Assembly: GCA_015654675.1 (NCBI GenBank)
Contig: JAATGM010000003.1
Location: 1 to 52,524, forward strand
Source: Planctomycetota bacterium
GTDB taxonomy: Bacteria; Planctomycetota; Phycisphaerae; UBA1845; UTPLA1
Reading direction: 5' to 3'
DNA: 52,524 bases
In this document: positions 1-52,524 of the stretch, one piece after another
How the letters are laid out: each line of letters starts with the position of its first letter
How positions within the stretch are numbered: position 1 is the first letter of the stretch
Position numbers and translations under genes: made by a program
Notes under the pieces: model-generated
Seen by the model: the letters and a program-made list of their open reading frames with translations, nothing else
What the model was told of the DNA's origin: nothing
Databases searched by the model: none

Positions 1-678
1 CTTCTCCGCGATGCCGCGCTGCGTCGCCCGCTCATCCATCACAATTGGAAAGCGAACGAACACGCTCGGGTCATCAACCTCCCGATACCCCTGCCCCACC
101 TCGCCGCTCGACAGCGCCGTCCCGCCCTGCGCCCACCACCACACCACCTTGTGCCCCTGGTAGAGCAGCCCGCGATCAAACAGCGTCTTGAGCGACCACC
201 ACACGCTCTCGACGTAGCTCTGGTGATAGGTGACATACGCCTCGTCGAGGTTCACCCAGAAGCCCAGCCGCCGCGTCAGCGTCTCCCACTCCTTGGTATA
301 GCGAAACACGCTCTCAAGACACTTACGGTTGAACTTCTCGATGCCGTACTTCTCGATCTCATCCTTGCCGTGGATCCCCAGTTCCTTGCACACCTCGACC
401 TCGACCGGCAGTCCATGCGTGTCCCACCCGGCCTTGCGCTCGCAGTAGTAGCCGCACATCGTGCGATAGCGCGGAAACACATCCTTGATCGCCCGCGTCA
501 GGCAGTGTCCCGGGTGCGGCAGACCGTTGGCCGTCGGCGGCCCTTCGTAGAACACAAACGGCTTCGCCCCGCGCCGCTGCTCGAGCGATTTTTCGTAGAT
601 ATGCTCGCGTTCCCAGAAGGCGCGGATGTCGCGCTCGGCGGCAGGAAAATCAAACTCGGATGGCACTTCCTTGAACAT
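1..678 (-). CDS. ileS: Isoleucyl-tRNA synthetase, N-terminal part (runs off the window)
   Basis: The first 226 residues of a class I aminoacyl-tRNA synthetase that charges tRNA-Ile in the cytoplasm; the rest lies beyond the left edge. The protein starts [18 protein letters not shown]. The HIGH-type ATP-binding motif reads HPGH at residues 55-58 within [16 protein letters not shown], followed by the [10 protein letters not shown] block typical of IleRS rather than ValRS or LeuRS. The reading frame is open from the ATG at 678 to the window edge. No strong Shine-Dalgarno sequence is visible before this ATG. The editing domain and the KMSKS loop are not in view. Family assignment is from the visible signature motifs; the isoleucine specificity is likely but cannot be fully confirmed from the N-terminus alone. 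Confidence 0.9.
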
Positions 679-694
679 CGATGCTCCGCAAACT

Positions 695-713
695 CCCTCT
701 CCCCGGGAGAGGG
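695..713. repeat. GC-rich perfect palindrome upstream of ileS
   Basis: The arms CCCTCTCCC (695-703) and GGGAGAGGG (705-713) are perfectly complementary around one central C. The sequence continues as CTGGGGTGAGGA. Short intergenic palindromes of this type occur as dispersed repeats in many GC-rich genomes. Only one copy is seen in this window, so its repeat status is inferred. Confidence 0.45.
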
Positions 714-847
714 CTGGGGTGAGGACCGCGGCCGCGACCATTGCTAGGCCGCCGGCCGCCAATTGAATCGAAAAGTATAGCGGATTGGTCGTTCCCTGCT
801 GGCAAACGCGTCAGCCGGCCAACGTCGATCCGGGCCCCGCGCCGGGG

Positions 848-853
848 TATAAT
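848..853 (+). promoter_or_regulatory. Candidate -10 box for the metalloprotease gene
   Basis: A perfect TATAAT lies 55 bases before the ATG at 909. The hexamer 17 bases upstream (825-830, TCGATC) is a poor -35 match. It is the only AT-rich hexamer in a GC-rich gap, which makes it a plausible sigma-70-type element. Confidence 0.35.
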
Positions 854-908
854 GACATCTCCGGCGAGCCAGATGTTGATTGGGGGCGACTGCTATGGAA
901 TACGTTCA

Positions 909-2390
909 ATGAATCGCATGTTCATCAGCGGCGCGCAGCGCCGTCTGGCCTGCTGTGCCGCCGCCGTACTTCTAATGCTCGCCGGCACTTCGTTCGCCAA
1001 CGACGTCGAGCCGCCCCTGAAGATCACCCGCCGCGCACCGGCCGAACCCATCCGCGCGACGATCGACGCCAACAAGCTGGCCGGCCTCAAGTCGGCCCAC
1101 TCAGTCACCATGCGCGCGTTTCCACTTACCGACTCGGCCCAGGTCGATCTCAATCTCAAGCGCATCCACGTATTTGCGCCCGGCGCCCGCATCGTCGCCG
1201 TCGGCCCCGGTGGCGAACGGCGCTTGCCACTGCCCGAGGTGACCGCGTTCAGCGGCACAATCGCCGGCCAGCCGGATTCGAGCGTCTTCCTCGCCTTCAC
1301 GCCGCGCGGCGCCAATGGCTGGGTCCGCAATGCAGAGGCAACCTATCTCGTCTCCAGCGGCCGCATGAGCCGTCAATCGGTCACAATCTTCAATCCAGAT
1401 ATCGCGCCAGCCGGCAGCGTCGATGCTGAACCCTTTCTTTGCGAGGCCGATCAAGTCCCCGGCCCGCAACTGCCGCCCGTTGCCCCGCAGGATCGGCCCG
1501 CCCCGCGCGGCCTGCCCGCATGCAGCCGCGCCATCGTCGCGGTCGAAACTGATTATGAGTACACCCAACTCTTTGACGGCGACGCAACGCTCGCGGCCGA
1601 ATACGTCGCCACGCTCTTCGCCGGGGTCACCTCGATCTACGAGCGCGATGTCGACGTCAAGCTACAGGTCGGCTATGTCCGCCTCTGGGAAACCCCCGAC
1701 GACCCCTGGGACCAGACCACGCTGCAGCCGCAGCTTTTTCAATTCCAGAACTACTGGAACGCGAACATGGGCGGCATCGAGCGACACGTCGCCCACATGC
1801 TCTCCGGCCGATCGCTCGGCGGCGGAATCGCCTTCCGCCCTGGCCTCTGCCAGACCAGCTACAACTACTCGCTCGGCTCGCACCTGACCGGCTATTTCCC
1901 CTACCCCGTCATCAACAACAGCTTCCAGAACTGGGACCCGATGGTCGTGGCCCACGAAATCGGTCACAACTTCGGCGCGCCACACACGCACTGCATGACG
2001 CCGCCGATCGATACGTGCGCCGGCACCAACTACGATTGCCCCAACCCGCGCCTCTGCACCAATGCCGGCACGATCATGAGCTACTGTCACCTGTGCCTCA
2101 ACGGCGTGAAGAACATCCGCATGGAGTTCCACCAGCGCACAATCGACGAGGCCATCATGCCCTACCTCACATTCAGCGTCCCGTGCGACCTCTCCGTCCC
2201 ATGCAATTACCCCGGCGACTGCAATGCCGACGACGTGGTCGACGCCAACGATATTCCCTGCTTCATCAACGTCATGTTGGGCTCCGGTGCCAGCCAGTTG
2301 CAGCTCGACCGCTGCGACCTCAACGACGACGGCCTCCAGAACGGCGACGATATCCAAGCATTCGTCGAAACCCTGCTGGGTGGCTCATAA
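909..2390 (+). CDS. Secreted reprolysin-like zinc metalloprotease with C-terminal dockerin-like repeats
   Basis: A 493-residue exported protease. The start at 909 gives a clear signal peptide: basic residues, then LACCAAAVLLMLAGTSFA; longer upstream starts would bury it. The catalytic zinc site is HEIGHNFGAPHTH, with the first His at about residue 349. It fits the metzincin pattern HExxHxxGxxH of the M12B (reprolysin/ADAM) family, and a GTIMSYCH Met-turn follows. The last 60 residues carry two calcium-loop motifs, DCNADDVVDANDI and DLNDDGLQNGDDI, like a dockerin type I pair, and the protein ends in LLGGS. Such dockerin-like tails are common on secreted planctomycete proteins. No cohesin partner is in view. 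It probably degrades extracellular protein; the substrate is unknown. Confidence 0.85.
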   Translation: MNRMFISGAQRRLACCAAAVLLMLAGTSFANDVEPPLKITRRAPAEPIRATIDANKLAGLKSAHSVTMRAFPLTDSAQVDLNLKRIHVFAPGARIVAVGPGGERRLPLPEVTAFSGTIAGQPDSSVFLAFTPRGANGWVRNAEATYLVSSGRMSRQSVTIFNPDIAPAGSVDAEPFLCEADQVPGPQLPPVAPQDRPAPRGLPACSRAIVAVETDYEYTQLFDGDATLAAEYVATLFAGVTSIYERDVDVKLQVGYVRLWETPDDPWDQTTLQPQLFQFQNYWNANMGGIERHVAHMLSGRSLGGGIAFRPGLCQTSYNYSLGSHLTGYFPYPVINNSFQNWDPMVVAHEIGHNFGAPHTHCMTPPIDTCAGTNYDCPNPRLCTNAGTIMSYCHLCLNGVKNIRMEFHQRTIDEAIMPYLTFSVPCDLSVPCNYPGDCNADDVVDANDIPCFINVMLGSGASQLQLDRCDLNDDGLQNGDDIQAFVETLLGGS

Positions 2391-2396
2391 CTCGCC

Positions 2397-2425
2397 GGAA
2401 CCGGCCGATTTCCAATTCCGTCTAA
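2397..2425 (+). promoter_or_regulatory. Candidate ECF-type promoter for the sigma factor gene
   Basis: GGAAC (2397-2401) and GTCTAA (2420-2425) match the -35 and -10 core of promoters read by RpoE-like ECF sigma factors. There are 16 bases between the 7-base -35 block GGAACCG and the -10. It lies just after the metalloprotease stop and 118 bases before the sigma factor ATG, so autoregulation is a natural reading. This is inferred from sequence resemblance only. Confidence 0.5.
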
Positions 2426-2504
2426 TATCCAGCCGACTCGTTCGTAGATCCTGTTGAACGTGCCGCCAGGGCCGTGTGCCTTTGTGCCCGTGTGTCCTGC
2501 GGCC

Positions 2505-2524
2505 GACGGCGATCCGTCGCCGTC
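2505..2524 (+). promoter_or_regulatory. Hairpin just upstream of the sigma factor ribosome binding site
   Basis: GACGGCGA (2505-2512) and TCGCCGTC (2517-2524) form a perfect 8-bp stem with a TCCG loop. The Shine-Dalgarno sequence GAAGGAG starts at 2531, six bases after the stem. It has no T-tract, so it is more likely a leader structure than a terminator. Confidence 0.4.
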
Positions 2525-2542
2525 AACCCCGAAGGAGCCCGC

Positions 2543-3082
2543 ATGGGCGAGCCCGATCGTCGCGATTGGCTGAGCGATCTCCTCGCGCGTCACGAAGGAC
2601 CGCTGCTGCGATACGTCGCCCGGCTCTCGGGTGACCTCGATCGCGCCCGCGACATCGTGCAGGACGCATTCGTCCGGCTCTGCCACGAAAACCCGGGGGT
2701 GATGGAAGACCACGCGGCCGAATGGCTCTACACCGTCTGCCGCAACCGGACCATCGACATTCACCGCAAGGAGCGCCGCATGAAAACACTCACCCTGGCC
2801 GAGACGCAACCAATGCCAGCCGCAGAGTCGCCGGCCGACACGGCCGAGCACCGCGACACGGCTTCCGCCGCCCTGCGGCTGCTGGCAACTCTGCCCGAGA
2901 ACCAGCAGGAGGTCGTCCGGCTCAAGTTTTCCGGCGGCCTGTCCTATCGCGAGATCAGCCGCGTGACCGGGCTGAGCGTGACCAATGTGGGCTTCCTGAT
3001 TCACACCGCCATCAAAACGCTGCGCGAACGCATGACGACCGGAGCGGACGAGCTTCGCGTCGCGACAAGGAGCGTGTCATGA
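2543..3082 (+). CDS. ECF-family RNA polymerase sigma factor
   Basis: A 179-residue sigma-70 family protein. The start at 2543 is set by GAAGGAG at 2531-2537. Region 2 is visible in the N-terminal half (LSGDLDRARDIVQDAFVRL, then AEWLYTVCRNRTIDIHRKE). Region 4 is in the C-terminal half (LPENQQEVVRLKFSGGLSYR, then EISRVTGLSVTNVGFLIHTA). There is no region 1.1 or 3, as expected for ECF factors. Its stop overlaps the ATG of the next gene (ATGA at 3079-3082), so the two are translationally coupled. An ECF sigma factor followed by a VWA protein is a known planctomycete arrangement. The candidate promoter at 2397-2425 suggests that it transcribes its own operon. Confidence 0.92.
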   Translation: MGEPDRRDWLSDLLARHEGPLLRYVARLSGDLDRARDIVQDAFVRLCHENPGVMEDHAAEWLYTVCRNRTIDIHRKERRMKTLTLAETQPMPAAESPADTAEHRDTASAALRLLATLPENQQEVVRLKFSGGLSYREISRVTGLSVTNVGFLIHTAIKTLRERMTTGADELRVATRSVS

Positions 3083-6060
3083 GAATTCTTCCCGACGATC
3101 CGAGACTGACTGCCTACGCACTGGGCGAGCTGGAGCCGGCCGAGCGGGCCGCGATCGAAGCCGCACTCAGCGAGTCGCCCGAGGCCCGCGCCGAGCTGGA
3201 AGAAATCCGCAGCGCAGCCGCACTGCTGAGCGACGAACTACGGAGCGAAACCGCGCCGGCCCTGACCGAGTCGCAGCGAGCCGCAATCGTCGCCGGTCGA
3301 AACGGCCAGGCGACCTTTGCACCGAAGCTGAACCGCGCCTCGCGCCTCTTCATCGGTTTCGCCAGTCTGGCCGCCTGCCTCGTCGCCGCCGTCGGCCTGA
3401 CCTGGCAAAAGCGCCCGCTCGATCTGAAGGAATGGGAAACCAGCTTCAAAGCGGCCAAGCAGGTGCCGCCCTTGCCGCCAGTCGCAGCGAACCACACAAA
3501 CCGTGAAGTTATCCAGGCGACCCACGACGGCGATCAAACTTCTCCGTCGCCCTCGCAGGCCCAGGTTGCGAACAATGAACGACGCACCGCCGAACGGTTG
3601 CCGATGCCGCCGCCGATGATTCCGACCGGCGCGTCGGATGGTAATGCTACTTCATTCGACGGTCTTTCCGCTGAGAGCATACAGAATGGCCACGGCTATC
3701 AATCGATACCTGCCACAGGAACGGCGGACAAACCGGACTCGCCGATGTCACACACTCTCGATTCGCCTCCCGTTGCACCGCTTCCGCACAATTTATCAGA
3801 TGCCTTAAGCCGCATAACGGCCGAACAGCGCGCCGCATTGAGCCGCGGTGAAGCGATTACGCTGGCGTATGAGCTTGCCACAAATGGGAACGGATTGGGT
3901 GGCGGCGGTGGCATCTCAGGAACAGATTCCCCGGTTTTTTCTACGGCGCGACAATATCAGGTCGCCGCGCGCGGGCTTCGCGATACTGGGGACGTTTCTT
4001 CCCCGCAGCCCGCACCGCCCCAAACGGCCGCTCGTTCGATGCCTCTCGAACCGAGTACAGAAAACGAAGCTCCGGCCAGGGCGTTAGCCGAAGTCGATTC
4101 CGGCGAACAAACCGTCTCGCGCCTTGCCGCAACTCCTGCTCGATCCTCGCCGTCCGCCACCAGTGCCCTCGGCATGACTCCCGCACAACGGCAATCTTTG
4201 GTCGATCAATTGGCCGCGATGGAAGGCCTCAAGACCGAACTTCAGATGGCAAAGTTCGGACGTATGCAGACATATGACAGTCTGTCGAAGATGAAGCCGG
4301 ATGATCTCCCCGTCACCGCAGAAATGCAGAAGATGATCGATGCGGACTCAAGAGTTCTCGATCTTCGCGCGAGAATCCAAAGCGCCCGAGACTACCACGA
4401 CCAATTGGCCACTCGATATGGGTCAAACAACGCAGAGACCACCAATGCCGCGAATGCCGTTCAGACCCTTAACGATCGATTGAGCGCTGCCAGAACCGCA
4501 TTGCTATCGGATATCAGAAACCAAATGATAGCGACGGCCCAAAACGACTTGGCCCAGGCACAGGATCAAGAAAGCCGGCTCGGCGAGCGAATTGCCGTGC
4601 TCAAGGAACAGTGCCGCGCTCCCCAAAACCAAGAGTCATACCGTTCCATCACCGACAACCAATTCCTCCGCGTCACCGACAGCCCCCTCTCCACCTTCTC
4701 CATCGACGTCGACACCGCCTCCTACGCCAACACGCGCCGCTTCATCAACTCCGGCCGGCTGCCGCCCGCCGACGCCGTCCGCATCGAGGAGATGGTCAAC
4801 TACTTCACCTACGACTACCCGCAACCCGGCGGCGACGCCCCCTTCTCGGTCAACGCCGAAATGGCCGAGTGCCCCTGGGCCTCGCGCCACCGCCTGCTCC
4901 GCATCGGCCTGCGCGGCAGGTCGATCGCCCAGGATCGCCAGCCCGCCACCAACCTCGTCTTCCTGATCGACGTCTCCGGCTCGATGCAGCCCGAGAACAA
5001 GCTGCCGCTGCTGCAGAAGTCGCTCTCCATGCTCGTCCGCAAGCTCAACGCCAACGACCGCGTCGCGATCGTCGTCTATGCCGGCGCGTCCGGCCTGGTC
5101 CTGCCCTCCACCACCGGCGATCGGCAGGACACCATCCTCGCCGCCATCGACCGGCTGAACGCCGGCGGCAGCACCAACGGCGCAGCCGGCATCCAGCTCG
5201 CCTACGAGACGGCCCGCGCCAATTTCATTCAGGGCGGCGCCAACCGCGTCATCCTCGCCACCGACGGCGACTTCAACGTCGGCATCACCAGCGAAGGCGA
5301 CCTCGCCCGCCTCATCGAAGAGCAGGCCAAGAGCGGCATCTTCCTCAGCGTGCTCGGCTTCGGCATGGACAACCTGAAAGACTCGACCCTCGAGACGCTG
5401 GCCGACAAGGGCAACGGCAACTACGCCTACATCGACACGCCGCGCGAGGCCCGCAAGGCCCTCGTCGAGCAGCTCGCCGGAACGCTCTTCACCATCGCCA
5501 AGGACGTGAAGATCCAGATCGAGTTCAACCCGGCAAAGGTCGGCGCCTATCGCCTGATCGGCTACGAGAACCGCATCCTGGCCGCCCAGGACTTCAACGA
5601 CGACCGCAAGGACGCCGGCGAGATCGGCGCGGGCCACACCGTGACGGCCCTCTACGAGATCGTCCCCGTCGGCGAGTCGATCAATGCCCCGGGCATCGAC
5701 CCGCTCAAGTATCAGCAGCCGCAGGCCGTCGCCGTCGCGCCGGGCGGTGCTGTCAACGCGTCAAACGAAACCTGCACGGTGAAGCTCCGCTACAAGCAGC
5801 CCGACGGCCAGACCAGCCGGCTGCTCGAAGTCCCCGTCATCGACCTCGGCAACAAGTTCGCGACCGCTTCGGGCGACTTCAAGTTCGCCGCCGCCGTGGC
5901 CGGCTTCGGGATGCAACTCCGCCAGTCGCCGTTCAAGGGCGACTGGACCCTGGCCGCCGTACAGGAAGTAGCCCAGGAATCGCGCGGCAACGACATCACC
6001 GAATACCGCACGGAGTTCATCGACCTGGTGAAAAAAGCCCGGGGGTTGATGGGGCAATAG
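3079..6060 (+). CDS. YfbK-type VWA membrane protein with anti-sigma-like N-terminus and Wzc-like coiled-coil insert
   Basis: 993 residues, start at 3079 with AAGGAG at 3067-3072. The layout is: residues 1-60, a helical region (LTAYALGELEPAERAAIEAA) like planctomycete anti-sigma factors but without zinc-finger cysteines; about 90-110, one membrane segment; about 115-370, a Pro/Ser/Gly-rich linker; about 374-510, a predicted coiled coil closely matching residues 256-392 of the Wzc-like kinase at 12157-14574; from about 518, the VWA-associated N-terminal domain (STFSIDVDTASYANTRRF); a VWA domain with MIDAS DVSGSMQ at about 630; then a DUF3520-like C-terminus. The DNA from about 3480 to 4620 is visibly less GC-rich than the flanks. 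If the N-terminus is cytoplasmic, the rest is periplasmic. A role as sigma-factor regulator is inferred from the coupling. Confidence 0.85.
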   Translation: MRILPDDPRLTAYALGELEPAERAAIEAALSESPEARAELEEIRSAAALLSDELRSETAPALTESQRAAIVAGRNGQATFAPKLNRASRLFIGFASLAACLVAAVGLTWQKRPLDLKEWETSFKAAKQVPPLPPVAANHTNREVIQATHDGDQTSPSPSQAQVANNERRTAERLPMPPPMIPTGASDGNATSFDGLSAESIQNGHGYQSIPATGTADKPDSPMSHTLDSPPVAPLPHNLSDALSRITAEQRAALSRGEAITLAYELATNGNGLGGGGGISGTDSPVFSTARQYQVAARGLRDTGDVSSPQPAPPQTAARSMPLEPSTENEAPARALAEVDSGEQTVSRLAATPARSSPSATSALGMTPAQRQSLVDQLAAMEGLKTELQMAKFGRMQTYDSLSKMKPDDLPVTAEMQKMIDADSRVLDLRARIQSARDYHDQLATRYGSNNAETTNAANAVQTLNDRLSAARTALLSDIRNQMIATAQNDLAQAQDQESRLGERIAVLKEQCRAPQNQESYRSITDNQFLRVTDSPLSTFSIDVDTASYANTRRFINSGRLPPADAVRIEEMVNYFTYDYPQPGGDAPFSVNAEMAECPWASRHRLLRIGLRGRSIAQDRQPATNLVFLIDVSGSMQPENKLPLLQKSLSMLVRKLNANDRVAIVVYAGASGLVLPSTTGDRQDTILAAIDRLNAGGSTNGAAGIQLAYETARANFIQGGANRVILATDGDFNVGITSEGDLARLIEEQAKSGIFLSVLGFGMDNLKDSTLETLADKGNGNYAYIDTPREARKALVEQLAGTLFTIAKDVKIQIEFNPAKVGAYRLIGYENRILAAQDFNDDRKDAGEIGAGHTVTALYEIVPVGESINAPGIDPLKYQQPQAVAVAPGGAVNASNETCTVKLRYKQPDGQTSRLLEVPVIDLGNKFATASGDFKFAAAVAGFGMQLRQSPFKGDWTLAAVQEVAQESRGNDITEYRTEFIDLVKKARGLMGQ

Positions 6061-6106
6061 CGCGGCCGCTTGACCAGGATCGCGGCCGAACCGAGAGTGG
6101 CCGCCC

Positions 6107-7417
6107 ATGCAAACCGGCGTGGGCGGTCACTCTTCGTTAGAGGCATGGGTTCATCGGCATGAAGTCGCCCTGCGCCGCGGCCTCTGGGCCTACGCCGTTG
6201 CGCTCGGCGTCGCGTCAGTCGCGATCGGCTTCCATCGCGCCGCGCCGGGAGACCGCTACGACTTCAAATCCTTCTACGGCGACGCCGCGTTCCTCGCCCG
6301 CGGCGGCGATCTTGTCGACTGTCGCCTCCTCGAATGGTACCTACCCGGCTTCCGCGTCATGCTCACCCCGCTCGGCCGGCTCGACAGCCGCGCCGCCGCC
6401 GCTGTCTGGAGCGGAATCAACCTCATCATGTCCGTCGTCGCCTTCGCCGCGCTCGCCTGCTGCGCCCGCCGCCTCACCAACCCCGACCAGCGCGACGCGC
6501 GGCTTTGGTCCATCGGCGCGGCGTTCTTCCTGATTGCCCCGCTCGTCTTCTACAACTTCCAGATCAGCCAGGTCAGCTTGTGGCCGCTGGCGATGCTCAT
6601 GCTCGCCGCCGCCGCCGTCGTCGCCGGCCGGTGGCAACCAACGGGCGCATGGCTCGGCCTCGCGATCTTCTTCAAGTTCATTCCCGCCCTGCTGGTCGGC
6701 TGGCTCGTCCTGCGAAGGCGATTCGCGGCCGCCGCCGTCGCCATCATCGTGCCCGCCGCGCTCTCGTTCGGCATCGATGCCGCCGTTCACGGCCCGCGTC
6801 AGGCGTGCAACCACCACGCCCACTGGTTCGACGTCTCCTTCCACCGCAGCGCAGGCGCCGCCTTCCTCGAACGCGAAGCCGAATGGAAAACCCACGAAAA
6901 TCAGGGCCTCGCCGCCACCCTCGGCCGCCTGCTCCAGCCCACGCCCACCGCCACCACCGGCGTCCTCGGCGGCGAAGTCCGCCGGCAGGTCCGCCAGGTC
7001 AACATCGCCAACCTCGACGCCGACACCATTCGATGGATCTATCGCGGAATTATGGCCGCATCGGGCCTCACCCTCGCCGCCCTCACCTTCCGCGCCCGCC
7101 GCGAATCGGAAACTGAGTTTGCCCTGCTCGCCATCTGGTGCGTTGCCATCATCTGGTTCGCGCCGCTCGCCCGGCAGTATTACGAATGCTGGGGCCTGCC
7201 CGCCCTGTGGTTCCTCGCCGATCGTCTCTGGCGGCATCAGGCCGCCGGTTCGCGCGGCCTCGTCTGCTCCACCGGCCTGATAATCTGGCTGCTCGGCTGC
7301 CTCGCCTGGATAGCCCCGGAATTGCGCGCCGCCGGAATCAATCAATGGGTTAATCTGATCGTGATGGGCGCGGTAGTATGCGAACTGTCGCGACCGCCGG
7401 AAACCGCGGCCATGTGA
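6107..7417 (+). CDS. GT87 (DUF2029)-like membrane glycosyltransferase
   Basis: 436 residues with many hydrophobic segments (for example LWAYAVALGVASVAIGF near the N-terminus and GLVCSTGLIIWLLGCLAWI near the C-terminus). After the first membrane segment comes DRYDFKSFYGDAAFLARGG, the acidic loop typical of DUF2029/GT87 GT-C enzymes, which use polyprenyl-phosphate sugars to add residues to envelope glycans on the outer face of the membrane. The family call rests on topology and this loop. The sugar and acceptor cannot be read from sequence. It starts 46 bases after the VWA gene on the same strand, with no terminator between them, and the next gene follows 12 bases after its stop. Confidence 0.7.
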   Translation: MQTGVGGHSSLEAWVHRHEVALRRGLWAYAVALGVASVAIGFHRAAPGDRYDFKSFYGDAAFLARGGDLVDCRLLEWYLPGFRVMLTPLGRLDSRAAAAVWSGINLIMSVVAFAALACCARRLTNPDQRDARLWSIGAAFFLIAPLVFYNFQISQVSLWPLAMLMLAAAAVVAGRWQPTGAWLGLAIFFKFIPALLVGWLVLRRRFAAAAVAIIVPAALSFGIDAAVHGPRQACNHHAHWFDVSFHRSAGAAFLEREAEWKTHENQGLAATLGRLLQPTPTATTGVLGGEVRRQVRQVNIANLDADTIRWIYRGIMAASGLTLAALTFRARRESETEFALLAIWCVAIIWFAPLARQYYECWGLPALWFLADRLWRHQAAGSRGLVCSTGLIIWLLGCLAWIAPELRAAGINQWVNLIVMGAVVCELSRPPETAAM

Positions 7418-7429
7418 GCGCGCTCGACA

Positions 7430-8257
7430 ATGGACGATCCGCCGATCCACGACGAACCCGAATTGATGACCCTGCCAATGGCACGGGCAGTCATCGCCCC
7501 ACAGCCCTTTCAACAGCGCGGCGGCGAAGCCCTGACGCAACTCCTCATCGTCGCCGGCGCCTACCTCGTCTGGCGCTACTTCATGATCTTCCGCGTGCTC
7601 GACTGGGTTGACGCCCACGTCGACGGCATGACCGTCTACGCCCAGGTCTTCCTCAACGGTGTCGCCGCGATGCTCGCTATCTGGCTCGCTACGCGCGGCC
7701 AGCCCGCGATTCGCCAATCGCTCGGCCTCGCCACCGACGGCCTGGGCCGGGAAATCTTCTGGGGAATGCTCATGGTCATTCCCTGCTACATCGCCAACAT
7801 CATCGCGAGCGTGCTCTACATCCTCGCCTCTAATACCGACGTCATGGATATCGCGGGACAGCGCCTCGAGAACATGGAAGTCCTCGCCACGCTCTCGGCT
7901 GTCAGCGTCGTCCCCATCTCGATCTACGTCGGCGTCTACGAAGAAATTCTCTTCCGTGGGTTCTTTCTATCGCGGATGCGTTCCTTCTTCGGCGGGCCCC
8001 CCAGCGGCGGCGCAACGTTTCTTGCGATCATCCTGTCGTCGGCCGTTTTTGGAATGGCCCACGTCTACCAGGGAACGCTCGGCATCGTGCAGACTTTCAC
8101 CGTCGGCGTCGTGCTCGCCATCATCGCCTTGTGGCGAAAGAAAATCTGGGCCTGCATGATCGCCCACATGGGCATCGATATCTTCGGACTCGTCCTGCTG
8201 CGCGTCGTCAAACCCATGCTTGAAGAAGCCCTTCGCGCCGCCACCCAACCCGCCTGA
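7430..8257 (+). CDS. CPBP-family intramembrane metalloprotease (CAAX/Abi type)
   Basis: 275 residues with several membrane segments. The three conserved blocks of the CPBP (Abi, Rce1-like) family are present: EEILFRG with Glu171/Glu172 and Arg176; a second block SSAVFGMAH ending in His211; and a third, AHMGID, with His246 and Asp250. These residues form the active site of Rce1-type glutamate-dependent intramembrane endopeptidases. The start at 7430 follows the GT87-like gene by 12 bases, so the two are probably cotranscribed. The gene converges on the M3 peptidase gene with only 10 bases between the stops. The substrate is unknown; bacterial members act in protein maturation, immunity or stress, and nothing here decides between them. 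Confidence 0.85.
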   Translation: MDDPPIHDEPELMTLPMARAVIAPQPFQQRGGEALTQLLIVAGAYLVWRYFMIFRVLDWVDAHVDGMTVYAQVFLNGVAAMLAIWLATRGQPAIRQSLGLATDGLGREIFWGMLMVIPCYIANIIASVLYILASNTDVMDIAGQRLENMEVLATLSAVSVVPISIYVGVYEEILFRGFFLSRMRSFFGGPPSGGATFLAIILSSAVFGMAHVYQGTLGIVQTFTVGVVLAIIALWRKKIWACMIAHMGIDIFGLVLLRVVKPMLEEALRAATQPA

Positions 8258-8267
8258 ACCGGCGGCC

Positions 8268-9995
8268 TCATGCCCTGTCCGGGATCTGCTTCAGCGCGTC
8301 CTCAATTGCGGCGATCAGCGGCGAAAACGTCTCCGCCGAAAAATCAAACCGTGCACCGGCCGTCGAAAACAATTCCGGCAGCGGCCGGCTGCCGCCCAGC
8401 GCCAGCGCCGCCCGATAGTCGTTCACAGACTTGGCGTAGTCGCGCAGCGAGTTCCGCCAAACCATGAGCGCCCCCAATTGCGCAATCCCATACTCCACGT
8501 AATAGAACGGGTGCGTGAATGGATGCAGCTGCCGGTGCCAGTGCCAGGCCCGCGCATCCTCATAGCCCGAGAAATCCTCCAGGCCGCCAAAGCGAGCCCG
8601 AATCGCCAGCCACGCGGCCTTCCGCTCTTCGCGTGTGTGCGCCGGATGCGTATAGATCCAGTGCTGGAACGCATCGACCGTCGCCATCCACGGAAAAAAG
8701 ATCACAATGCCTTCGAGCTGCTCGCGCCGCGCGCGGTCGAAATCCTTCCCCTGGTAGAACTCATCCAGCCGATCAATGGCCAGCATCTCCATCCCCATCG
8801 ACGCCACTTCGGCAAACTCGATCGGCGAATGCCGATAGGCCGCCAGCGGCTCACCGCGCGTCGCGAAGGCGTGGAACGCATGCCCACCCTCATGCAGCAG
8901 CGTCTCGACGTCGCGATGCTGCCCCACGGCGTTCATGAAGATAAACGGCACGCGCCGCACCTCGTACGTCGTCATGTATCCGCCCGGCGCCTTGCCCTTG
9001 CGGCTGTCCAGGTCGAGCAAGCCCGCCCGATTCATATGCTCAAACTGCTTCGCCAGCTCGGGAGAAATGCGCTGAAAAATCCGCTGACAACCGGCCACCA
9101 GCGAATCGGTCTGCTCAAACGGCCGAAGCGGCGGCCGGTTCCGCACATCCACGGACAGGTCCCACGGCCGAAGCTTATCGACACCCAGCGCGGCGGCTCG
9201 CCGGCGATGCAGCTCGCGCGCCGCCGGCACGCCCACGCGCTCGACGGTGGCATGAAACCGCTCGCAATCCGCCGGCGAATAGTCGAACCGCTCCATGTCG
9301 CGGAAGGCGTAGTCGCGGTAGTCCCGGCACCCGGCATTCACGGCGATCTGGTGCCGCAGGCGGACCATCTCGTCGAAAATCGTGTCCAGCGCATCGCGGT
9401 CGCGCAACCGCCGCGCCGAAACCTTTTCCCACGCCTCCTGCCGCCGCGCCCGGTCCGACAAATCCAGATACCGCCCGGCCTGCTCCAGCGTCTGCTCGCG
9501 ACCGTCGATTTCAACGGTCATCGCCCCACACATCTTCTGATATTGCTGCCGAAGCTTCTCGTCCTCGGTTTGAAGCGGCACATTCTCATCGCGGAAGATC
9601 TCAACGCGATTGCGAACCCGCCGCATCAGCACGCCAAAGCGCCGCGGATCAAGCTCGGCATGCGGCGGACAGGCCAGCAGCTTGCGATCAAGCCGATCCC
9701 ACTCGATCCGCGACGGCGGAACGACCACCTCCAGGAAGTCGATATACGCCTTTTCCTTGACGACGTCGTCCGTCGCACAGGTCATCGCGACCTCGCGAAT
9801 ATTTCGCTCTTCATCCAGCGCCGACTGAAGCTCGGAACAATCCTCCAGCCATCGCTCCAAATCGGACCGCGACGTCAGCGGCCGCGCCGCGAGGTCGTCA
9901 AAATAGGGCTTCACCGCCCCCCAATCACCGAAGTTGTCGGCCGGCCGGACAAATCGCATCGGCGGCGGGCCGAAGCCGTTTTCGGATGTGGACAT
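8268..9995 (-). CDS. M3-family oligoendopeptidase
   Basis: 575 residues starting at 9995, chosen because GGAAGGGAG lies just upstream; an in-frame start 54 bases earlier has no such site and adds unrelated sequence. The zinc motif HEGGHAFHAF begins at His368, with a later Glu in the helix FAEVASMGMEML as in the M3 family (thimet oligopeptidase/PepF). These are cytoplasmic enzymes that trim short peptides. There is no signal peptide. The overall length and the C-terminal GYEDARAWHWHRQLHPF region fit PepF-like enzymes. The upstream 500 bases lack a clear protein gene but contain a candidate RNA unit ending just before it. Confidence 0.88.
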   Translation of the reverse strand: MSTSENGFGPPPMRFVRPADNFGDWGAVKPYFDDLAARPLTSRSDLERWLEDCSELQSALDEERNIREVAMTCATDDVVKEKAYIDFLEVVVPPSRIEWDRLDRKLLACPPHAELDPRRFGVLMRRVRNRVEIFRDENVPLQTEDEKLRQQYQKMCGAMTVEIDGREQTLEQAGRYLDLSDRARRQEAWEKVSARRLRDRDALDTIFDEMVRLRHQIAVNAGCRDYRDYAFRDMERFDYSPADCERFHATVERVGVPAARELHRRRAAALGVDKLRPWDLSVDVRNRPPLRPFEQTDSLVAGCQRIFQRISPELAKQFEHMNRAGLLDLDSRKGKAPGGYMTTYEVRRVPFIFMNAVGQHRDVETLLHEGGHAFHAFATRGEPLAAYRHSPIEFAEVASMGMEMLAIDRLDEFYQGKDFDRARREQLEGIVIFFPWMATVDAFQHWIYTHPAHTREERKAAWLAIRARFGGLEDFSGYEDARAWHWHRQLHPFTHPFYYVEYGIAQLGALMVWRNSLRDYAKSVNDYRAALALGGSRPLPELFSTAGARFDFSAETFSPLIAAIEDALKQIPDRA

Positions 9996-10065
9996 AACGT
10001 TGCTCCCTTCCAGACGACCGACGCTAGCAAGCCGCGGGAAACCGTGCAACGGAGTTGAAATGTGT

Positions 10066-10118
10066 AAAAAAGGCGTGCGGCACCCTGTTTGGTTTTGGCG
10101 CGGTCAAAGGGTGCCGCA
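10066..10118 (-). terminator. Intrinsic terminator-like hairpin
   Basis: A perfect 11-bp inverted repeat, TGCGGCACCCT (10076-10086) and AGGGTGCCGCA (10108-10118), with a 21-base loop. On the minus strand it is followed by CGCC and then six T residues. The four-base gap before the T-run is slightly long for a textbook terminator. Confidence 0.45.
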
Positions 10119-10349
10119 GCGAGTGGAAGATTGGTCTTCCGTATAAGACCGGCAGACGCCTCCACCGATCGGAAGTTGTCGAACTTGGCTCGACTGGCCC
10201 GGCAGGCACTGAGAAGCAATCCTCGATACGCATACCACTTCGGATCGCGTACCGCTGAGTCCCCAAAGCGCCGACGCCGTCTCACAGGTCGGGCCGGCAG
10301 GTCCCGTGCAAGTACCCATTGGAATGGCTACAAAACACGTATCCTGCCT
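10066..10349 (-). ncRNA. Candidate structured non-coding RNA or long leader
   Basis: The minus strand shows a plausible promoter at 10356-10383, about 280 bases of hairpin-rich sequence, and a terminator-like hairpin followed by TTTTTT at 10066-10071. Internal structure includes GGTCTT/AAGACC (10133-10138 and 10145-10150, six-base loop) and a long-range 10-bp pairing with one mismatch, GATCCGAAGT with ACTTCCGATC (minus-strand sense). No known RNA family (RNase P, SRP, tmRNA, 6S) was recognised. It could instead be a dispersed repeat or a decayed reading frame. Confidence 0.35.
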
Positions 10350-10355
10350 AAGTTA

Positions 10356-10383
10356 ATGCTATCATCGTCAAAGTGAAAGACAA
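10356..10383 (-). promoter_or_regulatory. Candidate promoter of the minus-strand RNA unit
   Basis: On the minus strand TTGTCT (10378-10383) and TAGCAT (10356-10361) are separated by 16 bases. Each matches the sigma-70 consensus at four of six positions. The surroundings are AT-rich compared with the rest of the window. Confidence 0.3.
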
Positions 10384-10503
10384 GGGGTGTTGCCGATTTT
10401 TCATAAGTCTAATAATCACTGCCTTTTGCGCCCTTAGGGGGTAGTGGGTCACTTTGAATGTCCCACCCGGCGCCAATCTATTTCCCCACAACTTATCCAC
10501 CAA

Positions 10504-11028
10504 CTATCCAGCGGCAGCGCGGGTGATTCGCCGCGCGCCCCACACAAAGCCGTCGAGATCCTGAAAGTCCCACGCCGCCCGTTCGACAAGTCGGCCGGCG
10601 CGATCGCGCACCGTCGCGCCATGATGATCGACCAGCGCCCGCACCGCGAATCGATCGCAGCGCGATTCCTTCTGTCGCGGGTTTCGCCGCGCCCGGAACA
10701 CCAGCCAATGATAGAACTCGTGCAAAAAGACGAACAACGCCAGCCGCTCCGCGTCCGGCACATCCACTGTGTAAAGCTCGCGCCACCACTGCCGCGCATT
10801 GCTCTCGGCCCGCGCGATGCACGTCGTCAGCCGATACGGAAACACCACCGCCCGGCCGATGTTGAGCAGAATGCGCCCTTCGCGATAGTAACACAGCCCC
10901 GAAAACGGAGCCGTCCGCGAATGGCGCACGAACACGCGCAGCCCGCCGTGCTCCCAGTCTGTCGTGTGCCGGTTGAACAGCTCCACCAGTGCCGAAGTCG
11001 AGAGCGATGTTGAATTGCGAAGAATCAT
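10504..11028 (-). CDS. Uncharacterised small HExxH protein
   Basis: 174 residues starting MILRNSTSLSTS at 11028, ten bases after the stop of the KpsF-like gene, so it is probably in the same operon. The middle is LFVFLHEFYHWLVF, a hydrophobic helix with a zinc-protease motif HEFYH at residues 103-107. KESRCDRFA follows, and its Glu121 could be a third metal ligand. This spacing fits a compact gluzincin-like or SprT-like peptidase core, but I do not recognise the family. There is no signal peptide or membrane segment other than the HExxH helix. A longer frame upstream would overlap the isomerase gene and was not used. The function is unknown. Confidence 0.6.
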   Translation of the reverse strand: MILRNSTSLSTSALVELFNRHTTDWEHGGLRVFVRHSRTAPFSGLCYYREGRILLNIGRAVVFPYRLTTCIARAESNARQWWRELYTVDVPDAERLALFVFLHEFYHWLVFRARRNPRQKESRCDRFAVRALVDHHGATVRDRAGRLVERAAWDFQDLDGFVWGARRITRAAAG

Positions 11029-11038
11029 CGGCCGCGCT

Positions 11039-12040
11039 TCAGGAAATGCCCGCTCGCACGAGGTCCTGAAGCCGGACCACGCCGACCGGCGCCCCCGCCT
11101 CATCGGTCACCACCAGCGACGTGATCATTTGCGTTCGCACGATTTCCAGACACCCGATTGCCAGCATCTCCGGCGTCACCGTCGAGATCTTCACCTGCAC
11201 CTCATCCGGATCGCGCCGGCTGAGCCGCCACGCCTCGCGCGCCGCCAGCTTCATCGGCTGGTCGTTGCGCTCCAACAGGCGTCGCAGGTCGCCCTCAGTA
11301 AAGACGCCGAACAGCTTGCCCGCCGGATCGACCAGGCAGACCATCCCCAGGTGCTTCGCCGTCATCTCGTGCAACAACTCGCGAAAGCCCGAGTCGAGCC
11401 CGGCCCGCGGCAGGTCCCGCCCGCCGTGCATGATGTCGCTCGCCCGCGTCAGCAGCCGCCGCCCAAGCGAGCCCTCCGGATGGAACCGGGCGAAGTCCTC
11501 TTCCTTGAACCCACGGCCGTCGAGCAGCGCCATCGCCAAAGCGTCGCCCAGCGCCAGCATCAGTGTCGTGCTCGTGGTCGGCGCCAGCGACAGCGGCCCG
11601 GCCTCGGGATGCGCCGGCAGCGCGATCGCAACATCCGACAATTCGGTCAGCGGGCAGGCCTTCCCTTCACAGATCGCAATGACATGGCCGCCGACACGGC
11701 GGAAATGATTGGCAAAGCGCACCAGTTCTTCGGTCTGGCCGCTCTTGGAGAGCGCAACCAGCAGGTCATCCGGTCCGACCATCCCCAGATCGCCATGCAG
11801 CCCCTCGACCGGGTGCATGTACACCGCGGCGGTGCCCGTGCTCGAAAGCGTCGCGGCGATCTTGCGCGCGATCAGCCCGCTCTTGCCCAACCCGGAAACC
11901 ACCACCCGCCCACCGGAGGGCATGGCCAAAATGCGCCGCACAGCCGCAGCGAACGAGTCGCCCAGTAACCGCGCGAGGTCGGTCAGCGCGCGGGCCTCCT
12001 CTTCGATGACGCTGCGTCCGAGCGCGATGGGATCGCTCAA
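11039..12040 (-). CDS. kdsD: KpsF/GutQ-type arabinose-5-phosphate isomerase
   Basis: 333 residues. It interconverts ribulose 5-phosphate and arabinose 5-phosphate, the first step to KDO, a sugar of lipopolysaccharide and some capsules. The N-terminal SIS domain shows VVVSGLGKSGLIARKIAATL and ALSKSGQTEEL, with the conserved histidine region MHPVEGLHGDLG. Two CBS domains fill the C-terminal third (for example HLGMVCLVDPAGKLFGVFTE). The start is a TTG at 12040, supported by GGGAG seven bases upstream; the next ATG would cut into the SIS domain. It lies downstream of the Wzc-like gene but behind a terminator-like hairpin, so it probably has its own promoter. Confidence 0.88.
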   Translation of the reverse strand: MSDPIALGRSVIEEEARALTDLARLLGDSFAAAVRRILAMPSGGRVVVSGLGKSGLIARKIAATLSSTGTAAVYMHPVEGLHGDLGMVGPDDLLVALSKSGQTEELVRFANHFRRVGGHVIAICEGKACPLTELSDVAIALPAHPEAGPLSLAPTTSTTLMLALGDALAMALLDGRGFKEEDFARFHPEGSLGRRLLTRASDIMHGGRDLPRAGLDSGFRELLHEMTAKHLGMVCLVDPAGKLFGVFTEGDLRRLLERNDQPMKLAAREAWRLSRRDPDEVQVKISTVTPEMLAIGCLEIVRTQMITSLVVTDEAGAPVGVVRLQDLVRAGIS

Positions 12041-12093
12041 CCGTAATCTCCCGTGACTGCTCGGCTGATTCTACAAACGATTGCGTGGGGCGC

Positions 12094-12133
12094 AAAGAAA
12101 CGGTCCGCAACCCGGGAACCGAGCGCGGACCGT
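12094..12133 (-). terminator. Rho-independent terminator after the Wzc-like gene
   Basis: A perfect 9-bp stem, ACGGTCCGC (12100-12108) with GCGGACCGT (12125-12133), and a 16-base loop. On the minus strand the stem runs directly into TTTCTTT. It lies 24 bases after the stop of the tyrosine kinase gene and before kdsD. Confidence 0.65.
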
Positions 12134-12156
12134 GAAACAGCTTTGTAGTTGAATGC

Positions 12157-14574
12157 TCAGCCCTTCTCGTCGTCCCGATCGCCCCGGGCCGACTTCTGAT
12201 TTTCCCGGGCAATCTGGTCGGCGATTTCGTTTTCGTCGTGCGACGCGGGCGTCGGATCCATCGCCTCGAGCTGATCGCCAATCGCCGCGACCTCGTCCGA
12301 CTTCTCCTTGTCGGGAAGGCGGCGCTTCGTCGGCGCATCGACTTCTTCCTCGTCGGCCTTGTAATCGTAGAAGGCGCGATAGTGCTTGCGGAAGTAACCG
12401 CCGCGTGTTGTCTGAATCGCGTTCAAGACGGCGCCCAAAACGCGGGCGTTGATGGCATCCAGTTGTGCCTTGGCCCGGATCAGCGCCCCGCGTGACGTAT
12501 TGCGGAAGCGGCACACCAGCACCACGCCGTCCACAGCGCCGGCCAGCACCAGCGCGTCCGAAACCAGCAGGGCCGGCGGGCCGTCAAAGATGACTTGGTC
12601 GTATCGCGAGCGGGCGTCGGCGATCAGGTCGCGCAAGTAGCCGCTGCCCAGCAACTCGGCCGGATTGGGCGGCGTCGGGCCGCTTCCGACCAGATCGAGC
12701 CCGGGAACTTCCGACGCGACAATCACATCCGACAGCTTCGACTGGCCGATCAGCACGTTGCTCAGCCCAGTCTCCTTGAGCACCGGGAATAGTCGTTTCA
12801 AACTCGGGCGACGGAAGTTGGCGTCGATCAGCAGCACGCGCCGGCCGCTCATTGCGACCGCCGCGGCCAGGTTGACGGCCACGGTTGTCTTTCCGTCGTG
12901 CGCCCCGTTGCTCGTAACGAGCAGAACGCCCTGATGCTCGACCGGGGCCGAGAAGAACAGATTCGTCCGCAACTGCCGGAACGTCTCGGCGATGATCGAA
13001 TGCGGCGACTCAATCGACGCCATTTCGATCTGCCCGATCTCCATTTCTTCGTCGTCGACGTTGGGAATACTACTGAGTACCGACAAACCAACGTGGCGCG
13101 AAAGGTCACGCGGCGTCCGAACCGAGGTATCCATCACCTCCAGCAGAACGGCCAGACCCACCGCCAGCATCAGGCCGATGGCGATGCCGACCGGCACGTT
13201 CAGAATCCACTGTGGACTATGCCGCTTGGTCGGAGTCTGGGCCCGTTGATACTGAGTAATTCGGACGGCCTTCTCGCGGCGGAGCAGCATGTTGAGATAC
13301 TCGCGCTGCGCGAGATAGCCCCGGTAGTTCTCGTTCAGCCGATCGCGCTCCTCAAGATCGCGTAGATAGCGGGCGTACTTCGCATCCAGGTCGCGCTGCT
13401 GGGCTTCCACCGTCTCAAGCCGTTCGGCCAGCCGCTGCTCTTGTTCCTGCGCCTGGTAGTAGTCGTTCTGGGCCGTTTGGACCATCTGATTTCTGAAGTC
13501 GGTCAGGCGATCCATGGTCGTCGAATTGAGGCGATCGGTGAGCGCCTGGATGGTCGTCGTCGCGTTCTTTGCCTCGCGATGGTTAGGTCCATACCGGCTG
13601 AGAAGCTGCTCAAGATAACTTCTGGCGGAATCGAGCCGAGACCGCAGGTCCAGGAGAACCGGATCCGCATTGATCGATGCCTGCATCTCAGCAGTCACCG
13701 GCAGCTCCTCGGGCTTCATCTCCTTCAGACTCTCGTAAACCTGCTTGCGCCCGAGCTTGGCCATTTCCAGTTCGGTCTTCAGGCCCCGAACCGTCGCCAT
13801 CTCTTCGCTGATCGGATTGATTCCGCCGGCTGTCATCATGGACGCCGGAAGCTGCGTGCGCAACTTGTCCAGCGTGTCATTTTGTGTTTCCAGCAGCTTT
13901 CTCGAGTCGTCAGTCTCCTTCGTGAGCCGATCAAGCTCGCCGCGATACCGCGTCTTCTGAAGCTCATTTACCTTGTCGATGTATTTCGCCACAACGGCAT
14001 TGGCGATCAACGGCAAGTCCGCCGGAACCTTTCCGGAAACCTGTACCTGCAGAAAGCTTGTATTCGGGATTGGTGCGACCGAGAGAATGCTGTTGAGCTC
14101 GGTCACAAGGTCGATGGATGGATCGTCCTTTTGCTTCGCGACCAGATCGCGATACCAGACCGTGCCCTTGACGTCCGGCATCCCCAACGCATCGGTGAGA
14201 ACATCGGCGCTCGTCACAACAACCGCCTGATCTTTGACGAGCATTTCAAGTTCGGCCGGGCTCCGGGTGCCGCCGCCGCGCTGCTCAGTCATGGGATCGC
14301 CGGCGTCCAGCGACTCAACTTTCACATATGCGGTCGACCGAAATTCCGGATCATATTGAATCCACAGCGCGGTCAGCCCGATCGTGGCGCCAACAATGAG
14401 TAACCAAATGAACAGAACCAGGATCAGACGTGAGCGGACCGCACGCAGAACGTCCGCGGCCGAGAAGCCCCAGCCAGCGGCCGGTGCCCCGCCTGGGCGC
14501 CGAGCAGGCGCCGGCCAGACACCACCTGCCCCAGCCAGCGGAGCCGATCCAGTTGCCGAAGTCAGTGTTGTCAT
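12157..14574 (-). CDS. Wzc-like polysaccharide co-polymerase and tyrosine autokinase
   Basis: 805 residues. These inner-membrane proteins control chain length and export of exopolysaccharide. Residues 50-72 are the first membrane segment, followed by a Wzz-type periplasmic domain with a long coiled coil (about 200-420). A second membrane segment follows (VPVGIAIGLMLAVGLAVLL). The cytoplasmic BY-kinase domain shows Walker A TSNGAHDGKTT (Lys about 562), Walker A' VLLIDANFRRPS (Asn where Asp is usual) and Walker B VIFDGPP. A Tyr cluster (YFRKHYRAFYDY) follows, but a charged tail of about 60 residues comes after it, which is unusual. Residues about 256-392 match the VWA protein at 3079-6060. It lies downstream of the TPR, EpsI and exosortase genes. 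Confidence 0.9.
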   Translation of the reverse strand: MTTLTSATGSAPLAGAGGVWPAPARRPGGAPAAGWGFSAADVLRAVRSRLILVLFIWLLIVGATIGLTALWIQYDPEFRSTAYVKVESLDAGDPMTEQRGGGTRSPAELEMLVKDQAVVVTSADVLTDALGMPDVKGTVWYRDLVAKQKDDPSIDLVTELNSILSVAPIPNTSFLQVQVSGKVPADLPLIANAVVAKYIDKVNELQKTRYRGELDRLTKETDDSRKLLETQNDTLDKLRTQLPASMMTAGGINPISEEMATVRGLKTELEMAKLGRKQVYESLKEMKPEELPVTAEMQASINADPVLLDLRSRLDSARSYLEQLLSRYGPNHREAKNATTTIQALTDRLNSTTMDRLTDFRNQMVQTAQNDYYQAQEQEQRLAERLETVEAQQRDLDAKYARYLRDLEERDRLNENYRGYLAQREYLNMLLRREKAVRITQYQRAQTPTKRHSPQWILNVPVGIAIGLMLAVGLAVLLEVMDTSVRTPRDLSRHVGLSVLSSIPNVDDEEMEIGQIEMASIESPHSIIAETFRQLRTNLFFSAPVEHQGVLLVTSNGAHDGKTTVAVNLAAAVAMSGRRVLLIDANFRRPSLKRLFPVLKETGLSNVLIGQSKLSDVIVASEVPGLDLVGSGPTPPNPAELLGSGYLRDLIADARSRYDQVIFDGPPALLVSDALVLAGAVDGVVLVCRFRNTSRGALIRAKAQLDAINARVLGAVLNAIQTTRGGYFRKHYRAFYDYKADEEEVDAPTKRRLPDKEKSDEVAAIGDQLEAMDPTPASHDENEIADQIARENQKSARGDRDDEKG

Positions 14575-14739
14575 AGTCCAGGCACCGCGGAGTTCGACCT
14601 CAAGACCTCTGGCCTCTATCGGATGCTAGGGCCTCCAATGCCCTGCCGCCCTGGGTCGCCGCCGCGCCCCGCCATCGCGAAAGACCGGCCAAGCGTGTCG
14701 CAACTCCGCCAGCCACGCAGTATTACATCGGCCAGGGCC

Positions 14740-17700
14740 TTACTTCCCACTTGACAGCTCTTTGAGCGCTTTTTCCGCCAGTCCCCTGTAGGTCGTCTCT
14801 CCGGACTTCTGCCCCTCGCGGACTGCCGCCTCAAATCGCTGCTTGGCGTCATCCTTGTTCCCCATCCGCTGATACACCACCCCTAAGTGGTAATTGGCCG
14901 GAACATTATTCGCGTCATTGACCAGGGCCTGCAGAAGCGTCCCCTCTGCATCGGCCAATCGGCCCATTTCCGCCAGAACCCAGCCCAGCGTATCCAATGT
15001 ATTGGGGTCGCGCGGGGCGATACCCTCAGCCCGCTCCGCATAGGGCAAGGCTTCCTGCGGCTTCTTTACGCTATCTACGAGCACGAATGCCAGATTGTTC
15101 AAGGCAACCGGGTTGCCTGGATCCAGCTTCAGGGCGCTCTCATACTTTTTTTGCGCATCGTCGAATTTGCCGATCTTCGTCAGGACGATGGCTTGCGCCA
15201 TCAGCCCGAACAAAAGATCGTCATCACGATCAGCTCCATCGATAATCTGATCGCCGATCCGGATCGCTTCGTCATTCTTATCAGCTTGGAAATCAAGCTG
15301 CATCAACAACTTAAGGCTCTCGCTTGTGCTGCGGCCCGCGGCCTTGTCCGCTGCAAGTCGCTTTTCCGCCAGTGCGATGGCCTTCTCGTTTCCGAGTGCC
15401 TTCGCCATCGTTTGCGCGATGTAGCGATAGGCTTCGAAATCGTCGCGCGCCATGATCAACGCCGCGTCGAAATGCTTGGCCGATTCGTCGGGCATCTCCT
15501 TGGCCGCGTAGGCCTTCCCCAGGATGGCCTCAGCCATCGGCAGGCGTCGCCGTCGCGATTCCGGAAGCTTGTTTTGAACGAAATCAACCACGTCATCAAA
15601 CTTCTGCGTATTCTCAAGCACCGAAAGAAGTTGAAGCACAGGGGTGGTGGCGAAGTGGCTGGAGTCCACAGCCCGGGCAAAGCCCTCAATCGCCTTGCGG
15701 GTGTCTTTCTGCTTCAGCCCAATCTGACCAAGATATTGCGGCCAGCGGTAATCATCCGGGTACCGTCGCATGTTCGTCACGGCCAGCGTCTCGGCGTCTG
15801 ACAGGCGCGGCGGCGTGGCTCGCATGTACTGGTCCATCAGCGCAATGGACGCCGACGTTGTGTCGGGCGATTCCTGTAGAATCGATTGGAGTTCCGCCAC
15901 ACCCTCGTCAAACCGCCCGGCCCCAATGAGTGCCTTGGCCAGCGCGATTCGATGTTCGTAGTTAAAGCCGGTCGGCCGAAACGCCTTGGCCTTCTGCAGG
16001 GCTTCGATCGCGCGCGCCCAGCGCTGCCGCATCATGTGAATCTGACCCGTCTGCCACAATGCGACTGCACTGTCCGATTTCTGTTCCAACTGTTGCTGGA
16101 ACGCCTTTTCGGCCAGCCCCACGTCGCCAACCTGCAGATAGAACAGTCCCTTGAACAGTGGCCCCTGTTCGTCACCCGGAAAATCGCGAATGTAGGCGTC
16201 AATCTCCTGCTCGGCCCGTTTCCGGTCACGCAACATGATTGATGCCTGGATAATCCGCTGCCGGATCGTCTGGATCAGCGACTTGTCATCCTTGGCCAGA
16301 TCGCGTGCCTTCTGGAACCAGTCCAGCGCCTCGGCCGGTCGGTTCATCCTCGCGTAGAATTCACCGACGCTCGCCGTTACGGCGGCCGTCGGAGACAAAT
16401 TCGCCGACAACAGATAGAACCGCTCGGCGTTCTCGAGACTGTCGAGCTTCTGGTAATACTGTGCCAGCATCGAGGCGATGGCTGCTTTCTCTTCCTTCTT
16501 GGCGGTCCGCTTGAGCAGATCCTGCAACAGCTTTTCGCCCTCGTCAGGCCGCTCCAGATCTATTCCGTAAAGCCGCGCCACGTCATTCACAATTCGCGGG
16601 TCTTCCTTTGCGTCGGCCCCTTTCGTGCTCTTGTTCAGCTCGATGACGCGCTTCAAGCACTCGTCGGCCTTGTCGGCCTGCTTGGTCTTTGCGTAAAGCG
16701 TCGCCAGGGACAGCAGGTTGGCCAGATTGTCCGGCTCCGCCGCACGCACCTTTTCGCGAGAAACAATTCCTGTTGCCGGGTCGTTCTCTTCCTCGAGCAT
16801 CTGCAGCTGTTCGCGAACAAAGATGTCGCTCGGAAGCGCCTTGATCGCGGCGTCGAGGAACGGCTTGGCCGCCTTCTTGTCTCCCTGCTCAAGCAGGATC
16901 GCCGCCATCATGCGGTTGGCTTCGCCATTGGCCGGATCCAGCTTTAACGCATGGCCCTGCAGCGCCGTCTGCGCTTCGGCGCGCTGATTGTTCATCAGGT
17001 ACGCACCCGCCAGCAGCGTCCATGCAATTGAGTTGGACGGGTATTCGTTCAAGCCCTCGCGATAGAATTCGATCGCCTTCGGAACGTCGCCCTTCGCCAT
17101 CGCCAGCCGGGCCCGAATGATTCGGCCGCGCGTTCCGTCCGAATTGAGCTTGGCGTCCTCCGCGCAGAAGTTCTCGGCAGTGGCCCAATCCTTCCTGCGC
17201 ACCGCGAATTTGAACTCCTGTTCAATGACATACGGCGACTTCGGATCGATCTTGTACGCCTCATCCAGGGCCGTCTTCGCCTGTTTGATGGCATCCTCAG
17301 TCAGCGGATCGCGCGAAATCCAATACTGAAACAGCGATACCGCGCGCACCAGCGCATTCGGTTCGCTATTGATGAACTCCAGCATCTTTTTCTCGCGGAC
17401 CTCCGCCGACTGCGTCGAATCCGCGGTAATCGAGAGAATCTTCAGCGAACGATCGTCCGGATTGACCTTCAAGCCGGCATCGATCGCCGAACGCGCCGCT
17501 GACTCGTCCGGCGGCTTCTTCGACATGTAAATCTGGGCCAACAATCCATAGCCACCCGGATTGTTCGGATCATCCTTGATGACGTCGCGAACCTGCTTTT
17601 CGGCCTCCGGCCACTTCTCCTGGACTGCCAGCATCTGGGCGTTGCGCAGCCGGGCGTTCGGCGTGTCGAGCGACTTTTCGAGGAATTGTCGCTCCTTTTC

Positions 17701-19251
17701 GACCTCCGGCGCACGATTCAGTCGGCGATAGCACTCGCTCCGCACCAGCGACGCGTCGCGGTCAGCAGCAAGCTCTTTCGCTACCATCGGAAAGTTGTCT
17801 GGCTGCACCGATCGCAGCGCCATGTCATAGTTGCCTTGCCGCAGGTAAATCTTCCCCAGCGCCACGTAGAGATTGACGGACCGCGGCGCCAGAGTAATCG
17901 CCTCGCGCAGCGCGTCAGCCGCCGCTCCGTTCTGACCCTGCGCTGCATACAAGTCAGCGAGCAATGCCTTCACTTCCGGATCGCGCGTGCGACCCAGCGA
18001 CTTGTCGAGCTGCTCCGCAACCTGCGTCGCCTCAACGATTCGGCCCTGTGCCCGACGCAAACTCGCGCGCATCAAGCGCACTTCCGGCCGGTCCGGTCCC
18101 ACCTCGTCCTCGGCCCGTTTCAACCACGCCTCGGCCTGTGCCAGCGACTCGGCCGGCTGCGAGGTCGTCTCGGCGCTCGCAAGGCACGATCGCATCGCGT
18201 CCTTCATCAGCAGAACGCGCATGAAGTTGTCTTTGATAAATCGAAAGCCGTTGCCCTTCGGAACCGCCTTCAATCCTTCTTCGATAATCGCAATCTGCTT
18301 GCCGGGCTTGCCCTGTTGCTGATAGAGCCGCCCAAGCCCGAGATAGATTTCCGGCGTCTTCGGATCAACTTCCTTGGCCTTCAGGAGCGACGTCTCGGCG
18401 TCACCCAGATGTTCCTTGCCCTTCAGCGACCAATATGCCGCGATCGCCATGTGCGAATCGACGAGATTGGGCTTCAACGACTCGGCCTGCCGGAATTCCT
18501 TCTGGGCCTCTTCGAGCTTTCCAGACACAAGCATCCGCTTGCCGCGATAGACGTGCAGCTTCGACTCCGCGTCGGCCGACTTCGCCGCTTCCGCCTGCTT
18601 GAGCGAGGCGTTGACCAGTGCTTCCGCGTCGGCCACCCGGCCCTTGCTGTAGAAAAACTCGCCTAGAGCGATCGCCGCGTCCGTGTCGGTGGGGTTGAGC
18701 TTGAGGGCCTCGCGTACTGCCGCTTCACCCTTCCCTTCATAGGACGCGTCCTCGCCGGCCAGCGCCAGATATGCCACGCCCAGCGCTTCCTGTCCCAGCG
18801 CCTGCTTCGGGTCGATGGCGACCATCTTCTTCGATTCGTCCAACACTGCCTTCCACTGCGGCGAGCTCGGGAATGCCTTGGCCAGTTCGTATTCGGCCTT
18901 CACCAGCAGGTCCTGGGCGCCCATGTATTGCGAATCGAGAACCTGCGCCTGCTTCAGCGTCTCCTTTACTGCGCCGAACTCGCCGATCTCGAACATGCAC
19001 TTGGCGGCCTTCGTCAGCCGTTCTGCCCGCTGCGTCGGTGTGCTGCGTCGGTCGAACTGGTAGGCCCGCACGTAGTTCTGGTAAGCGACTTTCCAATCGC
19101 CCTTCGCTTCGGCCTTCTTCGCCTCTTCGTCGAAGCGCGCCGGATCCGCGCCGGGCATGGTGTAAATCATCAACACTCCGACCACGCCCAGGACCATCAT
19201 CGCCACGACCGTCAGCGTGCCGACCAGTGTTTTGTTCAGCTTTGTTGCCAT
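14740..19251 (-). CDS. Giant TPR-repeat membrane-anchored protein of the exosortase locus (PrsT-like)
   Basis: 1503 residues. Residues about 8-32 (TLVGTLTVVAMMVLGVVGVL) form one membrane anchor, and almost all the rest is tetratricopeptide repeats. Examples are AKGDWKVAYQNYVRAYQF, VNLYVALGKIYLRQGNYDMA and PVALNNLAFVLV. The start at 19251 is supported by GGAG upstream. Large TPR proteins (PrsT-type) are regular members of exosortase/PEP-CTERM exopolysaccharide loci and are thought to scaffold assembly at the membrane. It follows the EpsI-like gene by 12 bases and precedes the Wzc-like gene. It has no PEP-CTERM-like tail: the end is LAEKALKELSSGK. The role is inferred from context. Confidence 0.85.
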   Translation of the reverse strand: MATKLNKTLVGTLTVVAMMVLGVVGVLMIYTMPGADPARFDEEAKKAEAKGDWKVAYQNYVRAYQFDRRSTPTQRAERLTKAAKCMFEIGEFGAVKETLKQAQVLDSQYMGAQDLLVKAEYELAKAFPSSPQWKAVLDESKKMVAIDPKQALGQEALGVAYLALAGEDASYEGKGEAAVREALKLNPTDTDAAIALGEFFYSKGRVADAEALVNASLKQAEAAKSADAESKLHVYRGKRMLVSGKLEEAQKEFRQAESLKPNLVDSHMAIAAYWSLKGKEHLGDAETSLLKAKEVDPKTPEIYLGLGRLYQQQGKPGKQIAIIEEGLKAVPKGNGFRFIKDNFMRVLLMKDAMRSCLASAETTSQPAESLAQAEAWLKRAEDEVGPDRPEVRLMRASLRRAQGRIVEATQVAEQLDKSLGRTRDPEVKALLADLYAAQGQNGAAADALREAITLAPRSVNLYVALGKIYLRQGNYDMALRSVQPDNFPMVAKELAADRDASLVRSECYRRLNRAPEVEKERQFLEKSLDTPNARLRNAQMLAVQEKWPEAEKQVRDVIKDDPNNPGGYGLLAQIYMSKKPPDESAARSAIDAGLKVNPDDRSLKILSITADSTQSAEVREKKMLEFINSEPNALVRAVSLFQYWISRDPLTEDAIKQAKTALDEAYKIDPKSPYVIEQEFKFAVRRKDWATAENFCAEDAKLNSDGTRGRIIRARLAMAKGDVPKAIEFYREGLNEYPSNSIAWTLLAGAYLMNNQRAEAQTALQGHALKLDPANGEANRMMAAILLEQGDKKAAKPFLDAAIKALPSDIFVREQLQMLEEENDPATGIVSREKVRAAEPDNLANLLSLATLYAKTKQADKADECLKRVIELNKSTKGADAKEDPRIVNDVARLYGIDLERPDEGEKLLQDLLKRTAKKEEKAAIASMLAQYYQKLDSLENAERFYLLSANLSPTAAVTASVGEFYARMNRPAEALDWFQKARDLAKDDKSLIQTIRQRIIQASIMLRDRKRAEQEIDAYIRDFPGDEQGPLFKGLFYLQVGDVGLAEKAFQQQLEQKSDSAVALWQTGQIHMMRQRWARAIEALQKAKAFRPTGFNYEHRIALAKALIGAGRFDEGVAELQSILQESPDTTSASIALMDQYMRATPPRLSDAETLAVTNMRRYPDDYRWPQYLGQIGLKQKDTRKAIEGFARAVDSSHFATTPVLQLLSVLENTQKFDDVVDFVQNKLPESRRRRLPMAEAILGKAYAAKEMPDESAKHFDAALIMARDDFEAYRYIAQTMAKALGNEKAIALAEKRLAADKAAGRSTSESLKLLMQLDFQADKNDEAIRIGDQIIDGADRDDDLLFGLMAQAIVLTKIGKFDDAQKKYESALKLDPGNPVALNNLAFVLVDSVKKPQEALPYAERAEGIAPRDPNTLDTLGWVLAEMGRLADAEGTLLQALVNDANNVPANYHLGVVYQRMGNKDDAKQRFEAAVREGQKSGETTYRGLAEKALKELSSGK

Positions 19252-19263
19252 TCCGTCTCCACC

Positions 19264-20049
19264 TTAGTGAGATTGCAAATTCGCCGGCGCGCCGGCGGCG
19301 CCAGTTCCGCGCTCCATCGCCGCCACATCCGGCAGGTGATCCGTCAACATGACCGAGATGACCTGGTTCAGCAGGCGCTCCGCGGTCCGATCCATCTCGG
19401 GCGGGGCCTCGCTGTCCAGGCTTCGAAAGGATAGCTCAATCTTGCTGTAATATAAATACTGCTCCGACGGCCGGCCGATGCGCAGCCGAACATCGTCGCG
19501 ATTGCAATAAATATCGCCGTTAACCGCGAAGAGGTAATACACAAACGAATACCCGCGCCCGCGCGGCGTCGCGAAACCCAGCCGCCGAACGCGATACTTC
19601 TTCCCGTCCGGGAGGGCGAACTCGATGTCGTTCATTCCAGTCTGGCCCGAGCCCGACTGGAGATAGCATTCATCCGGAACGTGCGGAACCTGATCCTGCA
19701 CGCCGGTGTAGTAGGTCACGAACAGCAGTGCCGATTTCGCCCACGGCGGCCCCTCTGCGATGGGATTCTCAATGATCCATTGCAGATAAAGCTTGGTCCC
19801 GAGCTCCTCGATGACCTCATCCGGAATCGGAACACGCTCGCGCACCACCCAGGGCGAAACCGCCCCCGCGCTCATCTCGGTCAGTTGCTTGCGCAGCGGA
19901 GCCGCCTTCTTCACGAGGTAAAGCTTGCCCGCCCCGCGCGCATAGCTGATATACCCGCCCGTGATCAGCAGCACTGCCAGTCCCGCGATAAACGCCGCGT
20001 TCGCCGCCCCGCGTCGACTATGTCCCGCCAGATGCAACGCCGATTTCAT
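19264..20049 (-). CDS. EpsI-like (DUF3485) exosortase-associated protein
   Basis: 261 residues. The start at 20049 overlaps the exosortase stop by four bases (ATGA), so the two are translationally coupled; longer upstream frames run through exosortase sequence. One N-terminal membrane segment (AAFIAGLAVLLITGGYISYA) is followed by a periplasmic domain. The conserved region LFVTYYTGVQDQVPHVPDEC contains the His-x-Pro-x-x-Cys signature of EpsI proteins. EpsI is found fused to or next to exosortases in exopolysaccharide loci. Its exact function is unsettled, but it is needed in those systems. Confidence comes from both the motif and the neighbour. Confidence 0.85.
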   Translation of the reverse strand: MKSALHLAGHSRRGAANAAFIAGLAVLLITGGYISYARGAGKLYLVKKAAPLRKQLTEMSAGAVSPWVVRERVPIPDEVIEELGTKLYLQWIIENPIAEGPPWAKSALLFVTYYTGVQDQVPHVPDECYLQSGSGQTGMNDIEFALPDGKKYRVRRLGFATPRGRGYSFVYYLFAVNGDIYCNRDDVRLRIGRPSEQYLYYSKIELSFRSLDSEAPPEMDRTAERLLNQVISVMLTDHLPDVAAMERGTGAAGAPANLQSH

Positions 20050-21056
20050 GCCGCCCCTCCCGCATCGACCTCGCTCGCGTCGACGAACAGATGATCCAGC
20101 ACGTAGAGAATCCCGAAGTAGATCGTGAAGCCAAGCGCAAACGTCCCGATGCCCAGCATCGAGTGCGCCGTGCCCTTGGCCCAATCCGCGTGGCCGTAGA
20201 CGTACAGTGCCCCCGTCACTACCACGCGCACGATGTTGCAGAACAGCGCCACCGGCACCACCACCACCGCGATGAAAATGCGATGCCACATCGGGCGCCG
20301 CGAGAAGAACGCCATCGCAAGCCCCAGCGCGACAAACGCCATCAAAGAGCGCATTCCACTGCACGCCCCGGCAACGGTGAATGAACCGTTCGTCCCGGCG
20401 CGCAAATTATCGAATGTGACGTTGATCCCATCCTGTTGGATGACCACGTCCGGCAAGAGCTGAAGCACGCGCGACCCGACGAATGCCGCGATCTGCTGAA
20501 GCGGCTGCGTAAGCTCGCGATATTTGTATTCCGGCGGCGGCAGCGCGAGCAGCAGGAAGCCGATTACAAAAGCCGTCCGCCACAACATCTGCCAGCCGCA
20601 GCAAAGCAATACCAGACTCGCGATCGCCATCACGATCGACAGTGACTGCGGATATCCAATTTTCGCCCGGATGAAATACAAATACGCGTACATCGCGCCG
20701 GCCAGCGCGATCAGCCCCAGCCAGCTCGGACGCACCGGTGTCTTCGCCAGCTCAGCCCGCCGGCTGTGGAGGAAGTAGAGGCAGAAGATTGGGATAAGAA
20801 AACCGTGCGACCAGTCCGGATTGTTGTACCAGTAGTACACCATCCGCTGGAGTTGCTGCCAATAGACCCAGGCCAATGCGGCCGCCAGCAGCGCGACCTG
20901 CGTCAGTCCGCGCGTGCCAAGCGTCTCAAGCAGCGAGGGGGCCTCGGCGGCGTCAACCAAACCGCGATGCCGCTGCCCCGGCATGGCCGTCAATGGAGAG
21001 GAGATGTTCGCGGCCGCGTCGGCGGACGAACCAGGATCAAGTCCGGCGGGAGTCAT
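20046..21056 (-). CDS. Exosortase (Xrt family)
   Basis: 336 residues with about eight membrane segments. Exosortases are membrane cysteine transpeptidases that recognise C-terminal PEP-CTERM-like sorting signals. The catalytic triad is visible: Cys232 in AGACSGMRSL, Arg277 in FCNIVRVVVTG and His298 in GTAHSMLG. The N-terminal DWSHGFLIPIF block is also typical. The family is divided by species group (XrtA, XrtU and others); I cannot assign the subtype. It begins 57 bases after the SLBB export gene and overlaps the EpsI-like gene. No protein in this window carries a clear sorting signal, so its targets must be encoded elsewhere. Confidence 0.92.
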   Translation of the reverse strand: MTPAGLDPGSSADAAANISSPLTAMPGQRHRGLVDAAEAPSLLETLGTRGLTQVALLAAALAWVYWQQLQRMVYYWYNNPDWSHGFLIPIFCLYFLHSRRAELAKTPVRPSWLGLIALAGAMYAYLYFIRAKIGYPQSLSIVMAIASLVLLCCGWQMLWRTAFVIGFLLLALPPPEYKYRELTQPLQQIAAFVGSRVLQLLPDVVIQQDGINVTFDNLRAGTNGSFTVAGACSGMRSLMAFVALGLAMAFFSRRPMWHRIFIAVVVVPVALFCNIVRVVVTGALYVYGHADWAKGTAHSMLGIGTFALGFTIYFGILYVLDHLFVDASEVDAGGAA

Positions 21057-21113
21057 ATATAAAACTCTGGCTCCGCACGCCGGCGTTTCTCCGCCGCAAC
21101 AAGTGTGCCGCGA

Positions 21114-22871
21114 TTAGAAGCCGGGCGGAATTCCCAACTGATTCTGGCGTTGAGCGCGCCGCGTCTGATCGATCGTCTGCGGATTGATCCGCGACGTGTA
21201 CGAGTACTGATCCGCGAAGTTTCGATCGTAGACAAATCCAAATCCATAGCTCATGCGGAACGCGTTGCGAATAGTCGCCAGAAACGGCGCGACCGCCGTG
21301 GATCCAACGTTCACGATATCGTTCGGCCGGATGAAAAAGTCCGGCTGGTCACCCGCCAGAATGGCATCCAGGTTAACCATCCGAACCTCTTCCTGATCGC
21401 CGGGCAGTCTGCGGATGATTTCCGAGCGACTCGGCCAGGCCAGCAGGGCGAATCCGCCCGCTGCGGCGACCGCCTCCTTCATCGTCGGGGCCCGCCCGTT
21501 CAATGCGTAGGCGCCTGGGCGGGCGATCTGACCAGTCATGTAGTATTCGCCGGTGCCCTCTGCCGGCACATTAATGATGTCGTTCGGACGAATGACGACA
21601 TTGTATCGCATGTCCCCTTTTTGAAGGGCATCCACGGCGATCTCAATCACGCGAAGCGGCGTTTCCGCTGCACTCAACGCCTCCCAGTCAACGCCTCCTG
21701 GCTTGCTGGTAGTCGACTGCACCACTCCAGGCATCGCGGTTGCACCCGGCGTCGCTGCCTGGGTCGCCGCGTTGTTCACTTCAACCCACTGATTGTTGAT
21801 AAACACCCAGTTTCCGGCCGGTGCCGCCCGGCTGGCCGATCCACCTAAATCCTCACTCGGCTGAGACTTACGGTCGTCGATCAGATCCGTAAAATCGGCC
21901 GACGACAACCCGCCGGTTGGCGCAGCGCCGACGCGCGCTGCGGCCGGTTTCGGCGTAGATGCTACGTTCGAACCCGCCGATCCGTTCGTCGCCATGAGTG
22001 CCGCGCCGCCGGAAGCCCGGTCCTCATCAAGCAACAGCTCCGACCCGGGCGAACTCGGCGTCGGCCTACCAGTATCAAAGTCCGATAATGCAACACTTCC
22101 GTTAGCGTCAGACTCAGCAAATGGGTCCTTCTCAACCGGCTGGCTGGCGGCGGGGGCCGCGCCCGCTGGCTTATTTATGAAAAGCTTCTCTGATTCGGGC
22201 GCTGTTCTTCCCGCCGGCTGCCCACCCCGCATGATGTAAAGCTTTTGCTGAAACGGAGACAGGGGTCCGATCGACGCGACGACCTCCAGCACGCGGAAGT
22301 CAGGCCGCGGCAGCGGGTACTCGCCGACACGATTTGTGTTCCCGATCACCGAGAACCGCCGCCCCTGCGATTGAACCACGCTGATGTTGATTTCGGGTTC
22401 CTGCAGAATCCCCGCCGTCTTCAACTTGTCCCCGATATCCAGTTCCAGTTGCCGCGGCGTCAAGCCCGCTACCTTCACAACCCCCAGCGTTGGAAGCGTG
22501 ATAAACCCCAACTCATTCACAACTCGCCGTACGTCGGCCGGCGCGCCAGGTTGCACGAGCTCAAACACCGATACGTCAATCACGTCGCCGCGCTCCAACG
22601 GCGTCTCGGCAAACGTAACGACCAGATCCTCGCGCGTCGGTTCCACCGCGCCCGGTATGCCCTCCGGCTCATCCAGCGGACCGAGCGTGCGGCGAATCTC
22701 ATTGCGAATCGGCTTCGACTCGAATCGCCCCGTCTGTGTGGGATCCAGGAAACCATTGCGCCATGCGTGTTCGCAGCCCGACACGCTCACCAGCGCCGCG
22801 CTGACCAGCAGCACACGACCCCAGAATCCCCACGACTGTCGCAACCGGTCGGCCAAAACCATGCTGTTCAC
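21114..22871 (-). CDS. Wza-like polysaccharide export lipoprotein (SLBB family)
   Basis: 585 residues. Wza-type proteins form the outer-membrane channel for exopolysaccharide. The N-terminus is a lipoprotein signal (VLLVSAALVSVSGC, lipobox VSGC). The Poly_export domain follows (LERGDVIDVSVFELVQPG, then NELGFITLPTLGVVKVAG), then SLBB-like blocks. A long Ser/Ala/Gly-rich insert (about residues 240-400) separates it from a second SLBB segment (VVIRPNDIINVPAEGTGEYY) and a third (PDFFIRPNDIVNVGS). The start is a GTG at 22871 with GGGAG at the right distance; an ATG nine bases later has worse spacing. It is the first clear gene of the minus-strand exopolysaccharide block. Confidence 0.88.
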   Translation of the reverse strand: MNSMVLADRLRQSWGFWGRVLLVSAALVSVSGCEHAWRNGFLDPTQTGRFESKPIRNEIRRTLGPLDEPEGIPGAVEPTREDLVVTFAETPLERGDVIDVSVFELVQPGAPADVRRVVNELGFITLPTLGVVKVAGLTPRQLELDIGDKLKTAGILQEPEINISVVQSQGRRFSVIGNTNRVGEYPLPRPDFRVLEVVASIGPLSPFQQKLYIMRGGQPAGRTAPESEKLFINKPAGAAPAASQPVEKDPFAESDANGSVALSDFDTGRPTPSSPGSELLLDEDRASGGAALMATNGSAGSNVASTPKPAAARVGAAPTGGLSSADFTDLIDDRKSQPSEDLGGSASRAAPAGNWVFINNQWVEVNNAATQAATPGATAMPGVVQSTTSKPGGVDWEALSAAETPLRVIEIAVDALQKGDMRYNVVIRPNDIINVPAEGTGEYYMTGQIARPGAYALNGRAPTMKEAVAAAGGFALLAWPSRSEIIRRLPGDQEEVRMVNLDAILAGDQPDFFIRPNDIVNVGSTAVAPFLATIRNAFRMSYGFGFVYDRNFADQYSYTSRINPQTIDQTRRAQRQNQLGIPPGF

Positions 22872-23086
22872 TTGGCGTCTCCCTCGCGCCCCGGCGTTTC
22901 CGGCCGATCACGCGGCTTCGATACGTACCGGTAATATCGGCGTCGATTTTCTGACCTATGATCGTTTTCAGCCCCGCCGACCGACCGCGCTCGACATCCG
23001 GCAAGATCCGCCGAATCGCTCCCGCCAATGTAGATATGCGGTTCTTCGCAGCCCTTCTCAGCGCAAAACGCGCAGGTTTCGATCAC
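22868..23086 (-). CDS. Possible small cysteine-containing protein upstream of the export gene
   Basis: A 72-residue frame with a GTG start at 23086 and a stop that overlaps the GTG of the export lipoprotein (GTGA). The N-terminus reads MIETCAFCAEKGC, a CxxC plus a further Cys, which could bind metal. The rest is basic and polar (RRRYYRYVSKPRDRPETPG). No family was recognised. The tight overlap and reasonable codon use argue for a real gene; the short length and lack of homology evidence argue against. Confidence 0.35.
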   Translation of the reverse strand: MIETCAFCAEKGCEEPHIYIGGSDSADLAGCRARSVGGAENDHRSENRRRYYRYVSKPRDRPETPGREGDAK

Positions 23087-23155
23087 TCACCGGCGACCTC
23101 GGTATAGCGCGCTGCAAAAACCGCCGATACACCTGCGTCGAGGCACTGATCACAC

Positions 23156-23851
23156 ATGCCGGCAAATCTTGCACAGACAGTCATTCTTGGAGCGGGCGGA
23201 CACGGCCGCGTGATCCTCGACATCCTCACCGCCGCCGGCGGACACCAGGTCATCGGCTTCCTCGATAGCGATCCGTCACTCGCCGGCCGACGCATCGACG
23301 GCCTGCCGGTTCTCGGTGACGCCGGCTTGCTCCCCAAGCTGAAGCAAAACGGCCTGAACGGAGCAATTGTCGCCATCGGCGACAACGGCGTGCGCCGCGC
23401 ATTTGTCCGCACGATTGAGGCCCACGACATCCCGCTCATCAACGCCGTCCATCCCTCGGCCCAGATCGCGACCACCGCCCGGCTCGGCCGCAACGTCGTC
23501 GTCGCCGCCGGATGCTGCGTCTGCGCTCATGCCCAGATCGGCGACTCCGTCATCCTCAATACTGGCTGCATCATCGACCACGAATGCATGATCGGAACCG
23601 CCGCCCACATCTGCCCCGGAGCACGGCTCGCCGGTCACGTGACCGTCGAATCCGGCGCGTTCATCGGAATCGGCGCAACCATCATCCAGAATGTCCGCAT
23701 CGGCTTCGAATCGATGATCGGAGCGGGCGCGGTCGTACTCCAGGATGTCGCCCCGATGAGCACTGTGGTCGGCGTGCCGGCCCGCGAAATCAAATCAGCC
23801 CCGTCGAGCGCCGAGTTCGCGGCGCTCATTGGCGTCACCCGCGCACATTAG
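23156..23851 (+). CDS. NeuD/PglD-like sugar O- or N-acetyltransferase
   Basis: 231 residues. The N-terminal Rossmann-like part begins TVILGAGGHGRVILDILTAA, typical of the NeuD/PglD/HepC family. The C-terminal half is a left-handed beta helix made of hexapeptide repeats (RLGRNVVVAAGCCVCAHAQI, then GAFIGIGATIIQNVRIG). The likely catalytic histidine sits in GCIIDHECMIG, as in PglD. Such enzymes acetylate amino- or nonulosonic-type sugars in surface glycans using acetyl-CoA. It is divergent from the exopolysaccharide block, and the two genes behind it on the same strand suggest a glycan-modification unit. Confidence 0.85.
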   Translation: MPANLAQTVILGAGGHGRVILDILTAAGGHQVIGFLDSDPSLAGRRIDGLPVLGDAGLLPKLKQNGLNGAIVAIGDNGVRRAFVRTIEAHDIPLINAVHPSAQIATTARLGRNVVVAAGCCVCAHAQIGDSVILNTGCIIDHECMIGTAAHICPGARLAGHVTVESGAFIGIGATIIQNVRIGFESMIGAGAVVLQDVAPMSTVVGVPAREIKSAPSSAEFAALIGVTRAH

Positions 23852-23937
23852 CAGACCGACGCGCAACCCGGGCCGCCGTCTCGACTTGACGCCCGCCCGA
23901 CCTTAAACTTGGTTACCAAGCATTCGGTGCCGCTCAC

Positions 23938-24987
23938 ATGAAGCAACTCAGCCATTTCTTCCCTGCGGCAATTCCTAAACAAGGCCCCATTCGTGTGCTC
24001 TTTTGCTGCGCCGGCCGTCGCGTCGAACTCATCGACGCCTTCTGCCGCGCCGCCACGTCCATCGGCCGAAAGCTCGTGGCCTTCGGAACCGATCGAAGCT
24101 GGCTCGCTCCGGCCATGCACCTCGTTGATCACGGGTTACTCACCCCCGCCATCGAAGACCCCGGCTATATCGATTTCCTGCTCAACCTCGTCAAGAAACG
24201 ATCGATCCACCTGCTCGTCCCGCTCATCGACTCCGACCTGCTCAAGCTCTCTCTGGCGCGCGAACAATTTGCACGACTCGGCTGTACCGTCCTCATCTCA
24301 AGTCCGCGCGTCGTCGCCGTCTGCCGTGACAAGCTGCTCTCGTTCCAACATCTCGTCAAATCCGGAATCCCCACCCCGAAAACATGGTCCCTCGACGAAG
24401 CGCTCCGCCTTCGAAAACCACGCTTCCCGCTTTACATCAAACCCCGCGCCGGCAGCGCCGCCCGCGGCCACTACCTCTGCGACGATCGCCCATCGCTCGA
24501 CCTGCTCGCCCGCCGCGTCACCGACGCCATCGTGCAGGAGTACGTCCACGGCCGTGAATACACCCTCGACGCCTACGCCGGCTTCGAGGGCCGGCCCCTC
24601 TGCATCGTCCCGAGGTTGCGGATCGAAGTCCGCACCGGCGAGGTCAGCAAAGGTCGCACCGAGCGCAACAAAGCGGTCATGGCGGTCGGCGCGAAAGTCG
24701 TCAAATCACTGGCCGATTGCGTCGGCGTCATCACCATTCAGTGCATTCAATCCACTGATGGCGCCGTCCGCGTGATCGAAATCAACCCGCGCGTCGGCGG
24801 CGGAATCCCGCTCGCCATCTCCGCCGGCGCCGACTTCCCGCGCTGGATTCTGTCCACCCTCTCCGGCCGTCCGGCCACGATTCGGTCGAACGCTTTTGAA
24901 GATGGCCTCTACATGCTCCGCTATGACGAAGCCGTGCTCTGCCGTGGCGACAAGATGCGCCGCCTCCAGAAGCCCGTCCGCGGCTGA
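23938..24987 (+). CDS. ATP-grasp enzyme (carbamoyl-phosphate-synthase-like, PylC-type)
   Basis: 349 residues. The N-terminal domain (IRVLFCCAGRRVELIDAFCR) and the ATP-grasp core fit the family. The core includes the lysine strand FPLYIKPRAGSAARG, the EYVHGREYTLDAYAG block, and the metal-binding end VIEINPRVGGG. These enzymes activate a carboxylate with ATP and join it to an amine or thiol. In capsule and LPS gene clusters similar ATP-grasp proteins sit next to acyltransferases and HAD phosphatases. The substrate cannot be predicted. The gene lies 86 bases after the acetyltransferase and 23 bases before the HAD gene. Confidence 0.82.
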   Translation: MKQLSHFFPAAIPKQGPIRVLFCCAGRRVELIDAFCRAATSIGRKLVAFGTDRSWLAPAMHLVDHGLLTPAIEDPGYIDFLLNLVKKRSIHLLVPLIDSDLLKLSLAREQFARLGCTVLISSPRVVAVCRDKLLSFQHLVKSGIPTPKTWSLDEALRLRKPRFPLYIKPRAGSAARGHYLCDDRPSLDLLARRVTDAIVQEYVHGREYTLDAYAGFEGRPLCIVPRLRIEVRTGEVSKGRTERNKAVMAVGAKVVKSLADCVGVITIQCIQSTDGAVRVIEINPRVGGGIPLAISAGADFPRWILSTLSGRPATIRSNAFEDGLYMLRYDEAVLCRGDKMRRLQKPVRG

Positions 24988-24994
24988 AACGTCC

Positions 24995-25008
24995 CGAGGG
25001 GTCCCTCG
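24995..25008 (+). promoter_or_regulatory. Hairpin covering the ribosome binding site of the HAD gene
   Basis: CGAGGG (24995-25000) and CCCTCG (25003-25008) are inverted repeats just before the ATG at 25011. The purine arm is the only good Shine-Dalgarno sequence, so folding (five pairs with a GGTC loop) would hide it. Confidence 0.4.
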
Positions 25009-25010
25009 CC

Positions 25011-25679
25011 ATGCCCACGACCGCGCGGGCCGTCATTTTCGATCTCGACGACACGCTTTATCTTGAGCGCGATTTTGCCCGCAGCGGTTACGAATCCGTG
25101 GCGACGGCCTTCGCGCAGCAACTCGGCTCAGCACAATTGGCCGTCGCCGCCATGCTCAAAAACCTCGATTCGCCCAACCGACATCGAGTCTTCGACGCCA
25201 CCCTTGCCGACCTGGGTGTACCCGTCGATGCGGCCCTGCTTCGCGCGATGATCGACCACTACCGCAACCATCTGCCGCGAATCCGCCTGTGTGACGACGC
25301 CGAACGTGCCCTCCAGCGGCTCTCAACCTCGGCCCGCCTTGGTCTCATCACCGACGGCCCGCGCGTTACCCAGGCCAACAAGATCGTCGCGCTCGGCCTG
25401 CGACCGCGCATCCATGAGTTGATCCTCACCGACGAGCTAGGCCCCGGCCTCGGCAAGCCCCACCCCCGCGCCTTTGTGTCCATCGCCGCCGCGCTAGGCG
25501 TCGCGCCGGCGAATTGCATCTATGTCGCCGACAACCCGTCCAAGGACTTTGTCGCCCCGAACACCCTCGGCTGGACCACCATCCAGATTCGCCGGCCCGG
25601 CGGCCTCTACGCCGACCGGCAACCACCCGTCGGCGGCGCGCCGCAACGCGTCATCACTTCTTTGGATGAATGTGGTTAG
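25011..25679 (+). CDS. HAD-superfamily hydrolase
   Basis: 222 residues. Motif I is AVIFDLDDTLYLERDF with the nucleophile in DLDDT; motif II is in LGLITDGPRV; the lysine motif is around LGKPHPRAF; motif IV is IYVADNPSKDF. An alpha-helical C1 cap lies between motifs I and II. These enzymes are usually phosphatases of small phosphorylated metabolites. The position behind the acetyltransferase and ATP-grasp genes suggests a sugar-phosphate or acyl-phosphate intermediate in glycan modification. Its 3' end overlaps the convergent membrane-protein gene by 26 bases. Confidence 0.85.
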   Translation: MPTTARAVIFDLDDTLYLERDFARSGYESVATAFAQQLGSAQLAVAAMLKNLDSPNRHRVFDATLADLGVPVDAALLRAMIDHYRNHLPRIRLCDDAERALQRLSTSARLGLITDGPRVTQANKIVALGLRPRIHELILTDELGPGLGKPHPRAFVSIAAALGVAPANCIYVADNPSKDFVAPNTLGWTTIQIRRPGGLYADRQPPVGGAPQRVITSLDECG

Positions 25680-27407
25680 CCCCCGGCGCAAACTCAATTG
25701 GCGAGATAACCCGCGCATCTCCCAGTGAATCGAGTTCCAGAAATCGATACCCATCTGACGTCAGCGGCTGCGCGAACTCGATCAACATCTCCTTGATCTC
25801 GCCGTTCTCCACGCGCGTCAGCTCGACTCCATATTCCTTAATCGACACCGGCTGACCCATCCGCGCCGGTGCCGTCCGCGACCGCCCCACCAGCCCGCCA
25901 AAACTCGACAAGAATGACTCGCCCGTCGATCGCACCGCCAACTTTCGCGCTCCAACCGCTTCGATCTCCGCCGCCCCCGCGTCGTGCAGCACCGCCACGT
26001 TCAGCTTCCGCCCGCCGGTCATCGCGTCCAGCCGATCCTGCGTCCACAGCACATCCAGCAGTTGCGGCGCATTCACGAAAAACACCCAGTCGGTCGGCCG
26101 AACCTCGCGCCCAAATGAACTGATCGCCGCCCGCAGTTGCCGTTCCTCCTTCCGTTCGAACGCAAACAAAAAGAAAAACGTCGTCGCGACATAGACGAAC
26201 GGAATCGCGACATACAGCCACGCCGGCAGCCACCGCAACCGCCCGTCGACACGCGATGTGAGCCAGTACGCCGACAGATACGCCAGCCCGATCGACGGCA
26301 GCCCGATCACTCGGTCCTCAGGCGGCGTGCACGCCAGGATCGGCAGAAACATCAGCGACCACACCGTCATCACCAGCAGCGAACGATCGCGACGATTGCG
26401 CCAGATCGCCGCCAGCGCGACCAGGATCACCACCAGTCCCATCGCCGCGAAGGCGTGCATGAACCCGTAGAACCGCACCCGCTGGCAGAACAGCATCGGA
26501 TTAAACTGCAGCGCCCACGCCGACAGCATGAGTACGATACGCTCCGGCGCGCGCGCCAGATAGTCGCCCGTCGCCCGCAGCGGATCGAGCATGATCTGTG
26601 CGTTGCTGCCCGACTTCATCGCCGCCGCGAACGCCAGGAACGCGGCTCCGATCAACACGAACGCCGCCAGCGACCCCGCCACGCGCCGCTTCAGACTCAC
26701 CGCGTCAGTAGCCCGCTCTCGCAGCGCCCAGTACAGCAACCCCGGCATCACGCACACCGCCACCGACGCCTCCTTCGCGCCGAGCGAAATCAAAAACGCC
26801 ACCAACGACGCCACCAGCCGGCCGGCCCCGCCGCCCCTCACGAAATCCGCCAGCAGCACCATCGACGCCAGCACAAACACGATCGAAATCAGATCGCACC
26901 GCGCCGACGCGAACACCACCGGAATTACATGACACCCCGCGACGGCGTACATCAGCGCCGCCCAGCGCGCCAGCCGCTCGCTGCCCAGCCGCCGGAAAAA
27001 CGCCAGCGCCAGCCAAACCCCCGCCACGTACCACGCGATGCTGTCTATCCGGTAGCCGATCGGCCGATCACCAAAGGCGAGGTAGTCCAGATACAGACTC
27101 GCCTCCGACACCGGCCGGAAGTAGCGAAACCGCAGGTCCTCGCTGACCCACCATGGAAAGTACCCCGCGTCGCGCTCGGACCTGATCTGCTCCGGCTCGC
27201 GCGCGAACGCATACAGGTCGAGTTTTGCGATCTTCCCCGCTCGATACTCGCGGAACTGCCGCAGCGCGCGGTAGTCATCCACCATCAGCGGCAAAAACAG
27301 CGCCGGCAGATACATCACGACGGCAACGACCGCCAGCACGACGCGCGGGTGCCGCGCCGTTTCGTATCGTCCCGCCCACCGCCGCCAGAGCAGAGGCCGT
27401 CCGTCCA

Positions 27408-27408
<1 letters not shown>
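25654..27408 (-). CDS. Multi-pass membrane protein, GT-C glycosyltransferase-like
   Basis: 584 residues from the ATG at 27408 (a TTG directly before it is an alternative). The first membrane segment (VVLAVVAVVMYLPALFLPL) is followed by MVDDYRALRQF, an acidic loop like that of GT-C enzymes. A later block, RYFRPVSEASLYLDYLAFGD, resembles the RPL/LDY loop seen in PMT- and TMTC-like membrane proteins. About ten further hydrophobic segments follow, then a soluble C-terminal part of about 180 residues. The start overlaps the gyrB stop, so it is translationally coupled to gyrB, an unusual partner. The sugar-transfer role is inferred; no exact family was recognised. Confidence 0.65.
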
Positions 27409-30449
<3,041 letters not shown>

Positions 30450-30453
<4 letters not shown>

Positions 30454-31544
30454 GAGAGGTTGACCGGCATGACGACGTACAGAAACTCGTTCCCGCATCG
30501 AACGAGTCCCGGCTTGTTCGCCTCTTTGAGTTCCAGAGTGACTTTCTCACTGCAGACGCGCAGCGCGTCGATCAAAAAGGCCGGATTGAATCCAACCTCG
30601 ATCTTCGGACCCGAATACTGAGCCGCCAACCGGATCGTCGCCTCGCCCTGCTCCGGCGCCCGGCTGCTGAGAATCAGCCCGTCGCTCGAAACCGCGATCC
30701 GGACACCGCGCGACTCCTCGTTCGTCAGCAGCGAAGCCCGCTTCACCGCGCTCAGGAACTCAGCCGTGTCGAGCTCGACTTTCTTGTCGCAATCCTTGGG
30801 GATCACGTCGTCATACTTCGGGAAATGCCCGTCGAGCAACACCGTGCTGATCGTCGCCCGCTGCGTCCGCAGGATGATCTGGTTCGGCTGGGTTTTCACA
30901 TCCACATGCTCGTCGCCTGCCACATGCAGCCGCGAAAAAGTCGTCAGCGACTTGGTCGGCACGATCACGTCCGAATCCTGCCCCACGCTCTTTTCCAGCG
31001 ACGCCGCCGCGCGGGCCAATCGTCGCCCATCCGTGGCGATCAGTTGCAGCTTCTTGCCGCGGCGCTCCCACAACACGCCGTTGATGGCGTACCGCGTGCT
31101 CTCCTTCGCGGCCGAGAAAACCGTTCGCTCGATGCACGACCGCAGCACGTCGGCCCGGATTCGCATGTCCGGCTCGCCGTCCAACTCCGGAACCGGCGGA
31201 AACTGGCGAACGTCCTGTCCGAATACCTGAAAATGGCTGTCCGCGCCCCGCACGTGGCAGGTGTCGCCTTCCGTCTCCAGCGCCAGGGTCTCGTCGGCCG
31301 ACTCCCGCACAATCGCCGCCAGCCGGTCGCCCGGAACCAGCGTCTCACCCGCCTTCGAAACCTCGACTTCCTTGATGTGGTATCGCAGCCCCAACTCCTG
31401 GTCGTAGGCGGTCAGAATGAGCTCATCCTTGCCCGCTGTCACGCGAATACACTGCAGAATCGGCTTGGGTGTACGCGAAGCAATGACCGAAGTGGTCGCG
31501 GCCAGGGCGTCGTTCAAGGCCACGCGATCGCAGACGACTTTCAT
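30450..31544 (-). CDS. dnaN: DNA polymerase III beta subunit (sliding clamp)
   Basis: 364 residues. It encircles DNA and tethers the polymerase. The start MKVVCDRVALNDALAATTSV matches the N-terminus of DnaN, and SRTPKPILQCIRVTA follows. The C-terminus ends FLYVVMPVNLS, the usual MPx-L clamp ending. The length fits the family (360-380). The ATG at 31544 has GAGGG upstream. It is separated from dnaA by 323 bases, longer than in many genomes, and is coupled to DUF721 by an ATGA overlap. Confidence 0.96.
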
Positions 31545-31867
31545 GTCGGTTTCCCTCTACGACTATTACTGTACTAATGGTTTCAAATTCTTCTTCTTCG
31601 CCTTAACGGCTGTGAAACCATGGGCCTGGTTGCCCCCGACGCAGGCAACTCCATTGTCCCGCAAATGCTTGCCGCGGACAAGCAACGCCCGCACGCTGTG
31701 GAACACCTGTGACGCCTGTTCCAGACTGCCGGTGCGTCGACCGGCCGACTCCGCAAATCCGTCCGCGCGGCGATCCGTGCTGTGCGAATTCGGCCACCGA
31801 CACACAGACCTTCGACACAACGCCGCACTTCCATCCGTGAATTGGTGTTGATTGTCTGCGCTCGAGA
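31545..31867. other. dnaA-dnaN intergenic region (323 bases)
   Basis: No convincing protein gene. The 60 bases nearest dnaN are AT-richer and contain the inverted repeat at 31578-31620. The rest is GC-rich. I find no copy of TTATCCACA here, so it gives no evidence of an origin. Confidence 0.45.
31578..31620 (-). promoter_or_regulatory. Inverted repeat in the dnaN leader
   Basis: TGGTTTCA (31578-31585) and TGAAACCA (31613-31620) are perfect 8-bp arms around 27 bases. The arms lie 34-76 bases upstream of the dnaN ATG. It could be an RNA hairpin in the dnaA-dnaN transcript or a protein-binding site. There is no T-tract of terminator type. Confidence 0.35.
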
Positions 31868-33196
31868 TTAGGCCCGCAGCAGGCCGCGCTCCAACTCGCT
31901 CAAAATCGCCGCTAGGTCCGAATCTTCCGCCAGTTGATCGCCGATCTGGCGCTCCGCGTGCAGCACGGTCGTATGATCGCGCCCGCCGAAGTACTTCCCG
32001 ATCTCCTGCAAGCTCCGATTGCTCAGTTTGCGGGCCAGGTACATGCACACCTGCCTCGGCCGCGCCACCGATCTGCTCCTGCCGCGTCCCTGAACCTGGC
32101 TGCGCTTGACGCCGAATCGCTCGGAAACCGCGTCAACAATGTCTTCCATCTTGATCTGCCGCGTGGGACGTGCGTTCCCGCCGCCCAGCACCTGCCGCGC
32201 CAGTTCCAGCGTGATGGGCTGCTGGCTCGCGGCCGCGGCATGCTGAATCTGCGATAGCGCCCCTTCCAGCTCGCGCGCCCCGCGCCGCGCCCCTTCCGCC
32301 AGAAAGAGCGCCACGTCCTGTGGCAAATTCACATTTCGTGCCTTGGCCTTCTTCTCGACGATCGCCACTCGCGTCTCGAGGCACGGGGCATCGATCCGCG
32401 CCACCAGCCCCCACATCAGCCGGCTGCGCAAGCGGTCCTGAATATTGGGAATCTGGTCCGGATGGCAGTCGGCCGTCAGCACGACCTGCCGTTGCTCTTG
32501 GTGCAGCGAGTTAAACGTGTGAAAAAACTCCTCCTGGCTTCGCTCGCGCGACGCCAGAAGCTGGACGTCGTCAATGACCAGCAGATCGGCGCCGCGATAG
32601 CGGTCGTGAAACGACTGCACCGCGTCCGATTGCATCGCCTCGATGTAATCGTGCGTGAAAACCTCGCACGAGACGTATGCCGCCCGCGACCCCGGGCTGC
32701 GGTCCAGCAGATCGTGGCAGATCGCCTGCGCCAGATGCGTCTTACCCACGCCCGACTCGCCGTGGATCAGCAACGGGTTGTAAAGCTGTCCGGGCGAACC
32801 AGCGACCGCCACCGCCGCCGCATGCGCCATGCGATTGCACGGCCCGACGACAAACGCATCGCTGCGATACTCACCGTTCAGCCGCAGTAACCCGTCGAAT
32901 TCGCCAGGCAGATCGGACGAGACGTCGGCCCCGTCCGACGTGGCGAACCGAACGCCGATCAGCCGGCCGGTCAGTGTCTGCGCGGCTTCGACGAACGCGC
33001 GGCGACAGTATCGCTCGAGATATAGCACTTGTTCAGGCGTCGCGGCGGTGACGAGTAACTCGCCGCGATCGGCATCGCCGGCGCGGAGTTCGTCAAACCA
33101 CAAGCGCGCCAATCCGGCAAATCGCTCGCGAACGTATCGCACGACGCCATCCCCATTTGTGCGTCGCGCCGGTGCGGCGAGTGTACGTGCAGTCAC
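31868..33196 (-). CDS. dnaA: Chromosomal replication initiator DnaA
   Basis: 442 residues from a GTG at 33196 with GGGAG eight bases upstream; an in-frame codon 39 bases earlier adds sequence without support. Domain III shows Walker A GESGVGKTHLAQAI, Walker B LLVIDDVQLLASRER and the sensor region RLMWGLVARIDAP. Domain IV has the DNA-binding signature SLQEIGKYFGGRDHTTVLHA. Domain I is divergent, as in many planctomycetes. DnaA binds the origin and opens it, using ATP. The gene heads the replication cluster on the minus strand. Confidence 0.96.
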   Translation of the reverse strand: MTARTLAAPARRTNGDGVVRYVRERFAGLARLWFDELRAGDADRGELLVTAATPEQVLYLERYCRRAFVEAAQTLTGRLIGVRFATSDGADVSSDLPGEFDGLLRLNGEYRSDAFVVGPCNRMAHAAAVAVAGSPGQLYNPLLIHGESGVGKTHLAQAICHDLLDRSPGSRAAYVSCEVFTHDYIEAMQSDAVQSFHDRYRGADLLVIDDVQLLASRERSQEEFFHTFNSLHQEQRQVVLTADCHPDQIPNIQDRLRSRLMWGLVARIDAPCLETRVAIVEKKAKARNVNLPQDVALFLAEGARRGARELEGALSQIQHAAAASQQPITLELARQVLGGGNARPTRQIKMEDIVDAVSERFGVKRSQVQGRGRSRSVARPRQVCMYLARKLSNRSLQEIGKYFGGRDHTTVLHAERQIGDQLAEDSDLAAILSELERGLLRA

Positions 33197-33250
33197 CCGA
33201 TCTTCTCCCTCCCCAACGCGCGACAACGGTGGCAATCAGACTGGACTAAT

Positions 33251-33256
33251 TTTATA
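33251..33256 (-). promoter_or_regulatory. Candidate -10 box of dnaA
   Basis: On the minus strand TATAAA lies 55-60 bases before the GTG start of dnaA, in an AT-rich patch. The hexamer 17 bases upstream (TCTGAT) is a weak -35 match. Confidence 0.35.
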
Positions 33257-33445
33257 TTCGACACACAGTTACGATCAGACGTGCGCCCGACTAATGTGCC
33301 CGGATTCTACCAAGTTCAGACACACCTCACAACCAAAATCACGCCGCCCCGCGCGCCGCCGGACATTAAGTCTCGCGCCGCTCGAACACTCTGACGCGAA
33401 GATTTTTTTCCATCGCGCGCCAACGCCGCGCGTCGCCGTCAAAAC

Positions 33446-33454
33446 TTTTTCACA
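33446..33454 (+). promoter_or_regulatory. Single DnaA-box-like site
   Basis: TTTTTCACA fits the relaxed DnaA-box consensus TTWTNCACA. One isolated match can occur by chance; no second strong match is within 200 bases. Confidence 0.25.
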
Positions 33455-33518
33455 GCGCCGCGAACCACGCCGTCGTGACAATCGTCCCATTCTTCGCGGG
33501 TCGACGTGCAAATCTTCG

Positions 33519-33547
33519 TTGATTTGAGCGGCGCGATCTGATATAGG
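33519..33547 (+). promoter_or_regulatory. Promoter of the OmpA-like lipoprotein gene
   Basis: TTGATT (33519-33524) and TATAGG (33542-33547) with a 17-base spacer, each matching four of six consensus positions. The start codon follows at 33607 with GGAGG at 33597-33601. Confidence 0.5.
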
Positions 33548-33606
33548 TACGCTCGGCTGCGACGGCAATCCAATTCGGCGCGGATTCAGTTCGCATGGAG
33601 GAAACT

Positions 33607-34389
33607 ATGAAAACGAACGGACTCGTCTCTGTCTTGCTCGGAATTATTATCGCCCCCGCATTTCTGACAGGGTGCGGACCGGATGCGAAGGACAAGCGCA
33701 TCACCGAGTTGCAGAAGGAAAACGATCAGCTCAAGGCCGACCTGAACGACCGCGACTCACAGATGGGTCAGCTCACCGGCCGCGATGAGGACGCGCAGCG
33801 CTCCGTTCGCGATCTCAATCGCGAAATCGCGGATCTCCGCGATCGTCTGGCAAAGGCCCAGTCCGAGCTCGCCTCCAAGCCCGCAACGACCGGCGGCGGC
33901 AACACCCAGATGGCCGACGTGCCCGATGGCAAGTGGATCGGCATGCCCGGCTTCGACATGATTCGCATCAACAGCGAAGTCCTCTTCGATTCGGGCAAGG
34001 CCACCCTCCGCCCGACCGGCAAGACCACCCTCGACAAGATCGCCTCCGACATTCGCGCTCGCTACAGCGATCGCGACATCTACATCTTCGGCTATACCGA
34101 CGACGAACCCATCAAGAAGAGCGGCTGGAAGGACAACTGGCAGCTTGGCGCCGAGCGCGCCCTGACCACCACTCGCCACCTGATCCAGGCCGGCATCCCG
34201 CCGCAGAAGGTCATCCAGGCCAATTGCGGCGAGTATCACCCGCGCGTTCCCAACAGCAATCTCGCCAACAAGAAGCAGAACCGCCGCGTTGAGTTCTTCG
34301 CCGTCGAGAAGCGCAACGCCATCGGCACCGACAACCTCGGCAGCGCCGGAAACAGCGGTGCGGCGCTCGCCAAGAGCTCCGGCAACTGA
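33607..34389 (+). CDS. OmpA-family peptidoglycan-binding lipoprotein
   Basis: 260 residues. The ATG at 33607 has GGAGG five bases upstream. The signal peptide ends in a lipobox (APAFLTGC). Residues about 25-90 form a coiled coil (ITELQKENDQLKADL). The OmpA-C domain follows: VLFDSGKATLRPTGKTTLDK, then IYIFGYTDDEPIKKSGW, and NLANKKQNRRVEFFAV with the arginine that binds diaminopimelate. Pal-like proteins anchor the outer membrane to the cell wall. A strong terminator at 34410 ends the unit, so it is monocistronic. Confidence 0.9.
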   Translation: MKTNGLVSVLLGIIIAPAFLTGCGPDAKDKRITELQKENDQLKADLNDRDSQMGQLTGRDEDAQRSVRDLNREIADLRDRLAKAQSELASKPATTGGGNTQMADVPDGKWIGMPGFDMIRINSEVLFDSGKATLRPTGKTTLDKIASDIRARYSDRDIYIFGYTDDEPIKKSGWKDNWQLGAERALTTTRHLIQAGIPPQKVIQANCGEYHPRVPNSNLANKKQNRRVEFFAVEKRNAIGTDNLGSAGNSGAALAKSSGN

Positions 34390-34409
34390 CCCACAACCTC
34401 AAACCCTTT

Positions 34410-34449
34410 GCGGGCGCATGCGAATGCTCATTCGTGTGCGCCCGCTTTT
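34410..34449 (+). terminator. Strong Rho-independent terminator of the OmpA-like gene
   Basis: A 16-bp stem with two G-T wobble pairs runs from 34410-34425 to 34430-34445. It has a GCTC loop and is followed by TTTTC. It begins 20 bases after the stop codon at 34389. Confidence 0.85.
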
Positions 34450-34462
34450 CGATTCTCGCCCG

Positions 34463-35086
34463 ATGATTGCACTCGTCGACTACGACGGCGCCGACCTCCG
34501 CCCGCTTGAACGAGCGTTCAAGGAGCTCGGAGCACCGGCCGAAATCGTCAACTCCATCGAGCAACTGCTCCGCGCATCCAAACTCGTCGTCGCCGTAACC
34601 GCGCCGTTCGGCGTCATCGCCGCCGCACTGCGCGATCGCGGTGTCGTCGGCGCGCTCATGCGTGCCATCCTCGACGGCCGCGCCTTTCTCGGCATCGGAA
34701 GCGGAATGCACCTGCTCTTCGACGTCTCCTACGAAGCCGGCCAGCACACCGGGCTTGGCGTCATTCCCGGAAAGTCCATCCCCTTCGAGTCCGACGCCGA
34801 ACACCTCGTCCGCCGCCAGTTCAAGCCGCCGCACGTCGGCTGGTCGCCCGTGCGATGGTCCGGCCGCTGCCCGCTGCTCAACGGCCTTCGTAGCGGCGAG
34901 TCCTTCTACTTTCAACACTCGTCCCACGCCCAGCCGCTCGATACCGCCGCCACCGTCGCCCATTCCAGCTTCGGACTAGATTTCGCCGCCGTCGTGTGGG
35001 AAGGGCAGGTCTTCGGAACGCAGTTCCTCCCCGAACGCTCGCAGGATGCTGGGCGCACACTCCTCGCTAATTTCGTCGCAATTTGA
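34463..35086 (+). CDS. HisH-like class I amidotransferase fold protein with lost catalytic Cys and His
   Basis: 207 residues, the length of HisH. The start MIALVDYDGADLRPLERAF matches the HisH N-terminus; a longer frame upstream would run through the terminator at 34410-34449. Conserved structural blocks are kept: FLGIGSGMHLLFD (normally FLGICLGMQLLF), PPHVGWSPV, SFYFQHS and VFGTQFLPERS (normally GVQFHPEKS). Thus the nucleophile Cys is Gly79 and the catalytic His is Leu189, while Glu191 remains. It cannot hydrolyse glutamine by the known mechanism. No hisF or other his gene is near. It may bind a ligand or act as an ammonia-independent partner; the function is unknown. Confidence 0.75.
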   Translation: MIALVDYDGADLRPLERAFKELGAPAEIVNSIEQLLRASKLVVAVTAPFGVIAAALRDRGVVGALMRAILDGRAFLGIGSGMHLLFDVSYEAGQHTGLGVIPGKSIPFESDAEHLVRRQFKPPHVGWSPVRWSGRCPLLNGLRSGESFYFQHSSHAQPLDTAATVAHSSFGLDFAAVVWEGQVFGTQFLPERSQDAGRTLLANFVAI

Positions 35087-35099
35087 TTTGTAGCTGGGC

Positions 35100-36692
35100 T
35101 TAGTCGCGGGCCGGGTTGGATGATGCCGACGACCGCTCCGGATGGCATTGCGGACAGGGCTTCTTGCCGGACGCCTCAGCCTCTGCCGCCGTGGTGTAGT
35201 CCACAAGGTTGTAGATGTAGATCTTCCGCCCCCCGTCGCAGGTCGGCAGGTGATAGACCCGCCCGACCTTGCTTGCCACAAAGTGCAGCGATGCCGGATC
35301 GATCGTGCCAAACCATGGCTTGGGTGGCGAGTCCTCGACATGCGGCGTCGCCGCCACCACCTCCGCCGGACCCTTCGGTGCCACCGGCGAAGTGTGTTCA
35401 ACCGGCGCCGGCAGCGGCCGCTGCCGAAGCTGTGGCTTGCGATTCCACTGCGAAACGCGATCCAGATAGCCCAGCACGAACAGCACCACCAGCACGATGG
35501 CGATCAGGCACGCGCCGATGCTGATCAGGGCCACCTTTAACTTGCCCTTCTCCGCCTGGCTCTGCGGAACCAGCGGTTCGTCCGGCTCGTTCGCGCAGTG
35601 CTCGAGAAAAGTCGCAAGCTCCTCCGCCGTCTGGAACCGGTCTGTCTGATCGCGCGCCAGGCAGCGGTGCAGCAGCGCCTTGCCGTCGTCCGTAAGCCCC
35701 GCGATTCCTTCCACCTCGAGTTCCGGCGGATTCTGGTGCAGCGCCAGCAACTTGCTCCGGCTCTCGGAACTCAGCCACGGCTTGCCAGTCAGCGCATACA
35801 GCATGACCAGCCCCATCGAATAGATATCGCTCTGTGCCGTGGTCGCCTCGCCGCGCGCCGTCTCCGGCGCCACCCATCCCAGCGACCCGACCGATCGCCC
35901 GCGCAAACTCTGGCTGGCCGGATCGCCCGTCACATCCGACAGCCCGAAGTCGCCGATCTTCAACATCCCATGGTCGTCGAACATCAAATTGCCCGGCTTC
36001 ACGTCGCGGTGGATGATCCCGCGCTCGTGTGCCAGCGCCAGCGCCTTCACCGGCTGGACCAGCAGCCGGAACAGTTCGCGCGCATCCATCGGCCCATTCC
36101 GATCGACGCGATCGCGCAGCATGCCCCCATGCATCAGCTCCATCGCTATAAAACTGATTCCGCCGGCGTCCGCGATCTCAAAGACCGTGATGGCCCCCGG
36201 ATGATTCAACTTCGCCGCCGCCCGCGCTTCCTGAAGAAACAGCGCCCGCGACAGCGACCCGTTCGTCGCCTGCCCCTGCGGCGAAGCCAGAATCTTGACC
36301 GCGATCTCGCGATTCAAGGTCGGGTCGTGCGCTCGCCAGACAACCCCCATCCCGCCGCGGCCCAGAACCGACTTCAACTCGTAACGGCCCAGCCGCTTGC
36401 CCACCCAGCTCATGTCGATCACGGTCGAGCTGGTGCCGCCGGCCATCGGCAGCCCCTCGTCCGCGCTGCGAAACGGCGCGACATTCGAGTCCGATCCCGG
36501 CGTCGTGATTCCCGACCCCAGGGTGCCCGAGCCCTTCAGGCCCCAGCGCCAGACATGGTTGCACTTGCGGCACTGAAACCGGCGGCCGACCAGCTGCGCG
36601 CCGACGCGATAAGACGCGCCGCATTTCGGGCAGCCAATCTCAACCAGACTGACCGATTCACCCGCGGATTTTGAGGAGGGTCGTGAGGCCAT
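35100..36692 (-). CDS. Transmembrane Ser/Thr protein kinase with N-terminal zinc ribbon and C-terminal Ada-like metal-binding domain
   Basis: 530 residues from the ATG at 36692. The N-terminus has a zinc ribbon (CPKCGASYRV, then FQCRKCNHVW). The kinase domain starts LGRYELKSVLGRGGMGVVWR and includes the VAIK-type lysine IAVKIL, the catalytic loop IIHRDVKPGNLMF, DFGLSD and the APE motif VAPETARG. A membrane segment (VALISIGACLIAIVLVVLFV) follows, so the remainder is outside the cytoplasm. The C-terminus has VYHLPTC and KKPCPQCHPE, the Cys pattern of Ada-like metal-binding domains also found on secreted nucleases. This looks like a one-component sensor kinase. It converges on the HisH-like gene and has a good promoter at 36732-36759. 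Confidence 0.88.
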   Translation of the reverse strand: MASRPSSKSAGESVSLVEIGCPKCGASYRVGAQLVGRRFQCRKCNHVWRWGLKGSGTLGSGITTPGSDSNVAPFRSADEGLPMAGGTSSTVIDMSWVGKRLGRYELKSVLGRGGMGVVWRAHDPTLNREIAVKILASPQGQATNGSLSRALFLQEARAAAKLNHPGAITVFEIADAGGISFIAMELMHGGMLRDRVDRNGPMDARELFRLLVQPVKALALAHERGIIHRDVKPGNLMFDDHGMLKIGDFGLSDVTGDPASQSLRGRSVGSLGWVAPETARGEATTAQSDIYSMGLVMLYALTGKPWLSSESRSKLLALHQNPPELEVEGIAGLTDDGKALLHRCLARDQTDRFQTAEELATFLEHCANEPDEPLVPQSQAEKGKLKVALISIGACLIAIVLVVLFVLGYLDRVSQWNRKPQLRQRPLPAPVEHTSPVAPKGPAEVVAATPHVEDSPPKPWFGTIDPASLHFVASKVGRVYHLPTCDGGRKIYIYNLVDYTTAAEAEASGKKPCPQCHPERSSASSNPARD

Positions 36693-36731
36693 GTCGTGCC
36701 TGCAAGGAGGGTTCGGCTTCTTCCATCTGTA

Positions 36732-36759
36732 ACTATAACACCGCCGAAAGCGTTTCCAA
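36732..36759 (-). promoter_or_regulatory. Promoter of the Ser/Thr kinase gene
   Basis: On the minus strand TTGGAA (36754-36759) and TATAGT (36732-36737) with a 16-base spacer. The -10 matches five and the -35 four of six consensus positions. The ATG lies 40 bases downstream, without a strong Shine-Dalgarno sequence. Confidence 0.5.
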
Positions 36760-36794
36760 CTAGATTTCACCACCCCCGCCAACCGGGACCCCCT

Positions 36795-36809
36795 ACACTG
36801 CTGCAGTGT
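36795..36809. repeat. Short perfect palindrome between kinase and zinc-ribbon genes
   Basis: ACACTGC (36795-36801) and GCAGTGT (36803-36809) around a single T. It has no T-tract on either side. It could be an operator or a weak transcript end. Confidence 0.35.
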
Positions 36810-36825
36810 CCGGGAATCGAGCCGA

Positions 36826-37341
36826 CTAGTTCAATTGACTGCGAAGCTGTTTAAGAAATCCCATCAGCACCGGACGCGGCAGCTTCGGAAAGTCCCCCGC
36901 CATCTGCTCGTTCGAAGATAGCGACTCGATCACTTCCATCGCCCGCGATTTGATCTGCGATAACGCGGCGGCGCAGCGCTCCGCCGTCTCGAGCTGCCCG
37001 TTCGCCAGCGCCGCCAGGTATTCGGCCACCAGCTTTCGCGGGTCGGCCGGCGCCGCTCCCGGCCCGGGACCGACCCCGCGCTGCGGCCGAGCGCTGTCGC
37101 CCGGCGCGGTCTTGTCGCGTCGCAAAGCACGCTCGATCGCGCGCCGCTCGCGCTCCGACTCATCCCGCCGCCGCGCGTCGTCCGGATCTTCCGGTGCGAG
37201 CGGAATCTCGCCGCTCTCGCTGGCCGGCAGCGGAATGTACACCGTCCCCTGGCATTTCGGGCAGCGACCCTTCTTTCCGGCCGCCTCGTCCGGTGCGCGA
37301 ATGACCTGTCGACAGTGCTCGCAGTGAAATTCGATTGGCAT
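36826..37341 (-). CDS. Zinc-ribbon protein of unknown function
   Basis: 171 residues starting two bases after the der stop, so it is probably translated from the der transcript. The N-terminus is a zinc ribbon, FHCEHCRQVIRAP, then KGRCPKCQGTVYIP, like the MJ0042 type and like the one at the start of the adjacent kinase. A charged linker (RRRDESERERRAIERALRRD) and a Gly/Pro stretch follow. The C-terminal part is helical (KLVAEYLAALANGQLETAER, ending LMGFLKQLRSQLN). No enzymatic domain is visible. It might bind nucleic acid or a partner protein through the ribbon. Confidence 0.7.
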   Translation of the reverse strand: MPIEFHCEHCRQVIRAPDEAAGKKGRCPKCQGTVYIPLPASESGEIPLAPEDPDDARRRDESERERRAIERALRRDKTAPGDSARPQRGVGPGPGAAPADPRKLVAEYLAALANGQLETAERCAAALSQIKSRAMEVIESLSSNEQMAGDFPKLPRPVLMGFLKQLRSQLN

Positions 37342-37343
37342 GT

Positions 37344-38729
37344 TCAGTCTCGCCCGGCCTTCCGGCGGCGACGAGTCGTGACCGGCTCCCGGTCGACCCC
37401 GCGCGGCTGTTCAGCATGCGCTGAACGCCACATTAAGCGTATCGGAATCTCCTGGAATGGCAAAGCCGCCTTCAGCCGGCTCGCCAGAAAGCGTCGATAG
37501 TCCTCGCGAACCAGCGCCGGATTGTTCACAAACAGCACGATCGTCGGCGGGCACACCGCCACCTGCGTCGCGTAGTAAATCTTGGGTGCCGCCCCGTGTT
37601 TGTTCGACGACGGCTGGTGCGCAGCCAGCGCCTCCTGGATCGCGCGGTTGAGCTGCCCGGTCGTCACCCGCGCCCGCGCCTGCTTGAACAGCGACTGCGC
37701 CAGATCAATCGTACTCTTGAGATTCCGCGTCTCGCTCGCCGTGGTAAACGCCAGCGGCGCGTTCGCCACCATCTGCAACGTCTTCGTGAGATACTCGGCG
37801 TAATCCTCCGAACTCGCCTTGCCCTTCGCCAGGTCCCACTTGTTGATCACGATCACCGTCGGCTTGGCCGCGTCGGCCAGCGCCCGCGCCAGCTTCTTGT
37901 CCACTTCGCTGATCTTCGCCGTCGCGTCGATCATCAGCAGTACAACATCCGCCCGCGCGATCGAGTCCTGCGCCCGCAGCACGCTGTAATAGTCGATCCC
38001 CTGCTTGTCGCGCTTCGCCTTCTTGCGGATGCCCGCCGTGTCGATCGCCATGAACGTCCGGCCGTCCATCTCGAACCGAACGTCGATTGCGTCGCGCGTC
38101 GTCCCTGGCACTTCGCTTACGATCACCCGCGGTGCTTGTGCCAGCCCGTTGATGAACGTGCTCTTCCCCACGTTCTGCCGCCCCACGATTGCCAGGCGCA
38201 TCACCGGGTCGTCCGGCCGCTCGTCGTCGTCTTCTCCGATCCGCTCGACAATCTCCGAAATCAACACGCGCGTATTTCGACTATGCAGCGCCGAAACGCA
38301 CCGCGCCTCGCCAAACCCCAGCCGCGTGAGCACCCCCGCGAGCCGGTCATGCGCCGTCATGTCCGCCTTGTTGGCGACGACGATCACCCGGTCATTCTTT
38401 CCGCGCAACAGGCCCGCCACCTCGCGATCCAGCGGTGTAATCTCTTCATGAACATCCACCACGAAAAGAATGAGCTTTGCGTCGCGGATCGCCAGCTTGA
38501 TCTGCTCTTGAATCTGTTTGGTAAGCTTGTCCTTGTCTTCGTGCCCCCAGCCGCCCGTGTCGATCAGCTCAAACCACGTCCCGTCATTCTCGATCACCGC
38601 CGAAACACGGTCGCGTGTCACCCCCGCGATCGGATCGACAATGCTGATCCGCCGCTGCGCCAGCGAATTGAGCAACGAACTCTTGCCCACATTCGGGCGG
38701 CCGACAATCGCCACAACAGGTAATGCCAT
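37344..38729 (-). CDS. der: GTPase Der (EngA), ribosome assembly
   Basis: 461 residues with the two tandem G domains unique to Der. The first has GRPNVGKSSLLNSL (residues 8-21), DTGGW and NKAD; the second has GRQNVGKSTFINGL, DTAGI and NKWD. The C-terminal KH-like domain has KIYYATQVAVCPPTIVLFVN. Der is an essential factor in 50S ribosome assembly. The end carries a basic tail (RRRRKAGRD). The stop is two bases from the next start, so the zinc-ribbon gene is its operon partner. Two small hairpins lie between it and the aldehyde dehydrogenase gene. Confidence 0.95.
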   Translation of the reverse strand: MALPVVAIVGRPNVGKSSLLNSLAQRRISIVDPIAGVTRDRVSAVIENDGTWFELIDTGGWGHEDKDKLTKQIQEQIKLAIRDAKLILFVVDVHEEITPLDREVAGLLRGKNDRVIVVANKADMTAHDRLAGVLTRLGFGEARCVSALHSRNTRVLISEIVERIGEDDDERPDDPVMRLAIVGRQNVGKSTFINGLAQAPRVIVSEVPGTTRDAIDVRFEMDGRTFMAIDTAGIRKKAKRDKQGIDYYSVLRAQDSIARADVVLLMIDATAKISEVDKKLARALADAAKPTVIVINKWDLAKGKASSEDYAEYLTKTLQMVANAPLAFTTASETRNLKSTIDLAQSLFKQARARVTTGQLNRAIQEALAAHQPSSNKHGAAPKIYYATQVAVCPPTIVLFVNNPALVREDYRRFLASRLKAALPFQEIPIRLMWRSAHAEQPRGVDREPVTTRRRRKAGRD

Positions 38730-38774
38730 GCACAGAGTGTATGAGACACGCTCATGCGTGGCGAGGCGGTCGCC

Positions 38775-40208
38775 TCAGTCGCGCATCACCAGCGTCTTCA
38801 ATTCGGTGTAATCCTCAATCGCGAACCGCACCCCCTCGCGCCCCGTCCCCGACTGCTTCACGCCCCCGTACGGCATGTTTTCCACCCGAAACGTCGGCAC
38901 GTCGTTGATGATCACGCCACCCACATCCAGCGTCTCGTACGCCTTCCACACTCGCCCGATGTCGCGCGTAAAAACCCCGGCCTGCAAGCCAAACGTCGTG
39001 TCGTTCGCCCGCCCCAGCGCCTCGTCAAACGTCTCATACGCCGCCAGCGTCACCACCGGCCCGAACACCTCGCAGCAATTCACCTTCGCCGCCGGCGGCG
39101 CGTTCTCAATGATGGTCGGCTCGTAAATCGCCCCGCGCCGCACCCCGCCGCTTAACACCCGCGCCCCGGCCGCCTTCGCCTCGCCCACCCACGCCTCCAC
39201 CCGCCGCGCGTCGTCCTCGCAAATCATCGGCCCGACATCCGTTTCGGCCAGCCCAGTGTCGCCCACCTTCAGCGCAGCCGTCGCCGCCACCAGCAACCGC
39301 CGAAACTCGTCGTAAACCGTCCGTTCAACGAAAATCCGCTGCACACTGATGCAGCTCTGCCCCGCCTGCGCAAACCCGCCCACCGCGCATCGCTTCGCCG
39401 CCTCGGCCAGGTCCGCGTCGCCATGCACAATCGCCGCCGCATTTCCGCCCAGCTCCAGCACCACCCGCTTCCGCCCGGCCTTCGCCCGCAGCTTCCAGCC
39501 CACCTCAGCCGACCCCGTGAAGCTCAGCACCGCCACGCGCTCGTCCGTCGCCAGCCGCTCCGCGTCCGCCGCCCGGCTCGGCAAAATCGAAAACGCCGCC
39601 TTCGGCCACGCCCCCGCCGCGATCACCTCGCCCAGCAAAAGCGCCGACAACGGCGTCGTCGAAGCCGGCTTCACGATAAACGGACACCCCGCCGCAATCG
39701 CCGGCGCGACTTTGTGCGCCACCAGATTCAGCGGAAAGTTAAACGGCGTAATGCACCCGACCGCGCCCAGCGGAAACCGCCGCCACACCGCCCGATACCC
39801 GCGCCCGCGCGCCGTCTGATCCAGCGCCCGATACTCCCCCGTCGCCTCGGCCGTCCGCCGCGCCGCCTCCAGAAACGTATCAATCGTCCGCCCTACCTCC
39901 ACCTCGGCATACTTCCGCGGCTTGCCACCTTCGCCAATCAACGCCGCAACAAACTCCCCGCGCCGCGCCGCAATCCCATCTGCGATCGCCCGAAGAATCT
40001 GCTCGCGATCATTCGCCGCCAGGCCGCGCGTCGCCGCAAACGCCCCCGCCGCCGCCCCAATCGCCGCGTCGATCTCGCCTGCCCCGGCCAGCGACACCGA
40101 CGCCATCGCAGCCCCGCTCTGCTTGTTCAGAACATCCAGCCGCGCCCCGCCCTCAACCCGCTTGCCGGCCAGCCAGTAGCCCATCGTCGCATTTGCCATA
40201 CGCGCCAT
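38775..40208 (-). CDS. NAD(P)-dependent aldehyde dehydrogenase
   Basis: 477 residues. The ALDH fold is clear: CITPFNFPLNLVAHKVAP (Asn157), FTGSAEVGWKL, LELGGNAAA (Glu252) and QAGQSCISVQR with the catalytic Cys286. ALDHs oxidise aldehydes to acids using NAD(P). The QSC-type active site and the length resemble lactaldehyde, succinate-semialdehyde or non-phosphorylating glyceraldehyde-3-phosphate dehydrogenases; the substrate cannot be decided. The start at 40208 has an alternative ATG at 40199. A gap of 45 bases with two small hairpins separates it from der, so they may or may not share a transcript. Confidence 0.9.
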   Translation of the reverse strand: MARMANATMGYWLAGKRVEGGARLDVLNKQSGAAMASVSLAGAGEIDAAIGAAAGAFAATRGLAANDREQILRAIADGIAARRGEFVAALIGEGGKPRKYAEVEVGRTIDTFLEAARRTAEATGEYRALDQTARGRGYRAVWRRFPLGAVGCITPFNFPLNLVAHKVAPAIAAGCPFIVKPASTTPLSALLLGEVIAAGAWPKAAFSILPSRAADAERLATDERVAVLSFTGSAEVGWKLRAKAGRKRVVLELGGNAAAIVHGDADLAEAAKRCAVGGFAQAGQSCISVQRIFVERTVYDEFRRLLVAATAALKVGDTGLAETDVGPMICEDDARRVEAWVGEAKAAGARVLSGGVRRGAIYEPTIIENAPPAAKVNCCEVFGPVVTLAAYETFDEALGRANDTTFGLQAGVFTRDIGRVWKAYETLDVGGVIINDVPTFRVENMPYGGVKQSGTGREGVRFAIEDYTELKTLVMRD

Positions 40209-40350
40209 TACACACAGCCGCCGCCCACGCCGCCATTGCCGCCGCTCTTATCGGAAACGCCCCCTCAACACCGGCCCCAACCTGAACCCCGCGCCCGTTC
40301 GGCCCGATAGATCACGAAAGGTGCCACAAGCTCTCCGCGGAGGACCCGAA

Positions 40351-41280
40351 ATGAACTGCGACACCCTCGAAGCCATCCGCCGCTCCGCCGCCATCCCGTC
40401 CATGCCCATCGTCGCTACGCGCTGCTTCGAAATGACGCAGGACCCCAACTGCCATTACGACAAGCTCAACGACCTCCTCGCCACCGACCCCGGCATCGCC
40501 GCCGAAGTCCTCCGCCTCTCGAACTCGCCCCTCTTCGGCGTCATGCGCCGCATTACCTCGCTCAAACAAGCCATCGGTCTGCTCGGCCTCAAGCGCCTTC
40601 GCGACCTCGTCCTGACTCGCTACCTCATCCAGCGCCTCGACGAACACCGCAACGACCTCATCGACATCAGCTACTTCTGGCGCCGCTCGCTCACCACCGC
40701 CGTCGTCGCCGGCCGCCTCGCCGAGCCGCTCCTCCCCGCGCAGCGCGACGAGTGCTTCATGGCCGGCTTGCTGGCCGACGTCGGCGTCCCGGTCCTCGCC
40801 CGCGCACTGCCCTCGGTCTACGCCCCAATCGCCGCGGCCTACAAGCCGCAGGGTGGCGACGACTGGCGCTCCGCCGAACACGTAGCCCTCAAAGTTTCGC
40901 ACGCCGTAGTCTCAGCGCTCGTGCTCGAAGAATGGCGCCTCCCCGAATCGCTGGTCTCGGCAGTGTGCCTGCATCACACCCCCATCGCCGACCTCCCCAG
41001 CGACGCCGCCGGCCGCGACCAGGCCCCGGTCGTCTCAGTCGCCTCGGAGATAGCAAGAATCCTCTGCGACGCCGGCCAACCCGCCACCGCAGCTCAACAA
41101 TGCGTAACAGCAATGGAGTCCGCGCAGTTGGATTGCGGCGTCCTAACCCCAGTCCTCCCGCTGGTAGAAAGCGACGTAGAATCGCTCGCGAGCATGCTAC
41201 GAGTAGACGTAATCCCCAACCGAATCTTCAAGCTGATAGCAGAACAGATCGCCGCCAATCTGACGCTCGCGACTGCCTGA
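40351..41280 (+). CDS. HDOD-domain protein
   Basis: 309 residues. The ATG at 40351 has GGAGG a few bases upstream. The HDOD domain shows IPSMPIVATRCFEM, the block LLATDPGIAAEVLRLSNSPL, then ITSLKQAIGLLGLKRLRDLV and the middle FMAGLLADVGVPVLA. HDOD proteins are HD-like but usually lack metal-binding pairs and act in signalling, often with c-di-GMP or motility control. No second signalling domain is attached. It is divergent from the aldehyde dehydrogenase and convergent with the subtilase gene. Confidence 0.85.
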   Translation: MNCDTLEAIRRSAAIPSMPIVATRCFEMTQDPNCHYDKLNDLLATDPGIAAEVLRLSNSPLFGVMRRITSLKQAIGLLGLKRLRDLVLTRYLIQRLDEHRNDLIDISYFWRRSLTTAVVAGRLAEPLLPAQRDECFMAGLLADVGVPVLARALPSVYAPIAAAYKPQGGDDWRSAEHVALKVSHAVVSALVLEEWRLPESLVSAVCLHHTPIADLPSDAAGRDQAPVVSVASEIARILCDAGQPATAAQQCVTAMESAQLDCGVLTPVLPLVESDVESLASMLRVDVIPNRIFKLIAEQIAANLTLATA

Positions 41281-41313
41281 TTCCGGTTTGGCGTTCTTCT
41301 CGCGGCGTTGCCC

Positions 41314-44178
41314 CTACGGCTTCACCACCACCGGAACCTCCACCGCCGTCGCCCCATCCGCCTTCGCCGACGCCCGCACATACCCGACGTACTTCATCCC
41401 ATCCCCCGTCTTCGGCATCCGCCCGGCCGCCTTGAACTCCACCGGCGTCGGCACGCCCGGATACAGCGTGCAATCCGCCGAGTCCCCATGCGTCGCATCA
41501 ATCCCGATCGGCTTGGCCCACAGATAGTCGATCGTCACGGCCACGTCGGCCTTTTGCTCGCTGTCCGGATAAGTAAACGCCGCCCGAATCTCCAGCTCGC
41601 ACGTCGCCGCTCCGCCCGGATTCGTCGCCTCCCCGCGGAAGTGCCGGTCCGACATCCCCTCCTTCATCAGCGACTTGCCCGCTGAATCCAGCACGTTCAC
41701 CGCCACATCCGTGAACATCGCATACTCGCTCTCGCTCATGTCAAACCGGATTCGCGCCGCCCGCACGCCCGCGTCAAACTTCAGCGACACCTTGCCCGTA
41801 TCCGCGTCCGGCGTCAGCTTCACCTTCGCCGTCTTGCGCAGCCCCTCCACCGCCCCAGACAGCGTCACCGGCAGCGGCGCATCAAACACATTCGTCAGCG
41901 TCACCGACCCCGACGGCCCCTTGCCCGCACCCTCGCTCCACGCAGTCACTTCCGCCGGCGAAGCCACAACCCCGTCGAACCACGCCGCCAACTCGAAATA
42001 CGACTCCTCGTCCGGCCGCCGGCTGGTGACGTCCACCTCCCACACGCCCGGCTCCAGCTCATTCGTGACCTCATACGCCGCCTTCATCTTGCCGGCCTGC
42101 GGATCAATCGTCATCGACCGAGTGCGAATCACGTTGCCATTGGGCCGAAACACCCCGCGCACGCCGGCCGTGCTCTTCCGTCCGTCAATTCCGCGCAGTT
42201 CGAGGTGCATCGCGGTTGCCCCCGTCGGCACCGCCAGGAAGTATCGCTGTGGCACCCATCCCAGGACCTTCTGGTCCTTCAGTTCGACGCGATATCGCTC
42301 CGCACCGCCCGCCCGCAACGGAACAATGATCGTATTCCAGAGCCGCTGCGCAACCGTCTCGCCGTCAAGCAGCTCGATGGCCGCAAAATGCAGCCCCGGA
42401 TCGCTCACACCCTTCGCGTCATAACTCACGCGAACATCGGCCCCTTGCTCGGCCCGGAAATAAATCTGCGTCTGCTCGGCCTTGCACCAGTCGGCCGTCG
42501 ACCGCACGCCGAACCGCTTCGTGAACGACCGCCGTACCTCGGCGTCCGCCGTCGGCGCAAACACCGGCTTGATCGTAAACGTCTGCGGCCGATCGGTCGG
42601 TAAGTACGTGCTGCGCCAATAAGCCGCCGGACCCTTGCCGCTCGCCACCATCGGGCTCTCGGTCTCGACCCTGTAATCAAAGATCGGATCCTTCGCCCCG
42701 TCGCGAACGATGCCGCGCAGCGATTCAGCCGCCTTGAGCATGTCAGGAATGCCCGCGCCGTAATCCAACGGCGTGAACCCATCAACCGGCCGCGCGCTCC
42801 GCTGCAGCGCCGCCTTTACCCAGCTCGACCGCACGGCCGTCGCTGCGCCGATTTCGGCCCGCGCGTCGCACACCAGCCGCGCCGCCATGCCCGCCGCGTA
42901 AGGCGATGCCATACTCGTCCCCGAAAAGAAATCCCCTTCGCGATTCCAAGTCGTAACAGTCGACACCGACCACCCCGGCGTCGCAATATCCGGCTTGGCC
43001 AGTTCTCCGCCGCGCGAGCTGAACGTCGTCACCACCGGCCCGGGAATGTTGATCCCCCAGACGTCTCTCGCCGTGTCGGCCGCCATCAGCGCCGCCGCCG
43101 AAATCACCGCGTAAGCCGCTGCCGGCGTGCCGATGCTCGACAGCCCCGAACCATTGTTGCCCGCCGACGTGCACACCGTCAGGTTCGGATTCTCGCGCAG
43201 CAGCTTGTCGAGAAACGTATCGACGTCCGAACTCGCCTCGCGCTCCGAAGCAATGCCAAAGCTCAAATTACACACCACCGGAACGTTGTGCTCGCGCGCA
43301 TACCGGGCCGCGTACTCAAACGCCCGCTTCTTCGCCCCGGTCGTCGTCGCCCCGCCCGACAACGCCCCGTGCCCGATCTTCAAACTGATCACCTTCGCCC
43401 CCGGCGCAATCCCGTTGAACCCCTCCTGCCCGTTGATCTTCCAGCCCGCCGCAATACCGGCCACATGCGTCCCGTGCCCGCCATCGTCGAAGTGCAAGCT
43501 CACCTTGCGCTGCCGCGGCAACACATTCACCGACACCGGCAACTGCGGAATCTGCTTCTCCTTCGCCGGCCGCGGAAACAGCAAATGCTCCTGCGCCACG
43601 TGATAGTTCCGCAGCGGCTTCACCTTCGACCAGTCGCGCTCGCCGGCCGCATCGATGAAAACCAGCGCCTCGTCTTCACCGCCGCCCGCCGGCACAACCA
43701 CCAGCATCGCGAACTCGTCATCCTTCTTGCCGTTGTCGTTCACATCCGGTACCGAAGTATTCGCAAACGCCTTCTCGCGAATCATCCCCGTCCAGAGCGC
43801 CGCATCCTTGGGCCGCGCGCTGGCCGGCGGCGGCGTGTACTCCTGCGCCGCCCCATCCTTGTCATAGAGAATGACCTTGTCCCCCGCCGCATTGAGATTC
43901 GCCGGCGAGAGCGTGATCTCCCCCTCGCCCGTGAAGTCCTGCACGTCGATCACCTTTGGCGAGCCGTCCGGCATCTTGTTCAGCCCGGGCACCGCCACAT
44001 CCACGCCCGTATCGATCACCGCGATGACGACGCCGCGCCCGTCGCGATCCGGATACTTCTTGGCGTAGGCGTCCACGCCGCAGGTCGATTGCGAAAGCTG
44101 CGTCCACGGCTGCGTCGTCTGCCCCGAAACCAGCGCGCAACACGACACGAGAATCCCGACACAAACGAAACGACGCAT
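41314..44178 (-). CDS. Secreted subtilisin-like protease, tripeptidyl-peptidase II type
   Basis: 954 residues with a signal peptide (RRFVCVGILVSCCALVSG). S8 family triad: Asp56 in VIAVIDTGVDV, His238 in DDGGHGTHVAG and Ser422 in GTSMASPYAAG. The insert of about 180 residues between Asp and His, and the long beta-rich C-terminal half, are features of tripeptidyl-peptidase II rather than of simple subtilisins. TPP II removes tripeptides in eukaryotes; bacterial homologues are poorly studied and often secreted. The start at 44178 gives the signal peptide; longer frames do not. It is divergent from the small gene at 44254. Confidence 0.88.
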   Translation of the reverse strand: MRRFVCVGILVSCCALVSGQTTQPWTQLSQSTCGVDAYAKKYPDRDGRGVVIAVIDTGVDVAVPGLNKMPDGSPKVIDVQDFTGEGEITLSPANLNAAGDKVILYDKDGAAQEYTPPPASARPKDAALWTGMIREKAFANTSVPDVNDNGKKDDEFAMLVVVPAGGGEDEALVFIDAAGERDWSKVKPLRNYHVAQEHLLFPRPAKEKQIPQLPVSVNVLPRQRKVSLHFDDGGHGTHVAGIAAGWKINGQEGFNGIAPGAKVISLKIGHGALSGGATTTGAKKRAFEYAARYAREHNVPVVCNLSFGIASEREASSDVDTFLDKLLRENPNLTVCTSAGNNGSGLSSIGTPAAAYAVISAAALMAADTARDVWGINIPGPVVTTFSSRGGELAKPDIATPGWSVSTVTTWNREGDFFSGTSMASPYAAGMAARLVCDARAEIGAATAVRSSWVKAALQRSARPVDGFTPLDYGAGIPDMLKAAESLRGIVRDGAKDPIFDYRVETESPMVASGKGPAAYWRSTYLPTDRPQTFTIKPVFAPTADAEVRRSFTKRFGVRSTADWCKAEQTQIYFRAEQGADVRVSYDAKGVSDPGLHFAAIELLDGETVAQRLWNTIIVPLRAGGAERYRVELKDQKVLGWVPQRYFLAVPTGATAMHLELRGIDGRKSTAGVRGVFRPNGNVIRTRSMTIDPQAGKMKAAYEVTNELEPGVWEVDVTSRRPDEESYFELAAWFDGVVASPAEVTAWSEGAGKGPSGSVTLTNVFDAPLPVTLSGAVEGLRKTAKVKLTPDADTGKVSLKFDAGVRAARIRFDMSESEYAMFTDVAVNVLDSAGKSLMKEGMSDRHFRGEATNPGGAATCELEIRAAFTYPDSEQKADVAVTIDYLWAKPIGIDATHGDSADCTLYPGVPTPVEFKAAGRMPKTGDGMKYVGYVRASAKADGATAVEVPVVVKP

Positions 44179-44221
44179 GCGGCGTACTCCGACTAGGTTC
44201 GACGACTCACCCGCCATTCTT

Positions 44222-44227
44222 TATAAC
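44222..44227 (+). promoter_or_regulatory. Candidate -10 box upstream of the small gene at 44254
   Basis: TATAAC lies 26 bases before the ATG at 44254. A possible -35 TTCGAC (44198-44203) is 18 bases upstream and matches weakly. Confidence 0.3.
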
Positions 44228-44253
44228 GGCCCGAATCCAGCGAGGAAACGCCC

Positions 44254-44508
44254 ATGTCCGTCTTCAAAGAACGCGCCGTATTGCTCGACGATATGCAATT
44301 CAAGTTTGGCCCCACCCTCGGCCGGGTGGCCGCCGCCGTCGACATCCTCAGCGATGCCCAGATTGCCATCGGAACCCATGCGGCCTACTGCAAGCGCCCC
44401 AGCAACCCGACCCTCCCCACCCGCGATATCGAGGACGTGATGCTGCTCCTCTCGCACGTCAAGGAGCTTCTACAGGACCTGCGGCTGAAATTGCAGACCC
44501 CGCCCTGA
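44254..44508 (+). CDS. Small hypothetical protein
   Basis: 84 residues with GAGGAAA before the ATG. It reads like two to three helices (GPTLGRVAAAVDILSDAQIA, then IEDVMLLLSHVKELLQDLRL). There is no signal peptide or membrane segment. I do not recognise the family. Good codon use, the ribosome binding site and its own -10 box support a real gene. The next gene starts 30 bases later on the same strand. Confidence 0.6.
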   Translation: MSVFKERAVLLDDMQFKFGPTLGRVAAAVDILSDAQIAIGTHAAYCKRPSNPTLPTRDIEDVMLLLSHVKELLQDLRLKLQTPP

Positions 44509-44538
44509 ACGCCGCGAATGATCGGATAAGATATTGAT

Positions 44539-44865
44539 GTGAGAATGGAGCGCGGGCACAAGGCGATCTCGCTGCTGGTGCTGTGGCTTGCCACGATCGG
44601 CCTGTTTCTCGTCGGCGTGGTGTTCGGCGGTCAATGGTTCGCAGTCATTTGCGTCGTCCTCTTGATCGCGCTGGGCGTCGCCTGCCTTGCGATCATGGTC
44701 ATACCCCTGCCCCCCGAGTATCCACCCGGGTTTTGCAAGGCATGCGGCTACGATCTCACCGGAAATCAGTCCGGCCGCTGTTCCGAGTGCGGCACGCCGG
44801 CCGCGCTGACGCTATCTGCTCCTCACCCCAATCCGAGTTCCAATCAACATGCCCCAGCTTCCTGA
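44539..44865 (+). CDS. Small membrane protein with a planctomycete-type zinc ribbon
   Basis: 108 residues from a GTG at 44539, with an ATG at 44545 as the alternative; neither has a strong Shine-Dalgarno sequence. Two membrane segments (AISLLVLWLATIGLFLVGVV, then WFAVICVVLLIALGVACLAI) are followed by a zinc ribbon FCKACGYDLTGNQSGRCSEC. This CGYDLTGN signature recurs on many small membrane proteins of Planctomycetota and is the best lineage marker here. Its end overlaps the next start by 17 bases, so the two are likely cotranscribed. Confidence 0.7.
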   Translation: MRMERGHKAISLLVLWLATIGLFLVGVVFGGQWFAVICVVLLIALGVACLAIMVIPLPPEYPPGFCKACGYDLTGNQSGRCSECGTPAALTLSAPHPNPSSNQHAPAS

Positions 44866-45727
44866 CCTCCGCATCGAATCGCCTGCCGACCACCGCGACT
44901 CACTCATCCTCGCGCTGCAAGCCGCATTGCGCTGGCACGGCGCCGATGTCCCCTACGAATCGCTCGCCGCGCTCACCGGAGTCGCCGCCATGTTCGCCGC
45001 AACCGACCGCGAACAATGTCCGTTGCGCTGGCAGGACGACGGCCGCGACGCCTTCCTGGTAGACGCAGCCGAGCTGGTCGGCCTCTCCATCCGCGACCTG
45101 CATCCGCCCGAGACCGCCCCGCTTCCGATCACCCCGCCCGAATTCGAACTCCACTGGCGCGACAGCTACGTCCCGCTCGTCGAGGCCTCGCTCGCCCACA
45201 ATCAACCCGTCCTCGCCTGGATGGGCTGGCCCGCCCCGAATGAATCGCAATGGGGCATCATCACGACGCTCGACGCCCGCACGCGTCAGTGCGGCGGCGT
45301 CATCGCTGGCGTTGATCGGCCCGTGACGCTCGAACGCGCTGCCGTGCAGGCCTATGTCGTACAGGACTACACGCGGCCAGACGCGCCCGAATCCGCGATT
45401 CGCGCGGCAACAGTGGCCAACTCACGAGCGGTCCTAAGCAGCGAGTTGCCGCCCAAGTTCGGCGTGATCACTGGCCCCCAGGCCGTGCGGCGAATTTCCA
45501 CGCTCCGCGGTTCGTGCGAAATCCATCGCCGACCGATTTCCGAGTGTGTCTCCGCCGCCCTTCAGGTCCGCGCCGCCCGTCGCCGGGCCCTCGCCGAAGG
45601 GCTCAAGCGTGTCGGCCTCGCCGACGTCGCCCGTATCGCAGCCGAAGCCGCCGCGGCCCGCACGACCGACGAAGCCATCGCGTCAGAGGAGCGCCTCGCA
45701 GCCGCCCTCAACCGGACCGTCGCATGA
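44849..45727 (+). CDS. Hypothetical soluble protein coupled to the epimerase gene
   Basis: 292 residues. No signal peptide or membrane segment. The first 170 residues (SLILALQAALRWHGADVPYE, then PVLAWMGWP and QWGIITTLDA) have a weak look of the BtrH N-terminal / C39-peptidase-like fold but lack its nucleophile Cys. The C-terminal 100 residues are helical and basic (RAARRRALAEGLKRVGLADV). I do not recognise the family. Its stop overlaps the ATG of the hydroxyproline epimerase (ATGA), which points to a related function, but none can be named. Confidence 0.65.
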   Translation: MPQLPDLRIESPADHRDSLILALQAALRWHGADVPYESLAALTGVAAMFAATDREQCPLRWQDDGRDAFLVDAAELVGLSIRDLHPPETAPLPITPPEFELHWRDSYVPLVEASLAHNQPVLAWMGWPAPNESQWGIITTLDARTRQCGGVIAGVDRPVTLERAAVQAYVVQDYTRPDAPESAIRAATVANSRAVLSSELPPKFGVITGPQAVRRISTLRGSCEIHRRPISECVSAALQVRAARRRALAEGLKRVGLADVARIAAEAAAARTTDEAIASEERLAAALNRTVA

Positions 45728-46677
45728 GCGCGACACCCCTCCCCGCGCGAATCCGCGTCATCGACTCCCACACCGGCGGCGAACCGACCCGCGTCGCTCT
45801 CGATCTCGACCTCCCGCTTGGCGATGGCGACCTATCCGCCCGCCGCGACTCGCTCCGCACGAACCACGATTGGCTCCGCCGCGCCCTCTGCACCGAGCCG
45901 CGCGGCTCGGACACCGTCGTCGGCGCCCTGCTCTGCAAACCCACCGCCCCAACCTCCGCCGCCGGCGTCATTTTTTTCAACAACGTCGGCTACCTCTCCA
46001 TGTGCGGCCACGGCATGATCGGCCTGGCCGCCACGCTCGCTCACCTCGGCCGACTCTCAGCCGGTTCGCACCGCATCGAGACGCCTGCGGGTGTGGTCCA
46101 GGTCGAACTGCTGGGCGACGGATCCGTCAGCATCGAAAACATTCGCAGCTATCGAGCGCGGAGCGGCGTCGAAGTTTCAATCCCGGACTTCGGCATCGTG
46201 CGCGGCGACGTCGCCTGGGGCGGCAACTGGTTCTTCCTCCCCGAGCGCTCGCCCATCCCGCTCGAACCCGCCAACATCCCCAAACTCACCGATTTCTGCT
46301 GGCAAGTCCGCCGCGCGCTTTCAGCCGCCGGCATCACTGGCGAGCACTCCGCCGAGATCGATCACATCGAGCTGACCGGCCCACCCTCCTCCTCAAACGC
46401 CGACGCAAAAAACTTCGTCCTCTGCCCCGGCGGCGCCTACGACCGCTCCCCCTGCGGCACCGGCACCAGCGCCAAGCTCGCCTGCCTCGCCGCCGACGGC
46501 CGCCTCACCGAGGGCAAGCTTTGGCGACAGGAATCCATCATCGGCAGCATCTTCACCGCCTCCTATCGCCGCGCGGCGGATGGCATCATCCCCACCATCA
46601 CCGGCCGCGCCTTCGTCAACGCCGAATCGACCATCATCATCGATCCGCGCGACCCCTTCGCGACCGGCATTCAATGA
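45724..46677 (+). CDS. 4-hydroxyproline 2-epimerase (proline racemase family)
   Basis: 317 residues. The family converts trans-4-hydroxy-L-proline to cis-4-hydroxy-D-proline through two active-site cysteines. Both are present: Cys94 in MCGHGMIG and Cys244 in SPCGTGTSAKL. Having both argues against the related 3-hydroxyproline dehydratases, where one is Thr or Ser. The start at 45724 overlaps the upstream stop by four bases. Collagen or cell-wall hydroxyproline use is a reasonable inference but no other pathway gene is nearby. The 3' end overlaps dnaE2, on the other strand, by seven bases. Confidence 0.88.
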   Translation: MSATPLPARIRVIDSHTGGEPTRVALDLDLPLGDGDLSARRDSLRTNHDWLRRALCTEPRGSDTVVGALLCKPTAPTSAAGVIFFNNVGYLSMCGHGMIGLAATLAHLGRLSAGSHRIETPAGVVQVELLGDGSVSIENIRSYRARSGVEVSIPDFGIVRGDVAWGGNWFFLPERSPIPLEPANIPKLTDFCWQVRRALSAAGITGEHSAEIDHIELTGPPSSSNADAKNFVLCPGGAYDRSPCGTGTSAKLACLAADGRLTEGKLWRQESIIGSIFTASYRRAADGIIPTITGRAFVNAESTIIIDPRDPFATGIQ

Positions 46678-49600
46678 AAGTCGCGCGACTGCCCGCTCAA
46701 CGCACCCATCCGCTCGCTCAAATCGTCAAACCGTTGCACCATGACGTGAATCACCTCACCCTGTCGCTCCACTGTCCCCTCAGCCACCACCGCCACCGAC
46801 CGCCGCGCCGACGCCCGCCACCGCTCCCACACCTGCGGCCGAATGATCAGGTTCGCCGTCGCCGTCTCGTCCTCCAGCGTCATGAAGACCACCCCCTTGG
46901 CCGTCCCCGGTCGCTGGCGAACCAGCACGATCCCGCTCACCGCAATCCGCCGGCCCGCCTGCGTCCCTCGTAAATCCCGATTCTCGCTTACCCCTATCCG
47001 TCGCAGATCGTCCCGCACCAGCGACATCGGATGCGCTGTCAGCGAAAGTCCGAGCGTGTCGTAGTCAGCCACCACCTGCTCCGAGAGTTCCGCCATCGGC
47101 AGCGTCGGCTGCGCTTCGACCGGTTCGGTCCCGTCGAACAACCCCGGCTCGTCGTGCAGCGCCAGTACTTGCCACAGCGCCTCGCGCCGATTCAGCCCCA
47201 GCGAGCGAAACACATCCGCCGCCGCCAGTCGCGCCATGGTCTCTCGCGCTACCCCGACGCGATGAAACACATCGGCCACGCTGCGAAACGCCCGCTCGCG
47301 CCGCGCCGCCACGATGCCGGCCACCTTCTGCTCCGAAATCCCGCGAATCAACCGATACCCCAGCCGAATCGCCGGCCCGGCCCAGCCCCAGGTGGATGGA
47401 TCGTCCGATAGTTCCTCTCGCCGCCCTTCGCCTTCCAGCGTGCAGTCATAGTCGCTGGCATTCACATCCGGCCGCAGCACCGTCACCCCGTGGTTTTGTG
47501 CATCGCGTACGATCTGCGCTGGCGCGTAAAACCCCATCGGCTGCGAATTGATCAGTGCCGCCGCAAACGCGGCCGGGTGATAGCGCTTCAGCCATGCCGA
47601 GACATAGACGAGCAGCGCGAATGACGCCGCATGGCTCTCCGGAAATCCATACTCGCCGAACCCGCGCAGCTGGTTGAAGCACCGCTCGGCGAAATCAAGT
47701 TTGTAGCCATTGGCCTTCATGCCCTCCACGAATCGATCATGAAAGTGATCAAGGCCGCCATGCCGCTTCCACGCCGCCATGGCGCGGCGCAGCCGGTCCG
47801 CTTCGCCCGGCGAAAACCCCGCCGCCACAACCGCCAATTTCATCGCCTGTTCCTGAAAGAGCGGTACGCCGAGAGTCTTTTTCAATACGCCCTCGACTTC
47901 AGGACTGGGATACTTCACTTTCTCTTCGCCGTTCCGCCGCCGCAGGAACGGATGCACCATCCCGCCCTGAATCGGCCCCGGCCGAACAATGGCAACTTCA
48001 ATGACAAGGTCATAGAAGTTTTGAGGGCGCAGCCGAGGCAGCATCGACATCTGCGCCCGGCTCTCAATCTGAAAGACACCCACCGTGTCGGCATGACAGA
48101 TCATGTCGTAGACAGCTTTGTCTTCGCTGGGAAGATTGTGCAGTGCGAGCTTCGGATCAACGAATCGAAAGGCCTTATGGATGCAGGTCAGCATGCCGAG
48201 CGATAGACAATCCACCTTCAGCATTCCCAGCGCGTCCAAATCGTCCTTGTCCCATTCGACGAAGGTGCGATCCGGCATCGCCGCGTTCTCGATCGGTACG
48301 GTCTCGCACAGCGGTCCCTCAGTCATGACGAACCCGCCCACGTGCTGTCCCAGATGTCGCGGAAACCCCACCAGCTCATTCACTAACTCGGTCAGCATTT
48401 TCAGCGTCGGATCGCCCGGCCGCATCCCGGCCTCGCGCACCACATCATCCGGCAGCGCCCGCCGCTCCCACCAATCCAGACGCTTCGCCAGCGCGTCCAC
48501 GCAATCGAGCGACAACCCCAGCGCCTTGCCCACGTCGCGCACCGCCGAGCGCGGCCGATAGGTGATCACCTCGGCCGTGATCGCTGCCCGCTCGCGCCCA
48601 TACTTCCCATAGATGTATTGAAACACCTCCTCGCGCCGCTCGTGCTCGAAGTCTACATCAATATCCGGCGGCTCATTCCGCTCCTCGCTGATGAACCGCT
48701 CAAACAGCAGGTCGATCTTGGTCGGGTCCACCGCCGTCACCCCAAGGCAGTAGCAAACCGTCGAGTTCGCCGCCGATCCGCGCCCCTGGCAGAGGATGTC
48801 GCGGTTCCGCGCGAAGCGAACCACGTCCCACACCGTCAGAAAATACGGCTCATAGCGCAGCTTGGAGATGATGGCCAGTTCATGCTCGATCCGGCCCCGC
48901 ACATCGGGCGGAACGCGCCCGTCGTATCGACGGCCCGCACCGTCCCACGTGAGCTGCGCAAGATACTCCGTCGGCGAGACACCCTCCGGGCAGATCTCGT
49001 GCGGATACTCGTAGCGCAGCTCGTCCATCGAGAACGCGCATCGTTCGGCGATCTCAACCGTCCGCTCGATCGCACCCGCACAGGCCGCGTAGCGTCGCAC
49101 CAGGTCGTCCGGCTCGATCAGATGCCGCCGCGCATTGGCGAGTACGCGCCGGCCGGCCGCGTGAATCGAGCAGCGATGCCGGATGCAGGTCAGGATGTCG
49201 TGCAGCCGGCGGCGCGACTCGTCGTGGTAATGCACGTCGTTGGACGCGACCAGCGGCAACCCTGCCCGCCGCGAAAGCTCGCCCAGCTCCGCCAGCCACC
49301 GCCGATCGTCGTCGCCATAACAAAGCTCGGCCGCGAGATAGGCCCGGCCCGCGAACAGCTCGCGATAGTGTCGCAGGTACGCGGCAAGCCCGTCTTGATT
49401 CTCGCCCTCGAAGTGCGGCAGACAGACCGCGATCAAGCCGCCGGCGTGTTGCGCGATGTCGTCGAACGTAATCCCACAATCCCCCTTGATGGCCCGCCTC
49501 CGCCCCGCCGTGATCAGCCGCGACAGCCGGCCATACGCCTTTCGATCGGTGGCCAGCAGCACGACCGGCGGCCCATCCACCGGCACGATCTCCGCCCCCA

Positions 49601-49871
49601 CCAGCAGCTTCAGCCCCGCCCGCTTCGCGGCAATGTGCATCCGCACCGCCCCCGCCAGCGAGTTGCGATCCGTCACCGCGATCGCCCGGTACCCCAGCAT
49701 CGCCGCCCGCTCAACTAACTCCTCCGGATGCGACGCCCCGCGCAAAAACGAAAAGTTCGTCTTGCAGTGCAACTCGGCATACGGCCAGAGCGAAGGCGTC
49801 GCGACCCCCTCCGCGCCCCCGCCCGCCGCGACCGGGTGACTATGCCACTTCGAAATCGGCGGATCAGGCAT
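46671..49871 (-). CDS. dnaE2: Error-prone DNA polymerase DnaE2
   Basis: 1066 residues, the usual length. The N-terminal PHP domain reads YAELHCKTNFSFLRGASHPE. The palm domain has PDIDVDFEHERREEVFQYIY with the catalytic Asp residues. The region CQGRGSAANSTVCYCLGVTA is conserved. The C-terminal OB-fold region (GIVLVRQRPGTAKGVVFMTL) is present. DnaE2 performs damage-induced translesion synthesis with ImuA and ImuB. It starts 28 bases after the ImuB stop, so the two form an operon. Confidence 0.94.
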   Translation of the reverse strand: MPDPPISKWHSHPVAAGGGAEGVATPSLWPYAELHCKTNFSFLRGASHPEELVERAAMLGYRAIAVTDRNSLAGAVRMHIAAKRAGLKLLVGAEIVPVDGPPVVLLATDRKAYGRLSRLITAGRRRAIKGDCGITFDDIAQHAGGLIAVCLPHFEGENQDGLAAYLRHYRELFAGRAYLAAELCYGDDDRRWLAELGELSRRAGLPLVASNDVHYHDESRRRLHDILTCIRHRCSIHAAGRRVLANARRHLIEPDDLVRRYAACAGAIERTVEIAERCAFSMDELRYEYPHEICPEGVSPTEYLAQLTWDGAGRRYDGRVPPDVRGRIEHELAIISKLRYEPYFLTVWDVVRFARNRDILCQGRGSAANSTVCYCLGVTAVDPTKIDLLFERFISEERNEPPDIDVDFEHERREEVFQYIYGKYGRERAAITAEVITYRPRSAVRDVGKALGLSLDCVDALAKRLDWWERRALPDDVVREAGMRPGDPTLKMLTELVNELVGFPRHLGQHVGGFVMTEGPLCETVPIENAAMPDRTFVEWDKDDLDALGMLKVDCLSLGMLTCIHKAFRFVDPKLALHNLPSEDKAVYDMICHADTVGVFQIESRAQMSMLPRLRPQNFYDLVIEVAIVRPGPIQGGMVHPFLRRRNGEEKVKYPSPEVEGVLKKTLGVPLFQEQAMKLAVVAAGFSPGEADRLRRAMAAWKRHGGLDHFHDRFVEGMKANGYKLDFAERCFNQLRGFGEYGFPESHAASFALLVYVSAWLKRYHPAAFAAALINSQPMGFYAPAQIVRDAQNHGVTVLRPDVNASDYDCTLEGEGRREELSDDPSTWGWAGPAIRLGYRLIRGISEQKVAGIVAARRERAFRSVADVFHRVGVARETMARLAAADVFRSLGLNRREALWQVLALHDEPGLFDGTEPVEAQPTLPMAELSEQVVADYDTLGLSLTAHPMSLVRDDLRRIGVSENRDLRGTQAGRRIAVSGIVLVRQRPGTAKGVVFMTLEDETATANLIIRPQVWERWRASARRSVAVVAEGTVERQGEVIHVMVQRFDDLSERMGALSGQSRDFH

Positions 49872-49899
49872 CGAAACAATTTCCCCGATGCGCAGAGAG

Positions 49900-51471
49900 T
49901 TACTCGTAGCTCCCCGCGATAAACCACCCCCCGCTCTCCAACTCGCGATACATCCAGAACTGCTGCCCGCCCTCGGTCAGCACGCGAAAATAATCCCGCC
50001 GCGCGTCGCCCCCGCGCCACCAGCCCGTCTCAATCCGCTCCGGCCCCGCCGCCCCGGCGATCACATGCTCCTGCCCGCGATAGCTCATCCACGTCGGCGG
50101 GCCATCCGGCACCAGCGCCATCACCCGCACCAGCTCCGGCCGCGCAAAAATCACCAGCGGCCGTGCCCCAGGCGGCGAGCCAGTCAGATCATGCACCCGA
50201 TCCCACAAACCATCTTTGACGGCACCCGCCTTCGTGCCTTCGTGCCGCAGCTTGGTCGCCGTGGCGACTGCCTTCGTGCCTACAACGGCCACATACCGAT
50301 ACGCCCGCTCCGGCTGATGATCCTCCACCCCCTCCGCCCGCACGACCGCCTCCGCCCCGAGGTGGTTCGCCAGCCGATCCAGCAGCGACGCCACCCCCTC
50401 GTCATTCGATCGCCCCGCACCATCAAACAACTCCGCCTGCGCCGGCCACCACGCCGCCGTCTCGCTCGCCAGCACCATCAGCCCGCACGCCCCGGCCGAC
50501 ACATCCACCCGCTCGGCCCGCGTTGCCGCCAGCGAGCGCAGATGCCGCGCATCGCGCGAAGGCCGCGACAGCCCGATCCACATCTCCTCCGGCGGCCGCT
50601 GCTCGAAATAAACCACCATCCGCAGCCGCCGCGCCGCCGCACCGCCCGCCACGAGCCGCTCGCACAGCGTCGCCACGACGCGCTCAATCGCCGCCATCAA
50701 CACCTCGACCGAATCGCTCGGCCCAAACGCCATCCGCGCCGCAAACACCGCCGCACGCCGCGGCGCATCCACCCACTCCGCCGCCTCGCCCAATAGCTGC
50801 CGGATGCGCAGCACCGTCTCCTCGCCAAACCGCGACGGCAGTGTGTTCGCCGGCAGCATCAACAAGTCGCCGATCGTGCGAATGCCGATCAGGTCGAGTT
50901 GCTCCACCACCCGCGCCCCCAGCCGCAGCGCCGCCGGCGGCAACCCCGCCACACACGCCACATCCTGCCCCGGCGGCGCAACAATCACCGCCTCGTCGCC
51001 CGCGTGCGCCAGCGCCCACGCCGCGCTCACCGTGTCCGCGATCGCCGCCCGCGCCCGGATCCGCTGCTCCGCCAGACCCCGCACGGCCTGCCGCGCGATG
51101 TTCTCCTCCCCGCGAAACAGCCGCGCACACCCGCCCACGTCGCCCAGCAGCGCGTCCGGCGGCTCGCTCCGCACCACCGGGCTGAACCGCTGCGCCCACA
51201 ACGCCAGATGCTCCAGCGTCAGCGTGTCGCGCCGCGCATCGTGCGGCAGCACCGCCGCCTCCGGACACAACGCCCGCGCCTCGGCCAGCAGCATGCCCGG
51301 CCGCGCCCCCGCGGCCACGGCCACCGGTGAAGCATGCGCAACAATCACCGAGGTCCCATGCTCGCGCGTCAGCAGAATCGGGCCGGAGGAACCGGAGCCG
51401 CTCCCCGCTGACGAACAGGTCGCCAGGTCGGTTGCCAGATAAGGCAGATGAATACAAAGAAAGCGATGCAT
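49900..51471 (-). CDS. imuB: ImuB, catalytically inactive Y-family polymerase-like protein
   Basis: 523 residues from the ATG at 51471, with GGAGGG directly upstream. The N-terminus is HRFLCIHLPYLATDL, in which the first metal-binding Asp of Y-family polymerases is not at its usual place, as in known ImuB. A helix-hairpin-helix region (RTIGDLLMLPANTLPSRFGE) and a C-terminal DUF6504-like end (SYRGQEHVIAGAAGPERIET) complete the pattern. ImuB bridges DnaE2 and the beta clamp. It is the upstream gene of dnaE2; imuA is not adjacent but lies beyond an opposite-strand gene. Confidence 0.9.
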   Translation of the reverse strand: MHRFLCIHLPYLATDLATCSSAGSGSGSSGPILLTREHGTSVIVAHASPVAVAAGARPGMLLAEARALCPEAAVLPHDARRDTLTLEHLALWAQRFSPVVRSEPPDALLGDVGGCARLFRGEENIARQAVRGLAEQRIRARAAIADTVSAAWALAHAGDEAVIVAPPGQDVACVAGLPPAALRLGARVVEQLDLIGIRTIGDLLMLPANTLPSRFGEETVLRIRQLLGEAAEWVDAPRRAAVFAARMAFGPSDSVEVLMAAIERVVATLCERLVAGGAAARRLRMVVYFEQRPPEEMWIGLSRPSRDARHLRSLAATRAERVDVSAGACGLMVLASETAAWWPAQAELFDGAGRSNDEGVASLLDRLANHLGAEAVVRAEGVEDHQPERAYRYVAVVGTKAVATATKLRHEGTKAGAVKDGLWDRVHDLTGSPPGARPLVIFARPELVRVMALVPDGPPTWMSYRGQEHVIAGAAGPERIETGWWRGGDARRDYFRVLTEGGQQFWMYRELESGGWFIAGSYE

Positions 51472-51659
51472 GCACCCTCCGCCGGCCCCCGTCTCAATAG
51501 GCGCCGGCCTTCGGGCCGCGTGGAATATACAAACATAATCCAAACAATCAGGAAAATCAACCACGACCCCGATATGTGCCGCTATAGTGCAAAGGACGAA
51601 GAAGGCGGTCGCACGGATGCCGCCCGAAAGAAGTCGCGAACACAAAGCAAGGAGGCGTT
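51472..51659. promoter_or_regulatory. Divergent promoter region between imuB and the lipoprotein gene
   Basis: AT-rich patch at 51520-51590. Minus strand: TATATT (51524-51529) is a candidate -10 for imuB. Plus strand: TATAGT (51583-51588) is a candidate -10 for the lipoprotein gene. No clear LexA-type palindrome was seen, so SOS control is not shown here. Confidence 0.35.
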
Positions 51660-52103
51660 ATGGCGTTTCGCAAGCGGATGTCGGTGTTGCTGCTGGCCGG
51701 CCTGGGTCTGCTCCCGGCTGCAAGCTGCGGCAACAACCCGTTTCAGAAGCAGATCACCATCAACATCATCAACGACACCGATTTCGACGTCGATCCCAAC
51801 ATCGTCTTTGACAACGACACCAGTCTGCTCGCCGGCTGGTTCCCCAGCGAAACCCTCGAAACCGGCCTGATCGAGCCCGGCGGCTTCGCCACCTTCTACC
51901 TGCCCTGCAGCGATGTCGGCATCCTGCTCTCCGACAACGCCAAGCTCATCGACGGCGGCCTGGTCATCGCCACGGCCAACGACTCCGTCACCCTCACCGA
52001 CGGCGACAACTTCGAATGCCTCGACAAGATCGAGTTCCAGTTCATCGGCAGCGCCAACAACTTCGCCGTGGTGACCTTCGTCAACGACGTCGAAGTCGAC
52101 TAA
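51660..52103 (+). CDS. Hypothetical lipoprotein between imuA and imuB
   Basis: 147 residues with a strong AAGGAGG at 51649-51655. The signal ends in a lipobox (LGLLPAASC). The mature part is acidic and beta-rich (QITINIINDTDFDVDPNIVF, ending FAVVTFVNDVEVD) and has two more Cys (SDVG and DNFEC regions) that could form a disulfide. No family was recognised. It lies on the opposite strand to the mutasome genes; its stop overlaps the imuA stop by three bases. A role in DNA repair is unlikely for an exported protein. Confidence 0.7.
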   Translation: MAFRKRMSVLLLAGLGLLPAASCGNNPFQKQITINIINDTDFDVDPNIVFDNDTSLLAGWFPSETLETGLIEPGGFATFYLPCSDVGILLSDNAKLIDGGLVIATANDSVTLTDGDNFECLDKIEFQFIGSANNFAVVTFVNDVEVD

Positions 52104-52524
52104 CCCAGCGCCGTACGGTCCCGCGTCAGCAACGCATCATCCAAAGCGGACAGGGCGACCTCCGATCGGCCGGCGCGGCGCGTCAGCTCCACGCCGATCG
52201 TCGCGCCCTCTCCCCGCCCGCGCCGATGCACGACCAGCCGCAAGCGCTGCGCCAGCCGATCAACCGGCGACCCGGCCAGCACCTGCCCCGGCTCGGCCGC
52301 CATCGTCATCCGCGCCGCCGCGAACCGCCCCGCCGCCGACCGCCGCTCGCCGTGCACCAGCAGCCCGATCGTCCCGCCCGCCTCAGCCGCCAGTTGCAGC
52401 CGCCGCGCCGCCCGCTCATCCGGCGCAGCCCACCGCGCCACCACCGCCCCCGCCTCGCGACACAGCAGAATCTGCTCCGCCGCCCACACCGCCTCCGCCG
52501 CCCGCCCCGCACGGATGACAATCA
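52100..52524 (-). CDS. imuA: ImuA, C-terminal part (runs off the window)
   Basis: The last 141 codons of a frame that enters from the right edge. The text IVIRAGRAAEAVWAAEQILL, then AARRLQLAAEAGGTIGLLVH and RRSAAGRFAAARMTM matches the C-terminal half of ImuA, a RecA-like accessory factor of damage-induced mutagenesis. The C-terminal end (TRRAGRSEVALSALDDAL) is variable. The N-terminal nucleotide-binding part is outside the window. With ImuB and DnaE2 on the same strand it completes the mutasome set, although an opposite-strand gene separates it from imuB. Confidence 0.8.
   Translation of the reverse strand, partial: IVIRAGRAAEAVWAAEQILLCREAGAVVARWAAPDERAARRLQLAAEAGGTIGLLVHGERRSAAGRFAAARMTMAAEPGQVLAGSPVDRLAQRLRLVVHRRGRGEGATIGVELTRRAGRSEVALSALDDALLTRDRTALG

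What the first reader, a model, noticed from the sequence alone, without database searches (positions are those of the whole stretch)
10066..10349. Candidate structured RNA unit upstream of the M3 peptidase
A promoter-like pair, nested inverted repeats and a terminator-like hairpin with a T-run define a minus-strand unit of about 280 bases with no convincing protein. It could be a small RNA, a leader that controls the peptidase gene, or a copy of an unknown repeat.
Basis: partly seen in the sequence, partly recalled or inferred. Interest (0 to 1): 0.55.

Follow-up and report, generated by a model that had tools for sequence, protein, structure and literature searches.

The report
Order-wide conserved planctomycete small RNA
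This stretch looks like the gene for a small non-coding RNA whose last 65 bases are almost unchanged across one order of uncultured planctomycete bacteria, which suggests an important but still unknown regulatory job.

Summary
The minus-strand unit ends in a 64-nt module (10129-10066): CUUCCACUCGC, an 11-bp stem, a loop holding ACCGCGCC, and a T-run. A covariance model found it in 101 of 114 genomes of the same order (63 of 65 good ones, 78 of 85 genera) and in none of 293 other genomes of the phylum sample. It has no credible Rfam match. The order is probably UBA1845, class Phycisphaerae.

Upstream of the module the sequence is variable but tends to fold better than shuffles, and mostly follows a sigma-70-like promoter; the window's own promoter is weak. 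Neighbouring genes differ between families, and no reading frame is kept. It is best read as an independent small RNA gene, not an order-wide peptidase leader, not a repeat, not 6S or SRP RNA. No Hfq was found in 25 genomes.

A divergent second form lies about 75 nt behind a small protein gene in four loci, near a response regulator.

Function is inferred only: a regulatory RNA whose invariant 3' module binds a conserved partner. Two exact-complement searches named no target.

The parts
10066..10350 (-). Whole predicted small RNA, about 285 nt
   Evidence: 3' end: hairpin plus T-run; 5' end inferred from the weak promoter pair; z = -3.9 for 10066-10349. No transcript data.
10130..10350 (-). 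Variable 5' domain
   Evidence: No convincing blastn match in relatives; 5' domains of 38 relatives in three groups show little sequence agreement but predicted 5' domains fold better than shuffles, mean z -1.89 over 68
10066..10129 (-). Hyperconserved 3' module
   Evidence: CM R1: 97.0 bits here; 101 of 114 order genomes
10119..10129 (-). Conserved CUUCCACUCGC, mostly single-stranded, possible pairing or binding element
   Evidence: Columns 4-14 are 96-100% conserved in A4. Its last two bases may extend the stem (pairs 13-62 and 14-61).
10108..10118 (-). 5' arm of the stem, TGCGGCACCCT
10087..10107 (-). Loop with the invariant ACCGCGCC
   Evidence: ACCGCGCC in 38 of 40 rows of A2 tested; the two without it are matches judged spurious. 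The 90 of 90 is partly built in, because the pattern contains ACCGCGCC.
10076..10086 (-). 3' arm of the stem, AGGGTGCCGCA
10066..10071 (-). T-run (terminator-like)
   Evidence: T-run columns 81-99% T in A4
10356..10383 (-). Weak promoter-like pair TTGTCT-16-TAGCAT
   Evidence: 8 of 12 consensus bases; not found
8268..9995 (-). M3 family peptidase gene downstream (neighbour, not part of the RNA)
   Evidence: PF01432, E = 9.2e-48
10504..11103 (-). 199-aa protein with an HEFYH motif upstream (neighbour)
   Evidence: No Pfam family at E <= 0.01; homologues beside the RNA in 14 of 17 family genomes

Best explanation
An independent small non-coding RNA gene, conserved through one order of Phycisphaerae. 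Shown by sequence comparison: a nearly invariant 3' module, a variable but folded 5' domain, a promoter-like pair upstream in most relatives, and no kept reading frame. Inferred: the module is both the intrinsic terminator and the working part. Its single-stranded CUUCCACUCGC and its ACCGCGCC loop are read by a conserved partner without Hfq; the partner is either a protein or a set of mRNAs. The variable 5' domain would be a folded cap or spacer. In the second form the same module follows a small protein gene next to a LuxR-type response regulator, which hints at a link with two-component signalling.
For: Order-wide: 101 of 114 genomes, 63 of 65 good ones, one copy in 97 of the 101. 47 of 75 columns of alignment A1 (19 sequences) invariant. 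Stem paired in 99.7% of 1112 cells, with two pairs changed on both sides in 5 cells. Promoter score at or above 9.5 within 200 nt upstream in 58 of 74 loci, against 22% of mononucleotide shuffles. In the window's family TTGACA-17-TATAAT stands at -133 to -194 in five loci. Predicted 5' domains: mean z -1.89, 26 of 68 below -2. In the family the RNA stays 86-97% identical, while the adjacent proteins are 53-63% identical. No frame. No credible Rfam match. 6S and SRP candidates are elsewhere. Second form: stop codon to stem 73-80 nt in four loci; a response regulator 57-60% identical to that of L108 in three more loci.
Against: No transcript has been seen. The window's own promoter is poor. Covariation is slight because the stem hardly varies: the number of pair types does not exceed shuffles (466 of 500 reach it), and one slid control (-3) also shows two pairs changed on both sides, though only 38% of its cells pair. 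A DNA-level constraint is therefore not fully excluded. Exact 11-mer complements of the two conserved stretches are only modestly above the reversed-pattern control, RNA genes themselves included (118 against 87; 184 against 141), and the 65 sites inspected name no target. 13 of 114 order genomes lack it, two of them good assemblies. The role of the 5' domain is a guess.
Confidence: 0.6

Rival explanations
1. A cis-acting leader or attenuator of the downstream M3 peptidase gene.
For: M3 follows the RNA in 8 of 17 family genomes; only 70 nt separate T-run and start codon.
Against: The module occurs in all eight families listed for the order, and no held locus outside the window's family has M3 nearby (flanks differ in length). 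It ends in a terminator-like hairpin; I showed no alternative antiterminator pairing.
Confidence: 0.08
2. A protein-binding RNA that works as a sponge or an RNP scaffold, as 6S or CsrB do, rather than by base pairing.
For: Both stem arms and the loop are fixed in sequence, not just in pairing, as expected for a protein contact; no Hfq in 25 genomes.
Against: No partner is known; no repeated binding motif in the conserved module as in CsrB (my reading; CsrB recalled).
Confidence: 0.25
3. A conserved DNA site (palindrome bound by a chromosome or regulatory protein) that happens to lie behind a promoter.
For: Very high identity, one copy in most genomes, perfect palindrome.
Against: Changes in the stem keep the pairing (A-U to G-C in four distinct rows, C-G to U-A in one); loop motif and flanking single strand are as fixed as the arms; promoter-like pair and T-run are on one strand.
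Confidence: 0.06
4. A short conserved peptide gene.
For: ORFs of 67-124 aa cross the unit.
Against: The matching part is mainly the module, and ORFs of two different frames match there; the stretch between ACCGCGCC and the 3' arm varies from 8 to 13 nt.
Confidence: 0.02

Closest known systems
Trans-acting bacterial sRNAs with a conserved 3' seed-and-terminator end (ArcZ, SdsR, RprA; recalled, not compared by a call)
   Same: Own promoter, variable or dispensable 5' part, conserved 3' end with terminator
   Different: Those depend on Hfq (recalled); no Hfq found here in 25 genomes. Here stem and loop are nearly invariant. No credible Rfam match.
3'UTR-derived sRNAs (recalled)
   Same: In the second form the stem lies 73-80 nt behind a small protein gene
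   Different: The main form mostly has a promoter-like pair of its own and no coding part
6S RNA (RF00013)
   Same: Small, one per genome, possibly protein-binding
   Different: A separate 6S-like locus exists at G000:C18:101814-102005 (43.2 bits, below the 46.4 cut-off)
Bacterial small SRP RNA (RF00169)
   Same: Small conserved RNA
   Different: The SRP RNA is at G000:C14:47040-47138, above cut-off

Membership tests
Bacterial small regulatory RNA (kind, not a family) | Conserved non-coding unit between a promoter and an intrinsic terminator | tested here: met
   promoter-like pair in 58 of 74 loci, the window's own is weak and missed by the standard scan
Bacterial small regulatory RNA (kind, not a family) | A discrete transcript is made | not testable with these tools
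   No RNA data held
Bacterial small regulatory RNA (kind, not a family) | Regulates targets in trans | tested here: inconclusive
   11-mer complement search in 17 genomes, 65 of 118 sites inspected, no recurrent site at a gene start; second search only counted
Any Rfam family | Match at or near the gathering score | tested here: not met
   Only EFASI at 13.8 bits (cut-off 51.2, E = 7.2) over part of the unit; none at gathering in the window; none on the units of 20 relatives' loci at E <= 1
6S RNA | Matches RF00013 | tested here: not met
   no match in the unit; one search finds the 6S candidate elsewhere
Small SRP RNA | Matches RF00169 | tested here: not met
   no match in the unit; one search finds it elsewhere
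Hfq-dependent sRNA | Host has Hfq | tested here: not met
   PF17209 in 0 of 25 genomes; the control rings in 5 of 14
cis-regulatory leader of M3 peptidase | Always upstream of that gene | tested here: not met
   8 of 17 genomes in the family, none of the other held loci
Dispersed repeat | Several copies in the genome | tested here: not met
   One copy in G000; four of 114 genomes have two

The most novel reading that the evidence does not exclude
The module is the core of an order-specific, Hfq-independent RNA regulon or RNP: one hyperconserved RNA whose invariant hairpin and single strand are read by a dedicated partner, with a second form wired into a small protein and LuxR response regulator operon.
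Probability: 0.25. Interest if true: 0.7.

Novelty: new member of a known kind. Interest (0 to 1): 0.52.

Why it matters
The listings of four paper searches showed no report that I recognised of a small RNA from this order, and the unit has no credible Rfam match in the window or on 20 relatives' loci. An RNA kept nearly letter for letter across 78 genera, in bacteria where no Hfq was found (25 genomes), would be a good entry point to RNA regulation without Hfq. The module is also a possible genomic marker for the order.

Tried and rejected
Peptidase leader, repeat, peptide, 6S and SRP RNA: rejected as above. Spread beyond the order: in the class search 91 of 397 genomes matched at E <= 0.01. 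89 of these are in the order; nine order genomes without a match are listed, and 286 unmatched genomes are not listed. Two of the 89 (G277, G395) are marginal and lack the hairpin or loop by eye; the two outside the order (G193, G391, 24-25 bits) lack the loop motif. With looser filters the 13 order genomes without the RNA gave only weak matches in four (E 0.004 to 0.96). Named genomes: 94 stretches matched the pattern, and 90 were confirmed by the covariance model (76 of 80, 14 of 14); the four others (Anaerolineae, Microbacterium, Bacteroidetes, Hymenobacter) are taken as chance. My first pattern had a wrong gap and found nothing. One viral scan found nothing.

Targets: GCGAGTGGAAG in 17 genomes, 118 sites with the RNA genes included, against 87 for the reversed pattern. 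I looked at 65 of the 118, on loci L172-L240; four more of those 69 loci proved to be the RNA itself. Most lie inside open frames of 80 codons or more. Some recur in like genes (an SEWK-type coding stretch; NrdR- and SmpB-like genes, names recalled), but inside the frames, not at the gene start. TTGGCGCGGTC: 184 against 141, sites not inspected. A 16-base complement 32 nt before a thiolase-like start codon in G395 (name by my reading) lies in the end of an overlapping frame, and G395 lacks the RNA; kept only as a lead. One cluster of downstream 'proteins' looks like an artefact of frames running through the RNA itself.

Second form: of 23 genomes with the small protein, the RNA follows it in 4, the four best-scoring ones. 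The fifth divergent copy (G410) has no such protein among the loci searched. The divergent copy of G018 (48.7 bits) is not counted as second form.

Full report
What is there. The window lies in a 4.93 Mb genome of 62 contigs. The window's own promoter is weak.

It is conserved. A blastn search with the 301-nt unit found its last part, about 65 nt, at 81-97% identity in 56 relatives, so in 57 of 61 genomes with the own one. The tally of 60 of 61 at E <= 0.1 in that call includes three weak matches elsewhere in the query, and one genome has none. An alignment of 19 sequences is invariant at 47 of 75 columns. A covariance model built from it found the module in 101 of 114 genomes of the order, 63 of 65 good assemblies and 78 of 85 genera. 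It found only the window's own genome among 294 of the phylum (only 20 of the 293 others are listed, all of the same class), and nothing convincing outside the order in the class sample. A repeat with looser filters on the 13 genomes without it added nothing convincing. Named relatives include Phycisphaerales bacterium UBA1845, fen_1342 and CP030884. A paper on Phycisphaerae (PMC11266412, passages seen) places the family FEN-1342 in the order UBA1845; that the window belongs there is inference from these names.

It is an RNA. In 90 aligned copies (86 distinct) the stem pairs in 99.7% of 1112 cells, against 28-58% when the partner is slid; two pairs are changed on both sides, in 5 cells, a number that 3 of 500 shuffles reach for pairs and none for cells. 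Against this, the number of pair types does not exceed shuffles, one slide (-3) also shows two such pairs, and the alignment was fitted to the structure, so this support is modest. The stretch between the loop motif and the 3' arm is 8-13 nt in 89 of 90 rows, which breaks any frame, and overlapping ORFs match relatives mainly across the module. Within 200 nt upstream of the module a sigma-70-like pair scores 9.5 or more in 58 of 74 loci, against 22% of mononucleotide shuffles (76 distinct loci, two with too little upstream sequence dropped). The -10 box lies 44 to 194 nt upstream. Predicted 5' domains (68 loci with a good promoter; the others dropped) are 32-183 nt, median 66, and fold with mean z -1.89, median -1.64, 26 of 68 below -2. 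In the 38 loci of three groups aligned, their sequences show little agreement.

It is not tied to one gene. No cluster of neighbouring proteins spans more than 15 of 79 loci. A 6S-like and an SRP RNA lie elsewhere. Rfam has no match at gathering in the window, only a chance-level EFASI match at E = 7.2 over part of the unit, and none on the units of 20 relatives' loci. Hfq was not found in 25 genomes.

A second form. Four genomes hold two copies (G022, G324, G410, G412), and G040 holds only a divergent one. In four of these five divergent copies the stem begins 73-80 nt after the stop codon of a protein of about 100 aa without a Pfam family (one of them scanned). In four of five (L108, L082, L083, L250) a LuxR-type response regulator lies next to it, the three others 57-60% identical to that of L108 (the one of L083 checked in Pfam); in L250 it faces the other way. 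The fifth (L080) has a different reading that looks like a response regulator (my reading). The small protein occurs in 23 of 114 genomes, and the RNA follows it in 4.

How it may work. The shown part is a conserved RNA-like unit. That the 3' module is both terminator and working part, and that it is read by a protein or by mRNAs without Hfq, is inference from its fixed letters in stem, loop and single strand. Two exact-complement searches named no target.

Novelty. Four searches of open papers (listings seen, one paper in passages) showed no report of it that I recognised. It is best called a new family of a known kind, bacterial small RNAs.

Noticed in passing
L083:5780-6251 (+), L108, L080, L082: A protein family of about 100 aa (29 invariant columns in four sequences) with no Pfam match for the one scanned, in 23 of 114 order genomes
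   Followed up: partly
G000:C18:101814-102005: A 6S-like RNA under the Rfam cut-off; 16 of 21 genomes match at E <= 0.001, only 5 above the cut-off: the 6S model may score this lineage low
   Followed up: no
L246:324-356: In G294, where the RNA was not found, a terminator-like hairpin shows CTTCCACTCGC in its loop region
   Followed up: no
L056:1341-1436: In G395, where the RNA was not found, CTTCCACTCGCTGCGG stands without the hairpin, complementary to the stretch before a thiolase-like start codon
   Followed up: partly
L004, L008, L077, L118, L124, L146 upstream of the RNA: Members of the window's family share a strong promoter of the type TTGACA(c)GTAA to TATAATGTTA, better kept than the transcribed 5' domain
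   Followed up: partly
L110, L073, L072, L086, L142, L128 upstream of the RNA: In part of one other family a gene with a receiver domain (by my reading of one sequence) stands in the opposite direction upstream of the RNA
   Followed up: no
window:10504-11103: 199-aa protein with an HEFYH motif and no Pfam family, beside the RNA in 14 of 17 family genomes
   Followed up: partly
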